Of a DNA stretch of 48,598 bases, positions 1 through 48,598 are shown piece by piece. Location: contig NZ_JALJRB010000033.1 in NCBI RefSeq assembly GCF_022968795.1, positions 1-48,598 of the forward strand, read 5' to 3'. The position numbers and the translations under genes were made by a program. Origin of the DNA: Desulfatitalea alkaliphila (GTDB taxonomy: Bacteria > Desulfobacterota > Desulfobacteria > Desulfobacterales > Desulfosarcinaceae). Numbering within the stretch: the stretch's first letter is position 1; each line of letters starts with the position of its first letter. The notes under the pieces were generated by a model that searched no databases, had not been told where the DNA came from, and saw nothing but the letters and a program-made list of their open reading frames with translations.

Positions 1-63
1 GACCCACTCGCCGGTGGTCGATCAAAGCTCCGTAAAGTTGATCGCAACAACAAAGGCACCCGT

Positions 64-717
64 CTATACGCCCGCCAACCGCCGCAACACCCCCAGGGTG
101 CCGGTCATGGGCAACGGTTCGAAACGCCCCGAGGCCAGAGCGGCCTGGTATATCCGGTGTGGCGCCTGTCCACCTTGGGCGGGATCGCTGAAAATATCGT
201 GGATCAGTAGATAACCCCCGGGCAGCAGGTGGCGGGCCCAGGCATCGTAATCGGCCCGGGCGGTGGCCAAAGCGTGCCCGCCGTCGATGAACACCAGGCT
301 CAAGGGCGTCGCCCAGGCACGCGCGACCACGGTGGACGGCGCCACGATGGGCACCACCGTCTCTTCCAGATCGGCCATGCGCAGGGTGCGGCGAAAGTGG
401 CGCAGGGTGTCCACGGTCGATGTGCGGGGATCGTACAGCTCGGGGTCGAAATAGAGCTCGCCGGGCTGCTGCTCCTCCGATCCCCGGTGATGATCGATGG
501 AAAAGAGAATGCCGCCCCGCCGCCGGCAGCCGAGGCCCAGGTACAGGGCCGATTTGCCGCAATAACTGCCGATCTCCAGGCAAGGCCCCAGCGCGGCGGC
601 CGACAGGGCGATGTCGTACAACCGGCGGCCCTCCGCGGGATCCAGAAAGCCCTTGATCCCATCGGCCGGCGTGAAATCCACCACCCGGCCCCTATCATCA
701 ATTGGTTGGGTCGTCAT
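64..717 (-). CDS. Class I SAM-dependent methyltransferase (Methyltransf_24-like)
   Basis: The predicted product is about 217 residues. It shows a SAM-binding motif I (LEIGSYCGKSALYLG, near residues 50-64) and a later FIDGGHA segment typical of Methyltransf_24-type class I methyltransferases; the substrate cannot be told. I start it at the ATG of MTTQPIDD because this places it just inside the 3' end of ftsK (about 20-bp overlap), as expected for the last gene of an operon; an in-frame ATG 12 codons further upstream exists but lies deeper in ftsK. The stop is TAG at 66-64. It is probably cotranscribed with ftsK and RNase J, although that says little about function. Family call firm, role unknown. 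Confidence 0.75.
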   Translation of the reverse strand: MTTQPIDDRGRVVDFTPADGIKGFLDPAEGRRLYDIALSAAALGPCLEIGSYCGKSALYLGLGCRRRGGILFSIDHHRGSEEQQPGELYFDPELYDPRTSTVDTLRHFRRTLRMADLEETVVPIVAPSTVVARAWATPLSLVFIDGGHALATARADYDAWARHLLPGGYLLIHDIFSDPAQGGQAPHRIYQAALASGRFEPLPMTGTLGVLRRLAGV

Positions 718-2896
718 AGTTGCGCACCAGCACTTCCCGCGGTTTGACACCATCCGACGGGCCGACCACGCCCTCCTGCTCCATGGTCTCCACGATCCGC
801 GCCGCCCGGTTGTAACCGATGCGCAGGTGGCGCTGGATCATGGAGATGGAGGCCTGGCCGCTGCGGGCCACCAGGGCCACGGCATCGTCGTAGCGCTCGT
901 CATACTCCTTGTCGCCGTTCTCGCTCTTCTCCTCCACCGGCGCCGCCACCACGTTCTGGTCGTAATCGGGCGTCTGTTGCTGCTTGAGGAAGTCGATGAT
1001 GCGGGCCAGCTCCGTCTCCGATATGTAGGCCCCGTGAATGCGCTGCAGACGCCCCGTGCCGGGCGGCAGAAAGAGCATATCCCCCATGCCCAGGAGGTTT
1101 TCGGCGCCGTTGGTGTCGATGATGGTCCGCGAATCGGTTTTGGACGACACCTGAAACGTCAGGCGGGTCGGAAAATTGGCCTTGATGATGCCGGTGAGCA
1201 CATCCACCGAGGGGCGCTGGGTGGCCAGAATCAAGTGGATGCCGGCGGCCCGCGCCATCTGGGCCAGGCGGGTCAAAGCCACCTCCACATCCCGGGAGGC
1301 CACCATCATCAGATCGGCCAGCTCGTCGATGATAATCACGATGTAGGGCAGCGGCCGCGGCGCTTCAGCCTCCTCGCCACTTCCTTCGCCGCCGGCCTCC
1401 GCCGCGGGCGGCGGCTTGGCTTTGCGCGGCGCCCGCTCCAGCTTCTGGTTGTATTGGGCGATGTTGCGCGCTTTGTGCTCGGAGAGCAATTCGTAACGCC
1501 GCTCCATCTCCTTGACCGCCCAGAACAAGGCGTTGGTGGCCTTCTTGGCATCGGTGACCACCGGCGCAATCAGATGGGGAATGCCATCGTAGGCCGACAG
1601 TTCGATGCGCTTGGGATCCACCATGATCATTTTCACCTCGTCGGGGCTCGCCTTGTACAAAATGCTGCAAATCATGGTGTTTAACGCCACGCTCTTGCCC
1701 GCGCCGGTGGCACCGGCGATCAGCAGGTGGGGCATCTTGTCCATGGCGGCCACCACAGGGTGGCCCACGATGTCCTTGCCCAGGCAGAGGGTCAGCTTGG
1801 ACTTGGATTGTTCGAACACCTCGGCGCCCACGATCTCTTTAAAACGCACCGTCTCCCGATCGGCGTTGGGCACCTCGATGCCGATGGCGGCCTTGCCCGG
1901 AATGGGGGCCACGATGCGGATGCTGATGGCCCGCAGGGCCAGCGCCAGATCGTCCGTCAGGTTGACGATCTTGTTGATTTTGACCCCCGGCGCCGGCGCA
2001 TACTCGAAGGTGGTGATCACCGGTCCGGGCAGCACCGCCACCACCTGTCCCTGCACACCGAAATCCTCCAGCTTCTTTTCCAGCAGCTTGGATTGCATCC
2101 GCAGGTTCTCCTCGTTGACCGACACCGGGCGACCGTCGGGATCCTCCAGAAAATCCAGGGCGGGCAGTTGGAACGGTGTCCCTTCCTGCATGAAATCGAA
2201 CAGTTTCTGCTTCGGTGGCGACGGCCGCCGTTTGGGCTGTTCGGTCATGGCGGGGGCCTTGATTTCGATCTGCCGCGCCGCCCCATCGGCCGGCGCCTTG
2301 CCCCTCGCACTGCGCCGGCGGGCCTTGTCACGCCGTTCGCGCCGCTTTTGCGCAAAGGTGCTAAAACGCTCGACCCCGAAGGCCAACACGCGGTGGCAGC
2401 GCCGGTAGAAGGCCACCAGGGAAAACCCAGTGGCCAGAATGAACCCGATCAACCAGGCCAACCCGGCGATGATCAAGCCCCCGGTAACATTGGTGTACTT
2501 GACCAACAACGCTTGCAGCGGCATACCGATGATGCCGCCGGCGGAAAATTTGTGACCGAAAAGCGCATAATGACTCTGTTTGAAGGCCAGCAGGCAGCCA
2601 GTGGTCAACAGCAGCAGCAGGCCGCCACCGGCTATGTGGTAGATGGTCATGCGCGAAGAGTGGCTGAAGAAGTGGATGCTGGCCAGCAGCAACAGCACCG
2701 GCACCCAGAAAGCCCCTAAACCGAACAGCCCCACCAGCAAACCGGCCGTCTGGGCCCCCACGGCGCCGAACAGGTTGTTGACGGTCGTCGCGCCCGCGCT
2801 ATGGATGGATTGATCCTGTTCATGATAGGAGAGCAGGCTGATCAAACTGAAGATCACCAGGAAAAAAAGCAGGATGCCGATGATTTCTTTGCGCAT
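698..2896 (-). CDS. ftsK: DNA translocase FtsK
   Basis: Septal DNA pump that moves chromosome ends across the division site and activates XerCD recombination at dif. The 732-residue product has about four hydrophobic segments in residues 1-165, a short basic linker (about 180-230), the RecA-like motor with Walker A GATGAGKS at residues 395-402 and a DELADLMM Walker B, and a C-terminal winged-helix gamma domain (about 660-732) that reads the polar KOPS signals. The linker is far shorter than in E. coli FtsK, as is common outside Gammaproteobacteria. The start is the ATG of MRKEIIG; a longer reading frame upstream adds a non-membrane segment without support. A TTGACA-like hexamer lies on the minus strand at 2946-2941, but no convincing -10 follows. 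The 3' end overlaps the methyltransferase start. Confidence 0.95.
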   Translation of the reverse strand: MRKEIIGILLFFLVIFSLISLLSYHEQDQSIHSAGATTVNNLFGAVGAQTAGLLVGLFGLGAFWVPVLLLLASIHFFSHSSRMTIYHIAGGGLLLLLTTGCLLAFKQSHYALFGHKFSAGGIIGMPLQALLVKYTNVTGGLIIAGLAWLIGFILATGFSLVAFYRRCHRVLAFGVERFSTFAQKRRERRDKARRRSARGKAPADGAARQIEIKAPAMTEQPKRRPSPPKQKLFDFMQEGTPFQLPALDFLEDPDGRPVSVNEENLRMQSKLLEKKLEDFGVQGQVVAVLPGPVITTFEYAPAPGVKINKIVNLTDDLALALRAISIRIVAPIPGKAAIGIEVPNADRETVRFKEIVGAEVFEQSKSKLTLCLGKDIVGHPVVAAMDKMPHLLIAGATGAGKSVALNTMICSILYKASPDEVKMIMVDPKRIELSAYDGIPHLIAPVVTDAKKATNALFWAVKEMERRYELLSEHKARNIAQYNQKLERAPRKAKPPPAAEAGGEGSGEEAEAPRPLPYIVIIIDELADLMMVASRDVEVALTRLAQMARAAGIHLILATQRPSVDVLTGIIKANFPTRLTFQVSSKTDSRTIIDTNGAENLLGMGDMLFLPPGTGRLQRIHGAYISETELARIIDFLKQQQTPDYDQNVVAAPVEEKSENGDKEYDERYDDAVALVARSGQASISMIQRHLRIGYNRAARIVETMEQEGVVGPSDGVKPREVLVRNYDDPTN

Positions 2897-3044
2897 GGAA
2901 TAATCGTCAGTGCAGTACAACCAATAAGGTGATGCAGTTATGTCAAGCCTTGTTGCAACAAATGCAGCAGCACCCGACACCTCTCGTTAAACCCTGTCTT
3001 CACCCCGACGCTGCGCCACAGGCCGCCGGCACGCCGAAGCCGGA

Positions 3045-4697
3045 TCAGACCTCGATGATGAACGGCATGATCAAGGGCCTGCGGCCGATGGTGAAGAAAA
3101 AATATTGGCGCAACGCGGATTGGACACGGCTGCGAATGATCTCCAGGCGGTTGGGCACCTCCGGCGGCACATCCTCAACAATCTCCAGAACCACGCACTG
3201 GGCATCGTCGAGCAGATGTCCGGTCTCCGTTTCGAAGACAAACCCCTTGGAAACCAGATCGGGGCCGTAGATCACCACCCCGGTCTCCTCGTCGAAGGCC
3301 ATGTTGATCACCACCATGCCCTCCTCGGAAAGCAAGCGCCGCTCCTTGAGCACGCTGCGGCCCACATCCCCCACGCCTTTGCCGTCGATCAGCAAGCGGC
3401 CCGTCATGATACTGCCGGTGACGGCGGCCGCCTCGCAGGGGCCGAAGGTGACCATGTCGCCGTTTTGCACCAAAAGAATGTTCTCCTTGGCGATCCCCTC
3501 CTGCTCGGCCAGCCGGGCATGCTGCACCAGATGCCGATACTCGCCGTGAATGGGGATGAAATAGCGCGGCCGGGTGAGCCGAATCATCATCTTGAGCTCT
3601 TCCTGAAACGCATGGCCCGACACGTGGATGCGGGCGATCTTTTCATAAACCACCGTGGCGCCGCAACGGTACAGATCGTTGATGATGTTGGTGATGGCCC
3701 GCTCGTTGCCCGGAATGAACTTGGACGAAAGAATCACCGTGTCCTCGGGCATGATCTTGATCTGGCGGTGGGTCCCGGCGGCCATGCGCGCCAGTGCCGA
3801 CATGGGCTCTCCCTGGCTGCCGGTGGTGATGATGATCACCTCGTCCTCGGGAAATTGCCGGACCTGGTCCACCTCGATCTGCATCCCCTCGGGAATGCGC
3901 AGATAGCCCAACGATTGGGCGATCTGCACCGACACCTCGATGCTGCGGCCGTTGAACAACACCTTGCGCCCGGTGGCGACGGCGATCTCGACGATCTGCT
4001 GGATACGCCCCACGTTGGAGGCGAACAGGGCGATGATGATGCGCCCCGTGCAACGCTGGCATATGCCGGCCAACACCTCGGCGACTTCGCAATCCGAAAC
4101 GGTGTGTCCGGCGTTTTCCACATTGGTGGAGTCCGACAGCAGGGCCAACACCCCTTGCTCGCCGCAGCGGGCGAAGCGACTCACATCGGTGGCCATGCCG
4201 TCGACACAGGTGTGGCTGAATTTGAAATCACCGGTATGCACGATGGTGCCGTACGGGGTGCCGATGGCGATCCCCACGCCGTCGACGACGCTGTGGTTGA
4301 CGCGGATGAACTCCAGGGCAAAGGGGCCGATCTTGAGGGTTTCGCCGGGGAGCACGGTGTGCAGCGCCGTATGCCCCATCAGGTCGTGCTCTTCCAGCTT
4401 GTGCCGCACCAGCCCCAGGGTGAAGGGGGCCCCGAATACAGGGGCATGCACCTCCCGCAGCAGATAGGGCAAAGCGCCGATGTGGTCTTCATGAGCATGG
4501 GTCAACACGATGCCGGCCAACTTTTTAACATTCTGCTTCAAATAGCTCATGTCGGGGATGACGTAATCCACCCCCAACATGTAATCCTCGGGGAACATGA
4601 GCCCGACATCGATCACAAACAGGGTCTCATGGCACTCCAGGACCATCATGTTCAACCCGATTTCGCCCAGCCCCCCCAGAGGAATCAGTTTAACCAC
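3045..4697 (-). CDS. rnj: Ribonuclease J (metallo-beta-lactamase/beta-CASP)
   Basis: Zinc-dependent endo- and 5'-3' exoribonuclease for mRNA turnover and RNA maturation. The metal-binding signature THAHEDHIG is at residues 66-74, followed by the beta-CASP region and the C-terminal HxSGH segment (HVSGHAFQEEL). The 550-residue length matches the family. I start it at GTG 4697 (VVKLIPLGGLGEIG), since family members begin a few residues before PLGGLGEIG; this start overlaps the plsC stop by 8 bp, suggesting translational coupling. Longer in-frame starts would run into plsC. RNase J is widespread in Firmicutes, Actinobacteria and Desulfobacterota-like lineages and absent from E. coli. Confidence 0.93.
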   Translation of the reverse strand: MVKLIPLGGLGEIGLNMMVLECHETLFVIDVGLMFPEDYMLGVDYVIPDMSYLKQNVKKLAGIVLTHAHEDHIGALPYLLREVHAPVFGAPFTLGLVRHKLEEHDLMGHTALHTVLPGETLKIGPFALEFIRVNHSVVDGVGIAIGTPYGTIVHTGDFKFSHTCVDGMATDVSRFARCGEQGVLALLSDSTNVENAGHTVSDCEVAEVLAGICQRCTGRIIIALFASNVGRIQQIVEIAVATGRKVLFNGRSIEVSVQIAQSLGYLRIPEGMQIEVDQVRQFPEDEVIIITTGSQGEPMSALARMAAGTHRQIKIMPEDTVILSSKFIPGNERAITNIINDLYRCGATVVYEKIARIHVSGHAFQEELKMMIRLTRPRYFIPIHGEYRHLVQHARLAEQEGIAKENILLVQNGDMVTFGPCEAAAVTGSIMTGRLLIDGKGVGDVGRSVLKERRLLSEEGMVVINMAFDEETGVVIYGPDLVSKGFVFETETGHLLDDAQCVVLEIVEDVPPEVPNRLEIIRSRVQSALRQYFFFTIGRRPLIMPFIIEV

Positions 4698-5451
4698 GTG
4701 TTTGCCCCGCCCGCAGCCGGTCCAGTATCTCCTGAATGGCATCTCGCACCGCATCCATCAAACCATCTTTGGTGGCCCGGGTATAATCGGCTGCATCGAT
4801 GGCCGGGCCGAAGGCGATATGGACCGAACGTCGTCGGATCAATAAACTCCCCCGGGGCATGATGTCGAAGGTACCGTAAACGGCCATGGGCACAACGGGC
4901 ACACCGGCATCCACCGCCAGAATGAATCCCCCCTTCTTGAAATCACGCAGACTGCCGTCCTTGGTGCGGGTGCCCTCGGGGAATATCAGCACCGATGCGC
5001 CGTTGCGGATCGTTTCGGCCGCCCGCGTCAAACTCGCCATGGCAGATCGGCGATCAGAGCGATCAATGCTGATGTATCCCGCACCCCGCATGCCCCTTCC
5101 GAAAATCGGAATTTTGAACAGCTCCGCCTTGGCCAACCAACGGAATTGGACCGGCAGCGCGCAAAAGAAGACCGGAATATCGAAATTGCTCTGGTGATTG
5201 GACATGAAGATCACCGAGCGGCCCCGCACCAGATGTTCCGTGCCGTGCACGTGAACCTTCACCAAACTGACCAGCAGGATGGCGCGGCCCCAAATTTTGG
5301 CGACCCAATGCACCGCATTACCGGTTTTGGAAAAATAGGAGGTCACAATGGCGACGATGCCCAGCACCACGGTGATGCAGACAACCCAGGTGCAGATGAC
5401 AACCGTGTGCACAAAAGGCAACACGCGGCCCAATTTGGCTAAAACAGTCAT
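4690..5451 (-). CDS. plsC: 1-acyl-sn-glycerol-3-phosphate acyltransferase
   Basis: Membrane enzyme that acylates lysophosphatidic acid to phosphatidic acid in phospholipid synthesis. The 253-residue product has an N-terminal hydrophobic helix (about 12-38), the catalytic NHQSNFD motif (H86 and D91, the Hx4D pair) and the FPEGTR substrate-binding motif near 156-161. The start is the ATG of MTVLAKLG: it shares its A with the TGA stop of the upstream small gene (TGATG overlap), a clear sign of translational coupling. A longer frame upstream is not used for that reason. RNase J starts inside its last codons. Confidence 0.92.
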   Translation of the reverse strand: MTVLAKLGRVLPFVHTVVICTWVVCITVVLGIVAIVTSYFSKTGNAVHWVAKIWGRAILLVSLVKVHVHGTEHLVRGRSVIFMSNHQSNFDIPVFFCALPVQFRWLAKAELFKIPIFGRGMRGAGYISIDRSDRRSAMASLTRAAETIRNGASVLIFPEGTRTKDGSLRDFKKGGFILAVDAGVPVVPMAVYGTFDIMPRGSLLIRRRSVHIAFGPAIDAADYTRATKDGLMDAVRDAIQEILDRLRAGQTRG

Positions 5452-5783
5452 CAAACGCGGATGTCCAACTCTTCGAGAACGCCGTCGATGGCGCGAATCA
5501 ACCAATTGCGCTGGCGTTCGGTGGCATATTGAATACAATGGCAGCGAATGCGTTGCTGCGACCGCACCAGCAACTCGCAGGCCAACCGGTCCGGCAACAG
5601 CTCCAAAGCGAAATAATAGGGCTGGCACTGGTCATGGTCGTGCTGCACCGCATCGTAGAGCTCCGGATCGATGGGCAACCAAAAGAGTCCCTCGACCCCC
5701 GGGGCGGCGTAGCGCTCCATCAGATAAGCCTCGACCTTGGCGTGATCCTCCGGTCGCAGTTCGTCCACAAGGTACTGTTTCAT
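5451..5783 (-). CDS. Conserved-looking hypothetical protein (110 residues)
   Basis: I do not recognise a named family. The product is acidic and mostly alpha-helical by eye, begins MKQYLVDELRPEDHAKVEAY, has no signal peptide or membrane segment, and has three cysteines (DQCQPYY, LACELL and RCHCIQY contribute them with others nearby). It is a real gene because its stop overlaps the plsC start as TGATG and an AGGG lies a few bases before its ATG. It is first in the plsC-rnj-ftsK group. The C-terminal half (RQRNWLIRAIDGVLEELDIRV) could be a protein-interaction helix; that is a guess. Confidence 0.7.
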   Translation of the reverse strand: MKQYLVDELRPEDHAKVEAYLMERYAAPGVEGLFWLPIDPELYDAVQHDHDQCQPYYFALELLPDRLACELLVRSQQRIRCHCIQYATERQRNWLIRAIDGVLEELDIRV

Positions 5784-6009
5784 AAGGCCCTGACTAGCAC
5801 AACCGTCTGAAATTTGCAAGTTTTATATCCGTTTGCACACCCTCGGCGACCGTCGCAAGACCGGGAGAAAAACCGATGCCGACCCGGCCAAAACCAAGCA
5901 ATGAACATAGCGCGTCACCAGTGGCCGTTCAGATGCCACAGCGGCGGCGAATCTCATTTTTTCCGGGAAGGCGACGACTTGCGAACGGCGAGGGAATCTT
6001 TAACAAGCG

Positions 6010-6047
6010 GCATTGTCCCGGTCCCTCTGTCGGCACCGGGACAATGC
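6010..6047 (-). terminator. Strong hairpin behind the ferredoxin gene
   Basis: A perfect 13-bp inverted repeat, arms 6010-6022 (GCATTGTCCCGGT) and 6035-6047, with a 12-base loop, sits 14 bases past the ferredoxin stop. Only a loose T-rich stretch (CTTGTTAAAGA) follows on the minus strand, so it may act as an intrinsic terminator or as a 3' stabilising hairpin. The remaining 5784-6009 spacer holds nothing else that I can support. Confidence 0.6.
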
Positions 6048-6061
6048 GCACAATGAATCGA

Positions 6062-6250
6062 TTAGGTCTCTTCGATGGTAATGGCGTTTTCTTCACACAC
6101 CTCGACGCAGCTTTCGCAGCCAAGGCACTCTTCCGCGTTAACGGGAACCGATTTGCCATCTTGCATTTCGAAGACTTCCACGGGGCAAACATCCACACAC
6201 TCTTCGCAGCCCACACACTTTTCTTCGTCCACGATGGGATTAAAAGCCAT
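6062..6250 (-). CDS. 2[4Fe-4S] ferredoxin
   Basis: Small (62 residues), acidic electron carrier of the clostridial/bacterial type. Two CxxCxxCxxxC cluster motifs are visible: C12, C15, C18, C22 (the last followed by Pro) and C42, C45, C48, C52. The second has Glu instead of Pro after the fourth cysteine. The start is decided by a near-perfect ribosome site, AAAGGAGG, about 9 bases before the ATG. It is monocistronic: its own promoter lies upstream and a strong hairpin downstream. Highly expressed ferredoxins of this sort serve pyruvate:ferredoxin oxidoreductase and similar enzymes in anaerobes; the partner here is not known. Confidence 0.95.
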   Translation of the reverse strand: MAFNPIVDEEKCVGCEECVDVCPVEVFEMQDGKSVPVNAEECLGCESCVEVCEENAITIEET

Positions 6251-6325
6251 TCTGACACGCCTCCTTTCGTATGGTATTGGTACCAGTTGAATCCTTCAAC
6301 TATTTAAGCGACACCAAGGCGATGG

Positions 6326-6352
6326 CTTATACCAATTCCCCAGGCCCGTCAA
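6326..6352 (-). promoter_or_regulatory. Putative sigma-70 promoter of the ferredoxin gene
   Basis: On the minus strand TTGACG (6352-6347) and TATAAG (6331-6326) are separated by 15 bases, with TGG directly before the -10, giving an extended -10 (TGnTATAAG) that can offset the short spacer. It lies about 75 bases upstream of the ferredoxin ATG. Confidence 0.45.
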
Positions 6353-6415
6353 GCCTTCTTGCCGCTTTTTTGGGAAGAGGATTGGCAACAATCCATTTCC
6401 TTCATATTCAGGACG

Positions 6416-7414
6416 TTATGTTTCAACCAAACCGATCAGGACGTTGGGAGGTTGGACAGTGTCCGGGCTGACATCTTGCGCCGCCGCCGGTTGCTTGCAC
6501 AGCCGGGTGAGCAAGGTTGCCGGCGTGCACGCTTGCAAACGCCGCAGGGTCAGCCGGCCCGAACCGGCCCCGACCGCCGCCCCAGCGGCCTTTTCGTCCT
6601 CATCCGGCGCGAAATCGCCGCCGGCGGCCAACCGGTGCAGATGTTGCTGCAGGGCGGTTGCCCCGGCATCCGTCGCCGAACCGTCCGCGCCGCCACCAAG
6701 GGGCTCGTTGCCCACCGGCTGCGCCTCGGGCAGCATCTCCAGCAGATGTTGCCAGACCGCCATGCTGTCGGTCACATAAAGATGCCCCAGCGCATTGCTG
6801 CCCAAAGCCAATCGGGCCCACGCCTGCACACGCCGTTCGGTCATGTGGGCACCGAGGTCCGCCATGGCCGATTGGCCTGCTGCGCCTTGCGATAGGGCAT
6901 CGGCGGATGACGAATCGTCCGGCGCTTCGCCCAGAAGCCGCTCCAGACGGTCCTCCATGGCGCGTACCGCACCCATGTCGTTCTGCAGGGCATCCTGCTG
7001 CTCATCGAAGCGATGGGCCAGGCAGAGGAAAAGGGCGGCCTGCAAGAGGGGATCGGCCGCCTCGTCGGCTTTGGCCGCCGCCGCCCGCTGCAGACGGGTG
7101 CGGATCCGATTGGGACTCTCTTCCAAGGCATCGGCCGCCCGGGCGGCTTGGAAATGGTAAATACCCGCCAACGGTTCGCCGTCGTTCCGGTGCAACGCGG
7201 CCCAATCGGCAAACCCCTTGAGGGACTGCGTTAGTTGCCGTTCATCGATCCGGGGGCAGGGTTGCAAATGCAATCGCTCCTGCGCCGCGGCCTGGTGCAT
7301 GGCCGACGGCACCAGTGACGCCAAGGGCTGCAACACGGTGAGGCGGCCCAATCCATCGGCCAGCCGTTGGATCCGTTCCCCATGCAGATGGGTGAACGGC
7401 ATGAAATGGATCAT
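6416..7414 (-). CDS. Hypothetical protein downstream of the CysK/CysRS-like fusion
   Basis: The product is 332 residues and I recognise no family. It is Ala/Leu/Gln-rich and largely helical; it starts MIHFMPFTHLHGERIQ, has a central stretch on cell-surface-neutral helices (LLQAALFLCLAHRFDEQQDAL) and an Ala/Gly-rich low-complexity segment before a Leu/Thr-rich tail. There is no signal peptide, membrane helix or obvious catalytic motif. The start is ATG 7414 with AAAGGAA about 9 bases upstream; the stop of the upstream fusion gene lies in that same gap, so the two are probably coupled. A short hairpin (GGATTG/CAATCC, 6379-6394) follows its stop and may be a weak terminator. The tight link to the fusion gene suggests a shared role, which is inference only. 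Confidence 0.65.
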   Translation of the reverse strand: MIHFMPFTHLHGERIQRLADGLGRLTVLQPLASLVPSAMHQAAAQERLHLQPCPRIDERQLTQSLKGFADWAALHRNDGEPLAGIYHFQAARAADALEESPNRIRTRLQRAAAAKADEAADPLLQAALFLCLAHRFDEQQDALQNDMGAVRAMEDRLERLLGEAPDDSSSADALSQGAAGQSAMADLGAHMTERRVQAWARLALGSNALGHLYVTDSMAVWQHLLEMLPEAQPVGNEPLGGGADGSATDAGATALQQHLHRLAAGGDFAPDEDEKAAGAAVGAGSGRLTLRRLQACTPATLLTRLCKQPAAAQDVSPDTVQPPNVLIGLVET

Positions 7415-7418
7415 TGCT

Positions 7419-9716
7419 TCATTCCTTTGCGGATTCAACCTTGCCGTCCCGCACCGTCACGCCCATCTGTTCCAGCTGCTCCCGGATCCGGTCGGCCAGG
7501 GCCCAGTCGCGATTACGGCGCGCTTCGGCCCGCTGGCGCAGCAGCTCCTGCACCGCGGGGTCGTCATAGGCCGGCGGAAAATCGAAAACACCCAATACGT
7601 CGTCGACGTTGCGCAGGGCGGCGGTCACCTGCGGCACCTGCTCGGGCGCCAGCTGCTGGCGGGCCAGGAGCCGGTTGAGTTGTTTGATCACCTTGAAGAT
7701 CACCGCCAGGGCGGCGGAGATGTTCAAGTCGTCGTCCATGGCCACATGGAAACCGTTTTTCAAGTCGTAGAGCAGTTGGTCCAGCTCTTTGAAAGGCACC
7801 CCCCGAACCACCTGGCGCAGCGTGGCCACACAGCTGTCCAGGCGTTGAAGGGTCCGCCGGGCGTATTGCAGCCGCTCCAGGGAATAGATCACCGGCTTGG
7901 GGTAATGGCTGGAGAGCAGCCAGAAACGGATCTCGCGACCGGTCCACCCCCGGGCCAGCAGCGACCGAACGGTCCCGCCGCCACCTTCGGCCTCTTCCGC
8001 AGCGGCACCGTTGACCACCACCCGATCACAGTGGAGCCAGAACCGGGCCAGGGGTTTCTTGTTGAGAGCGCCGGCGATGGCGATCTCGTTTTCGTGCTGG
8101 GGAAAAAGCAGCTCACGGCCGGCGATGTGGATGTCACAACTTTCACCCAGGTATTTGAGCGCCAGGGTGGCGCACTGCAGCGGCCAGGAAGGCTGTACGT
8201 TGCCCCACGGGGTTTTGGTGTAAAGCCCCTTTTTCAACTCGGCCAGCTTGACCCGCTTGAGCAGCGTGAAATCGCGCGGGTTGTCTTTCTCGTAATCGTC
8301 CAGGTCCACCGTGGCCCCCAGCCGGATCTTGTTCAGGTCGATGCCCGAGAGCCGGCCGTAATCCTCGAACCGGGAGATGTCGAAATAAATGGAGCGCAGC
8401 TTTTCGTAGGCGTACCCCTTGGCGACCAACTGCTGCACCACCTGCACCATGTCGTCCACATGGTCGCTGGAGCGCGGGTAGTGGGTCGCTTTGCGGATGC
8501 CCAGGGCGTCGCGATCCGCCTCCAGGGCGGCGATGTTGCGGGCGGCGAAGTCGGCAGGCATCATGCCAGCGGCCGCCGCCGCCTCAAACGTCTTCTGATC
8601 CAGGTCGGTGATGTTCACCACATGCTGCACCGCAAAACCGCGATAGGTCAGGTAGCGGGCCACCATGTCGGCGAACACCAGGCGCCGGGCATCCGTCGTC
8701 GCCATGGGACCCTTGGCGGTGGGCCCGGTGGTGTAGAGGGTCACCCGATCGGCCCGCTGGGGGGCGAAAATCTCCTTGCTGCGGGTGCGCGTATTGAACA
8801 GGGCGCAGCCCACCTTCTCCCGCTCCACGAACAGCGGCGTGGAGAGGTAGCGCTCGCCGCTGTCGGGCAGAACCGCCACCACCACGCCTTGCTCCATGGC
8901 GGCGGCCTGTCGCAGCGCCACGGCCATGGCCGCGCCGCTGCTCATGCCCACGAAAAGCCCCTCTTCGCGGGCCAGACGGCGGGCCGTTTCAAAGGCCTCC
9001 TCGTCGTCCACGTTGACCTTCTCGCCCAGCCGATCCTTTTCGAAGATCTCCGGGGTGTAGGACTCTTTCAAATTCTTGAGTCCCTGGATCTTGTGCCCCA
9101 GATAAGGCTCCACCCCGATGATGCGCACGCCCGGAGCGATCTCCGCGAACCGGCGCGCCAACCCCATCAGGGTGCCGGAGGTGCCCAAAGTGGCCACAAT
9201 GGCGCTCACCCGCCCTTCGGTCTGCTCCCAGATCTCGTTGGCCGTGCCGTGGTAATGGGCCTGCCAGTTGGCCGCATTGTTGTACTGGTCGGTGAGGTAA
9301 TAGCTCTCGGGATGTTCCCGCACCAGCCGGTAGGCCTCCTCGATGGCCCCGTCGGTGCCCAGGCGACCCGGCGTCAAGTGGATTTCGGCCCCCCGGGCGC
9401 GCAGGATCTTCTGGCGCTCCAGGCTGGCCGTCTCGGACATGGTGAGCAGCAGTTTGTACCCTTTGATGGCGCACACCATGGCCAGGCCGATGCCGGTGTT
9501 GCCGCTGGTGGCCTCCACCACCGTCTTGTCGGGGGTCAGTTCGCCGGAGCGTTCGGCGGCCTCGATCATGGAGAGGGCCGCCCGGTCCTTGATGGAGCCG
9601 CCGGGATTCAAATATTCCAACTTGGCCAGAACCGTCACCCGGGGATTGGGATTCATGCGCCGGATGGTCACCAGCGGCGTGCAGCCGATCAAATCAAGCA
9701 ATGACAAAGCGTTCAT
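7419..9716 (-). CDS. Cysteine synthase fused to a degenerate cysteinyl-tRNA synthetase-like domain
   Basis: A 765-residue two-domain protein. Residues 1-300 are an O-acetylserine sulfhydrylase (CysK, PLP fold II): PLP lysine K43 in NPGGSIKDR, phosphate/substrate loop TSGNTG at 70-75, GTSGT at 178-182, SSGAA near 259. Residues about 304-765 align with CysRS (LFNTRTRSK, NITDLDQK, HENEIA, the DALR/helical tail), but key residues are gone: the HIGH position reads ATTD (339-342), the first zinc Cys is T330, the zinc His is Q540 (FPQHENE), and KMSKS is replaced by AAAEEAEGGG (571-580). C515 and E544, the other two zinc ligands, remain. The CysRS part is therefore unlikely to charge tRNA. The start is the second ATG (MNALSL), preceded by AGGAT. 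It sits between tmk and an unknown gene, in the surE operon. Confidence 0.9.
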   Translation of the reverse strand: MNALSLLDLIGCTPLVTIRRMNPNPRVTVLAKLEYLNPGGSIKDRAALSMIEAAERSGELTPDKTVVEATSGNTGIGLAMVCAIKGYKLLLTMSETASLERQKILRARGAEIHLTPGRLGTDGAIEEAYRLVREHPESYYLTDQYNNAANWQAHYHGTANEIWEQTEGRVSAIVATLGTSGTLMGLARRFAEIAPGVRIIGVEPYLGHKIQGLKNLKESYTPEIFEKDRLGEKVNVDDEEAFETARRLAREEGLFVGMSSGAAMAVALRQAAAMEQGVVVAVLPDSGERYLSTPLFVEREKVGCALFNTRTRSKEIFAPQRADRVTLYTTGPTAKGPMATTDARRLVFADMVARYLTYRGFAVQHVVNITDLDQKTFEAAAAAGMMPADFAARNIAALEADRDALGIRKATHYPRSSDHVDDMVQVVQQLVAKGYAYEKLRSIYFDISRFEDYGRLSGIDLNKIRLGATVDLDDYEKDNPRDFTLLKRVKLAELKKGLYTKTPWGNVQPSWPLQCATLALKYLGESCDIHIAGRELLFPQHENEIAIAGALNKKPLARFWLHCDRVVVNGAAAEEAEGGGGTVRSLLARGWTGREIRFWLLSSHYPKPVIYSLERLQYARRTLQRLDSCVATLRQVVRGVPFKELDQLLYDLKNGFHVAMDDDLNISAALAVIFKVIKQLNRLLARQQLAPEQVPQVTAALRNVDDVLGVFDFPPAYDDPAVQELLRQRAEARRNRDWALADRIREQLEQMGVTVRDGKVESAKE

Positions 9717-9785
9717 GGTTATCCTGGACATCCCTGGCGCCCCGCCGACCCAACGCCGGGCGCCGATTCAACACGCTGCAAGCAC

Positions 9786-10421
9786 CTATGCCGCCAGCAG
9801 CGACGCCAGCAGCGCCTCCACCTCGCGAGTCACCGCGGCCACATCGCGGCCGGCATCGATCACCCGGTAGCGTTGGGGTTCCCGGGCGGCCAACTCAAGG
9901 TACCCGGCCCGCACCCGTTGATGAAAAGCCGCCTTCTCCTGTTCGAAGCGGGTCTCCGCGTCGGTGCGTCCGCCGTTGTGCACCTGCGCCCAGGCCCGGG
10001 CCAAACCGACGGCGGGATCCAGATCGAAGAGCAAGGTGGCATCGGGTCGCAAATCGTCGCAGGTCAGGCGATGCAACTCCCGGATCGTGCGCCGATCCAC
10101 TCCCCGGGCATAGCCTTGATACACCAGGGTGGCGTCAAAGAACCGGTCGCACAACACCACCCGGCCGGCCGCCAGATGGGGCTGGATCACCGTGCGAATG
10201 TGCTGCACCCGATCCGCCACGTAGAGCAGCAATTCCGCCACCGGATCCAGCCCGCGGTTTTCCGGGTCGAGCAGGATGGCCCGTATGCGGCTGCCGATGG
10301 CCGTGCCGCCCGGCTCCCGCGTGGTGACGCACTCATAGCCGCTGCCTTCCAAATAAGCAACGATGTTTTGGAGCTGGGTGGTTTTCCCGGCCCCTTCGAT
10401 CCCTTCAAGGGTAATGAACAT
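9786..10421 (-). CDS. tmk: Thymidylate kinase
   Basis: Phosphorylates dTMP to dTDP for DNA synthesis. The 211-residue product shows the P-loop GIEGAGKTT at residues 7-15, the TREPGGT substrate loop, and the DRF motif (CDRFFDATLVYQG) that binds the nucleotide. Length and motif order are typical. It lies 65 bases after the YhaM-type gene and 69 bases before the CysK fusion, in the same direction. In many genomes tmk is next to holB; here holB lies 10 kb away on the other strand. Confidence 0.95.
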   Translation of the reverse strand: MFITLEGIEGAGKTTQLQNIVAYLEGSGYECVTTREPGGTAIGSRIRAILLDPENRGLDPVAELLLYVADRVQHIRTVIQPHLAAGRVVLCDRFFDATLVYQGYARGVDRRTIRELHRLTCDDLRPDATLLFDLDPAVGLARAWAQVHNGGRTDAETRFEQEKAAFHQRVRAGYLELAAREPQRYRVIDAGRDVAAVTREVEALLASLLAA

Positions 10422-10486
10422 GATTTCCGTATCGCTTCAGGGTTGTGTCACCAACAAATGCCGCATGCCATTGCAATGCGACCCCG

Positions 10487-11491
10487 TCATTCGCCATCGC
10501 CCCCGTCTCCTTCCGGCGCCGCCGTCTCGCGGCCGGCTGCATCGGGAATGTAAAAGTGGCGTTCCATCAGCCGGTGGTAGCCGGTCCAGGTGGCGCCGGC
10601 GGTTTCGGTGGCGACGAATTCGCGGATGGCGTTGATCCGGGCATCGATCTCATCCACCTGGTGCAACAGCACCGCCTCGATGGTTTTGGGCGGCTCGGGC
10701 GATCCGAAGTCGCGCACCCCGTGGTGACTGACGATCAGGTGCTTGACCATGGCCGCCAGGGAATCAGGGAAATCCGCGATGGTGCGGATCTTGTCCGCCA
10801 CCATCTGCACGCCGATGACGATGTGGCTGAGCAGTCGGCCTTCGTCGGTGTAGTCGATGAAGTGGGCGTAAGCCAACTCCCGCACCTTGCCCACATCGTG
10901 GAGCACGGCGCCGGTCAACAGCAGATCACGATCCACACCGCCGTAATGGGCGGCGATTTTGTCGGCCAGCAACACCATGGAAAGGGTGTGTTCCAGCAAT
11001 CCACCCAAATAGGCGTGGTGCATCTGCTTGGCCGCCGGCGCCTTCTTGAACTGCGCCACGAAGGTGTCATCGGACCAGAAGGCCGCCAACAGCGCCTTGA
11101 GATGGGGATTGTGGAGCGTCTCGGTTACCGCCTGCAAGCGCGCCAACATCTGGTCCGCATCGCGACGGGTCGTCGGCAGAAAATCGGCCGGATTCACCGC
11201 ATCGGCCGGCACGGCGGCCAGGGACTGGACCACTAGCTGCACGCTGCCGCGATACTCCCCGGCGGTGCCCTGCACCTGCACGAAATCCCCCTCGCCGGCG
11301 GCGGCCGCCGCCCGCTGCACGTCGTCCCACATCACCGCCCGCATGCGGCCGCTCTTGTCCCCCAGCACAAGGGTCAGAAAAGGGTTGCCGTCCCTTTTAC
11401 GGGCCATGTTCTTCTCCGCCAGCACGAAAATATCCGCCACGGTCTCATTGGCGGCGATATCGGCAATGAACCGCTTTTTGCCCTGGGTCAT
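10487..11491 (-). CDS. YhaM-type 3'-5' exoribonuclease (OB fold + HD domain)
   Basis: The 334-residue product has an N-terminal OB-fold nucleic-acid-binding domain (about 15-100: PFLTLVLGDKSGRMRAVMW) followed by an HD phosphohydrolase domain with the metal ligands in MHHAYLGGLLEHTLSM, LLTGAVLHDVGKV and KHLIVSHHG. This order is that of the YhaM/CBF1 family, which trims RNA and single-stranded DNA from the 3' end. The start ATG 11491 is set by AAGGTGA with an 8-base gap; a longer in-frame reading upstream would run through the neighbouring response regulator. The C-terminus ends in an acidic Gly-rich tail. Confidence 0.85.
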   Translation of the reverse strand: MTQGKKRFIADIAANETVADIFVLAEKNMARKRDGNPFLTLVLGDKSGRMRAVMWDDVQRAAAAAGEGDFVQVQGTAGEYRGSVQLVVQSLAAVPADAVNPADFLPTTRRDADQMLARLQAVTETLHNPHLKALLAAFWSDDTFVAQFKKAPAAKQMHHAYLGGLLEHTLSMVLLADKIAAHYGGVDRDLLLTGAVLHDVGKVRELAYAHFIDYTDEGRLLSHIVIGVQMVADKIRTIADFPDSLAAMVKHLIVSHHGVRDFGSPEPPKTIEAVLLHQVDEIDARINAIREFVATETAGATWTGYHRLMERHFYIPDAAGRETAAPEGDGGDGE

Positions 11492-11508
11492 GATCAAGGT
11501 CACCTTTT

Positions 11509-12246
11509 TTATGGATCGTTGTCTTTCGATCCGCAACGGGAGTGCAAGATGGATTGGCTCAAATCGACGATCTCCACATCGCCGACGTATTTGCGGGTTT
11601 TCAAACAGGTGATGTCGGCCAGTTTGCGCGTCATCTCCCCCATTTGCTCCACCTGGGCGCGAATGGTGTTCAACTGGGCGTAGGCCAGTTCGGCCGGATC
11701 CAGATCCATCATCAACACCTGGACCAGCCCCAGCACATATTGCAACGGTTGGTTCAATTCGTGACACAGGCCGCCGGCGGTTTCCAGCATCCCCTGGAGT
11801 TTTTGCTCTTCCTTGAGCTTCTGGATCGCCCGGCGTTGGGTCAAGGCGCTGCCCACCCGGGCCAGCAGCTCCACCCGGCCCACCGGCTTGCGCACATAAT
11901 CGCTGCCGCCTGCCGCGAAGGCCGCCTGCAAGGTTTCATCGTCGGTGCTGCCGGTGACAAAGATGACCGGTATGTGGCGCAAGACCTCCCTTTCCTTGAG
12001 CCGTCGGCAAGCTTGAATGCCGTCCAAGCGGGGCATCACCACGTCCAGTAAAATCACGTCGGGCTGCATTTCGCCGGCCACGACCAGACATTGTTCGCCA
12101 TCGCTCACCCCGCGGACCCCGTAACCCGCCTCGACGAGCATGGCCTGGATGAATTGGCTGCTGATGCGATCGTCCTCGGCCACCAGGACGGTGGCCGGCA
12201 ATCGGTTCCCCACCGCTTGATCTTCGTGGATGCGGCCTATCGCCAT
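11509..12246 (-). CDS. Response-regulator receiver fused to a HisKA-like domain, no ATPase domain
   Basis: The 245-residue product carries a CheY-like receiver (about 18-135) with the acidic pair E24/D25/D26, phospho-acceptor D68 (ILLDVVMP), T99 and K120. A helical segment then leads into an H-box, GGLCHELNQPLQYVL, with His at 162, followed by a second helix (to about 215). This is the dimerisation/phosphoacceptor half of a histidine kinase, but no HATPase N, G1 or G2 box follows. It could be a phosphorelay intermediate or a product shortened from a REC-HK hybrid. The start has a strong AAGGGGGA site. It lies between surE and the YhaM gene, 17 bases from the latter. Confidence 0.85.
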   Translation of the reverse strand: MAIGRIHEDQAVGNRLPATVLVAEDDRISSQFIQAMLVEAGYGVRGVSDGEQCLVVAGEMQPDVILLDVVMPRLDGIQACRRLKEREVLRHIPVIFVTGSTDDETLQAAFAAGGSDYVRKPVGRVELLARVGSALTQRRAIQKLKEEQKLQGMLETAGGLCHELNQPLQYVLGLVQVLMMDLDPAELAYAQLNTIRAQVEQMGEMTRKLADITCLKTRKYVGDVEIVDLSQSILHSRCGSKDNDP

Positions 12247-12303
12247 GGTCCCCCTTTTTGATCGCCGGAACGGTTCAACTTTGCCCGACCCGAGGAACGG
12301 CAG

Positions 12304-13065
12304 CTATCCGCCCCCGAAATCCCAGTCCTGCATCTCGGCCAGCAGCGTGTAATCGGTCATATCGCATTGCACCGGCGTAATGGTGATATAGTTGTTCTCG
12401 AGCAGCGCCCCGTCCGCCTCGGCATCGCCATAGTCGGGTATCGATTCGAAACCTTGCCAGTAATAGACCCGATTGCGCGGATCTTGTCGCTTCTCGAAAT
12501 ATTCATCATACAGGTCGCATCCCTGATGGGCAACCCGCACGCCGGCGATCCGATCCGGCGGGAGATTGGGCAGGTTGATGTTGAGCAGCACCCCCTTGGG
12601 CAACCCCCGCTCTTGCACCCGCGGCACCAAGCGGGCAATGAACAGCGCCGCGTCGTCGTAGGGGGGCGCTTCGGCACTCTGCAGGGAGACGGCCAGTGCC
12701 GGCACGCCGTAGAGCACCGCCTCCTTGGCCGCCGCCACCGTGCCCGAATAGTTGAGGTTGACCCCCACATTGGCCCCTGGGTTGATGCCCGAAACCACCA
12801 AATCCGGCGCTTCGTCCAGCAGCTCCACCATGGCCAGCTTGACGCAATCGGCCGGCGTGCCGCTCACCGACCACCCCTCCCGGCCGTCGCCCAAGTCCAC
12901 TTGGTAGGCCCGCAGGGGCTTGTGCAGCGTGATGCCGTGGCTCACGGCGCTGCGCTCGCGCTCCGGCGCCACCACCACCACTTGGTGTTTTTCACTCAGC
13001 CGGCGGTGCAGCGCCCAAAGGCCAGGCGCCTGGATCCCATCGTCGTTGGTCAGTAGAATGCGCAA
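12304..13065 (-). CDS. surE: 5'/3'-nucleotidase SurE
   Basis: Metal-dependent survival protein that dephosphorylates nucleoside monophosphates. The 253-residue product begins (M/L)RILLTNDDG with the catalytic Asp pair D8-D9, then APERERSAVSHGIT (Ser 39 region) and SGINPGANVG with the metal-binding Asn. No in-frame ATG exists at the expected place, so I choose TTG 13065; the site before it (ACCGGAAAA) is weak, and the true start could be a little different. The longer frame upstream runs into the lptD leader and shows no SurE similarity. It is the first gene of a six-gene minus-strand operon and is divergent from lptD. Confidence 0.9.
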   Translation of the reverse strand: MRILLTNDDGIQAPGLWALHRRLSEKHQVVVVAPERERSAVSHGITLHKPLRAYQVDLGDGREGWSVSGTPADCVKLAMVELLDEAPDLVVSGINPGANVGVNLNYSGTVAAAKEAVLYGVPALAVSLQSAEAPPYDDAALFIARLVPRVQERGLPKGVLLNINLPNLPPDRIAGVRVAHQGCDLYDEYFEKRQDPRNRVYYWQGFESIPDYGDAEADGALLENNYITITPVQCDMTDYTLLAEMQDWDFGGG

Positions 13066-13080
13066 TTTTCCGGTCCATTG

Positions 13081-13110
13081 TTGATTTTTGTATGCTTCTG
13101 GTTCTATAAA
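13081..13110 (+). promoter_or_regulatory. Putative sigma-70 promoter of lptD
   Basis: TTGATT (13081-13086) and TATAAA (13105-13110) with an 18-base spacer lie in the surE-lptD divergent gap. A GGAGG at 13124-13128 follows, but no standard start codon lies in frame after it: the nearby GTG reads GTG-GAT-TAA, and the in-frame codon at the right distance is ATT. Confidence 0.4.
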
Positions 13111-13180
13111 GAAAAATTTAATCGGAGGCAAGTGGATTAACCGCCCGCCCAGGGCCAGCGCACGGAGTCGGCAACCCCGC

Positions 13181-15445
13181 ATGTGGCAACCACTGAAAAT
13201 CGGAAACCTCATGGGGACCGCCGCCACCCCCCTTTGGATCTGCTGCCTGCTGTTGCTTGTACTGGCCTTGTCCACCCCCGCCCGATCGGCGGCCCAGACC
13301 GTCCTCGATCCCATGGCCGACGACGGCCCCTGGGAAATCAGCGCCGACCGCATCTTCCATGACCAGCAGGCCGACACCTACCTGGCCGAAGGCAATGTGA
13401 CCATCGTGCGCAACCAGAGCACCCTGACGGCCGATCGGGTCCACCTGGACCAGAAAAGCCGCCTGGCCTTCGCCGAGGGGCATGTGCGCCTGCTGCAAGA
13501 CCGGGACGAACTGACCGGCAGCCGGCTGCAACTGCACCTGGACGACGAGACCGGCACGGTGACCGACGGCCGCATCTTTCTGGCCGCCAATCACTTTTAC
13601 ATCACCGGCCGCGAGATTCGCAAAACCGGTCCGGCCACCTACCATATCACCGACGCCACGGCCACCACCTGCGACGGCCCGGATCCCGACTGGTCCCTGA
13701 CCGGCAAAGAGTTGCGGGTCACCATCGAAGGCTACGGCCGTGCCAAGCACGCCGCCTTGTGGGCCAGGAAGATGCCCCTGATCTACACCCCCTACATGGT
13801 CTTTCCAGTCAAAACCCGGCGCCAGACCGGCCTGTTAACCCCGGAGGCCGAATACTCGGACCGGCTGGGGCTACGCTACCTGCAACCCCTGTTCTGGGCC
13901 ATCAGCGACAGCACCGACGCCACCCTCTTCGTGGATCACATGTCCCAACGAGGCACCCGGTTGGGTGGCGAATTCCGCTACATGGCAAGTGAAAAGGCCA
14001 AAGGCACCCTCATGCTGGACGGCTTCACGGACCGCCGCAGCGACACCGGCGAGCACGACACCACCGATCGATGGGGCTACGGCGACGACCGCTTTCTGCG
14101 ACCCAACCACGACCGCTACTGGCTGCGCGGCAAAGTCGACCAGCCCCTGCCCTGGGAGATGATGGCCCGCCTCGACCTGGATGTGGTCAGCGACCAGGAT
14201 TACCTCAAAACCTTCGACAGCGGCCACGCCGGCTTCGAACAAACGCGGGACTACTTCCGCGACACCTTCGGCCGCGACCTGGACGACTACAACGACCCGG
14301 TACGCGTCAACCAGCTCAACATCAACCGCATCTGGACCGGCTACACCTTCAACACCGACGTCCGCTGGTACGACGATGTGGTGCGCCGGCGCCAGGCGGA
14401 CACCAACCCCACCCTGCAGCAGCTGCCCCAGGTCACCCTGGACGGCACCAAACAGCGCCTGCTCGGTTCTTCGCTCTATTACGATCTGCTCTCCAGCTAC
14501 ACCTATTTTTACCGCGAAACCGGCACCCGCGGCCATCGGGCCGACCTCTATCCCCGCGCCTACTACCCCATGCGTTTTTTCAAGGCCATTTTCGTCGAAC
14601 CCTCGGCCGGTTTCCGTCAGACCGCCTGGCACATCGACCGTTTCGCCGACAACGCCCCGGACGACCGCACCGACCATTACCGCGCCCTCTACGACTTGAA
14701 ACTGGACATGAGCACCGGCTTCGACCGCGTTTTCAAAATCGACGTTGCCGGCCACGACCGGCTCAAGCACAGCATCCGGCCGCGGGTCGTCTATGAGTAC
14801 ATTCCGGAGCAGGACCAGGAAGATCTGCCCCGTTTCGACGACTGGGACCGTATCGAGCGCCTCAACCGCATCACCTATTCGCTGACCAACACCCTGATCG
14901 CCCGCGCCCCGCGCCTGCCGGGTGCCGACGGCCAAGTGCGGGGCCCCGAACACATTTACACCCCCTTCACGCGCTTGAAACTGGAGCAACATTTCGACAT
15001 CAACCGGCACAACGAGGACCACCCGCAACCCTTTTCCAACGTGCTGGCAGAACTGGAAATCACCCCGGGACGCTACGGCCGCATACTGGCCGACGGCCTC
15101 TGGTCCCCCTACGACGGTCAATTCTATGCCTACAACGCGGGGGTGCTGCTGCGCAGCCCCGGCGGCCACGGGTTGCGGGTGGACTACCGCTTCACCCGCG
15201 AAACCGAAACCACCCGCAGCCTGCAAACCATCGACGCCACGGCCGTCTGGGAGGTCAGTCAGCGCTGGCAGCTGCGCGGCAAATACGAACACAACCTCGA
15301 TACCTCCGAACGGATCGAAAACGGCGTGGGCATCTCCTACCGGGCCCAGTGCTGGCAGATCGACCTCGATTTGAAGGACGAACCGGGCAGCACCAGCGTG
15401 GCGGTCATGGTGCACCTGGTGGGATTGGGCGCCTTCGGGCAATAA
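13181..15445 (+). CDS. lptD: LPS-assembly protein LptD (OstA)
   Basis: Outer-membrane beta-barrel that, with the lipoprotein LptE, inserts lipopolysaccharide into the outer leaflet. After a hydrophobic signal segment (ICCLLLLVLALSTPARSAAQ) come the periplasmic OstA/LptA-like beta-jellyroll (WEISADRIFHDQQADTYLAEG and the following repeats) and a long C-terminal barrel rich in alternating aromatic and charged strands. Two cysteines near the jellyroll/barrel border and one in the last strand region could form disulfides. The start is uncertain: ATG 13181 gives a charged n-region; ATG 13211 or an ATG at 13088 are alternatives. It leads a run of sugar genes, 32 bases before the heptose kinase. Confidence 0.9.
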   Translation: MWQPLKIGNLMGTAATPLWICCLLLLVLALSTPARSAAQTVLDPMADDGPWEISADRIFHDQQADTYLAEGNVTIVRNQSTLTADRVHLDQKSRLAFAEGHVRLLQDRDELTGSRLQLHLDDETGTVTDGRIFLAANHFYITGREIRKTGPATYHITDATATTCDGPDPDWSLTGKELRVTIEGYGRAKHAALWARKMPLIYTPYMVFPVKTRRQTGLLTPEAEYSDRLGLRYLQPLFWAISDSTDATLFVDHMSQRGTRLGGEFRYMASEKAKGTLMLDGFTDRRSDTGEHDTTDRWGYGDDRFLRPNHDRYWLRGKVDQPLPWEMMARLDLDVVSDQDYLKTFDSGHAGFEQTRDYFRDTFGRDLDDYNDPVRVNQLNINRIWTGYTFNTDVRWYDDVVRRRQADTNPTLQQLPQVTLDGTKQRLLGSSLYYDLLSSYTYFYRETGTRGHRADLYPRAYYPMRFFKAIFVEPSAGFRQTAWHIDRFADNAPDDRTDHYRALYDLKLDMSTGFDRVFKIDVAGHDRLKHSIRPRVVYEYIPEQDQEDLPRFDDWDRIERLNRITYSLTNTLIARAPRLPGADGQVRGPEHIYTPFTRLKLEQHFDINRHNEDHPQPFSNVLAELEITPGRYGRILADGLWSPYDGQFYAYNAGVLLRSPGGHGLRVDYRFTRETETTRSLQTIDATAVWEVSQRWQLRGKYEHNLDTSERIENGVGISYRAQCWQIDLDLKDEPGSTSVAVMVHLVGLGAFGQ

Positions 15446-15477
15446 GGGCTCACGGAAAAAGGAAAGGATCGCCGGCA

Positions 15478-16473
15478 ATGATCATCGTACGCACCCCCCT
15501 GCGCATCAGCTTCGTCGGCGGGGGATCCGACATGAAGGCCTTCTACGCCCACAACCCGGGCAAGGTGGTCTGCACGGCCTTCGACAAATTTGTCTATGCC
15601 ATCGTCAAGGAGCGTTTCGACGACCTGATCTACATCAACTACTCCAAAAAAGAGACCGTCGAACACGTGGACGCCATCCAGCACGACCTGGTGCGCGAAG
15701 CCATGCGCATCACCGGCGTGGACAAGGGAGTGGAGATCACCACCCTGGCGGACATCCCCTCCAGCGGCTCGGGCCTGGGCAGCTCCAGCTCCATCACCGT
15801 GGCCCTGCTGCACGCCCTGCACACCTACCAAAACACCCTGGTCACCGCCGAACAGTTGGCCCGTGAGGCGTGCCGCATCGAAATCGATACTCTGGGCAAA
15901 CCCATCGGCCGCCAGGATCAATACGCCGCCGCCTATGGCGGAGTGAACCGGTTCACCTTCCTGCCCGACGACACCACCGTGCGCACACCGGTGCGCATTT
16001 CCGGTAAAGTGCGGCGCAAATTCGCATCCTCGCTGCTGCTCTATTACACCGGCATCACCCGCAGCGCCGACGACATCCTCAGCCGCCAGAAATCCAACCT
16101 GGGCGCCGACGAAAAACGGCGCATCATGCAGGCCATGGTGGACCTGGTGGACCCGTTCACCGAAGCCATGGAACAGGACGACATCCAGGCCTACGGCCGC
16201 CTGCTGGACGAAAACTGGCGCCTCAAGCAGCAAATGGCCGCCGGCATCAGCAATCCGGTCATCGACGCCATGTACCACACCGCCAAGGCGGCCGGCGCCC
16301 TGGCAGGCAAAATCAGCGGCGCCGGCGGGGGCGGTTTCCTGCTACTGGTGGTGCCCCGGGAAAACCAGAACCAGGTCTTTGCCGCCATGCGGGCCTACCG
16401 CGAACTGCCCTTCATGCTCGAAGACAGCGGCAGCAAGGTGATCTTCGACGACCGGTCCTACTCGAGCAAGTAA
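15478..16473 (+). CDS. GHMP-family sugar kinase, D-glycero-alpha-D-manno-heptose-7-phosphate kinase-like (HddA)
   Basis: Predicted to phosphorylate heptose 7-phosphate at C1 in the GDP-heptose route. The 331-residue product opens IIVRTPLRISFVGGGSD (GHMP motif 1, characteristic of HddA-like kinases), has the ATP-binding loop PSSGSGLGSSSS (about 97-108) and the C-terminal motif KISGAGGGGFLLL. The start ATG 15478 has GGAAAGGA upstream; an earlier in-frame start would lie inside lptD. With gmhA and the nucleotidyltransferase just downstream this makes three of the four expected GDP-D-glycero-alpha-D-manno-heptose enzymes; the phosphatase GmhB is not here. Confidence 0.85.
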   Translation: MIIVRTPLRISFVGGGSDMKAFYAHNPGKVVCTAFDKFVYAIVKERFDDLIYINYSKKETVEHVDAIQHDLVREAMRITGVDKGVEITTLADIPSSGSGLGSSSSITVALLHALHTYQNTLVTAEQLAREACRIEIDTLGKPIGRQDQYAAAYGGVNRFTFLPDDTTVRTPVRISGKVRRKFASSLLLYYTGITRSADDILSRQKSNLGADEKRRIMQAMVDLVDPFTEAMEQDDIQAYGRLLDENWRLKQQMAAGISNPVIDAMYHTAKAAGALAGKISGAGGGGFLLLVVPRENQNQVFAAMRAYRELPFMLEDSGSKVIFDDRSYSSK

Positions 16474-16488
16474 AAAGGAGCGCAACCC

Positions 16489-17628
16489 ATGCACATTCTG
16501 ATCACCGGCGGCGCCGGCTTCATCGGGTCCCACACCGCCGACGCGCTCATCGCCCGGGGCCATCGGGTAACGCTGTTGGACAACCTGCACCCCACCGTGC
16601 ATCCCAATGGCAAGCCGTCCTACCTGCACCCCGATGCCCGCTTCCTCCAGGGCGACGTGCGCGACGCCGACACCTGGCGCAAGGCCCTGGAAGGCGTGGA
16701 GGCGGTCTATCACCTGGCCGCCTACCAGGACTACCTGCCCGATTTCTCGACCTTTTTCAGCGTCAACGCCGTCTCCACGGCCCTGCTCTACGAGGTGCTG
16801 GTGGCCGAGCCGACCCGCTTCAAGGTGGGCAAGGTGGTGGTGGCCGCCAGCCAGGCGGTGATGGGCGAGGGGCGCTACCGCTGCCCCGCCTGCAGCATCC
16901 AAGGAGATGGGGACCTGTTTCCCGACATCCGCCTGGAAAGCCAACTGGCCAAGGGGCAGTGGGACCACACCTGCCCCGCCTGCGGCAACACCCTGCAATG
17001 GCAACCCTCGGACGAGCAGGTGGTGCGCCCCTGCAACCAGTACGCCCTGTCCAAGCACAGCCAGGAGCAGATCGCCATCCAGCTGGGCCGCCGCTACGGC
17101 ATTCCTTCGGTGGCCATGCGCTACTCCATCGTCCAGGGCCCGCGCCAATCCTTTTACAACGCCTATTCGGGCGCCATGCGCATCTTCGCCCTCTCCCTGC
17201 TGCTGGGCCAGCCCCCCATGATTTACGAGGACGGCCGACAAGTGCGCGACTTCGTCAACATCGCGGATGTGGTGGAGGCCAACTGCCTGGTGCTGGACCA
17301 TCCGGACGCCGCCTACCAGGTGTTCAATGTGGGCGGCGGCCACGCCTGGACCGTGGCCCGCTTCTACGACACCATGCAGCAGGTGGTGGGCAAGCAACTG
17401 GCGCCGCGCATGGAAGGGCAATACCGTTACGGCGACACCCGCCATATCTTTTCCGACACCGGCCGGCTGCAGGCCCTGGGCTGGCGACCCCGGCGCGGTG
17501 TCGAAGAGAGCATCGGCGACTATTGGGCCTATCTGACCGCCCACCAGGAGCCCCGCGAGATTCTCGATTATGCCGAAAAGCGCATGCGCCGGCTCAACGT
17601 GATCCGGCAAAGCGGACAAGCTGAATGA
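16489..17628 (+). CDS. NAD-dependent sugar epimerase/dehydratase with zinc-ribbon-like insert
   Basis: Extended SDR of 379 residues. It has the NAD motif GGAGFIGSH (7-15), the active-site Ser in AASQAVMG and YALSK with catalytic Tyr and Lys. Between Ser and Tyr lies an insert with two CPAC motifs (RYRCPACSI and HTCPACGN), probably a zinc knuckle. The overall pattern (insert position, ALSK, GPRQ, GxGRQxRDF) resembles dTDP-L-rhamnose 4-epimerase-type enzymes, but context suggests a nucleotide-activated heptose or related sugar as substrate. AAAAAGGAG precedes the ATG; its stop overlaps the next gene as ATGA. Substrate not determined. Confidence 0.8.
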   Translation: MHILITGGAGFIGSHTADALIARGHRVTLLDNLHPTVHPNGKPSYLHPDARFLQGDVRDADTWRKALEGVEAVYHLAAYQDYLPDFSTFFSVNAVSTALLYEVLVAEPTRFKVGKVVVAASQAVMGEGRYRCPACSIQGDGDLFPDIRLESQLAKGQWDHTCPACGNTLQWQPSDEQVVRPCNQYALSKHSQEQIAIQLGRRYGIPSVAMRYSIVQGPRQSFYNAYSGAMRIFALSLLLGQPPMIYEDGRQVRDFVNIADVVEANCLVLDHPDAAYQVFNVGGGHAWTVARFYDTMQQVVGKQLAPRMEGQYRYGDTRHIFSDTGRLQALGWRPRRGVEESIGDYWAYLTAHQEPREILDYAEKRMRRLNVIRQSGQAE

Positions 17629-18356
17629 AAGCCTTCCTGATGGCCGCCGGCAAGGGCACCCGGCTCAAGCCCTACACCGACACACACCCCAAATGTTTGA
17701 TCCCCATCCACGGCACGCCCCTGCTGCGGATCTGGATCGACCTGCTGGCGCGCCACGGTGTCAGCGAGGTGCTGATCAACACCCATCACCATGCCGACCA
17801 GGTGACGGCCTTCATCGACGCCTACCGGCCGCACACCGCCCTGGCGCTGCGAACGGTCCACGAACCCCGCCTGCTGGGCAGCGCCGGCACCCTGTGGCAC
17901 AACCGCGCCTTCGTCCGGGGCGAAACCGACTTTCTCATCGCCTACGCCGACAACCTCACCAACCAGGACCTTGCAAAACTGTTTGACATGCACCGCGGTT
18001 TCAGGTCTATGGGAGGTGTGCTGACCATGGGCCTGATCCGCGCCCCCGAGCCGACCCAGTGCGGCATCGTCACCTTGGATGGGCAGGGACGCATCATCCG
18101 GTTCGTCGAAAAACCCGAGGCGCCGGAAAGCGATTTGGCCAATGGCGGCATTTACGTTGCATCCAACGCCATCTTTGATTATTATGGCGCTTCGGAAAGC
18201 ATGCCGTCCGAGGTGCTCGACATCGGGCACCACCTGCTGCCGCGGCTCGTCGGCCGCATGTTCGGCTGGCCCCTGGACGGCTATTTGAAAGATATCGGCA
18301 ATCCCGACGCCTATCACCAAGCCCTGGCCGAATGGCCCGCGGCTTGCGACATTTAG
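17625..18356 (+). CDS. Sugar-phosphate nucleotidyltransferase (HddC-like)
   Basis: Predicted D-glycero-alpha-D-manno-heptose 1-phosphate guanylyltransferase or close relative. The 243-residue product begins MKAFLMAAGKGTRLKPYTDT, the classic nucleotide-binding signature (GxGTRxxP type), followed by PKCLIPIHG, AYADNL (metal-binding Asp) and EKPEAPES. Length is that of the short, single-domain guanylyl/uridylyltransferases without a hexapeptide tail. It overlaps the epimerase by 4 bases and is 8 bases ahead of gmhA. The base it transfers (GDP versus other) is inferred from the neighbours. Confidence 0.85.
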   Translation: MKAFLMAAGKGTRLKPYTDTHPKCLIPIHGTPLLRIWIDLLARHGVSEVLINTHHHADQVTAFIDAYRPHTALALRTVHEPRLLGSAGTLWHNRAFVRGETDFLIAYADNLTNQDLAKLFDMHRGFRSMGGVLTMGLIRAPEPTQCGIVTLDGQGRIIRFVEKPEAPESDLANGGIYVASNAIFDYYGASESMPSEVLDIGHHLLPRLVGRMFGWPLDGYLKDIGNPDAYHQALAEWPAACDI

Positions 18357-18364
18357 AGGGTACC

Positions 18365-18964
18365 ATGCATTTCGCCCAAGAAGCGCAACACTATTTGAAC
18401 CGTCTGAAAGCGGTCATGGACGATCTCGACCTGACCGTCTACGCCCGGGTGGTCGACGACCTGCTCGACGCCTGGCGCCGGCAAGCCCGCATTTTCGTCA
18501 TGGGCAACGGGGGCAGCGGCGCCACCGCCTCCCACCTGGCCTGCGACATCAACAAGGGGTGTTGTTTCGACCTGGACCGCAAATTCAAAATGATCTGCCT
18601 CAACGACAACATGCCCACCGTGCTGGCCCTGGCCAACGACGTTTCCTACGAAGCGGTGTTCGAAGAGCAGTTGAAAAACTTCCTGGAGCCGGCGGACCTG
18701 GTGATCGGCATCTCCGGCAGCGGCAACTCCCCCAATGTGTTGCGGGCCATTGCCTATGCCGCCGCCCATGGCGGCCGCACCCAGGGTTGGTGCGGCTTCG
18801 GCGGCGGAAATCTGGCCGGCCTGGTGGACCTGGCCCTGGTGGTGCCCAGCGACGACATGCAGCAAGTGGAAGACACCCACATCATCGTGGCCCACATGCT
18901 GATGCAAAGCCTCACCAAAGCCCTGCGCGGCGGCGAGGCCCCGGCCTGCACCCTGCGGGAGTGA
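18365..18964 (+). CDS. gmhA: Phosphoheptose isomerase-like SIS protein (GmhA)
   Basis: Predicted to convert sedoheptulose 7-phosphate to D-glycero-D-manno-heptose 7-phosphate, the first step of heptose synthesis. The 199-residue single SIS domain shows VMGNGGSGATASHLACDI (phosphosugar loop, about 41-58), GISGSGNSPNV (about 117-127) and QQVEDTHIIVAHML (the Glu/His helix of GmhA-type enzymes). Length fits. The start ATG 18365 has AGAGGG upstream. It closes the heptose set hddA-epimerase-hddC-gmhA. Confidence 0.85.
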   Translation: MHFAQEAQHYLNRLKAVMDDLDLTVYARVVDDLLDAWRRQARIFVMGNGGSGATASHLACDINKGCCFDLDRKFKMICLNDNMPTVLALANDVSYEAVFEEQLKNFLEPADLVIGISGSGNSPNVLRAIAYAAAHGGRTQGWCGFGGGNLAGLVDLALVVPSDDMQQVEDTHIIVAHMLMQSLTKALRGGEAPACTLRE

Positions 18965-19033
18965 ACGTCGCCGCCGAACCGACACGGCACATCGGACCGT
19001 ACTGATCCAGAACCAATTGATGACAAGGCAAGC

Positions 19034-19567
19034 ATGTCGATTGATACACTGACACCGGCGTGGTATGTGTTGCACACGCGAAGCCGCTTTGAAAACGTGG
19101 TCAACGAAGGGTTGCAAAAGAAGACCATCGAGGTTTTCCTGCCCCGGATCACCGTTTCCAGCCGCCGCAAGGACCGCAAAAAGATGATCCGGGTACCCTT
19201 GTTTCCCGGATACCTCTTCGTCAAAAGCGACCTGCACCCCACCCACCACCTGGACATCTTGAAAACCGTCGGGGCCGTCAAGCTGGTGGGCGACAATCAG
19301 GGTCCCATCTCGGTTCCCGAGGAGACGGTGGCCTCGCTGCGCATCATGGTGGCGGTGGATGGCCCCATCACCACCGGTTCCCTCTTTTCCAAAGGCCAGC
19401 GGGTCCTGGTGGTCAACGGCCCCTTTGCCGGCGTGGTCGGTGTCTTCGATCATTACCGGGGACAGGACCGCATCGTGGTTTTCATCGAGGCCTTGGGCCA
19501 ATACGCGGCCGTGGAGGTGGACGCCGCCGATGTGGAGCCGGTGCCCCAATTGCGTTCGCGACAATAG
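19034..19567 (+). CDS. NusG-like transcription antiterminator (RfaH/UpxY type)
   Basis: The 177-residue product has an NGN domain (WYVLHTRSRFENVVNEGL, LFPGYLFVKSDL) and a C-terminal KOW motif (FSKGQRVLVVNGPFAGVVGVF). Its place behind polysaccharide genes, not beside rplK and secE, and its divergent charged segment (SSRRKDRKKMIR) mark it as a specialised NusG paralogue. Such proteins ride RNA polymerase through long surface-polysaccharide operons. It may act on the lptD-gmhA genes themselves or elsewhere. Separated from gmhA by 69 bases; a GCCCC/GGGGC hairpin begins at its stop codon (19567-19584). Confidence 0.85.
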   Translation: MSIDTLTPAWYVLHTRSRFENVVNEGLQKKTIEVFLPRITVSSRRKDRKKMIRVPLFPGYLFVKSDLHPTHHLDILKTVGAVKLVGDNQGPISVPEETVASLRIMVAVDGPITTGSLFSKGQRVLVVNGPFAGVVGVFDHYRGQDRIVVFIEALGQYAAVEVDAADVEPVPQLRSRQ

Positions 19568-19625
19568 CCCCTTTTCGCAGGGGCGTGCGCAAATGGGATC
19601 ACCCGGCCGACCTCCCGATAACTCA

Positions 19626-19654
19626 TTGACTTTTTATTAAGTTTTGTTTATATA
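19626..19654 (+). promoter_or_regulatory. Sigma-70 type promoter of the HU/IHF-holB-metG-kdn operon
   Basis: TTGACT (19626-19631), 17-base spacer, TATATA (19649-19654), in a strikingly AT-rich patch of an otherwise GC-rich region. It lies 45 bases before the HU/IHF start codon and is the best promoter match in the window. Confidence 0.6.
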
Positions 19655-19699
19655 GGATTTTTGAAGCAGATTGCATCGCCATTGGCGGAAGGAGGCCCC

Positions 19700-19975
19700 A
19701 TGAACAAACTCGAACTGATCTCTGCCTTGAAGAACGAAGCAGGGATATCCAAAACGGAAGCTGCCAAAGTGGTTCAGATCTTCTTCGACAGCATGACCGA
19801 AGCCATGGCCCGGGGCGAACGGGTGGAAATCAGAGGGTTGTGCAGCTTTTATGTCAAGAAATACAAAAGCTATGTCGGCCGCAACCCCAAAACCGGCGAA
19901 AAGGTCACCATCCGGCCCAAAAAGCTCCCTTTTTTCAAGTCGGGCAAAGAACTTAAAGATCGTGTCGATGCATAA
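19700..19975 (+). CDS. HU/IHF-family DNA-binding protein
   Basis: Nucleoid protein that bends DNA as a dimer. The 91-residue product shows the helical dimerisation half (KLELISALKNEAGISKTEA), and the beta-arm region with GLCSFYVKKYKSYVGRNP and KTGEKVTIRPKKLPFFKSGKELK, including the Asn-Pro intercalating tip of the arm. Whether it is HU or an IHF subunit cannot be fixed from sequence. The start is ATG 19700, with GGAAGGAGG just upstream. It heads the operon behind a strong promoter. Confidence 0.93.
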   Translation: MNKLELISALKNEAGISKTEAAKVVQIFFDSMTEAMARGERVEIRGLCSFYVKKYKSYVGRNPKTGEKVTIRPKKLPFFKSGKELKDRVDA

Positions 19976-20020
19976 CCGGACGGCCGCCGGAGGCCGTTGC
20001 GAGATTTGAGAAGGCCGGTC

Positions 20021-21043
20021 GTGCCAGGATTTGACACCATCATGGGGCAACCTCGGGTCCTGAGCATCGTGCGCCGTTTATTGCAGCGGTCGGCGGTGCC
20101 CCACGCCCTGTTGTTCACCGGAATCGAAGGGGTGGGCAAGCGCACCACCGCCCGCGCCTTTGCCATGGCCCTCAATTGCCGGGCCGCCGAAAACGACCGC
20201 GGCGACCCTGCCGAACAGGACTTTTGCGGCCGGTGCGCCGAATGCCGGCGCATCGCCGGCGACAGCCATCCGGACATTCTGCAGGTGAACCCCCAAAAAG
20301 GCATCCTGCGCATCGATCAGGTTCGCGAAGTGCTGGCCACGCTGGCCTTGAAACCCTTCAGCGCCCGGCGCCGCGTGGTGATCTTCGCCGATGCCCACAC
20401 CTTGAACCCCGAAGCGGGCAACGCCCTGCTCAAGGTGCTGGAAGAGCCACCGGACGACAGCGTTTTGATCTTGACCGCGCGGCAACGCAGTGACCTGCTG
20501 CCGACCATTGTTTCGCGCTGTCGCCACATCCGTTTCAGCCCCCTGGCCGCCGATGTGCTGGCCGCACTGCTGAGCGCCGACCACGGCCTGGAACCGCAAC
20601 AAGCCGCCGTCGTGGCCCAGGCGGCCGAGGGCAGTTACACCAGGGCGCTGGCATTGGCCGATGCCCACTGGGAGCGACAGCGGGACTGGGTAATCGGCGC
20701 CATCGGCCTGGACCGGGGCGCGCCGCCCGAAGAGGGGTGCACCACCATGGCATTGGCCTATGCCGCCGACTTGGCCCGGTCCAAGGATTTGGTCGAAGCG
20801 CGCCTGGAGATGCTCAAAACCTGGCTCCGGGACTTGAGCGTGCGGCCCTATGCGCCGCGCGGGGTTATCAACCAGGATCGAGCGGATGCACTGGATGCCG
20901 CCCGCGCCCGCCTGGACGACCGCCGCCTGCTGGCCCTCTGGGATGCGGTGGAGCAGGCCCACAAAAACATCGCGGCCAACGGCAACCTGCGATTAACATT
21001 GGACGTGATGGCCCTGCGGATGGCCGATCTTTTGGCCGCCTGA
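20021..21043 (+). CDS. holB: DNA polymerase III delta-prime subunit
   Basis: AAA+ clamp-loader subunit. The 340-residue product has the P-loop GIEGVGKRTT, the four-cysteine zinc module CGRCAECRR preceded by NCRAAE, the ALLKVLEEPP motif typical of delta-prime and the SRC arginine-finger motif (SRCRHIRF). I start it at GTG 20021 because GAGAAGG lies 6 bases upstream; TTG 19997 is possible but its GGAGG is only 3 bases away. It lies 45 bases behind the HU/IHF gene and 17 bases before ricT, an order (holB-ricT-metG) common to many bacteria. Confidence 0.92.
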   Translation: MPGFDTIMGQPRVLSIVRRLLQRSAVPHALLFTGIEGVGKRTTARAFAMALNCRAAENDRGDPAEQDFCGRCAECRRIAGDSHPDILQVNPQKGILRIDQVREVLATLALKPFSARRRVVIFADAHTLNPEAGNALLKVLEEPPDDSVLILTARQRSDLLPTIVSRCRHIRFSPLAADVLAALLSADHGLEPQQAAVVAQAAEGSYTRALALADAHWERQRDWVIGAIGLDRGAPPEEGCTTMALAYAADLARSKDLVEARLEMLKTWLRDLSVRPYAPRGVINQDRADALDAARARLDDRRLLALWDAVEQAHKNIAANGNLRLTLDVMALRMADLLAA

Positions 21044-21060
21044 AGGGCCCACGACGGTAT

Positions 21061-21885
21061 ATGGACATGGGAAGAACAGTCGGTATCCGCTTTAAAACGG
21101 GCGGAAAAATATATGACTTCGATTGCGGTGTCTTCGTTCTCCAGAAGGGAGACGCGGTCATCGTCGAGACGGAAAAAGGCTTGGGGTTGGGCACCGTGGC
21201 CCGCATCCCCGTAGAACAGGACAACGGCGACGGCGGGGGTAAAGGCGAAGCCCAACTGAAAAAGGTGTTCCGCAAGGCCACCGAAGAGGACTTCGAACAA
21301 CGCAACAAAAACAAGACGCTGGAGCAGGAGGCCCACACCTACTGCCTCCAATGCATCAGAAGCCTCGGCCTTAAGATGAACCTCTTTGCCGTGGAAGCCA
21401 CCTTCGATGCCAGCCGCCTGACCTTTTTCTTCACCGCCGACGGCCGGGTCGATTTCCGGCAACTGGTCAAAATGCTGGTCAAGCAGTTCCGCGCCCGCAT
21501 CGAAATGCGCCAGGTGGGCATTCGCAACCAGGCCAAGATGTGCGGCGGTCTGGGCCGTTGCGGCCGGGAATTTTGCTGCAGCAGTTTCATGGAGAAATTC
21601 GACCCGGTGTCGATCCGCATGGCCAAGGAGCAGGGGCTGTCCCTCAACCCAACCAAAATCTCCGGGCAATGCGGTCGGCTCATGTGCTGCCTGACCTTCG
21701 AGAACAAGGTCTATCAGGAGCTCAAGGCCAATTTCCCGGGCATGGGCAAGATGGTCACGACCAAGGAACACAGCGGCAAGGTGATCCGTCTCAACTACCT
21801 GCAGCAAACCATCTCCTTGCGCACCGAGGACAATCAAGAGGTCGAAGTGAGCGTCGATGAGATTATCGGCAACAAAGCCAAGTAA
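21061..21885 (+). CDS. ricT: PSP1-domain protein RicT/YaaT
   Basis: In Bacillus this protein forms the Fe-S containing RicAFT (YmcA-YlbF-YaaT) complex that steers RNase Y; its role outside Firmicutes is less clear. The 274-residue product shows the PSP1 C-terminal core and a cysteine set suited to Fe-S binding: CLQC, CGGLGRCGREFCC and QCGRLMCC. I start it at ATG 21061, which follows holB by 17 bases; the ribosome site is weak, so coupling to holB translation is likely. No RNase Y gene is in the window; RNase J is. Confidence 0.9.
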   Translation: MDMGRTVGIRFKTGGKIYDFDCGVFVLQKGDAVIVETEKGLGLGTVARIPVEQDNGDGGGKGEAQLKKVFRKATEEDFEQRNKNKTLEQEAHTYCLQCIRSLGLKMNLFAVEATFDASRLTFFFTADGRVDFRQLVKMLVKQFRARIEMRQVGIRNQAKMCGGLGRCGREFCCSSFMEKFDPVSIRMAKEQGLSLNPTKISGQCGRLMCCLTFENKVYQELKANFPGMGKMVTTKEHSGKVIRLNYLQQTISLRTEDNQEVEVSVDEIIGNKAK

Positions 21886-21930
21886 GGCCGCCGTTCACCG
21901 TAACTCCCAAACACTTCCGGAGAGAGCCCC

Positions 21931-23859
21931 ATGCCTTCACCCTTTTATATAACGACACCCATTTACTACGTCAACGCGCGCCCCCATCTGGGGCATGCCT
22001 ACACCACTATCTGCGCCGACGTGATCAACCGCTACCAAACCATGCTCACCGACGAGACCTACTTCCTGACCGGCACCGATGAGCACGGGGACAAGATCAT
22101 GCGCGCGGCCCGCAAAGAGAACATGACCCCCCGGGAGTACGTGGACCGCATCAGCGCGCTGTTTCGGGAATTGTGGCCCCAGCTCAACATTTCCAACGAT
22201 TCCTTCATCCGCACCACTGACCCGGCCCACGGCCAGGTGGTGCAGACGATCCTGCAAAAAATCTACGACCAGGGGGACATCTACTTCAGCGAATACGAGG
22301 GGCTCTACTGCTTCGGCTGCGAACGCTTCTACACCGAACGGGAGCTGGTGGAAGGCAAATGCCCGGACCACCAGACCGAACCGGAAGTCATCAAGGAGTC
22401 CAACTACTTCTTCAAGATGGGACAGTACCAACAGTGGCTCATCGACCGCATCCAACAAAACCCGGACATGATCCGCCCCGAGCGGTACAAGAACGAAGTG
22501 CTGGCCTTCCTGCGCGAACCGCTGGAGGATCTGTGCATTTCCCGTCCCAAGTCGCGCATCAAGTGGGGCATCACCCTGCCCTTCGACCACGATTACGTCA
22601 CCTACGTCTGGTTCGACGCCCTGATCAACTATGTCTCGGCCATAGGATACCCCGACGGCCCGCTGTTCCAAAAATTCTGGCCCGTGGCCCAGCACATCGT
22701 GGCCAAGGACATTCTCAAACCCCACGGGATTTACTGGCCCATCATGCTCAAGGCCGCCGGGCTGCCCGTCTACCGCCATCTCAACGTCCACGGCTACTGG
22801 AACGTGGACCAGAGCAAAATGTCCAAAAGCCTGGGCAACGTGGTCGAACCGTTGCAGTTGAAAAACGTCTATGGGCTGGATGCCTTCCGCTACTTTCTGA
22901 TGCGCGAAATGGTCTTCGGCCTGGATGCCAACTTCAATGAGGAGGCCCTGGTGCAGCGGATCAATGCCGACCTGGCCAACGACCTGGGCAACCTCTTTTC
23001 CCGGGTGCTGACCATGGTCCACAAGTACTGCGACGGCCGGGTGCCCGCATCCGACCCGGCCATCGAGCAGGAACTGGCACTGGAAATGGACGCCAAGTGC
23101 GCCAGCTGCATCGAGAACTACTGCCGGGAAATGCCCCGGTTCGCTTTCCACAAGGGCCTGGCGGCCATCTGGGAACTGATCAACCAGATGAACAAAATCA
23201 TCGATGTCACCGCACCCTGGGAACTGGCCAAAAACAAGAATTGCCGTGCCCAACTGCAAAGCGTCCTCTACAACCTGCTCGAGGGGCTACGGGTGATCGC
23301 AGGGCTGATCCACCCGGTGATGCCCGACACCGCCGCCACCATGCACAAACACCTGGGGGGCGATCCGGACCACCCCTTCTACAAGCTGGCCGCCCTGCAA
23401 CAGTTCCGCCAAATGGCGGCCGGCAACCAACTGCCCAAATCGACCACCCTTTTCCCGCGCGTGAACGTCAAGACCGATCCCGCGGCCGAAAACCCGGCGG
23501 CAAACGGTTCAGCGCTCCAGCCGCCTTTGAAGGAAGAGGCGACCATCGAGGATTTTGCGCGCATCGACCTGCGGGTGGCCACGGTCATCAGCGCCGAACC
23601 GGTGCCCCGGGCCAAGAAATTGCTCAAGCTGGAGGTGGATCTGGGCGAAACACAACCGCGCACCCTGGTGGCCGGCATCGCCGGGGTGTACGCACCCGAT
23701 GCGCTGGTGGGCAAACAGGTGATCGTGGTGGCCAACCTCAAACCGGCCAAACTGATGGGCGTGCTGTCCAAAGGCATGCTGCTGGCCGCCGGCGCCGACG
23801 ACCAAACCGCGGTGCTGACGCCCGCAAAGCCCATGCCGCCCGGCAGCGCAATCAAGTAA
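21931..23859 (+). CDS. metG: Methionyl-tRNA synthetase
   Basis: Charges tRNA-Met. The 642-residue product has HLGH at 19-22, the zinc knuckle with C127, C130 and C144 plus H147 in place of a fourth Cys, KMSKS at 296-300, and a C-terminal tRNA-binding (Trbp111-like) domain from about 535 (IDLRVATVISAEPVPRAKKLL). All catalytic motifs are intact, in contrast to the CysRS-like domain elsewhere in the window. A GGAGAG site precedes the ATG. It lies between ricT and the transpeptidase gene. Confidence 0.96.
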   Translation: MPSPFYITTPIYYVNARPHLGHAYTTICADVINRYQTMLTDETYFLTGTDEHGDKIMRAARKENMTPREYVDRISALFRELWPQLNISNDSFIRTTDPAHGQVVQTILQKIYDQGDIYFSEYEGLYCFGCERFYTERELVEGKCPDHQTEPEVIKESNYFFKMGQYQQWLIDRIQQNPDMIRPERYKNEVLAFLREPLEDLCISRPKSRIKWGITLPFDHDYVTYVWFDALINYVSAIGYPDGPLFQKFWPVAQHIVAKDILKPHGIYWPIMLKAAGLPVYRHLNVHGYWNVDQSKMSKSLGNVVEPLQLKNVYGLDAFRYFLMREMVFGLDANFNEEALVQRINADLANDLGNLFSRVLTMVHKYCDGRVPASDPAIEQELALEMDAKCASCIENYCREMPRFAFHKGLAAIWELINQMNKIIDVTAPWELAKNKNCRAQLQSVLYNLLEGLRVIAGLIHPVMPDTAATMHKHLGGDPDHPFYKLAALQQFRQMAAGNQLPKSTTLFPRVNVKTDPAAENPAANGSALQPPLKEEATIEDFARIDLRVATVISAEPVPRAKKLLKLEVDLGETQPRTLVAGIAGVYAPDALVGKQVIVVANLKPAKLMGVLSKGMLLAAGADDQTAVLTPAKPMPPGSAIK

Positions 23860-23880
23860 AAACAAAGTTTACGGAATGCC

Positions 23881-25257
23881 ATGGCTGCTGATTTCAAAAC
23901 TCCCCCCGGCGGTCGGCGCCGCCCCACTTGGCGCGAGTACCAAAAGGGGCTGCGCCGGCCCCGCAAAGTGGTGACCTTCCGGCGCATGCTGTTGACCGCC
24001 GCGGTGCTCGCCACGGTCTTCTATGCCCTGTTCATGGGCATGGCGGCCACCCGGCCCGGTGATGACACAGTGCCCCCGGCGCCCGTGGCGGCCGTCAACC
24101 CGGTGCTGGACAGCGACACCCTGCTCAGCAAGAGCGATGTCCAGTTGCTGCTGGCCCGGCTGCCCCTGGCCGACCTGATGCAGCGCGAGGTGGTGCTGCC
24201 GCTCAATGGGCAGCAGCTGCGGGTGACCACCTGCCTGGACGAAGCGTTGCAAGCACGCCTGGTCAAGGCCCTGGACCGCCGCCACGCCCGCTACATCGGC
24301 ATCGTGGCGATGGAGCCCGAAACCGGCCGTGTGCGCGCCATGGTCGGATTCGACAAGGCCGACCCGGACGCAAATCCCTGTTTAAGCAATATTTTTCCGG
24401 CCGCCAGTCTGTTTAAAATCGTCACCGCCGCCGCGGCCGTCGACCAATTCAACTACACCGGCAAAACACCGCTGAAGTTCAACGGTTACAAGCACACCCT
24501 CTACCGGAACCAGCTCCAGGAGACCAACAATCGCTACACCCATACCATCTCCCTGTCCGCTGCCTTCGCCGAATCGGTCAATCCGGTTTTCGGCAAGCTG
24601 GGCAAACTGGACCTGGGCAAGTCGTTGCTGGAACAATACGGCGCCGACTTCGGCTTCAACCGCCCCATCGACTTCGATCTGCCCATCGACCCCAGCCACC
24701 TGGCCGTCAAGGAAACCCCTTACCACTGGGCGGAGATCGCCAGCGGCTTCAACCGTGAAACCACTCTTTCACCGTTGCACGCGGCCATGATCATCTCCGC
24801 CGCCCTCAACCAGGGGCAAATGGCCGTGCCCACCCTGATCGAACGCATCGAGGACCAGGACGGCCGCCTGCTCTACCGCGCCGACAACACCCACGGCGCG
24901 CCGGCCATGTCCGGCAAGGCCGCCGATGCCCTCATGGAAATGATGGAGGCCACCGTGCGCTCCGGCACCGCCCGTTCGCTGTTCAGCAACCGGCAACGGG
25001 ATCCCGTGCTTTCGGGCCTGCGCATCGGCGGCAAGACCGGCTCCATATCCACCCGCGACCGTGAAGCGCGCATCGACTGGTTCGCCGGTTATGCCGAAAA
25101 GCAAAAGGGCCGCGAACGACTGGTGGTGGCCGCCCTGGTGGCCCATGTAGACTATATCGGCGTGCGGGCCGGCACCTATGCCCGCACCGCCATGACCCAC
25201 TATTTTAAAAACAGTCCGGCCCGGCGGCAAACCGCCGGCGGGCCTTCGGACAGTTGA
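23881..25257 (+). CDS. Penicillin-binding protein transpeptidase (single-domain, membrane-anchored)
   Basis: The 458-residue product has a basic N-terminus, one membrane helix (about 36-55), and a penicillin-binding transpeptidase domain with the three hallmark motifs S176-LF-K179, S232-V-N234 and K385-T-G-S. There is no glycosyltransferase domain and no clear class B dimerisation module, so it is shorter than FtsI or PBP2. It is likely periplasmic and may modify peptidoglycan; its exact role is unknown. Conserved-looking linkage between metG and kdnA is a point of interest. Confidence 0.88.
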   Translation: MAADFKTPPGGRRRPTWREYQKGLRRPRKVVTFRRMLLTAAVLATVFYALFMGMAATRPGDDTVPPAPVAAVNPVLDSDTLLSKSDVQLLLARLPLADLMQREVVLPLNGQQLRVTTCLDEALQARLVKALDRRHARYIGIVAMEPETGRVRAMVGFDKADPDANPCLSNIFPAASLFKIVTAAAAVDQFNYTGKTPLKFNGYKHTLYRNQLQETNNRYTHTISLSAAFAESVNPVFGKLGKLDLGKSLLEQYGADFGFNRPIDFDLPIDPSHLAVKETPYHWAEIASGFNRETTLSPLHAAMIISAALNQGQMAVPTLIERIEDQDGRLLYRADNTHGAPAMSGKAADALMEMMEATVRSGTARSLFSNRQRDPVLSGLRIGGKTGSISTRDREARIDWFAGYAEKQKGRERLVVAALVAHVDYIGVRAGTYARTAMTHYFKNSPARRQTAGGPSDS

Positions 25258-25270
25258 CACAGGAGCAATC

Positions 25271-26461
25271 ATGCCAGGTTTCGAAATATTCGGGGAAGAA
25301 GAGCGGCGCCAGATCCAGGACGTGCTGGACACCGGCGTGCTGTTTCGCTACGGCTTCGACGCAGCCCGCCAGGGCCATTGGAAAGCACGCACCTTCGAGC
25401 AGGAGCTGGCCGCCCGCCTGGGCATCGCCCACTGCCATCTGTGCAACAGCGGCACCGCCGCCCTGAGCATCGCCCTGGCGGCCTGCGGCATCGGCGCCGG
25501 CGATGAAGTGATCCTGCCGCCCTTCACCTTCGTGGCCGACTTCGAGGCCGTCCTGACCGCCGGCGCCGTGCCGGTGTTCGCGGAGATCGACGAAACCCTC
25601 TGCCTGGACCCCGAGGCCCTCGAAACCGCCCTGACCCCCCGCACCAAGGCGGTGATCGCGGTGCACATGTGCGGCGCCATGGCCGCCATCGACCGGATCA
25701 AGGCGATTTGCGACCGCAAAGGGCTGGTGCTCATCGAAGACACATGCCAGTCAGTTGGGGCCACCCTCCGGGGCAAGGCCCTGGGCACCTTCGGCCACAT
25801 GGGCTGCTTCTCCTTCGACCCGGTCAAAACCATCACCTGCGGCGAAGGCGGGGCGGTGGTGACCGACGACGCCGAGCGCTATGCCACGGCCCACGCCTAT
25901 GCCGACCACGGCCACGATCACATCGGCAACGACCGGGGCGCCGAGGACCACCCCATGATCGGCTACAACTATCGCATCAGCGAGCTCAACGCCGCCGTGG
26001 GCGTGGCGCAATTGCGCAAACTGGACGCCATTCTGGCAACCCAGCGCAACCACAAGCAAGCCCTCAAGGCGGCCATGGCCGAATACGGCCAGATCCAATT
26101 CCGCCACCTGCCCGACCCCGACGGCGACTCGGCCACCTTCCTGAGCTTCATGCTGCCCGACGAAGCCACCGCCCGCCGCACCGCCCAGGCCCTCGGCGCC
26201 GCCGGCGCGGACGGCTGTTTCTACTGGTACGACAACAACTGGCACTACCTGCGCCAGTGGCATCACCTCAAGCAGATGCAGACGGCCGCCAAACTGCCGG
26301 CCCAACTTTACGACTACTGCCCCAACTACAGCCGCATCAGCCTGCCCCGTTCGGACGCCATCATGGGCCGCACCATCTCCATGCAGATCAAGCTGGCCTG
26401 GAGCGCCGAACAGCTGCAAACGCGCATCGCCGCCGTACGGCAGGTGCTGGACGCCCTTTAA
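25271..26461 (+). CDS. kdnA: 8-amino-3,8-dideoxy-D-manno-octulosonate aminotransferase (KdnA-like, DegT family)
   Basis: PLP-dependent sugar aminotransferase of the DegT/DnrJ/EryC1 family, 396 residues. The PLP lysine is K186 in FDPVKTITCGEGG, with NSGTAAL (59-65) and EDTCQSVGA (156-164) as cofactor contacts. Directly behind it comes a KdnB-like dehydrogenase, and the pair is the known two-step route from Kdo to 8-amino-Kdo: KdnB oxidises C8 and KdnA aminates it with glutamate as donor. Assignment rests on this pairing and on general resemblance to the Shewanella proteins as I recall them. AGGAG precedes the ATG, 13 bases after the transpeptidase stop. Confidence 0.85.
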   Translation: MPGFEIFGEEERRQIQDVLDTGVLFRYGFDAARQGHWKARTFEQELAARLGIAHCHLCNSGTAALSIALAACGIGAGDEVILPPFTFVADFEAVLTAGAVPVFAEIDETLCLDPEALETALTPRTKAVIAVHMCGAMAAIDRIKAICDRKGLVLIEDTCQSVGATLRGKALGTFGHMGCFSFDPVKTITCGEGGAVVTDDAERYATAHAYADHGHDHIGNDRGAEDHPMIGYNYRISELNAAVGVAQLRKLDAILATQRNHKQALKAAMAEYGQIQFRHLPDPDGDSATFLSFMLPDEATARRTAQALGAAGADGCFYWYDNNWHYLRQWHHLKQMQTAAKLPAQLYDYCPNYSRISLPRSDAIMGRTISMQIKLAWSAEQLQTRIAAVRQVLDAL

Positions 26462-26500
26462 AGAACCATGAGGATCACAACCCAATCACGAGGTGAATCG

Positions 26501-27586
26501 ATGTTTCGCAATTTCAAAACGGTCAAGCGCATCGTTTTCGGACGCGGCTGCTTCAACCAGCTGGATGACATCCTGGCCGCCCAACGCACCGCCGAATGCC
26601 CAGACATGGTGTTCGTCGTCGATGACGTGTTCAAAAAAGGCAAGCCGTTGCAGGAGCGCCTGCCCCTGCACGACGAGGATCTGCTCTTGTGGGTCAATGT
26701 GGACGACGAACCCAAAACCAAATACGTCGATCAACTGACCGCCGAGGTGCGCAAAGCCATGACCGAGCGGCGGCGCCACCTGCCCGCCGGTGTGATCGGC
26801 ATCGGCGGCGGCAGCACCATGGACCTGGCCAAGGCCATTTCCCTGATGCTCACCAATCCCGGCTCGTCCGCCGATTACCAGGGATGGGACCTGATCCAGG
26901 TACCGGCCGTCTACCACGCCGCCGTGCCCACCCTCTCGGGCACGGGCGCCGAGGTCTCCCGCACCACGGTGCTCACCGGCCCGGAAAAGAAGCTGGGCAT
27001 CAACTCGGACCACACGGTCTTCGACCAGATGGTGCTCGATCCCGAGTTGATCGCCGACGCCCCCCGCGAGCAACGCTTCTACACCGGCATGGACTGCTAC
27101 ATCCACTGCGTGGAGTCGTTGACCGGCACCTATCTCAACGCCTTCTCCCAGGCCTACGGCGAAAAATCCCTGGCCCTCTGCCAGGAGGTGTTCCTGCAGG
27201 CCGACACCCCCGACAGCGACGACAAGCTGATGATGGCCTCCTATTTCGGCGGCATGAGCATCGCCTACTCCCAGGTGGGGGTGGCCCACGCCATGTCCTA
27301 CGGCCTGGCCTTCGTGCTGGGGGTGCACCACGGCATCGGCAACAGCATCGTGTTCGACTACCTGGACGAATTCTACCCGCAAGGCGTGGCCGAATTCCGC
27401 CGCATGCTGGAGCGCCAGGGCATCGACCTGCCCCGGGGCGTCACCGCCGCCTCCTCCGACGCGCAGATCGATACCATGGTCAACGTGGCCCTGATGCTCC
27501 ATCCCTTGTGGGAAAACGCCCTGGGCAAGGATTGGCAGCAAATCATGACCCGTGAAAAACTCCGCGATCTCTACCGGCGGATGTAG
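26501..27586 (+). CDS. kdnB: 3-deoxy-D-manno-octulosonate 8-oxidase (KdnB-like, iron-dependent alcohol dehydrogenase)
   Basis: Iron/zinc-dependent group III alcohol dehydrogenase of 361 residues. It begins MFRNFKTVKRIVFGRG, has the nucleotide-binding GIGGGSTMDLAKA loop, the Ser/Thr-rich PTLSGTGAEVSRT segment, and metal ligands in YTGMDCYIHCVES, GVAHAMSYGL and GVHHGIGNS. Together with kdnA it should make 8-amino-Kdo, which replaces Kdo in the LPS inner core of some bacteria and raises resistance to cationic peptides. The start ATG 26501 has GAGGTGA upstream; an in-frame ATG 11 codons earlier lacks a site. Confidence 0.85.
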   Translation: MFRNFKTVKRIVFGRGCFNQLDDILAAQRTAECPDMVFVVDDVFKKGKPLQERLPLHDEDLLLWVNVDDEPKTKYVDQLTAEVRKAMTERRRHLPAGVIGIGGGSTMDLAKAISLMLTNPGSSADYQGWDLIQVPAVYHAAVPTLSGTGAEVSRTTVLTGPEKKLGINSDHTVFDQMVLDPELIADAPREQRFYTGMDCYIHCVESLTGTYLNAFSQAYGEKSLALCQEVFLQADTPDSDDKLMMASYFGGMSIAYSQVGVAHAMSYGLAFVLGVHHGIGNSIVFDYLDEFYPQGVAEFRRMLERQGIDLPRGVTAASSDAQIDTMVNVALMLHPLWENALGKDWQQIMTREKLRDLYRRM

Positions 27587-27599
27587 GAGATTTCCAACC

Positions 27600-30500
27600 A
27601 TGTTCAAACGATTGCAACGGGCCGGCATCCGCCGGTACCGGCAAACGATGTCCTGGTGGCGCCGCAGCGGCGCCGCTCTCGCAGCCCTCTGCCGTTTGCC
27701 TGTTTTCTGGGGCCGGATGCCGGCCGGACACCGCGGCGGCGCCTGGGTGCTGCTGCCCGCGTCGACCACCACCCTGCGTTGCGGCCTGGCCGGCCTGATC
27801 GCTTTCCAACGCCCGGCGCCACCGCCCATCGCCGACGACCCGGCCGTTTTGCAGACCCTGGTAGAGCAGATGCAAGCAAACGCCCTGGCCGCCTGTTTGA
27901 GAGACCAACGGCCCCTGGCCGAAGCGTACCTGGGCGGCGACGGCCCCCTGGAGCGTCTCTATGAGGGTGCTTGTACGCTGAAAATGGAACAGCGCTTCCT
28001 GGCGCTGTTCGCCGACCGCCCCCTGCAGCATCAACTCGCCGCCTGGTCGCGCCAGCTCACCGCCTTCGCCCAACAAGAGGCCGACCTGTTTGCCAAAAAG
28101 GTCGGCCATCTGGCCGCCGCCGATGCCGATGTGGTGGACCGGCGCATTGAAAAACTCATGGACGCGGCCTGGTGCCTGAAAGCCGAGGTCCTCGAGAACA
28201 TCGGCAAAACAGCACAGTTGATCGGCGAAACGGCCGCCCGCCCTTCAGGGGAGGTGGTCAAGATCTTCTACAACCTCAACACGGTGCTCAACAGCATCGA
28301 CCGACTGGAAGTCCGCGGGCGGGATTCGGCCGGCCTGTCGCTGCTGTTCGTGCTGGCGCCCGAAGCGATGGCCGATCTGCAAGAGACCTGGCGCAAGCAA
28401 GCGCTTGAAGAAACCGTTGCCCTGCGCCAAAACCAACCGGTGCTCGGTCACGGCGCCATCGGCATCCACCACAACGCGGCCGACGGACTGACCGGCCTGA
28501 CCCTCACCTATAAAGTGGCCGCCGAAATCGGCAGCCTGGGCGACAATGTGCGCCAGTTGCGCCAGGCCATCGCCGAGGACCGCGTACTGCAGCAAGTGGC
28601 CCGCCTGCCCCATCGCTTCCACACCGTATCGGCCCACACCCGCTGGGCCTCCGTGGGCGCCATCACCATCGCCAACTGCCATCCGGTGGACAACGCCACC
28701 GAGCAGCAGGGGTGCGGCCAAAAAGGCATGATCCACGCCTGTCTCAACGGCGACATCGACAACTACCTGGCACTGCGGCAGCAGTGGGAGCAAAACGGCG
28801 ACCCCATCCACGCCGATATCTCCACCGACACCAAGGTGATCCCCCTGCGGATCGAGCACTACCTGCGCCAGGGACACCCCATGGAAACGGCCTTTCGCCT
28901 GGCGGTCAACGATTTCGACGGCTCCCACGCCATTGCCATGCACACCGACCTGGCCCCCGGCAAACTCTTCCTGGCCCAGAAAGGCAGCGGGCAGGCCGTG
29001 TTCGTCGGCCTGGCGGGCGACCACTACCTGGCCACCTCCGAGGTGTACGGTTTCGTGGAACAGACCGACGCCTTCCTCAAGCTCAACGGCGAAAAGATTG
29101 TCCAGGGGCGCGACGGCACCACCCAGGGACAGATTTTCATTCTCGACCAGCAAAGCGCCGGCGGCCTGGACGGCATCCGGGCCTGCTACTACGACGGCAC
29201 GCCCATCAGCCTGACGGCGCAGGACATCCAGCACACCCGCATCACCTCCCGCGACATCGACCGCCAGCACTTCCCCCACTACTTTCTCAAGGAGGTGTCC
29301 GAAGCGCCACAGTCGGTGGCCCGCACCCTGCAGAACCGCTGGAAAGTGTCCCTGCGCGACCGGGATCGCTGCAACATCGTCCTGCCCGAGAGCGCATTTC
29401 CGCAAAAACTGGTGCAAGCCCTGGCCGAAGACCGGGTGCGCCGGGTCTATTTCATCGGGCAGGGAACCGCCGGCATCGCCGCCCAGGCCATCGCCGACAT
29501 TCTCAACCACTATCTGAACGAGCCCACCCTGAAGATCAGCGCCCTGAAGGCATCGGAGTTGAGCGGTTTTCAACTGGACGCCGGCGGCAATCAGGCCGGC
29601 ATGAACGACGCCCTGGTGATCGCCATCAGCCAGTCGGGCACCACCACGGACACCAATCGCGCCGTGGACATGGTGCGCGCGCGGGGCGCGCTGACCCTGG
29701 CCATCGTCAACCGCCGGGACTCGGACCTGACCTTCAAAGTGGACGGCGTGGTGTACACCAGCAGCGGCCGGGACATCGAGATGTCCGTGGCCTCGACCAA
29801 GGCCTTCTACTCCCAAATCGTGGCCGGCGCCCTGATCAGCCTGAAAATCGCCGAAGTCAAACAGCGCCGCTCGGCCGCCTTCGTGACGGATGAAATCAAA
29901 GCCCTGCTGGAACTGCCCGGCCAGATGCGCCAGGTGCTGGCCATGGGTGAAGCGATCCGCCAGTCCGCCGAGCGGCTGGCCACCACCCGCACCTACTGGG
30001 CGGCCGTGGGCAGCGGCCCCAACAAATCGGCCGCCGACGAGATCCGCATCAAACTCAGCGAACTGTGCTACAAGACCATCTCCTCGGACTACGTGGAGGA
30101 CAAAAAGCACATCGACCTGTCGGCCGAACCGCTGATTCTGATCTGCGCCGCCGGCGCCCCGAGCACCGTCATCGGCGACATCGTCAAGGACACAGCCATC
30201 TTCCGCGCCCACAAAGCCACGCCGGTGGTCATCGCCGACGAAGGGGAAAACCGCTTCGACGCCTACGCCGAGGATGTCTTTCCCGTTCCCGCCGCGCCTC
30301 CCCACCTGGCCCCCATCCTAAACACCCTGGTGGGCCACCTGTGGGGCTACTACGCGGCCCTGGCCATCAACGGCGGCTCCCGCTTCCTGCACGATTTCCG
30401 TGAAGCGACCAAAGCGCGTATCGACCAGTTCGCCCGCGACGGCCTGGACGTCTACGAAGTGGTGCTGGAAAAATCGTTTCGCGAGCAGATGGCCCGATTC

Positions 30501-31382
30501 TACGTCGACTTGCGCCAACGCATGACCGCCGGGCGCCTGCCCGACACGATCCGCCACACCGCCGACTTGCTGCTGCTGCTCAAATACCTGTCCGGGCGCC
30601 TGCCCGTGGCCGACTTCGAAATGGATTTCGGCAAACGCGGCACGGCCGCCAACATGATCGACAGCCTGTTTCAATGCCTGGGCGAAGCGATCAACGGCCT
30701 GTCACGCCCGGTGGACGCCATCAAGCACCAGGCCAAGACCGTCACCGTGGGCACCAGCCGCATCAGCGAAAAGATCGGCGGCATTCTTTTCGACGCCCTC
30801 GAAGCCCACGCCATCAGCGCCGCCCAGCTCAACAACCGCAACATCCTGGTGCTGCGCAATCTGCAGCACATCGTGGCTGAAATCCACGGCGCGATCCTCT
30901 ACCGCATCGACCATCTCGACCTGCTGGGCGAGCCCAACGAGGCCACCACCATCGAAGTGGTGCGCAAGGAGGGCGTGCTGCAGCCCCTGACCTCCCGCGT
31001 GGAGACCGACAAAAGCCTCAAGGGCACCAAGTACATCGTGGTCCGCCAGGGCAATGTCTACATCGGCAAGGGGCGCAAGGACGACCGCAGCATCCTGCTC
31101 ATCCCCGCCTTTTCCAGCGACCCGGCCAACGCCAACCGCATCGAGCACTTGTTGCTGCTCAACATCGGTTTCCACAAACGGGTGGAACTGCCACTGAAAA
31201 TCAAGGCCCTGGGCGGCAAGTACGACAACATCAAGAACATCGTGCAGGAAAACTCCATCCCCTGGCAAGACGAGCACCTGGAACAGGTGCCCATGGAAGA
31301 GCTGTTCGGCCGTTCCGCCGAAAAGATCGCCGAATTGCTGGTCCTGCAGCTCAAGACGGAAGGGAACAAGGACCATGCATGA
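27600..31382 (+). CDS. Giant GlmS-like protein (GATase-like + double SIS, extra N- and C-terminal regions)
   Basis: 1260 residues, about twice the size of GlmS (about 610). Residues 1-215 are an unknown, partly helical region. About 216-540 resemble the glutamine amidotransferase half of GlmS: RLEVRGRDSAGLS (235-247), AHTRWASVG (345-353), NGDIDNYLALR (383-393), STDTKVI (408-414). The catalytic N-terminal Cys is absent and the expected place is buried inside the chain. About 559-950 are two SIS domains: PHYFLKEVSEAPQSVARTL, ISQSGTTTDTN (676-686), VASTKAFYSQ, then GSGPNKSAADEIRIK; the GELKHGP loop reads VEDKKHID. Residues 950-1260 are unassigned. ATG 27600 has TAGGAGA upstream. It overlaps the aldolase gene by 8 bases and follows kdnB by 13. 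Confidence 0.85.
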   Translation: MFKRLQRAGIRRYRQTMSWWRRSGAALAALCRLPVFWGRMPAGHRGGAWVLLPASTTTLRCGLAGLIAFQRPAPPPIADDPAVLQTLVEQMQANALAACLRDQRPLAEAYLGGDGPLERLYEGACTLKMEQRFLALFADRPLQHQLAAWSRQLTAFAQQEADLFAKKVGHLAAADADVVDRRIEKLMDAAWCLKAEVLENIGKTAQLIGETAARPSGEVVKIFYNLNTVLNSIDRLEVRGRDSAGLSLLFVLAPEAMADLQETWRKQALEETVALRQNQPVLGHGAIGIHHNAADGLTGLTLTYKVAAEIGSLGDNVRQLRQAIAEDRVLQQVARLPHRFHTVSAHTRWASVGAITIANCHPVDNATEQQGCGQKGMIHACLNGDIDNYLALRQQWEQNGDPIHADISTDTKVIPLRIEHYLRQGHPMETAFRLAVNDFDGSHAIAMHTDLAPGKLFLAQKGSGQAVFVGLAGDHYLATSEVYGFVEQTDAFLKLNGEKIVQGRDGTTQGQIFILDQQSAGGLDGIRACYYDGTPISLTAQDIQHTRITSRDIDRQHFPHYFLKEVSEAPQSVARTLQNRWKVSLRDRDRCNIVLPESAFPQKLVQALAEDRVRRVYFIGQGTAGIAAQAIADILNHYLNEPTLKISALKASELSGFQLDAGGNQAGMNDALVIAISQSGTTTDTNRAVDMVRARGALTLAIVNRRDSDLTFKVDGVVYTSSGRDIEMSVASTKAFYSQIVAGALISLKIAEVKQRRSAAFVTDEIKALLELPGQMRQVLAMGEAIRQSAERLATTRTYWAAVGSGPNKSAADEIRIKLSELCYKTISSDYVEDKKHIDLSAEPLILICAAGAPSTVIGDIVKDTAIFRAHKATPVVIADEGENRFDAYAEDVFPVPAAPPHLAPILNTLVGHLWGYYAALAINGGSRFLHDFREATKARIDQFARDGLDVYEVVLEKSFREQMARFYVDLRQRMTAGRLPDTIRHTADLLLLLKYLSGRLPVADFEMDFGKRGTAANMIDSLFQCLGEAINGLSRPVDAIKHQAKTVTVGTSRISEKIGGILFDALEAHAISAAQLNNRNILVLRNLQHIVAEIHGAILYRIDHLDLLGEPNEATTIEVVRKEGVLQPLTSRVETDKSLKGTKYIVVRQGNVYIGKGRKDDRSILLIPAFSSDPANANRIEHLLLLNIGFHKRVELPLKIKALGGKYDNIKNIVQENSIPWQDEHLEQVPMEELFGRSAEKIAELLVLQLKTEGNKDHA

Positions 31383-32034
31383 CACACCGCAACAGGCCCT
31401 GGTGCATTTCGGCCGTGAGATGCTGGCCCGCGGCTTGACCACCGGATCCGGCGGCAATCTGAGCGTCTGTGAGCGGTCGCGGGACCGGGTCTGGATCACC
31501 CCCAGCGGCATCCCCTACATGGCCCTGACCCCGGCGGATATGGTGTCCTGCGACGGCAGGGGCGCGGTGGCGGCGGGAGAGCGGCGGCCTTCCTCGGAAC
31601 TCGATTTCCACCTGGCCCTCTATCGCCACCGGCCGGACATCGGCGCCGTGGTGCACACCCACTCGGTCTTTGCCACCACCCTGGCCTGCATGCACCGGGA
31701 AATTTTGCCCGTGCACTATCTGGTCGGTTTCGCCGGCCCCAAGGTACCGCTGGCCCCCTACGCCACCTTCGGCACCCCGGCCCTGGCCCGGTCGATCACC
31801 GACACCATCGGCGACCACAACGCCGTGCTGCTGGCCAACCACGGCCTGGTGGCCGTCGGCGCCACCCTGGCGAAGGCCTTCGACGTGGCCGAAGAGATCG
31901 AACTGGTGGCCCGCATCTATTACCAGACCCTCGTGGCCGGCGAACCCCGCCTGCTCTCCGACACCCAAATGGCCGAAGTGCTGGAAAAGTTCAAACACTA
32001 CGGCCAAACCGCGCCGCCTGCCGGCGAAGAATAG
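31375..32034 (+). CDS. Class II aldolase (L-fuculose/ribulose phosphate aldolase family)
   Basis: The 219-residue product has the phosphate-binding GLTTGSGGNLS segment (20-30), catalytic Glu in RPSSELDFH, the zinc ligands in VVHTHSVFATT (HTH) and LANHGLVAVG (third His). These are the marks of zinc-dependent aldolases that cleave or join ketose 1-phosphates. Substrate unknown. Its start lies inside the last codons of the giant GlmS-like gene, so the two are translationally coupled and may act on the same sugar phosphate. Confidence 0.85.
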   Translation: MHDTPQQALVHFGREMLARGLTTGSGGNLSVCERSRDRVWITPSGIPYMALTPADMVSCDGRGAVAAGERRPSSELDFHLALYRHRPDIGAVVHTHSVFATTLACMHREILPVHYLVGFAGPKVPLAPYATFGTPALARSITDTIGDHNAVLLANHGLVAVGATLAKAFDVAEEIELVARIYYQTLVAGEPRLLSDTQMAEVLEKFKHYGQTAPPAGEE

Positions 32035-32040
32035 AAAAAA

Positions 32041-32799
32041 TCAGGCCAGACTGCCCCCGTCGCAAACGATGTAGGTGCCGGTGGTGAACGACGATGCGTC
32101 GGACACCAGGTAGAGCACGGCGCCGGCCATCTCCTCGGGCTGGGCATGGCGGTTCATGGGAATCGTCTGCAGCGCGTATTGATAAATCTCGTCATTGGAA
32201 ATGAGCGCATCGGCGAACTTGGTGTGGGTCAAACCGGGCAACAGGGCGTTGACTCGGATCTTGCGCCCCGCCAGCTCCTTGGCGAAGGCCTTGGTCATGG
32301 AGATCATGGCCGCCTTGGACATGGAGTAGATCCCCTGCAAGGGCGCCGGCCGGACACCGTTGATGCTGGCCACATTGACGATGGCGCCCCCGCCGCTCTC
32401 CTCCATCAAGCGGGCCGCGTGCTGGATCATGAAGAAGGGTCCCTTGAGATTCACCTCGAAGGTCTTGTTCCAGGCCCCCTCGTCGGCGCCCATCATGTCG
32501 CCGAAATAGGGATTGGTGGCCGCATTGTTGACCAGGATGTGCAGCAACCCGTGACGCTCCTTGATCTCCGCGAACAGCGCCTCGATCTTGTCCAGTTGGC
32601 CCATATGGCAAGCGATGGACTCGGCCTTGCCCCCGTTTTGCACGATCTTCTGCTCCACCTGCTTCAAAGCGTCGATCTTGCGGCTGACCAGAATGCAGTG
32701 GGCGCCGTAGGCCGCCAGGGTTTCGGCGATGGCGGCGCCAATGCCCCTGCTGGCGCCGGTAATCAAAGCGATCTTACCGTCCAACTGAAAATTCACCAT
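32041..32799 (-). CDS. Short-chain dehydrogenase/reductase (FabG-like)
   Basis: Classical SDR of 252 residues: NAD(P) loop TGASRGIG (14-21), NNAA (near 90), catalytic Ser in NVASINGV, YSMSK with Tyr and Lys, and the C-terminal TGTYIVCDGG typical of FabG-like reductases. The substrate cannot be deduced; 3-oxoacyl-ACP reductase is only the default family name. An ACAGGAGA site precedes the ATG. It converges on the aldolase gene with only 6 bases between the two stop codons. Confidence 0.85.
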   Translation of the reverse strand: MVNFQLDGKIALITGASRGIGAAIAETLAAYGAHCILVSRKIDALKQVEQKIVQNGGKAESIACHMGQLDKIEALFAEIKERHGLLHILVNNAATNPYFGDMMGADEGAWNKTFEVNLKGPFFMIQHAARLMEESGGGAIVNVASINGVRPAPLQGIYSMSKAAMISMTKAFAKELAGRKIRVNALLPGLTHTKFADALISNDEIYQYALQTIPMNRHAQPEEMAGAVLYLVSDASSFTTGTYIVCDGGSLA

Positions 32800-32964
32800 G
32801 TTCGGTTCTCCTGTTCGATACGGTCAAAGGCGGCGCACCCCAGTCGACCCCAAGGCCGCAAGGGTACGTGGCAAGGAAGGTTTGCCTACAATATCAAGCG
32901 TAAAGCTGGTTTCTGGATACCCCATGGGCACAAATTTGTCAAGATTGAGAGACGCGGGCGAATT

Positions 32965-32992
32965 TTGACTTTGCCCCATGGATGCTTAAACA
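32965..32992 (+). promoter_or_regulatory. Putative promoter of msrAB
   Basis: TTGACT (32965-32970) and TAAACA (32987-32992) with a 16-base spacer, 50 bases before the msrAB ATG. The -35 is good, the -10 is weak. Confidence 0.35.
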
Positions 32993-33042
32993 ATGGACAT
33001 TAGAAAAAGACACAATGACATGGCACGTATCGAGGTGACACC

Positions 33043-34206
33043 ATGAAACGCAACCTTTCAACATACATGGCATTGGCGGTATCGGCCTTGCTGTTTTGCG
33101 GCGGGACGATGCCGGGAAATGCCCGGGCGGCAGGTGACGATATGACCAAAACAGATGAAAATTTGGCCCTGGCGACATTCGCCGGAGGCTGTTTTTGGTG
33201 TGTGGAAGCGGATTTCGAAAAACAAAACGGCACCGACGGCATTCTTTCCGTGGTCTCCGGCTACACCGGCGGCCATGTGGAAAACCCGACCTATGAGCAG
33301 GTGACCTCCGGCGACACAGGCCATTACGAAGCCGTGCAGGTGACCTACGACCCGCGCCGGATCAGTTACGAGCAACTACTGGATATCTTCTGGCGCCACG
33401 TGGATCCCACCGACCCCGGCGGCCAATTCGTGGATCGCGGCGGACAATACCGGTCGGCGATCTTCTATCACGACGAAACCCAGAAGCGCCTGGCGCAACA
33501 GTCGCGGGACGCCCTGGCGGTATCCGGGCGTTTCGACAAGCCGCTGGTCACCAACATCCTGCCCTACACCCGTTTTTACGAAGCCGAGGAATACCACCAG
33601 GACTATTACAAAAAAAGCAGTTGGCGCTACAAGCTCTACCGCGCCAACTCGGGGCGCGACCGCTTCCTGCGGGCGGCATGGCCCAAGAACGAAACCCCCG
33701 CCACCCGCGGCGCCATGGGCGGCGACTACAGCAAACCCGCCGAAGATGTACTGCGCGACACCCTGACGCCGCTGCAGTACAGTGTCACCCAGCAGGACGA
33801 CACCGAGCCGCCCTTCAACAACACCTATTGGGACAACAAAGCACCGGGCATCTACGTGGATATCGTCTCCGGCGAACCCCTGTTCAGCTCCACCGACAAG
33901 TTCGACTCCGGCACGGGCTGGCCCAGCTTCACCAAACCCCTGGTCCCCGTAAACATCGTGGAACGCACGGACCGCAAGCTGTTCATGACCCGCACCGAAG
34001 TCCGCAGCAAGCACGCCGACTCGCACCTGGGCCACGTCTTCAACGACGGCCCACCCCCCACCGGCCTACGCTACTGCCTAAACTCCGCCGCCCTGCGCTT
34101 CGTCCCCCGGGACCAACTAAAAACCCAAGGCTACGAACAATTCCGCCACCTCTTCGATACACCCACCCAATCCACACAAAAGGAGGCTGTAGGGAAAAAA
34201 CCATAA
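33043..34206 (+). CDS. msrAB: Secreted methionine sulfoxide reductase MsrA-MsrB fusion
   Basis: Repairs both epimers of methionine sulfoxide. The 387-residue product has a signal peptide (residues 1-30, [18 protein letters not shown]), so it should act in the periplasm. The MsrA part carries GGCFWC with nucleophile C50 and the usual GHYEAVQV and YHQDYY motifs. The MsrB part carries GTGWPSF, SHLGHVF and [11 protein letters not shown] with nucleophile C345. The two CxxC zinc pairs of many MsrB proteins are missing. GAGGTGA precedes the ATG. The 3' end leads into repeat copy A. Confidence 0.93.
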
Positions 34207-34239
34207 ATAATAGGATGTGCTGACGAAGGAAGCGCATCA

Positions 34240-34284
34240 GGGCCCTGCGGGCAGTTTTAAGTTTTAAGTGTTAAGTTTTAAGTT
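34240..34284 (+). repeat. Heptamer repeat element copy A with hairpin (msrAB 3' end)
   Basis: A GCCC-TGC-GGGC hairpin (34242-34252) is followed at once by the 32-base core (34253-34284) made of GTTTTAA heptamers (one reads GTGTTAA). Hairpin plus T-rich tail behind the msrAB stop looks like an intrinsic terminator. The core is identical, base for base, to copies D, E and F and to B in inverted form. Confidence 0.85.
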
Positions 34285-34439
34285 ATTGTATTCTTTCTAT
34301 TTAATGTGTGGTGGGGTGAGTTCTGGCGGGGCAGCCCATCATTGCCGCCGGGCACCTTTGGAAACGGTACCAATCCTGGTTTTGTGATGCATTCCGGATT
34401 ATTCACATAAAAATAATTGCTATGATCACCGCTGATGAA

Positions 34440-34461
34440 GGGGAACGGCATGCCGTTCCCC
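34440..34461. repeat. Perfect 22-base palindrome
   Basis: GGGGAACGGC-AT-GCCGTTCCCC, within the 427-base spacer between msrAB and the HtrA-like gene. It resembles the dispersed GGGG...CCCC hairpin units seen between genes in many bacteria. Flanks read AAG on the left and CTACGG on the right. Confidence 0.7.
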
Positions 34462-34484
34462 TACGGGAGGCGCATCCGACCTGG

Positions 34485-34552
34485 CAACCCAACAAACCCA
34501 ATAAACGCAATAAACACAACAAACTCTACAAACCCAACAAACTCAACCAACC
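34485..34552. repeat. Degenerate AAC-rich tract (AACAAACCC/AATAAAC units)
   Basis: A purine-rich, G-poor run of loosely repeated AACCCAACAAAC and AATAAACGC units. A similar tract occurs at 43991-44046, also between an inverted pair of the 32-base repeat. No coding potential seen. Confidence 0.65.
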
Positions 34553-34576
34553 ATCTCTAACCGACAGAATTCCTTC

Positions 34577-34608
34577 AACTTAAAACTTAACACTTAAAAC
34601 TTAAAACT
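34577..34608 (-). repeat. Heptamer repeat element copy B
   Basis: Exact reverse complement of the copy A core; together A and B frame a 292-base spacer. Just outside it, a conserved CTAACCGACAGAATTCC flank is shared with copies C2, D and F. Confidence 0.9.
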
Positions 34609-34610
34609 AT

Positions 34611-34635
34611 GATTTTAAATCTCCGATTTAAAATC
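34611..34635 (-). terminator. AT-rich hairpin at the stop of the HtrA-like gene
   Basis: Perfect 11-bp inverted repeat GATTTTAAATC-TCC-GATTTAAAATC that overlaps the stop codon of the minus-strand gene and runs straight into the T-rich tail of copy B. Unlike the other copies the stem is AT-rich. Confidence 0.55.
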
Positions 34636-36157
34636 ACGGAATCGCAATCCCATACCGCTGCGTAATCATCTCATCAATCAAACCCAACTCCGCCGGATCG
34701 AGGAAAATCAACTTGGGATGCTGACGCAGTTCGAAGCGCTGAAAGCCGTCCACGGGATGGGCCAGGGCCGGACGCACGTCGGCCAGTTTGCGAATCGGCC
34801 GCCCGTTGATGGCCGTCACTTCGATGTTGGACAGCGTTTCGTAGCCGATGGTGTATGGCGTGGGAATCACGCTGGAGATGATGACGATCTTTTCGCGCCG
34901 GTCCTCGTCCAGGTAGTCCTGGTTCTGCTGGTAGTAGAGCAGATGGATGGGCGCAGCGGACTGCCAGTCGCTGCCATACTCCCGCAGGTAGGACATGGAG
35001 AGTTCCTGCAGCACCAGGCCGCCGACGATCAGGTGCTCGGGGGCGCGATCCACCACATAGGGCGGCACCAGGTACTGTTCCGGCCGCCGATGGGCCAATC
35101 GGACGTTCACGGTCAGCACCGCGCCATCACGAAACAGTTGGAACGGCACCGTGTCCCCCACATGATAGTAGGTGCGGATCAGGTGCACCAGGGAGGTCGA
35201 TCCGTGGCGGGGATGCTGGAAGTGTCCAGTGTTGGTCAGCGGGTGATCGCCGATGCGCAGCACCACATCCCCGGCCCGCATACCAGCCTGGTCGGCGGGG
35301 CCGCCCCGGATCACCTTGCGCACATAGACGCCGCTGAGCGCTTCGGGCAGCCCGATGTAGCGCCGCAGTTGCGGGTCGAGGGTCGGCCCGTAGTGAAAGG
35401 CCCCCATTGGAAAACCCTGGTAGGGCGCATTGGCAGCGTCCTCCAGGAAATGGCGGATCACCGGTGTGGCGATCACCTCCACGGCCTGGCCCGCCGGATT
35501 GTGCCGCAGCACCAGACCGGCCAGCGCCTGCCCTTTGACCACCGGCAAGGTGATGTGGTTGAAGCGGTAGGGCAGGCTCGCGCTCAGATGATAGGTCAGA
35601 AAATGGTTCTCCTGAAAATAAGCGCCCAAGGCCACGGAAGTGACCGGGCCTTCGGAGGCCACCACATCCCCGCCGGGCCGCACCTGCCAGACCCCCAGCC
35701 GATCGCCGACCGTCACCTCCCCGGCCAGCGGCAAGGCGCGTCTTCCCTCCAGGAAAAGCGGATCCAGGGGCCGCAGCAAGGCCAGGTTGGCTTCGTAATC
35801 CACCACCGCCACCTCGGCCGGGGCCTTGCGCCGGGTGTCCAGGGTTTCCAGCTCGATGTAGCGCTGATCGGCCACCAGCAAGCCATTGACCAGCACCTGC
35901 CCGTCGCCCACCACCACGCCGATGGCCAACTGGGTCACCGGCTGCTGTTGCTGCCAGGGCCGGTTGAACAAATGCCCCTGCCGGGTCACCGTCACCCGCA
36001 GCAGGGCCCGGTGGGCATCACCGATCACGGGCGCCGGCAGTGCCGCCGGCCGCGTCATCGCGCACCCCGTAATACCCAGCAACAGGATCAAGGCCGCAAT
36101 GATGGGGGCACCACGGGCCGATCGCCTTCCGTTCTCTCCAAACCGTTCACTTCTCAT
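34634..36157 (-). CDS. HtrA/Deg-like lipoprotein, probably protease-dead
   Basis: The 507-residue product has a lipoprotein signal (hydrophobic 18-30, ITGC lipobox with C32). It keeps the trypsin-like barrel and PDZ-like regions (SGVYVRKVIRGGPADQAGMRAGDVVLRIGDHPL) of Deg proteases, but the catalytic residues are gone: the HtrA TNAHVV reads LVNGLLV (no His) and GNSGGP reads VKGQALAG (no Ser). It starts inside the 3' end of the active paralogue (11-base overlap), so the two are made together; it may be a regulatory or scaffolding partner. The stop overlaps an AT-rich hairpin. Confidence 0.8.
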   Translation of the reverse strand: MRSERFGENGRRSARGAPIIAALILLLGITGCAMTRPAALPAPVIGDAHRALLRVTVTRQGHLFNRPWQQQQPVTQLAIGVVVGDGQVLVNGLLVADQRYIELETLDTRRKAPAEVAVVDYEANLALLRPLDPLFLEGRRALPLAGEVTVGDRLGVWQVRPGGDVVASEGPVTSVALGAYFQENHFLTYHLSASLPYRFNHITLPVVKGQALAGLVLRHNPAGQAVEVIATPVIRHFLEDAANAPYQGFPMGAFHYGPTLDPQLRRYIGLPEALSGVYVRKVIRGGPADQAGMRAGDVVLRIGDHPLTNTGHFQHPRHGSTSLVHLIRTYYHVGDTVPFQLFRDGAVLTVNVRLAHRRPEQYLVPPYVVDRAPEHLIVGGLVLQELSMSYLREYGSDWQSAAPIHLLYYQQNQDYLDEDRREKIVIISSVIPTPYTIGYETLSNIEVTAINGRPIRKLADVRPALAHPVDGFQRFELRQHPKLIFLDPAELGLIDEMITQRYGIAIP

Positions 36158-37673
36158 TTTTCATCTCTTCCATCCATTCCGAGGGCACCATGCTGTCGCG
36201 CAGGTAGGCATCCCGGGTAACGCCGTACTGCCGGCGAATGCGTGGCTGGGCATCGCGCACCGCCGCGGCTTCGAACACCAGCGGCGGATGGTCGCCCAAC
36301 AGCTCCACCACGTAGAACTCGGCCGGCCGGGCAAAGGCCTCGGCCAGATCGTCCAGGATGCGCACCGGTCTATCGTTCACCCGGCTGACAATCCCGTTGA
36401 CGAAGGGCTCCAGGTAGCTGGTGGTGGGGTCGGGCAACACCCGGCTGATCACCACAACCTCCGGGTGGTCCATGTACAGCTCCTCCATCAAAAACTGGGA
36501 GTAGTAATAGCGCAACAGGACCGATTTGTCGGACAAGGCATTGAAAAAACCTTGGGACAAGGGTTGAAACAGCACGCCGCCGAACAGCACGAACCGGGGC
36601 CGAACATCGTACTGCCGGGCTTGCATCAGGTAGGGCCACGGCGTGGTCAGCGGGTAGGTCACGACCATTTCCCGCCCCCCGCGCAAAATGGTCAGGCGCA
36701 CCGTATCGCCTTTGAACTTGCGCTCCACCACCTCATTGAGCAGCAGCCGGTCATTGTCCATAGCCACCCGGCCGTCACTGAAGATGGGATGATCGTCGAT
36801 GGTCAGCAGCACATCGCCGGTTTCCAGGTGGCCGTAGGCCGCGCCGGCCCGCAACACCTCGCCCACCACCACGCCGTAATCCCCCGGCGCCAAACCCAGT
36901 GCGCGCCGATGGGTGGCGTTGATCAAAGGAAAGAACTGAATTCCCAAATCCACATAACGGTCATAGCGTCCATCGGCCACATCGTTCAGGAATCTTTCCA
37001 CCACCGGCGTGGGGATGATGTACCCCACGTTCTGCGCCACCATGCCGCTGAACCCCTGGAAGGCCATGCCCACCACGGCCCCGTCTTGAATCACCGGCCC
37101 ACCGCTGTTGCCCGGATTGATGGCCGCATCGATCTGCACCACCAAGTGGGCATCCACCCCCGAATGGGCGTAAACCCGGTAGTCGATGCGCGACACCACT
37201 CCCCGGGTCACCGACAACCGGTCGCCACCGATGGGATAACCGAGCACCGTTACCGTGGAGTCGAGGGCCGGCACCGGCCCCAAGGTCAAAGCGTTGGTGC
37301 CCTCGAAAAAGGTCTCGTCCAGCACCGCCAGCATGGCCAGGTCGCAGTCGTGGGCCGCGAACAGCACCTTGGCTTCATAGCGCCGCGCATCGCCCTCTTT
37401 CTCGATGGTGATGAACCGGGCATTGGCCACCACATGGGCATTGGTCAGAATCCGGTGGCCGGCGATAATGAACCCCGAGCCCCACCCCTCGCCGGTGCGC
37501 CCCGGCGCCCAGGGCACCAGATAATCCGGCTCCTGCGCCACCGTATACACCCGCACCACCCCACGCTGCGAAACATCGATCCCCACCCCCCCAACAGCCG
37601 GCACCACCCCAAAAACCAGCAGCACCAACCCAACAAACCATCCACCTCGAAAAACCACCATCACACCCCCCAT
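36147..37673 (-). CDS. HtrA/Deg-family serine protease with PDZ domain
   Basis: Periplasmic quality-control protease. The 508-residue product has an N-terminal hydrophobic segment, then the trypsin-like triad: H80 in LTNAHVV, D111 in HDCDLAML and S190 in NPGNSGGP. PDZ-like regions follow (GVVVGEVLRAGAAYGHLETGDVL) in a layout closer to Deg9-type proteases than to E. coli DegP. The start is either ATG 37673 or ATG 37661; the latter has a better GGGGGGTG site. Repeat element C ends about 17 bases upstream of the start. Confidence 0.88.
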   Translation of the reverse strand: MGGVMVVFRGGWFVGLVLLVFGVVPAVGGVGIDVSQRGVVRVYTVAQEPDYLVPWAPGRTGEGWGSGFIIAGHRILTNAHVVANARFITIEKEGDARRYEAKVLFAAHDCDLAMLAVLDETFFEGTNALTLGPVPALDSTVTVLGYPIGGDRLSVTRGVVSRIDYRVYAHSGVDAHLVVQIDAAINPGNSGGPVIQDGAVVGMAFQGFSGMVAQNVGYIIPTPVVERFLNDVADGRYDRYVDLGIQFFPLINATHRRALGLAPGDYGVVVGEVLRAGAAYGHLETGDVLLTIDDHPIFSDGRVAMDNDRLLLNEVVERKFKGDTVRLTILRGGREMVVTYPLTTPWPYLMQARQYDVRPRFVLFGGVLFQPLSQGFFNALSDKSVLLRYYYSQFLMEELYMDHPEVVVISRVLPDPTTSYLEPFVNGIVSRVNDRPVRILDDLAEAFARPAEFYVVELLGDHPPLVFEAAAVRDAQPRIRRQYGVTRDAYLRDSMVPSEWMEEMKNEK

Positions 37674-37689
37674 GACAAAAAACCCCAAC

Positions 37690-37762
37690 CATCTCTAATC
37701 GATAGAATACCTTCAACTTAACACTTAACACTTAAAACCTAAAACTGGCCCGCCAGGGCCCC
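37690..37762 (-). repeat. Heptamer repeat element copy C1 (diverged)
   Basis: Core at 37715-37746 with two mismatches to the 32-base consensus, flanked by CTAATCGATAGAATACC and by a GGCCC-GCCA-GGGCC hairpin (37748-37761). It lies between divergent genes, so it cannot be simply a 3'-end terminator; in its orientation it would stop transcripts entering the protease gene from the right. Confidence 0.8.
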
Positions 37763-37765
37763 AAA

Positions 37766-37820
37766 CCCATCTAACCGACAGAATTCCTTAACTTAAAACT
37801 TAAAACTGAACACTTAAAAC
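37766..37820 (-). repeat. Heptamer repeat element copy C2 (rearranged)
   Basis: A second unit in tandem with C1: CATCTAACCGACAGAATTCC flank followed by heptamers in a changed order with one GAACACTT unit. The pair C1-C2 shows that the elements can be duplicated head to tail. Confidence 0.75.
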
Positions 37821-37833
37821 GCTCTATCCCACA

Positions 37834-37862
37834 TTGACCCATAACCCCATCCGATGTATGCA
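37834..37862 (+). promoter_or_regulatory. Putative promoter of cydAB
   Basis: TTGACC (37834-37839), 17-base spacer, TATGCA (37857-37862), about 100 bases before the cydA ATG. This leaves a leader of some 95 bases; no clear regulator site is visible. Confidence 0.4.
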
Positions 37863-37965
37863 TAACAAGTATTCATTACAAACACCTTATTGTTTTTGTA
37901 GTTGGATCGCAATACGCCGGTTCCAACAAGCGACAACCCATCTCCCACAAATACGGAAAAACCGC

Positions 37966-39330
37966 ATGGACACCCTGTTGCTTTCCAGAATCCAGTTTGG
38001 TTTGACCACCAGCTTCCACATCATCTTTCCCACCCTGACCATCGGTCTGGCGATCTTCCTGGTGGTGGTGGAGGCACTGTGGCTGCGCACCCGGGACGAA
38101 CTGTATTACCGCATGTACCGTTTCTGGGTCAAAATCTTCGCCATCCACTTCGCCGTGGGCGTTGTCTCCGGCATCGCCCTGGCCTTCGAATTCGGCACCA
38201 ACTTCGCCGTCTTCTCCCAAAAGGTGGGCAACATACTGGCACCAATGCTGGCTTTCGAGGGCATGACCGCCTTTTTCCTCGAAGCCGGCTTCCTGGGCAT
38301 CATGCTTTTCGGCTGGCACCGGGTACCGCCGACCCTGCACTTTCTCTCCACCTGCCTGGTGGCCCTGGGCGCCTCCCTTTCCGCCTTCTGGATCATGGCG
38401 GCCAACGCCTGGATGCAGACCCCGGCGGGCTTCGAGATCGTGGACGGCACCTACATGCTCACCAGTTGGTGGGCGGCGATCTTCAACCCCGCCTTTCCCA
38501 CCCACCTGGCCCACATGCTGCTGGCCAGCTATGCCACCGCCGCCTTTGTCGTGGCCGGCATCAGCGCCTACTACCTGCTCAAGGGCCGCGAGACCGCATT
38601 TTACCGGCGCTGCCTGGGATTGGCGCTGATCGTCGCCGCCGTGGCGGCCCCGCTGCAAGTGATCGTGGGCGATTTCAAGGGCGTTGCCGTGGCCGAGCAC
38701 CAACCAGTCAAACTGGCGGCCATGGAGGCCCACTGGGAAACCAATGAGGACCGCGGCGCGCCGTTCATCCTCTTTACCATCCCCGACAGCGCCAACGAGC
38801 GCAACCGCTTCGAAATCCAGGTGCCCAACCTGCTCAGCCTGCTGATCACCCGCACCCTGGACGGCCGTATACCCGGGTTGAAGGAGTTCCCCGCCGACGA
38901 GCGGCCCAACGTCCTGGTCACCTTTTGGACCTTTCGCATCATGGTGGGCATCGGGTTCATCTTTCTGGGCGTCATGCTCTGGGCCGGCCTCTTGTGGTGG
39001 CGCCGCAAGCTGTTCGACACCCCCCTGTTCCTCAAGGCCCTGGTGGTGATCCAACCCCTGGGCTTCGTGGCCACCATCTTCGGCTGGCTGACCGCCGAAA
39101 TCGGCCGCCAGCCATGGCTGGTCTACGGGCTGATGCGCACCAGCGAGGGGGTCAGCCCCATCGCCGCCGGCAACGTGGTGTGGTCCCTGGCGCTGTTCTG
39201 CATCTTTTTCGGCATCATCGGCGCATCCTACTTTTACTACACCATCCGCACATTGGAGAACGGGCCCGATTACGACAGCCCCATCCCCCCCATCCAGCGC
39301 ATGGCGGGCGTGCAGGCGCTCCAAAAGTAG
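37966..39330 (+). CDS. cydA: Cytochrome bd-type quinol oxidase subunit I
   Basis: Haem-binding subunit of the high-affinity quinol:oxygen oxidoreductase, used by anaerobes to scavenge oxygen. The 454-residue product starts MDTLLLSRIQFGLTTSFHIIFP with the haem-ligand His, has HMLLASYATA (second haem His), the quinol-binding VKLAAMEAHW segment, and the conserved GWLTAEIGRQPW. The short length and short Q-loop resemble the cyanide-insensitive (CioA/AppC-like) branch. The start is ATG 37966; an upstream in-frame ATG has no support. Confidence 0.94.
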   Translation: MDTLLLSRIQFGLTTSFHIIFPTLTIGLAIFLVVVEALWLRTRDELYYRMYRFWVKIFAIHFAVGVVSGIALAFEFGTNFAVFSQKVGNILAPMLAFEGMTAFFLEAGFLGIMLFGWHRVPPTLHFLSTCLVALGASLSAFWIMAANAWMQTPAGFEIVDGTYMLTSWWAAIFNPAFPTHLAHMLLASYATAAFVVAGISAYYLLKGRETAFYRRCLGLALIVAAVAAPLQVIVGDFKGVAVAEHQPVKLAAMEAHWETNEDRGAPFILFTIPDSANERNRFEIQVPNLLSLLITRTLDGRIPGLKEFPADERPNVLVTFWTFRIMVGIGFIFLGVMLWAGLLWWRRKLFDTPLFLKALVVIQPLGFVATIFGWLTAEIGRQPWLVYGLMRTSEGVSPIAAGNVVWSLALFCIFFGIIGASYFYYTIRTLENGPDYDSPIPPIQRMAGVQALQK

Positions 39331-39351
39331 CAGCGAAGGAGGAATGCAACC

Positions 39352-40347
39352 ATGTTCTTAATCAACTTGTGGGCCGCCCTGGTCGGTGTCGTGATCATTC
39401 TCTATGTAATTCTGGACGGCTTCAGCCTGGGGGTGGGCATCCTCTTTCCCTCGGCCCGGAGCGAAAAACAGCAGGACGTGATGATGGGCAGCATCGCACC
39501 GGTGTGGGATGTGAACCAGACCTGGATCGTCTTCGGCGCCGCCGGCCTGTTCGCCGTTTTTCCCACCACCTACACCGTCATGTTCAGCGCCCTCTACGTA
39601 CCCCTGTTCACCTTCCTGTTCGGGCTGGTGTTCCGCGGCGTGGCCTTCGAATTCCGCGCCAACTCCACCCACAAGACCGCCTGGAGCCGGGCCTTCTTCG
39701 GCGGCAGCCTGGTGGCCGCCTTCGGCCAGGGCCTCACCCTGGGCGCCTACATCTCGGGCATCCACGTGGAAAACGGTGTCTTCGCCGGCGGTGCCTTCGA
39801 CTGGCTCACCCCCTTCAACATCCTGGTGGGACTGGCCCTGATCGCCGGCTACGCCCTGCTGGGCGCCGGCTACCTGATTCTCAAAACCACGGGCGAAGTG
39901 CAGCAGCGGGCCTACGGCCAAGCCAAGGCCGCCGTCTGGGCAGTGGCCTTTTTTATGTTGATCGTCAGCTTCTGGACCCCCTACCAGGCGCCCGACATCA
40001 TGGACCGCTGGTGGACCGCGCCCCACATCTACTTCGTCTGGCTCTTTCCCCTGCTGGGCCTGGCGGGCTTCGTGCTGCTGCTGCGGGGCATCCACAACCA
40101 GGTGGAAAGCGCCCCCTTTTTCTGGACCCTGATCATGTTCCTGTCGGCCTACCTGGGGTTGCAATCGGGGGTCTACCCCTATGCCATCCTGCCCGACATC
40201 ACCATCTTCGACGCCGCCGCCCAGCGCCAAACCCAGATGATCACCCTGGTCGGCGCCCTGGTGACCCTGCCCTTCGTGCTGGGCTACACCTTTTACTGCT
40301 ACTGGGTCTTCCGCGGCAAAGTGACCGACGACGTGCTCTACCACTGA
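39352..40347 (+). CDS. cydB: Cytochrome bd-type quinol oxidase subunit II
   Basis: The 331-residue integral membrane partner of CydA, with about eight hydrophobic helices. It shows the family start (LWAALVGVVIILYVILDGFSLG), VWDVNQTWIVFGAAGLFAVFP and the NQVESAPFFWTL segment. It follows cydA by 21 bases with AAGGAGG ahead of its ATG. No cydX-like small subunit is evident in the 20 bases between it and the next gene. Confidence 0.94.
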   Translation: MFLINLWAALVGVVIILYVILDGFSLGVGILFPSARSEKQQDVMMGSIAPVWDVNQTWIVFGAAGLFAVFPTTYTVMFSALYVPLFTFLFGLVFRGVAFEFRANSTHKTAWSRAFFGGSLVAAFGQGLTLGAYISGIHVENGVFAGGAFDWLTPFNILVGLALIAGYALLGAGYLILKTTGEVQQRAYGQAKAAVWAVAFFMLIVSFWTPYQAPDIMDRWWTAPHIYFVWLFPLLGLAGFVLLLRGIHNQVESAPFFWTLIMFLSAYLGLQSGVYPYAILPDITIFDAAAQRQTQMITLVGALVTLPFVLGYTFYCYWVFRGKVTDDVLYH

Positions 40348-40367
40348 TTGAATTGAAAGGAACCACC

Positions 40368-41915
40368 ATGAACGATGTGGATGCCATCGTCGTCGGCAGC
40401 GGCGCCGGCGGCTTGAGCGCGGCCTTGCGCCTGAAACAACTGGGCGCCTCGGTCCTTTTATTGGAGGCCATGCCCTCCTTCGGCGGCTACATGAACCCCT
40501 TCCGCCGCAATGGCTACATCTTCGACACCGGCGTCCACTACCTGGGCAAACTGGCCCCCGGCGGCAGTTTCCAAATGCTGCTGCAACTGCTGGAGCTGGA
40601 CAAGGCGGTCTCGTTCATCGAGATCGACCCCGACGGCTTCGACCGCTACCACTTTCCCACCTTCGAACTGCGCATGTGCAAAAACCGCGCGGCCTACCAG
40701 CAGCGGCTGCTGTCCCTCTTTCCCGACGACGAAAAGGCCATCGCCCGTTACTTCGGGGTGATCGACCGGCTGCTCAGCGCCTTCTCCGACCCCCACGGGC
40801 CGCCCAAAACCTGGCTGGACCGCATCCGCTACATCCTGCGCCACCCCGTGCTGATGAAATACCACCGGGCCACCTACCAGCGACTGCTCGACGGCATCAC
40901 CCGCAATCCCAACCTGGCGGCGGCCCTCTCGGCCCACTGCGGCAACTGCGGCCTGCCGCCGGACCGGGCCTCGGCCTTCGTCGCCCTCATGTTGCTGGAC
41001 CACTACATGGATGGCGCCTTCTATCCCAAAGGAGGCAGCGGCGCACTGCGCGACGCCTTTGTGCAAGCCCTTGAGCGCAACAATGCGAGCCTTCAGAAGC
41101 GCACCCCGGTCACCGCCATCACCCGCCGCCAGGGCCGCTTCCAGATCACCACCGCCCGGGGCGACACCTACACCGCCCGCACCGTCATCAGCAACGTGGA
41201 CCCCATCATCACCCTGCGCGACATCGTCGACCCGGCCCTCGTGCCCCGCGCCATCAAAAAAAAGATCGCCCGCATGACCCCTTCGGCGGGCGCCTTCTAT
41301 GCCTTCATCGGCACCACCATGGACCTGTCGGCCGCCGGCATGACCGACGCCAACCTCATCCATTACGGCCACGACAGCGTGAATCGCACTTACAGCGCCA
41401 TCGACCAGCGCGCTCCCACCGACCCGTTCCCCTATTTTTTCATGACCTCCCCCTCGTTGAAAGACCCGGAATCCGGCCACGCCCCCGAAGGTCACCACTG
41501 CCTGGAAATCATCAGCGGCCTGGGCCATGATCACATCTTCCAACAATGGCGCCGCACCACCGTCAGCCGCCTGCGCGGCGAAGCGTACCAGGAGCTCAAA
41601 GAAGAAGTCGGCATGCGCCTGATCCAATCCGCCGAACGCTATCTCCCCGGTTTGAGCAAGCAACTCGACTTTGTCGAATTCGCCACCCCCTTGAGCAACG
41701 CCTACTGGGTCAACAGCTACGAAGGCGCCAACTTCGGCCCCGACCAGACCCCACGCCAGTTCGGCCCGGGCCGATTCATGGATTGCCGGGCGGGCATCGA
41801 GGGCCTCTTCCTCGCCGGCGCCGGCACCATCAGCGGCGGCGTACTCGGCTGCATGGCCTCGGGCGTCTGGGCCGCCCAACAGGCCGTCGACCACTTGGAC
41901 GGAAAAACCAAATAA
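40368..41915 (+). CDS. FAD-dependent oxidoreductase, CrtISO/RetSat (phytoene-desaturase) family
   Basis: The 515-residue product has an N-terminal Rossmann loop VVGSGAGGLSAALRL (8-22), the LLLEAMPSFGGYMNP motif and a C-terminal FAD-closing segment GLFLAGAGTISGGVLGCMASG, as in carotenoid isomerases and retinol saturases. The reaction is not known; the family includes desaturases, isomerases and reductases acting on isoprenoids and quinone-like lipids. It follows cydB by 20 bases with GAAAGGA upstream, so it is probably in the cyd operon. A much longer open frame to the left of it overlaps cydA and cydB and is not used. Confidence 0.85.
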   Translation: MNDVDAIVVGSGAGGLSAALRLKQLGASVLLLEAMPSFGGYMNPFRRNGYIFDTGVHYLGKLAPGGSFQMLLQLLELDKAVSFIEIDPDGFDRYHFPTFELRMCKNRAAYQQRLLSLFPDDEKAIARYFGVIDRLLSAFSDPHGPPKTWLDRIRYILRHPVLMKYHRATYQRLLDGITRNPNLAAALSAHCGNCGLPPDRASAFVALMLLDHYMDGAFYPKGGSGALRDAFVQALERNNASLQKRTPVTAITRRQGRFQITTARGDTYTARTVISNVDPIITLRDIVDPALVPRAIKKKIARMTPSAGAFYAFIGTTMDLSAAGMTDANLIHYGHDSVNRTYSAIDQRAPTDPFPYFFMTSPSLKDPESGHAPEGHHCLEIISGLGHDHIFQQWRRTTVSRLRGEAYQELKEEVGMRLIQSAERYLPGLSKQLDFVEFATPLSNAYWVNSYEGANFGPDQTPRQFGPGRFMDCRAGIEGLFLAGAGTISGGVLGCMASGVWAAQQAVDHLDGKTK

Positions 41916-41995
41916 AAAATCAGCCCTCCCCCTTGCCCGACCCACGGCAAACGCACCTTGCCTGTCGGTCGCGCAATGATCGGATGGCTGATTTT
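41916..41995. other. Structured element: three nested inverted repeats
   Basis: Directly after the oxidoreductase stop, AAAATCAGCC (41916-41925) pairs with GGCTGATTTT (41986-41995). Inside it CCGAC/GTCGG (41937-41941 / 41964-41968) encloses GGCAA/TTGCC (41946-41950 / 41958-41962). A-rich on the left and T-rich on the right, it could be a large bidirectional terminator or a small structured RNA. Confidence 0.5.
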
Positions 41996-42058
41996 CAGCA
42001 GCGAAACGGCCCATCCCATCCGGACATCAAACCGCCCACATGGATGGCACTCGAACAA

Positions 42059-42079
42059 TATCGGCCCGCCGGGCCGATA
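42059..42079 (-). terminator. Hairpin terminator behind the Sec glutaredoxin-like gene
   Basis: Perfect 9-bp stem TATCGGCCC-GCC-GGGCCGATA followed on the minus strand by TTGTT, 12 bases past the stop of the selenoprotein gene. Confidence 0.6.
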
Positions 42080-42091
42080 AGATCAAACCCC

Positions 42092-42298
42092 TCAGGAGCC
42101 GCCCTTGTACCCCACACTCACCGCACCGCCGTCCACAATCACCGGCACCCGGCGCTTCCCATCGGAAAGCTTGAGCATCTCCTCCAGCTTGTCCGCCTCC
42201 GCCTTGACATCGATATAGCGATGTCCTTCATGGGCCGCACGGGCCCTGTCCGTATGGGGTCACCCCACCTTCCCGTAAATAACCACCTTGTCCGTCAT
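42092..42298 (-). CDS. Selenocysteine-containing glutaredoxin-like protein (UXX-star type)
   Basis: A 68-residue protein if the in-frame UGA at 42262-42260 is read as selenocysteine: MTDKVVIYGKVG-U-PHT, then YIDVKAEADKLEEMLKLSDG, RVPVIVDGG and a GYKGGS end. This is the layout of small thioredoxin-fold proteins with UxxT or UxxC instead of CxxC. Evidence that the gene is real: a GGAGGTGA ribosome site 6 bases before ATG 42298, conserved protein sense on both sides of the UGA, a normal TGA stop at 42094-42092, a hairpin with loop 18-22 bases past the UGA, and a terminator behind the gene. It is next to another UGA-containing redox gene. A pseudogene reading is less likely. The protein would need SelA/B/C/D, which are not in the window. 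Confidence 0.85.
42232..42246 (-). promoter_or_regulatory. Candidate bacterial SECIS hairpin of the UXX-star gene
   Basis: GGGCC (42246-42242), loop CGTGC, GGCCC (42236-42232) on the minus strand. The loop starts 19 bases after the UGA, in the window used by SelB in known cases, and contains a GU. The stem is short (5 bp), so the match is tentative. Confidence 0.5.
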
Positions 42299-42420
42299 CT
42301 TCTTCACCTCCAAAATTTCAAATGGTTGAAAAGCCGTTAACAGTTTCCACCGCCTCGGTGAAAAACCGCCTGACCTTCGGCCACCGGCAACTAGTTCCCG
42401 CCGCCACCCCCCCCACACAC

Positions 42421-42510
42421 ATCTAAACGACAGAATTCATTAACTTAAAACTTAACACTTAAAACTTAAAACTGGGCCCGCCAGGGCCCTAAAACCGGCC
42501 CGCCAGGGCC
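42421..42510 (-). repeat. Heptamer repeat element copy D with double hairpin (Sec-peroxiredoxin 3' end)
   Basis: The core at 42442-42473 is identical to copies B and F. To its right lie two GC hairpins, GGGCCC-GCCA-GGGCCC (42474-42489) and GGCCC-GCCA-GGGCC (42497-42510). The stop codon of the Sec-peroxiredoxin sits at the base of the first and its last codons lie in the second. Read on the minus strand it is hairpin plus T-rich tail, like a terminator. Confidence 0.85.
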
Positions 42511-42959
42511 CCCCACACCAACGGCATCGTCTCCTTGGGACTGATCTTGTACCACGCCCCCTCCACACGCCCCTCGGCATCGATCAAAAACGCCGAGCGG
42601 ACGATCCCCATGAAGGTCTTGCCGTACATCTTCTTTTCGCCCCACACACCGTAGGCCTCCGCAATCTTGTGGTCCGCATCGGACAACAGCGGGAACCCGA
42701 GGCCATGCTTCTCATCGAACTTCTTCTGCTGTTCCGGCGCATCGGGGCTGATCCCCACCGCCGCCACCCCCATGGTCCGCAATCGGGGCAGTGCGTCCCG
42801 CACCGCCTGGGCCTGGGTGGTTCACCCCCCGGTGTTGGCCTTGGGGTAGAAATAGAGCAACAGCTTGCCGCCAGCGTAGTCCGCCAGCCGCACGACGCGG
42901 CCCGCCTGATCCGGGGCCTGGAAAGGCGGTGCCGCATCTCCTGCCTTCAGTTGAGTCAT
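42489..42959 (-). CDS. Selenocysteine peroxiredoxin, Bcp/PrxQ type
   Basis: Thiol peroxidase of 156 residues when the in-frame UGA at 42824-42822 is read as Sec. The product starts MTQLKAGDAAPPFQAPDQAG, reaches LLLYFYPKANTGG, then U46 at the exact place of the peroxidatic Cys in the PxxxTxxC motif, and continues TTQAQAVRDALPRL and AVGISPDAPEQQKKF, all in normal Bcp order. The usual second Cys five residues on is Gln, so it is a 1-Sec type that needs an outside reductant. The start ATG 42959 has GAGGAGA upstream. A 9-bp hairpin follows the UGA. Its C-terminus (GALAGRF) is encoded by a hairpin of repeat copy D and is not family-like. Confidence 0.88.
42787..42807 (-). promoter_or_regulatory. 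Candidate bacterial SECIS hairpin of the Sec-peroxiredoxin
   Basis: Minus-strand stem of 9 bp with one G-U pair: GGCGGTGCG (42807-42799), loop GGA, CGCACTGCC (42795-42787). The loop begins 24 bases after the UGA and holds GG, as expected of SelB-binding hairpins. Confidence 0.65.
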
Positions 42960-43066
42960 GGCGCATCTCCTCGATATTTGTTATGGTCGGAAGAACGGTT
43001 CATTGCAGTGGAAAAATGGCGTCGCGAAACCGATTGTCAACCCAGCACCCGACAAGGGAGGAAGCA

Positions 43067-43846
43067 ATGCCCACGCGCATCATCGACCTGGCTGTGGCCA
43101 TCGAAGACGGCCTGCCCAGCGATCCCGAAAAAATGATCCCGCACATCGATTACACCGATCACGCCACGGGCGCCGCCCAGATGACCGAGTACTTCCCCGG
43201 TCTGCAACCCGAACAGCTGCCTGCCGGCCTGGGCTGGGCCGTGGAATCGATCCAGCTCACCACCCACTCCGGCACCCACCTGGACGCCCCGTATCACTAC
43301 CACCCCACCATGGACAAGGGCGCCCCGGCCCTGACCATCGACCAAATCCCGCTGGAATGGTGCTTCCAGGACGGCGTGCTGCTCGACTTCAGCCACAAAG
43401 CCGACGGCGAAGCCATCAGCGCCCAAGACGTGGCCACCGAACTCGAGCGCATCGACTACACTCTCAAACCCCTGGACATCGTCCTGGTGCGCACCGGCGC
43501 CGACGCTTTCTGGGGCCGCCCCGAATACCTGATCAAAGGCGCCGGCATGACCCGCGAATCGACCCTCTACCTGCTGGAACGCGGCATCAAAGTAGTGGGC
43601 ATCGACGCCTGGTCCTGGGACCGCCCGCTGCCCTTCCTGGCCCGCCAATTCCAAGCCGAAGGCGATCCATCCATCATCTGGGAAGCCCATTTCGCCGGCA
43701 TCGAACAAGGCTACTGCCACATGGAAAAAATGGCCAACCTGCACCACATCCCCCGCCCCCACACCTTCAAAGTGGCCTGCTTCCCCATCAAAATCAAAAA
43801 TGCCTCCGCAGCTTGGGCCCGCCCGGTCGCCATTGTAGCCGAATAA
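43067..43846 (+). CDS. Cyclase-family metal-dependent hydrolase (kynurenine formamidase-like)
   Basis: The 259-residue product contains the family signature HSGTHLDAPYHYH (HxGTHxDxPxH), which binds zinc or manganese, and a swivelling beta-barrel layout. Family members hydrolyse formylkynurenine, isatin or other amides and lactones; the substrate here is unknown. A GGGAGGAAG site precedes ATG 43067. It is divergent from the Sec-peroxiredoxin (107 bases apart) and convergent with miaA. Repeat element E follows its stop. Confidence 0.85.
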   Translation: MPTRIIDLAVAIEDGLPSDPEKMIPHIDYTDHATGAAQMTEYFPGLQPEQLPAGLGWAVESIQLTTHSGTHLDAPYHYHPTMDKGAPALTIDQIPLEWCFQDGVLLDFSHKADGEAISAQDVATELERIDYTLKPLDIVLVRTGADAFWGRPEYLIKGAGMTRESTLYLLERGIKVVGIDAWSWDRPLPFLARQFQAEGDPSIIWEAHFAGIEQGYCHMEKMANLHHIPRPHTFKVACFPIKIKNASAAWARPVAIVAE

Positions 43847-43855
43847 CGCAAACGA

Positions 43856-43931
43856 GCCCGCCCTGGCGGGCCAGTTTTAAGTTTAGGGCCCTGTGGGCCA
43901 GTTTTAAGTTTTAAGTGTTAAGTTTTAAGTT
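43856..43931 (+). repeat. Heptamer repeat element copy E with double hairpin (cyclase 3' end)
   Basis: Two hairpins, GCCCGCC/GGCGGGC (43856-43871) with a short partial tail, and GGCCC/GGGCC (43887-43899), precede the 32-base core at 43900-43931, identical to copy A. It lies 9 bases past the cyclase stop and should end that transcript. Copy E and copy F face each other across a 136-base spacer with a AAC-rich tract. Confidence 0.88.
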
Positions 43932-43990
43932 AATGAATTCTATCTATTATATGTGTGTGGGGTGTGTTGGATTTTGGCTGGGTGACCAAA

Positions 43991-44046
43991 GAACCAACCC
44001 AATGAACACCATGAACCCAACAAACTCAATAAACCCAACAAACCCA
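43991..44046. repeat. Degenerate AAC-rich tract between copies E and F
   Basis: Loose repeats of AACCCAACAAAC and AATAAACCC units, similar in make-up and place to the tract at 34485-34552. Confidence 0.65.
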
Positions 44047-44047
44047 T

Positions 44048-44114
44048 CTAACCGCCAGAATTCCTTCAACTTAAAACTTAACACTTAAAACTTAAAACTG
44101 GGCCCGATAGGGCC
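44048..44114 (-). repeat. Heptamer repeat element copy F with hairpin (miaA 3' end)
   Basis: Flank CTAACCGCCAGAATTCC, core 44068-44099 identical to copies B and D, hairpin GGCCC-GATA-GGGCC (44101-44114). It encodes the last residues and the stop codon of miaA on the minus strand. Confidence 0.9.
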
Positions 44115-44963
44115 AACCCACCGCACCTCCGGATCGGCCCGAAACCAAGTAATTTGCCGCTTCGCATACCGCCGATGATCCCGTTTCAAACTGCGTACCG
44201 CCTCTTCCCAATCCAGGCGCCCCTGGATGTAATCCACCATGTGGCGGTAGCCCAGGGACTGCATGGACTTGAGCCGGGGGTCGTAGCCCCGCGCCAGCAG
44301 GCCGCGCACTTCGTCCAGCAGGCCCTCGGCCAGCATGGCGTCCACGCGCCGGTCGATGCGCGCGTAGAGCTGCTCGCGGGGCAGTTCCAGGCCGATGGTC
44401 AGTACGCGGTAGCGGGGCCGACGGAACCCATGGCGGCGATGGTGCTCGCTGATGGGGTGGCCCGTCTCGGTGACCACTTCCAGGGCGCGCACAATACGAT
44501 AGGCGTCGTTGGGATGGATACGCTCGGCGGCCGCCGGGTCCAGGGCCGCCAGGCGGGCGTGCAGGGCGGCGGCCCCTTCCTGGTCCAGTTGGGCCTGCAA
44601 CCGCCGCCGCAGTGCGCTGTCGGCGGGCGGCGCGTCGAACAGGCCGTACACCAGGGCCCGGATATAAAGACCGGTGCCGCCCACCACCACCGGCACGATC
44701 CCCTCGGCCTTCAATTGCCGCACCACGTCATCGGCCCGGCGCGCATAGGCCGCGGCATCGAAAGGTTGGTCCGGATCGACGATGTCCACCATATAATGGA
44801 CCACCGCCGCCTGCTCCTCGGCGGTGGGCTTGGCGGTGCCGATATCCATCCCGCGATAGATCTGCATGGAATCGGCCCCCACGATCCGGCCGCCGACGCG
44901 GCGGGCCAAATCGATGCCGAAGGCGGTCTTGCCCACTCCCGTCGGCCCGCACACCACCAGCAT
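44085..44963 (-). CDS. miaA: tRNA dimethylallyltransferase
   Basis: Adds an isopentenyl group to A37 of tRNAs that read UNN codons. The 292-residue product starts MLVVCGPTGVGKTAFG with the P-loop, then ADSMQIYRGMDIGTAKPT (DSxQ motif), GGTGLYIRALVYG and the C-terminal KRDHRRYAKRQITWFR segment. The usual start would lie a few residues upstream; ATG 44963 has no clear site, and TTG 44979 with GGGGGA upstream is an alternative. The gene overlaps or abuts the ferritin-like gene. Its last residues (GPIGPSFKF and stop) come from repeat copy F, so the C-terminus is replaced and slightly short. Confidence 0.9.
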   Translation of the reverse strand: MLVVCGPTGVGKTAFGIDLARRVGGRIVGADSMQIYRGMDIGTAKPTAEEQAAVVHYMVDIVDPDQPFDAAAYARRADDVVRQLKAEGIVPVVVGGTGLYIRALVYGLFDAPPADSALRRRLQAQLDQEGAAALHARLAALDPAAAERIHPNDAYRIVRALEVVTETGHPISEHHRRHGFRRPRYRVLTIGLELPREQLYARIDRRVDAMLAEGLLDEVRGLLARGYDPRLKSMQSLGYRHMVDYIQGRLDWEEAVRSLKRDHRRYAKRQITWFRADPEVRWVGPIGPSFKF

Positions 44964-44977
44964 GTCGTGGTCGAAGA

Positions 44978-45445
44978 TCAATCCCCCATTTCGGCCATGA
45001 AATCGTCGTACATGGTCTCCAGCGACAACTTGTGCTTGGCCTCCTCCTGGCACAGCATCTTGAACACCTTCTTCTGCGCGTCCGTCTCGGCGTTGGCCAA
45101 CATCTCGTTGTAGAGGCGCAAGGCGTTCTCCTCCCGCTTCATGGCCAGCATCAACAGTTCGTTGTAGCCCATGCCCGGATGGTAGGTCACATCCTCCACA
45201 TAATCGCTGCGCTTGATATCGGTGATCCACTTGAACTTGTAGTCGTCCAGCTGCGCCCCCACTTGCCCGGCCTTCAGATCCTCCAGCAGGCGCTGATGCT
45301 TGCGCTCCTGCTCGGCGAACTCCAGCAGCATCTGCTTCTTGCCGGAAAAACGCTCCTGGCCGCTGATGCCGGTGTAAAAGTCAGCCGCCTCTTTCTCCTT
45401 CTCGATGGCAAAGTCGATGATGTCGTCCAAATTCTTGAAATCCAT
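44978..45445 (-). CDS. Ferritin-like diiron protein (rubrerythrin-type, no rubredoxin domain)
   Basis: The 155-residue four-helix protein carries diiron ligands in EKEKEAADFY, FAEQERKHQRLL (ExxH), KREENALRLY and CQEEAKHKLSLE (ExxH). No CxxC rubredoxin knuckle follows, so it belongs to the erythrin-like set. Such proteins reduce peroxide or store iron in anaerobes. AAAGGATGGAGA precedes the ATG. It is cotranscribed with miaA, with a gap of at most 14 bases, an odd pairing. Confidence 0.88.
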   Translation of the reverse strand: MDFKNLDDIIDFAIEKEKEAADFYTGISGQERFSGKKQMLLEFAEQERKHQRLLEDLKAGQVGAQLDDYKFKWITDIKRSDYVEDVTYHPGMGYNELLMLAMKREENALRLYNEMLANAETDAQKKVFKMLCQEEAKHKLSLETMYDDFMAEMGD

Positions 45446-45580
45446 TCTCCATCCTTTCTATCTGCGCAGCAGCGCTGCCCCTATGCCGGCCGTCATCGAT
45501 ACGCTCATTGTCGCAACGGCCACTGCCCTCACAATGGTGTGGCCCGATCATAACCGCTATTCGGCACAGGTCAATAAATT

Positions 45581-45608
45581 TTGTTTTGCACCCGCTTTCA
45601 TGTATAAT
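45581..45608 (+). promoter_or_regulatory. Putative sigma-70 promoter of the two-component operon
   Basis: TTGTTT (45581-45586), 16-base spacer, consensus TATAAT (45603-45608) in an AT-rich patch 117 bases before the kinase ATG. The rest of the 279-base divergent gap shows no gene. Confidence 0.5.
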
Positions 45609-45724
45609 CAGCGCAAGCAACAACAACCATCAACACTGCGCCATCGTCCGTTTAGATCGAGGATTCAAAACCCTTACCCGAGCGAATTCCGATGCGCCGT
45701 CGACATACTGAAAGGGACCACCTA

Positions 45725-47161
45725 ATGAGAATCGCCATCGTCGGATGCGGCGACCGTTGCGTCCGCCTCATGGAACTGATCGCACAGCATGACTTCCAGG
45801 AGATCGATCCGCGCATCATCATGGTGGCGGATCTGGACCAACAAGCCCCCGGCATGGTCCTGGCCCGTGAAAAAGGCATCGCCACCACCACCGAATACGG
45901 CAACCTGTTGCAGCGCGAGGACATCGACCTGATCATCGAGCTCACCGCCCGGGAAGAGGTGTTCAACGATCTGCTGCAACGCAAACGGCCGGAGGTGCGC
46001 ATCATTTCGGCCCAGACCATCCGGCTTTTCTGGGAGCTCTCCTACCTGTCCGACCTGCACAAACAGACCCGCCGCGAGCTGCAGGACACGCGGGCCAAGT
46101 GCAAACTGATCCTGGACGAGCTGATTCAGGAGGAGGTGATGATCATCAACCGCGACTACCGCATCGCGGACATCAACCGCCACCTGCTCAATAAGCTGGG
46201 CCTGCGGCGGGAAGAGGCCATCGGCCACCACTGCTATGAGATCACCCACCACCGGGACACCCCCTGCTCCGGCGAAAACCACCCCTGCCCCCTGGTGCAG
46301 ACCCTGGAAACGGGGAAACCCTCCCAGACCACCCATGTGCATCTGGACAAGGAGAACCGGGAGCTGATCTACGCCATCAGCACCTATCCCATTATCGAGA
46401 ACCACACGGTCACCGGGGCCATCGAAATCGCCCGTGACATCACCCGCGAAATCAACATGCAAAAGACGCTCATGGAGCAGGACAAACTGGCCTCCATCGG
46501 GCGGTTGTCGGCCGGCGTAGCCCACGAAATCAACAACCCCCTGACCACCATCCTCACCTCCACCATGCTGCTGCAGGAGGACCTGGCCGAGGAAGATCCG
46601 GCCCGCGAGGAGCTGCAAACCATCGCCAACGAAACCCTGCGCTGCCGCAAAATCGTCACCAGCCTGCTGGATTTCGCGCGGCAGAACAAACCGCAGAAAA
46701 GCATGGCCAATGTCAACGGCATCGTGACCGAAACCATCCTGCTGACCCACAAACAGGCCGCCTTCAAGGATATTACGGTCAGCTCCCAGCTGGCGCCCCG
46801 GCTGCCCGACCAGATGGTGGACAAGGGGCAGCTCGAGCAGGCCCTGATCAACCTGATCCTCAACGCCGTCGAATCCACCCCCGAAGGGGGCGCCATCAGC
46901 ATCACCACCGCCTTCCAACCCTCCATCAAGGCGGTGCAAATCGATGTGGCCGACACCGGCAAGGGCATCCCCCAGGAAGACCTGGACAAGATCTTCGAAC
47001 CGTTCTTCACCACCCGCGAGACCGGCACCGGTCTGGGATTGGCCATCACCCACGGCATCATCCAGCAACACGGCGGCTCCATCGAGGTGGAGAGCAAAAG
47101 GGGGCACGGGACCCGTTTTTCCATCTATTTACCATTGAACCAGAACAACGACCCGGCATGA
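45725..47161 (+). CDS. Sensor histidine kinase with N-terminal Rossmann domain (Rossmann-PAS-HisKA-HATPase)
   Basis: The 478-residue soluble kinase begins MRIAIVGCGDRC and continues as an NAD(P)-binding-like Rossmann fold (1-100: IIMVADLD, TEYGNLLQREDIDLIIELT). A helical linker and a PAS domain (about 130-240) follow; the PAS has cysteines C170, C181 and C188 that could hold a metal or haem. Next come the H-box GVAHEINNPLTT with H267, and the HATPase domain (NLILNAVEST, DTGKGIP, GTGLGLA). There are no membrane helices. GAAAGGGA precedes the ATG. It overlaps the regulator by ATGA. A cytosolic signal such as NAD(H) state, metal or a sugar nucleotide is plausible. Confidence 0.9.
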   Translation: MRIAIVGCGDRCVRLMELIAQHDFQEIDPRIIMVADLDQQAPGMVLAREKGIATTTEYGNLLQREDIDLIIELTAREEVFNDLLQRKRPEVRIISAQTIRLFWELSYLSDLHKQTRRELQDTRAKCKLILDELIQEEVMIINRDYRIADINRHLLNKLGLRREEAIGHHCYEITHHRDTPCSGENHPCPLVQTLETGKPSQTTHVHLDKENRELIYAISTYPIIENHTVTGAIEIARDITREINMQKTLMEQDKLASIGRLSAGVAHEINNPLTTILTSTMLLQEDLAEEDPAREELQTIANETLRCRKIVTSLLDFARQNKPQKSMANVNGIVTETILLTHKQAAFKDITVSSQLAPRLPDQMVDKGQLEQALINLILNAVESTPEGGAISITTAFQPSIKAVQIDVADTGKGIPQEDLDKIFEPFFTTRETGTGLGLAITHGIIQQHGGSIEVESKRGHGTRFSIYLPLNQNNDPA

Positions 47162-48573
47162 GCCAAACGCCCGCAACCGTGCTCGTGGTGGACGACGAGC
47201 CCCCCATCTGCGAAAACTGCCGCAAGATCCTCACCCGCGCCGGTCACACCGTGGCCTGCGCCTACAACGGCCAGGACGCCCTGGCGCGCATGACCGACCA
47301 AACCTTCGATGTGGTGGTCACCGACCTGAAAATGAGCCGCCTGGGAGGCATGGAGCTGCTGCGGCGGGTCAAGGCCGCCTCCCCCGACACCATGGTCATC
47401 GTGATCACCGGCTACTCCACCGTCTCATCGGCCGTGGAGGTGATGAAGCTGGGCGCCTTCGACTACCTGCCCAAGCCCTTCACCCCCGATGAGCTGCGCG
47501 CCGTGGTGGCCCAGGCCGTGCAGGCGCGCCAGACCCTGCGCCAGAACCGGCGCCTGGTGCAGGAAGGACCGCGCCGCCGCCCGACCGTGCACCAGTTGGT
47601 GGGCGGCAGCGCCAAAATGAAAAAAGTGGTGGAAATGATCGCCAAGGTGGCGCCCACCGACGCCACCGTCCTGATCACCGGCGAAAGCGGCACCGGCAAG
47701 GAGCTGGTCGCGCGGGCGCTGCACGCCAACAGCCGGCGCAGCGAAAAGGTCTTTTTCGCCGTCGATTGCGGCACCCTCTCCGGCAACCTGCTGGAAAGCG
47801 AGCTGTTCGGCCACGCCAAGGGAGCCTTCACCGGTGCCCACAAAGAAAAGGAAGGCATCTTCCAGCGGGCCGACGGCGGCACCGTCTTTCTCGACGAAAT
47901 CGGCAACATCGACCTGGAAGTGCAGGGCAAGCTGCTCCGTTTCCTGGAAAGCCGCGAATTCCTGTCCATCGGTCACACCACCCCCCGCAAAGTGGACATC
48001 CGCCTGATCCTGGCCACCAACCAGAACCTGGAAGAAATGGTGGCCGCCGGCCGCTTCCGCCACGACTTCTACTACCGCATCTACGTCTACCCCATCTTTC
48101 TGCCGCCCCTGCGGGAACGGCGCGAGGACATCCTGCCCATCGCCTACCACTTCGTCGCCCAGTTCGCCCGCCAGATGGAAAAACCCATCCGCGGCTTCGC
48201 CGAAGCGGCCGTCCAACACCTGGTCCAACAAGAGTGGCCCGGCAACGTGCGCCAACTGCGCAACGCCGTCGAGCGCGCCGTGATTCACAGCGAAACCGAC
48301 ACCATCACCGTCCGTGACCTCACCTTCGCCGACACCAACAGCGACCTGACCACCCTCATGACCCACGTCCCCGCCACCAACGAGGAACTGGTGCAACTCA
48401 AAAAAGAGATCCGCAGCAAAGCGGTCCTGGCCATCGAAAAAAACTTCCTGCTCCACGCCCTCAACGAAAACAATTGGAACATCACCCAAGCCGCCCGCCA
48501 AACCGGCCTCAAACGCACCAATTTCCAAAACATGATGCGCAAACACCACCTGAAAAAACCCAAAACCCCCTGA
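47158..48573 (+). CDS. NtrC-family sigma-54-dependent response regulator
   Basis: Partner of the kinase just upstream. The 471-residue product has a receiver domain (acidic DDE at 12-14, phospho-acceptor D56, K106), an AAA+ domain with Walker A GESGTGKE (175-182), the sigma-54-contacting GAFTGA (222-227) and the LDEIGN Walker B, and a Fis-type helix-turn-helix at the C-terminus (NWNITQAARQTGLKRTNFQN). All parts are intact, so it should activate a sigma-54 promoter. No clear TGGCAC-N5-TTGC site was found in the window by eye. The remaining 25 bases of the window after the stop contain the start of a GTAGGGGC-like unit. Confidence 0.94.
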   Translation: MSQTPATVLVVDDEPPICENCRKILTRAGHTVACAYNGQDALARMTDQTFDVVVTDLKMSRLGGMELLRRVKAASPDTMVIVITGYSTVSSAVEVMKLGAFDYLPKPFTPDELRAVVAQAVQARQTLRQNRRLVQEGPRRRPTVHQLVGGSAKMKKVVEMIAKVAPTDATVLITGESGTGKELVARALHANSRRSEKVFFAVDCGTLSGNLLESELFGHAKGAFTGAHKEKEGIFQRADGGTVFLDEIGNIDLEVQGKLLRFLESREFLSIGHTTPRKVDIRLILATNQNLEEMVAAGRFRHDFYYRIYVYPIFLPPLRERREDILPIAYHFVAQFARQMEKPIRGFAEAAVQHLVQQEWPGNVRQLRNAVERAVIHSETDTITVRDLTFADTNSDLTTLMTHVPATNEELVQLKKEIRSKAVLAIEKNFLLHALNENNWNITQAARQTGLKRTNFQNMMRKHHLKKPKTP

Positions 48574-48598
48574 TCCCCGGGCGTAGGGGCAATGTCTT

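Follow-up and report, generated by a model that had tools for sequence, protein, structure and literature searches.

The mycothiol cysteine ligase MshC, a paralogue of cysteinyl-tRNA synthetase (CysRS), is not known to have an anticodon domain. A second paralogue, CysRS* of Desulfobacterales, is described in the available part of a review (PMC9437257) as an active synthetase that charges SelC* and is likewise without an anticodon domain. Synthetase relatives also occur as regulators: in HisZ-HisG an inactive synthetase paralogue regulates the enzyme that makes its own amino acid (available parts of PMC9437257 and PMC4335047), and in the HisRS-like domain of Gcn2 a pseudo-synthetase is fused to an enzyme, with uncharged tRNA as the signal (available part of PMC4335047). 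On the side of cysteine synthesis, CysM of M. tuberculosis uses O-phosphoserine, as stated in the accessible portion of PMC12910592.

The window, a 48,598-nucleotide stretch of DNA from Desulfatitalea alkaliphila, encodes a cysteine synthase and a CysRS-like domain in one chain. No fusion of this kind was found described in the literature searched, in which subscription journals are thinly covered, and the available portions of PMC5424206, PMC8762117, PMC2922099 and PMC9437257 do not mention one. The best explanation, to which we give an even chance, is that the protein is an active cysteine synthase independent of O-acetylserine (OAS) with a retired CysRS as a tail that binds tRNA-Cys, and that tRNA-Cys controls the synthase. 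We infer the synthase activity, the O-phosphoserine substrate and the tRNA binding, and propose the control by tRNA charging.

The fusion gene in the window

A preliminary description had reported a CysRS-like tail, fused to CysK, that lacks HIGH, KMSKS and two zinc ligands, and comparison with E. coli CysRS bears this out (Table 1). Its claim that the tail is alignable with CysRS from end to end also holds, through the Pfam domains tRNA-synt_1e, DALR_2 and CysS_C; with domains over the whole tail and an E-value of 4.5e-66, the similarity covers the full length and lies far beyond chance. The lost zinc ligands had been recognised correctly but were numbered T330 and Q540, five lower than T335 and Q545, as counted from Met6, which the starts of homologues make the likelier start. 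At the sites that mark a functional CysRS, the window protein lacks HIGH and KMSKS, has T, C, Q and E in place of the four zinc ligands, and keeps the pocket that reads G34 (RRWD). The tail very probably cannot charge tRNA.

Table 1. Features of the fusion gene and its neighbours, with positions in the window
Feature	Position	Strand	Basis
Fusion gene, 770 aa, cysteine synthase + CysRS-like domain	7419..9731	-	intact ORF, Pfam, NCBIfam
Cysteine synthase domain PALP, residues 13-290, K48 at PLP-lysine motif	8862..9695	-	Pfam, NCBIfam
Linker, residues 302-308	8808..8828	-	model pLDDT <50 for residues 293-307
CysRS catalytic-like domain tRNA-synt_1e, residues 323-625	7857..8765	-	Pfam, E 4.5e-66
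T335 replacing zinc ligand Cys (E. coli C28)	8727..8729	-	alignment
ATTD (344-347) replacing HIGH (E. coli 37-40)	8691..8702	-	alignment
C520, retained zinc ligand (E. coli C209)	8172..8174	-	alignment
Q545 replacing zinc ligand His (E. coli H234)	8097..8099	-	alignment
E549, retained zinc ligand (E. coli E238)	8085..8087	-	alignment
AAEEA (577-581) replacing KMSKS (E. coli 266-270)	7989..8003	-	alignment
DALR_2 helical domain, residues 661-716	7584..7751	-	Pfam
CysS_C anticodon-binding domain, residues 725-764	7440..7559	-	Pfam
G34-reading pocket R734, R738, W743, D747, intact (E. coli R423, R427, W432, D436)	7491..7532	-	alignment
tmk, same strand, 54 bp upstream of fusion, operon context	9786..10421	-	neighbourhood
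Uncharacterised 332-aa gene, directly downstream of fusion	6416..7414	-	neighbourhood

Among the NCBIfam profiles, the window protein exceeds the cut-off of the subfamily cysKM (TIGR01136, 354.6 bits against 344.15) and falls short of the equivalogs cysM (348 of 394.2 bits) and cysK (314.5 of 350.95). The tail scores 308 bits with the CysS equivalog TIGR00435, below its cut-off of 340, and the protein 134.6 of 485.1 bits with the MshC profile TIGR03447. Structure prediction, suggested earlier for the tail, gave an AlphaFold2 model on 25 homologues (pLDDT 84.1, pTM 0.57); in Foldseek its predicted N half resembles OASS/CysM (2bhs, TMt 0.93) and its predicted C half CysRS, including 1u0b with tRNA-Cys (TMt 0.80).

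The commonest neighbours of the fusion are tmk (at least 30 of 157 loci) and the family of the downstream gene (at least 29), both counts being lower bounds because the flanks differ in length; no neighbour common to all 157 loci was found. The downstream gene has no Pfam match, and its family adjoins motif-intact fusions (L138, L140-L143, L161) as well as decayed ones. A search of the window for RNA regulators gave no Rfam family at gathering score.

The nearest relative, from another MAG (L010), is 87% identical; its frame is open too, KMSKS is absent, the zinc residues are likewise TCQE, and the HIGH position reads TVGD. Seven sister loci (L006-L009, L011, L012, L036) are also without KMSKS and the first zinc Cys, and still read HVGD or HVGA at HIGH. 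The losses of KMSKS and of the first zinc Cys are thus common to the clade, the loss of HxG is confined to the window and, partially, to L010, and sequencing error is an unlikely cause of the losses. Selection keeps the fusion, as had been proposed: the dN/dS between the window and L010 is 0.10 in CysK, 0.11 in the catalytic-like part and 0.14 in the C-terminal part. Across 19 close pairs the highest computable dN/dS is 0.445 (L218/L222, C-terminal part; dS is saturated for some pairs), which indicates purifying selection on the tail. In all 19 pairs the C-terminal part is less conserved than either of the other two parts.

Spread and decay of the fusion

The homology search yielded 31 fusion loci, of which 30 are full length, among the best 80 of 165 confirmed stretches. 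They come from MAGs labelled delta- or desulfo-type, except L015 (Methanococcoides) and L029 (only Proteobacteria); since the sequence of L015 resembles the fusions L013, L014 and L021, we infer that it is mis-binned. Both halves in one frame were not found among L037-L085, within the same best 80. One candidate outside the phylum, L070 from Firestonebacteria, is matched over residues 8-464 and was rejected as a 300-aa cysK followed by another enzyme. A match in Acetoanaerobium (H1) covers 97% of the query in two pieces over 2,919 bases, in a region without annotation that may hold a fusion. Profile searches covered the window's phylum and the genomes behind the loci; at least 150 of 395 sampled genomes of the phylum, counted as one row per genome, have a fusion that spans at least 550 of 767 positions.

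Sequence comparisons were based on 157 distinct fusions including the window, after removal of two partial sequences (L034, L232), the window's own duplicate entry (L117) and two sequences identical to L023 and L026 (L116, L129). Some fusions had been flagged with '1 TGA/TAA', raising the idea of selenocysteine; eight were read and show no stop codon within the aligned part, and the flags were therefore taken as terminal stops. Two genomes, G016 (C58, C16) and G019 (C20, C18), have two fusion-sized CysRS-like frames each.

In a tree with 58 separate CysRS a single, fully supported branch sets all the fusions apart, and a single origin is the simplest reading of this sequence comparison; this tree and that of the CysK half were made with FastTree only, and the program warns that long branches meet at the split between fusions and CysRS. 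The losses seen in the window recur among its homologues, in a comparison that had been suggested earlier. HxG is lost in 90 of 157 fusions, K-x-S-[KR] in 117 (a strict count, in which the variants KMSQ and KMSF are scored as lost), and the full zinc set is missing from 73 and kept as CCHE in 84. All three motif sets are retained in 22 fusions and lost in 43, with 92 in between. On the tree of the CysK half this amounts to 18 changes of HxG, 16 of K-x-S-[KR] and 12 of the zinc set, in a parsimony count that does not separate gain from loss. The decay of the catalytic motifs is graded and repeated. Among 59 separate CysRS, 51 keep all motifs and the other eight fail only in K-x-S-[KR].

It had been considered in advance that the fusion might be the only cysS of its genome. 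This is not the case: a separate, complete cysS lies on contig C25 (38614-39555, E 5.7e-96) of a genome that is 99.68% complete. Among the 31 genomes behind the first fusion loci, whose completeness is not given, 27 have a full-length separate CysRS, two have fragments only and two have none. Each of fifty further fusion genomes contains a single fusion and a single separate CysRS (50/50, E 1e-15 or better). Because these hold few decayed fusions, 38 more genomes were examined, nearly all with fully decayed ones, and a separate full-size CysRS is present in 35; the exceptions are G166 (a 419-aa frame only), G071 (no more than a partial match, within a frame of 318 aa) and G036 (none, in a genome 79% complete).

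The window's own separate CysRS reads KMAKS. This protein (L001 1099-2496, minus strand) and those of seven other genomes (L106-L112) have a low family score, 322 bits for the window against about 440-475 in most others, and are without K-x-S-[KR]; they may have replaced the ancestral enzyme. CysRS-like frames of about 415-427 aa (L105; G004:C2:35812-36702; G166:C145; G304:C6; G402:C1:2100834; G307:C34) may be of the known CysRS* type or truncated copies, and L105 is without the anticodon domain.

The synthase half and its probable substrate

K48, K219, N220, S264 and D290 are found in 157 of 157 fusions. We take K48 to be the PLP lysine and K219 to stand at the place of a CysM arginine, and the GLKN motif of the fusion resembles that of CysM. 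The gene content of 46 fusion genomes bears on the substrate. The fusion is the only cysKM protein in 23 of them (E 1e-60 or better), and precisely these 23 lack any match to cysE with an E-value of 1e-20 or better. Each of the remaining 23 has a match to cysE; one of these matches is above the curated cut-off and the rest score 157-171 bits of 210.65. In 22 of these genomes the match and the second cysK share a contig and are no more than 3 kb apart (for example cysE 3595-4089 and cysK 4169-5062 on C26 of G000; the exception is G326), which supports the name cysE. Since the fusion is the sole cysKM protein where cysE is absent, its synthase would be independent of OAS, as judged by genome content only, and O-phosphoserine would be the likeliest substrate.

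Three second CysKs of cysE-bearing genomes (L295, L278, L280) have a GPHKIQGIGAGFVP loop and no GLK[NH][LM]; the fusion reads GLKN(L/M). In a comparison of unfused enzymes that left out L294 and L296, the motif GL[KR][NH][LM] occurs in eight enzymes of cysE-less relatives, which share GLK[NH][LM] with the fusion, and in four unfused homologues, three archaeal and one from Aquicultor. Of 40 control genomes without a fusion, 28 have a cysE match and 12 have none; 11 of the 12 have exactly one cysKM protein and G382 has none. Absence of cysE therefore does not require the fusion, and because OAS-independent relatives occur unfused, the synthase as such can do without the tail. The comparisons suggest that OAS-independent cysteine synthesis is common among sulfate reducers and related bacteria.

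The anticodon domain and the possible role of the tail

In the E. coli complex, G34 is contacted by hydrogen bonds from Arg427 and Asp436, stacking of Trp432 and Arg423 via water, as given in the available part of PMC12684709, citing Hauenstein 2004. This pocket (R423, R/K427, an aromatic W/F/Y at 432, and D436, in E. coli numbering) is complete in every one of the 157 fusions, among them the 43 without HxG, K-x-S-[KR] and the full zinc set. Pfam detects CysS_C in 25 of 25 members of alignment A1 and in six of six strongly decayed fusions. In the 43 fully decayed fusions, conservation reaches at least 98% in six of six C-terminal columns, chosen as those conserved in separate CysRS, compared with 19 of 80 others, active-site columns being left out (Fisher p 3.8e-4). 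A Mann-Whitney comparison of active-site and C-terminal columns was set aside as circular because the decayed group is defined by active-site loss, and the Fisher test is relied on. The extreme tails of L033 and L245, without HIGH, KMSKS and three zinc ligands, have an intact anticodon pocket.

Because a base-specific anticodon pocket survives dead catalysis across a large family, the tail would bind tRNA-Cys, and the earlier suggestion that it holds tRNA-Cys gains strong support from this conservation. Three further residues, R350, R493 and G502, are invariant in all 157 fusions and occur in none of 59 separate CysRS; R350 comes after HIGH and R493 is within DFTLLKR. They possibly form a new phosphate- or RNA-binding site.

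With the synthase in the same chain as a tail that binds tRNA-Cys, the simplest uses are sensing of uncharged tRNA-Cys and placement near translation, and the sequences suggest that tRNA may directly control or position cysteine synthesis. In the proposed mechanism the protein would be active as a cysteine synthase independently of OAS, most likely as an O-phosphoserine sulfhydrylase, and its C-terminal half would stem from one ancient fusion with CysRS. The tail would have lost aminoacylation, completely in the lineage of the window, and would still bind tRNA-Cys via its anticodon domain. Free uncharged tRNA-Cys, abundant at cysteine shortage, would bind the tail and either switch the synthase on or place it beside the translation machinery. 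The specific form, an enzyme gated by the charging state of the tRNA of its own amino acid with the retired CysRS as reader of uncharged tRNA-Cys, is drawn by analogy and is tentative, possible rather than probable. Since 22 of the 157 fusions still look able to charge tRNA, the function of the tail may differ between lineages.

Alternatively, the tail might bind tRNA-Cys solely to hold the synthase close to CysRS and ribosomes for local use of cysteine, with no allostery, and in motif-intact lineages the same protein would both make and charge cysteine. The universally kept anticodon pocket agrees with such a tether, as do the 22 fusions that retain HxG, K-x-S-[KR] and all four zinc ligands. 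HxG is also commoner where the fusion is the sole synthase (20/23 against 12/23, p 0.023 with kinship ignored), with no such difference for K-x-S-[KR] (11 against 7) or zinc (12 against 16, p 0.37 each). However, the aminoacylation motifs change many times while the fusion persists, 18 times for HxG alone on the CysK-domain tree, so that channelling of a charged product is not the common denominator. We regard this explanation as unlikely.

Ranked below it, and unlikely too, is a tail that is a folding or oligomerisation module with structural anticodon residues and no bound RNA. R750 and D762, invariant in the same domain, may have a structural role, many of the other conserved columns look as if they belong to the core, and the anticodon residues may in part be structural or re-used to contact the synthase domain. 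Against a mere relic, polar residues that contact the base are kept in every fusion within the fastest-evolving part of the protein, and CysRS paralogues that do not read this anticodon are without the domain, as with MshC and, in the available part of PMC9437257, CysRS*.

Sensing or carrying of cysteine at the old active site, one of the functions first suggested, would give feedback on the synthase by the logic of HisZ (precedent in the available part of PMC9437257). CCHE is kept in 84 of the fusions, but with the full zinc set missing in 73 and two of four ligands gone in the window this is not a common function, and as a family-wide explanation it is very improbable. The poorest candidate, and less likely than sensing or placement of tRNA-Cys, is conversion by the synthase of a Ser- or Sep-type aminoacyl group on tail-bound tRNA-Cys, a bacterial analogue of the SepCysS transsulfursome: an OAS-independent synthase and a tRNA-Cys-reading tail do share a chain, and R350 and R493 are fusion-specific in the catalytic-like domain, but SepCysS is above cut-off in 0 of 46 fusion genomes (three weak matches), relatives of the synthase occur unfused, and we know of nothing else here that would load Sep or Ser on tRNA-Cys.

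Returning to control or placement by tRNA-Cys, confirmed binding would mean that a single polypeptide links the supply of an amino acid to the tRNA for it. If the gating is true, uncharged tRNA-Cys decides how fast or where cysteine is made across much of the phylum, and the fusion would be the metabolic equivalent of Gcn2. The fusions, whose tails range from intact to dead, also offer naturally occurring intermediate stages in the loss of catalysis by a synthetase, and the window stands near the end of this series.

Compared with known systems, the tail shares with CysS (TIGR00435) the full-length fold, the domains and the intact anticodon pocket, and differs in the window by the lost HIGH, KMSKS and two zinc ligands and by its position behind a cysteine synthase. 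M. tuberculosis CysM and other O-phosphoserine sulfhydrylases are of the same OAS-independent type but have no CysRS tail. The SepRS/SepCysS pathway likewise couples cysteine synthesis to tRNA-Cys, with enzymes unrelated to the fusion. By analogy, Gcn2 and HisZ may serve as precedents for parts of the proposed mechanism: HisZ is a separate subunit that senses histidine, whereas the cysteine fusion is covalent and keeps an anticodon reader, and Gcn2 is a eukaryotic kinase, whereas the fusion is a bacterial metabolic enzyme with tRNA control proposed by analogy. MshC is likewise a CysRS paralogue recruited outside translation, but it keeps cysteine activation, and the fusion tail does the opposite by keeping the anticodon domain. 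CysRS*, a CysRS paralogue in the same bacterial group, also shows the reverse pattern of kept parts. The known CysRS paralogues keep amino-acid activation and lack the RNA-reading end, and in the fusion it is the opposite part that survives.
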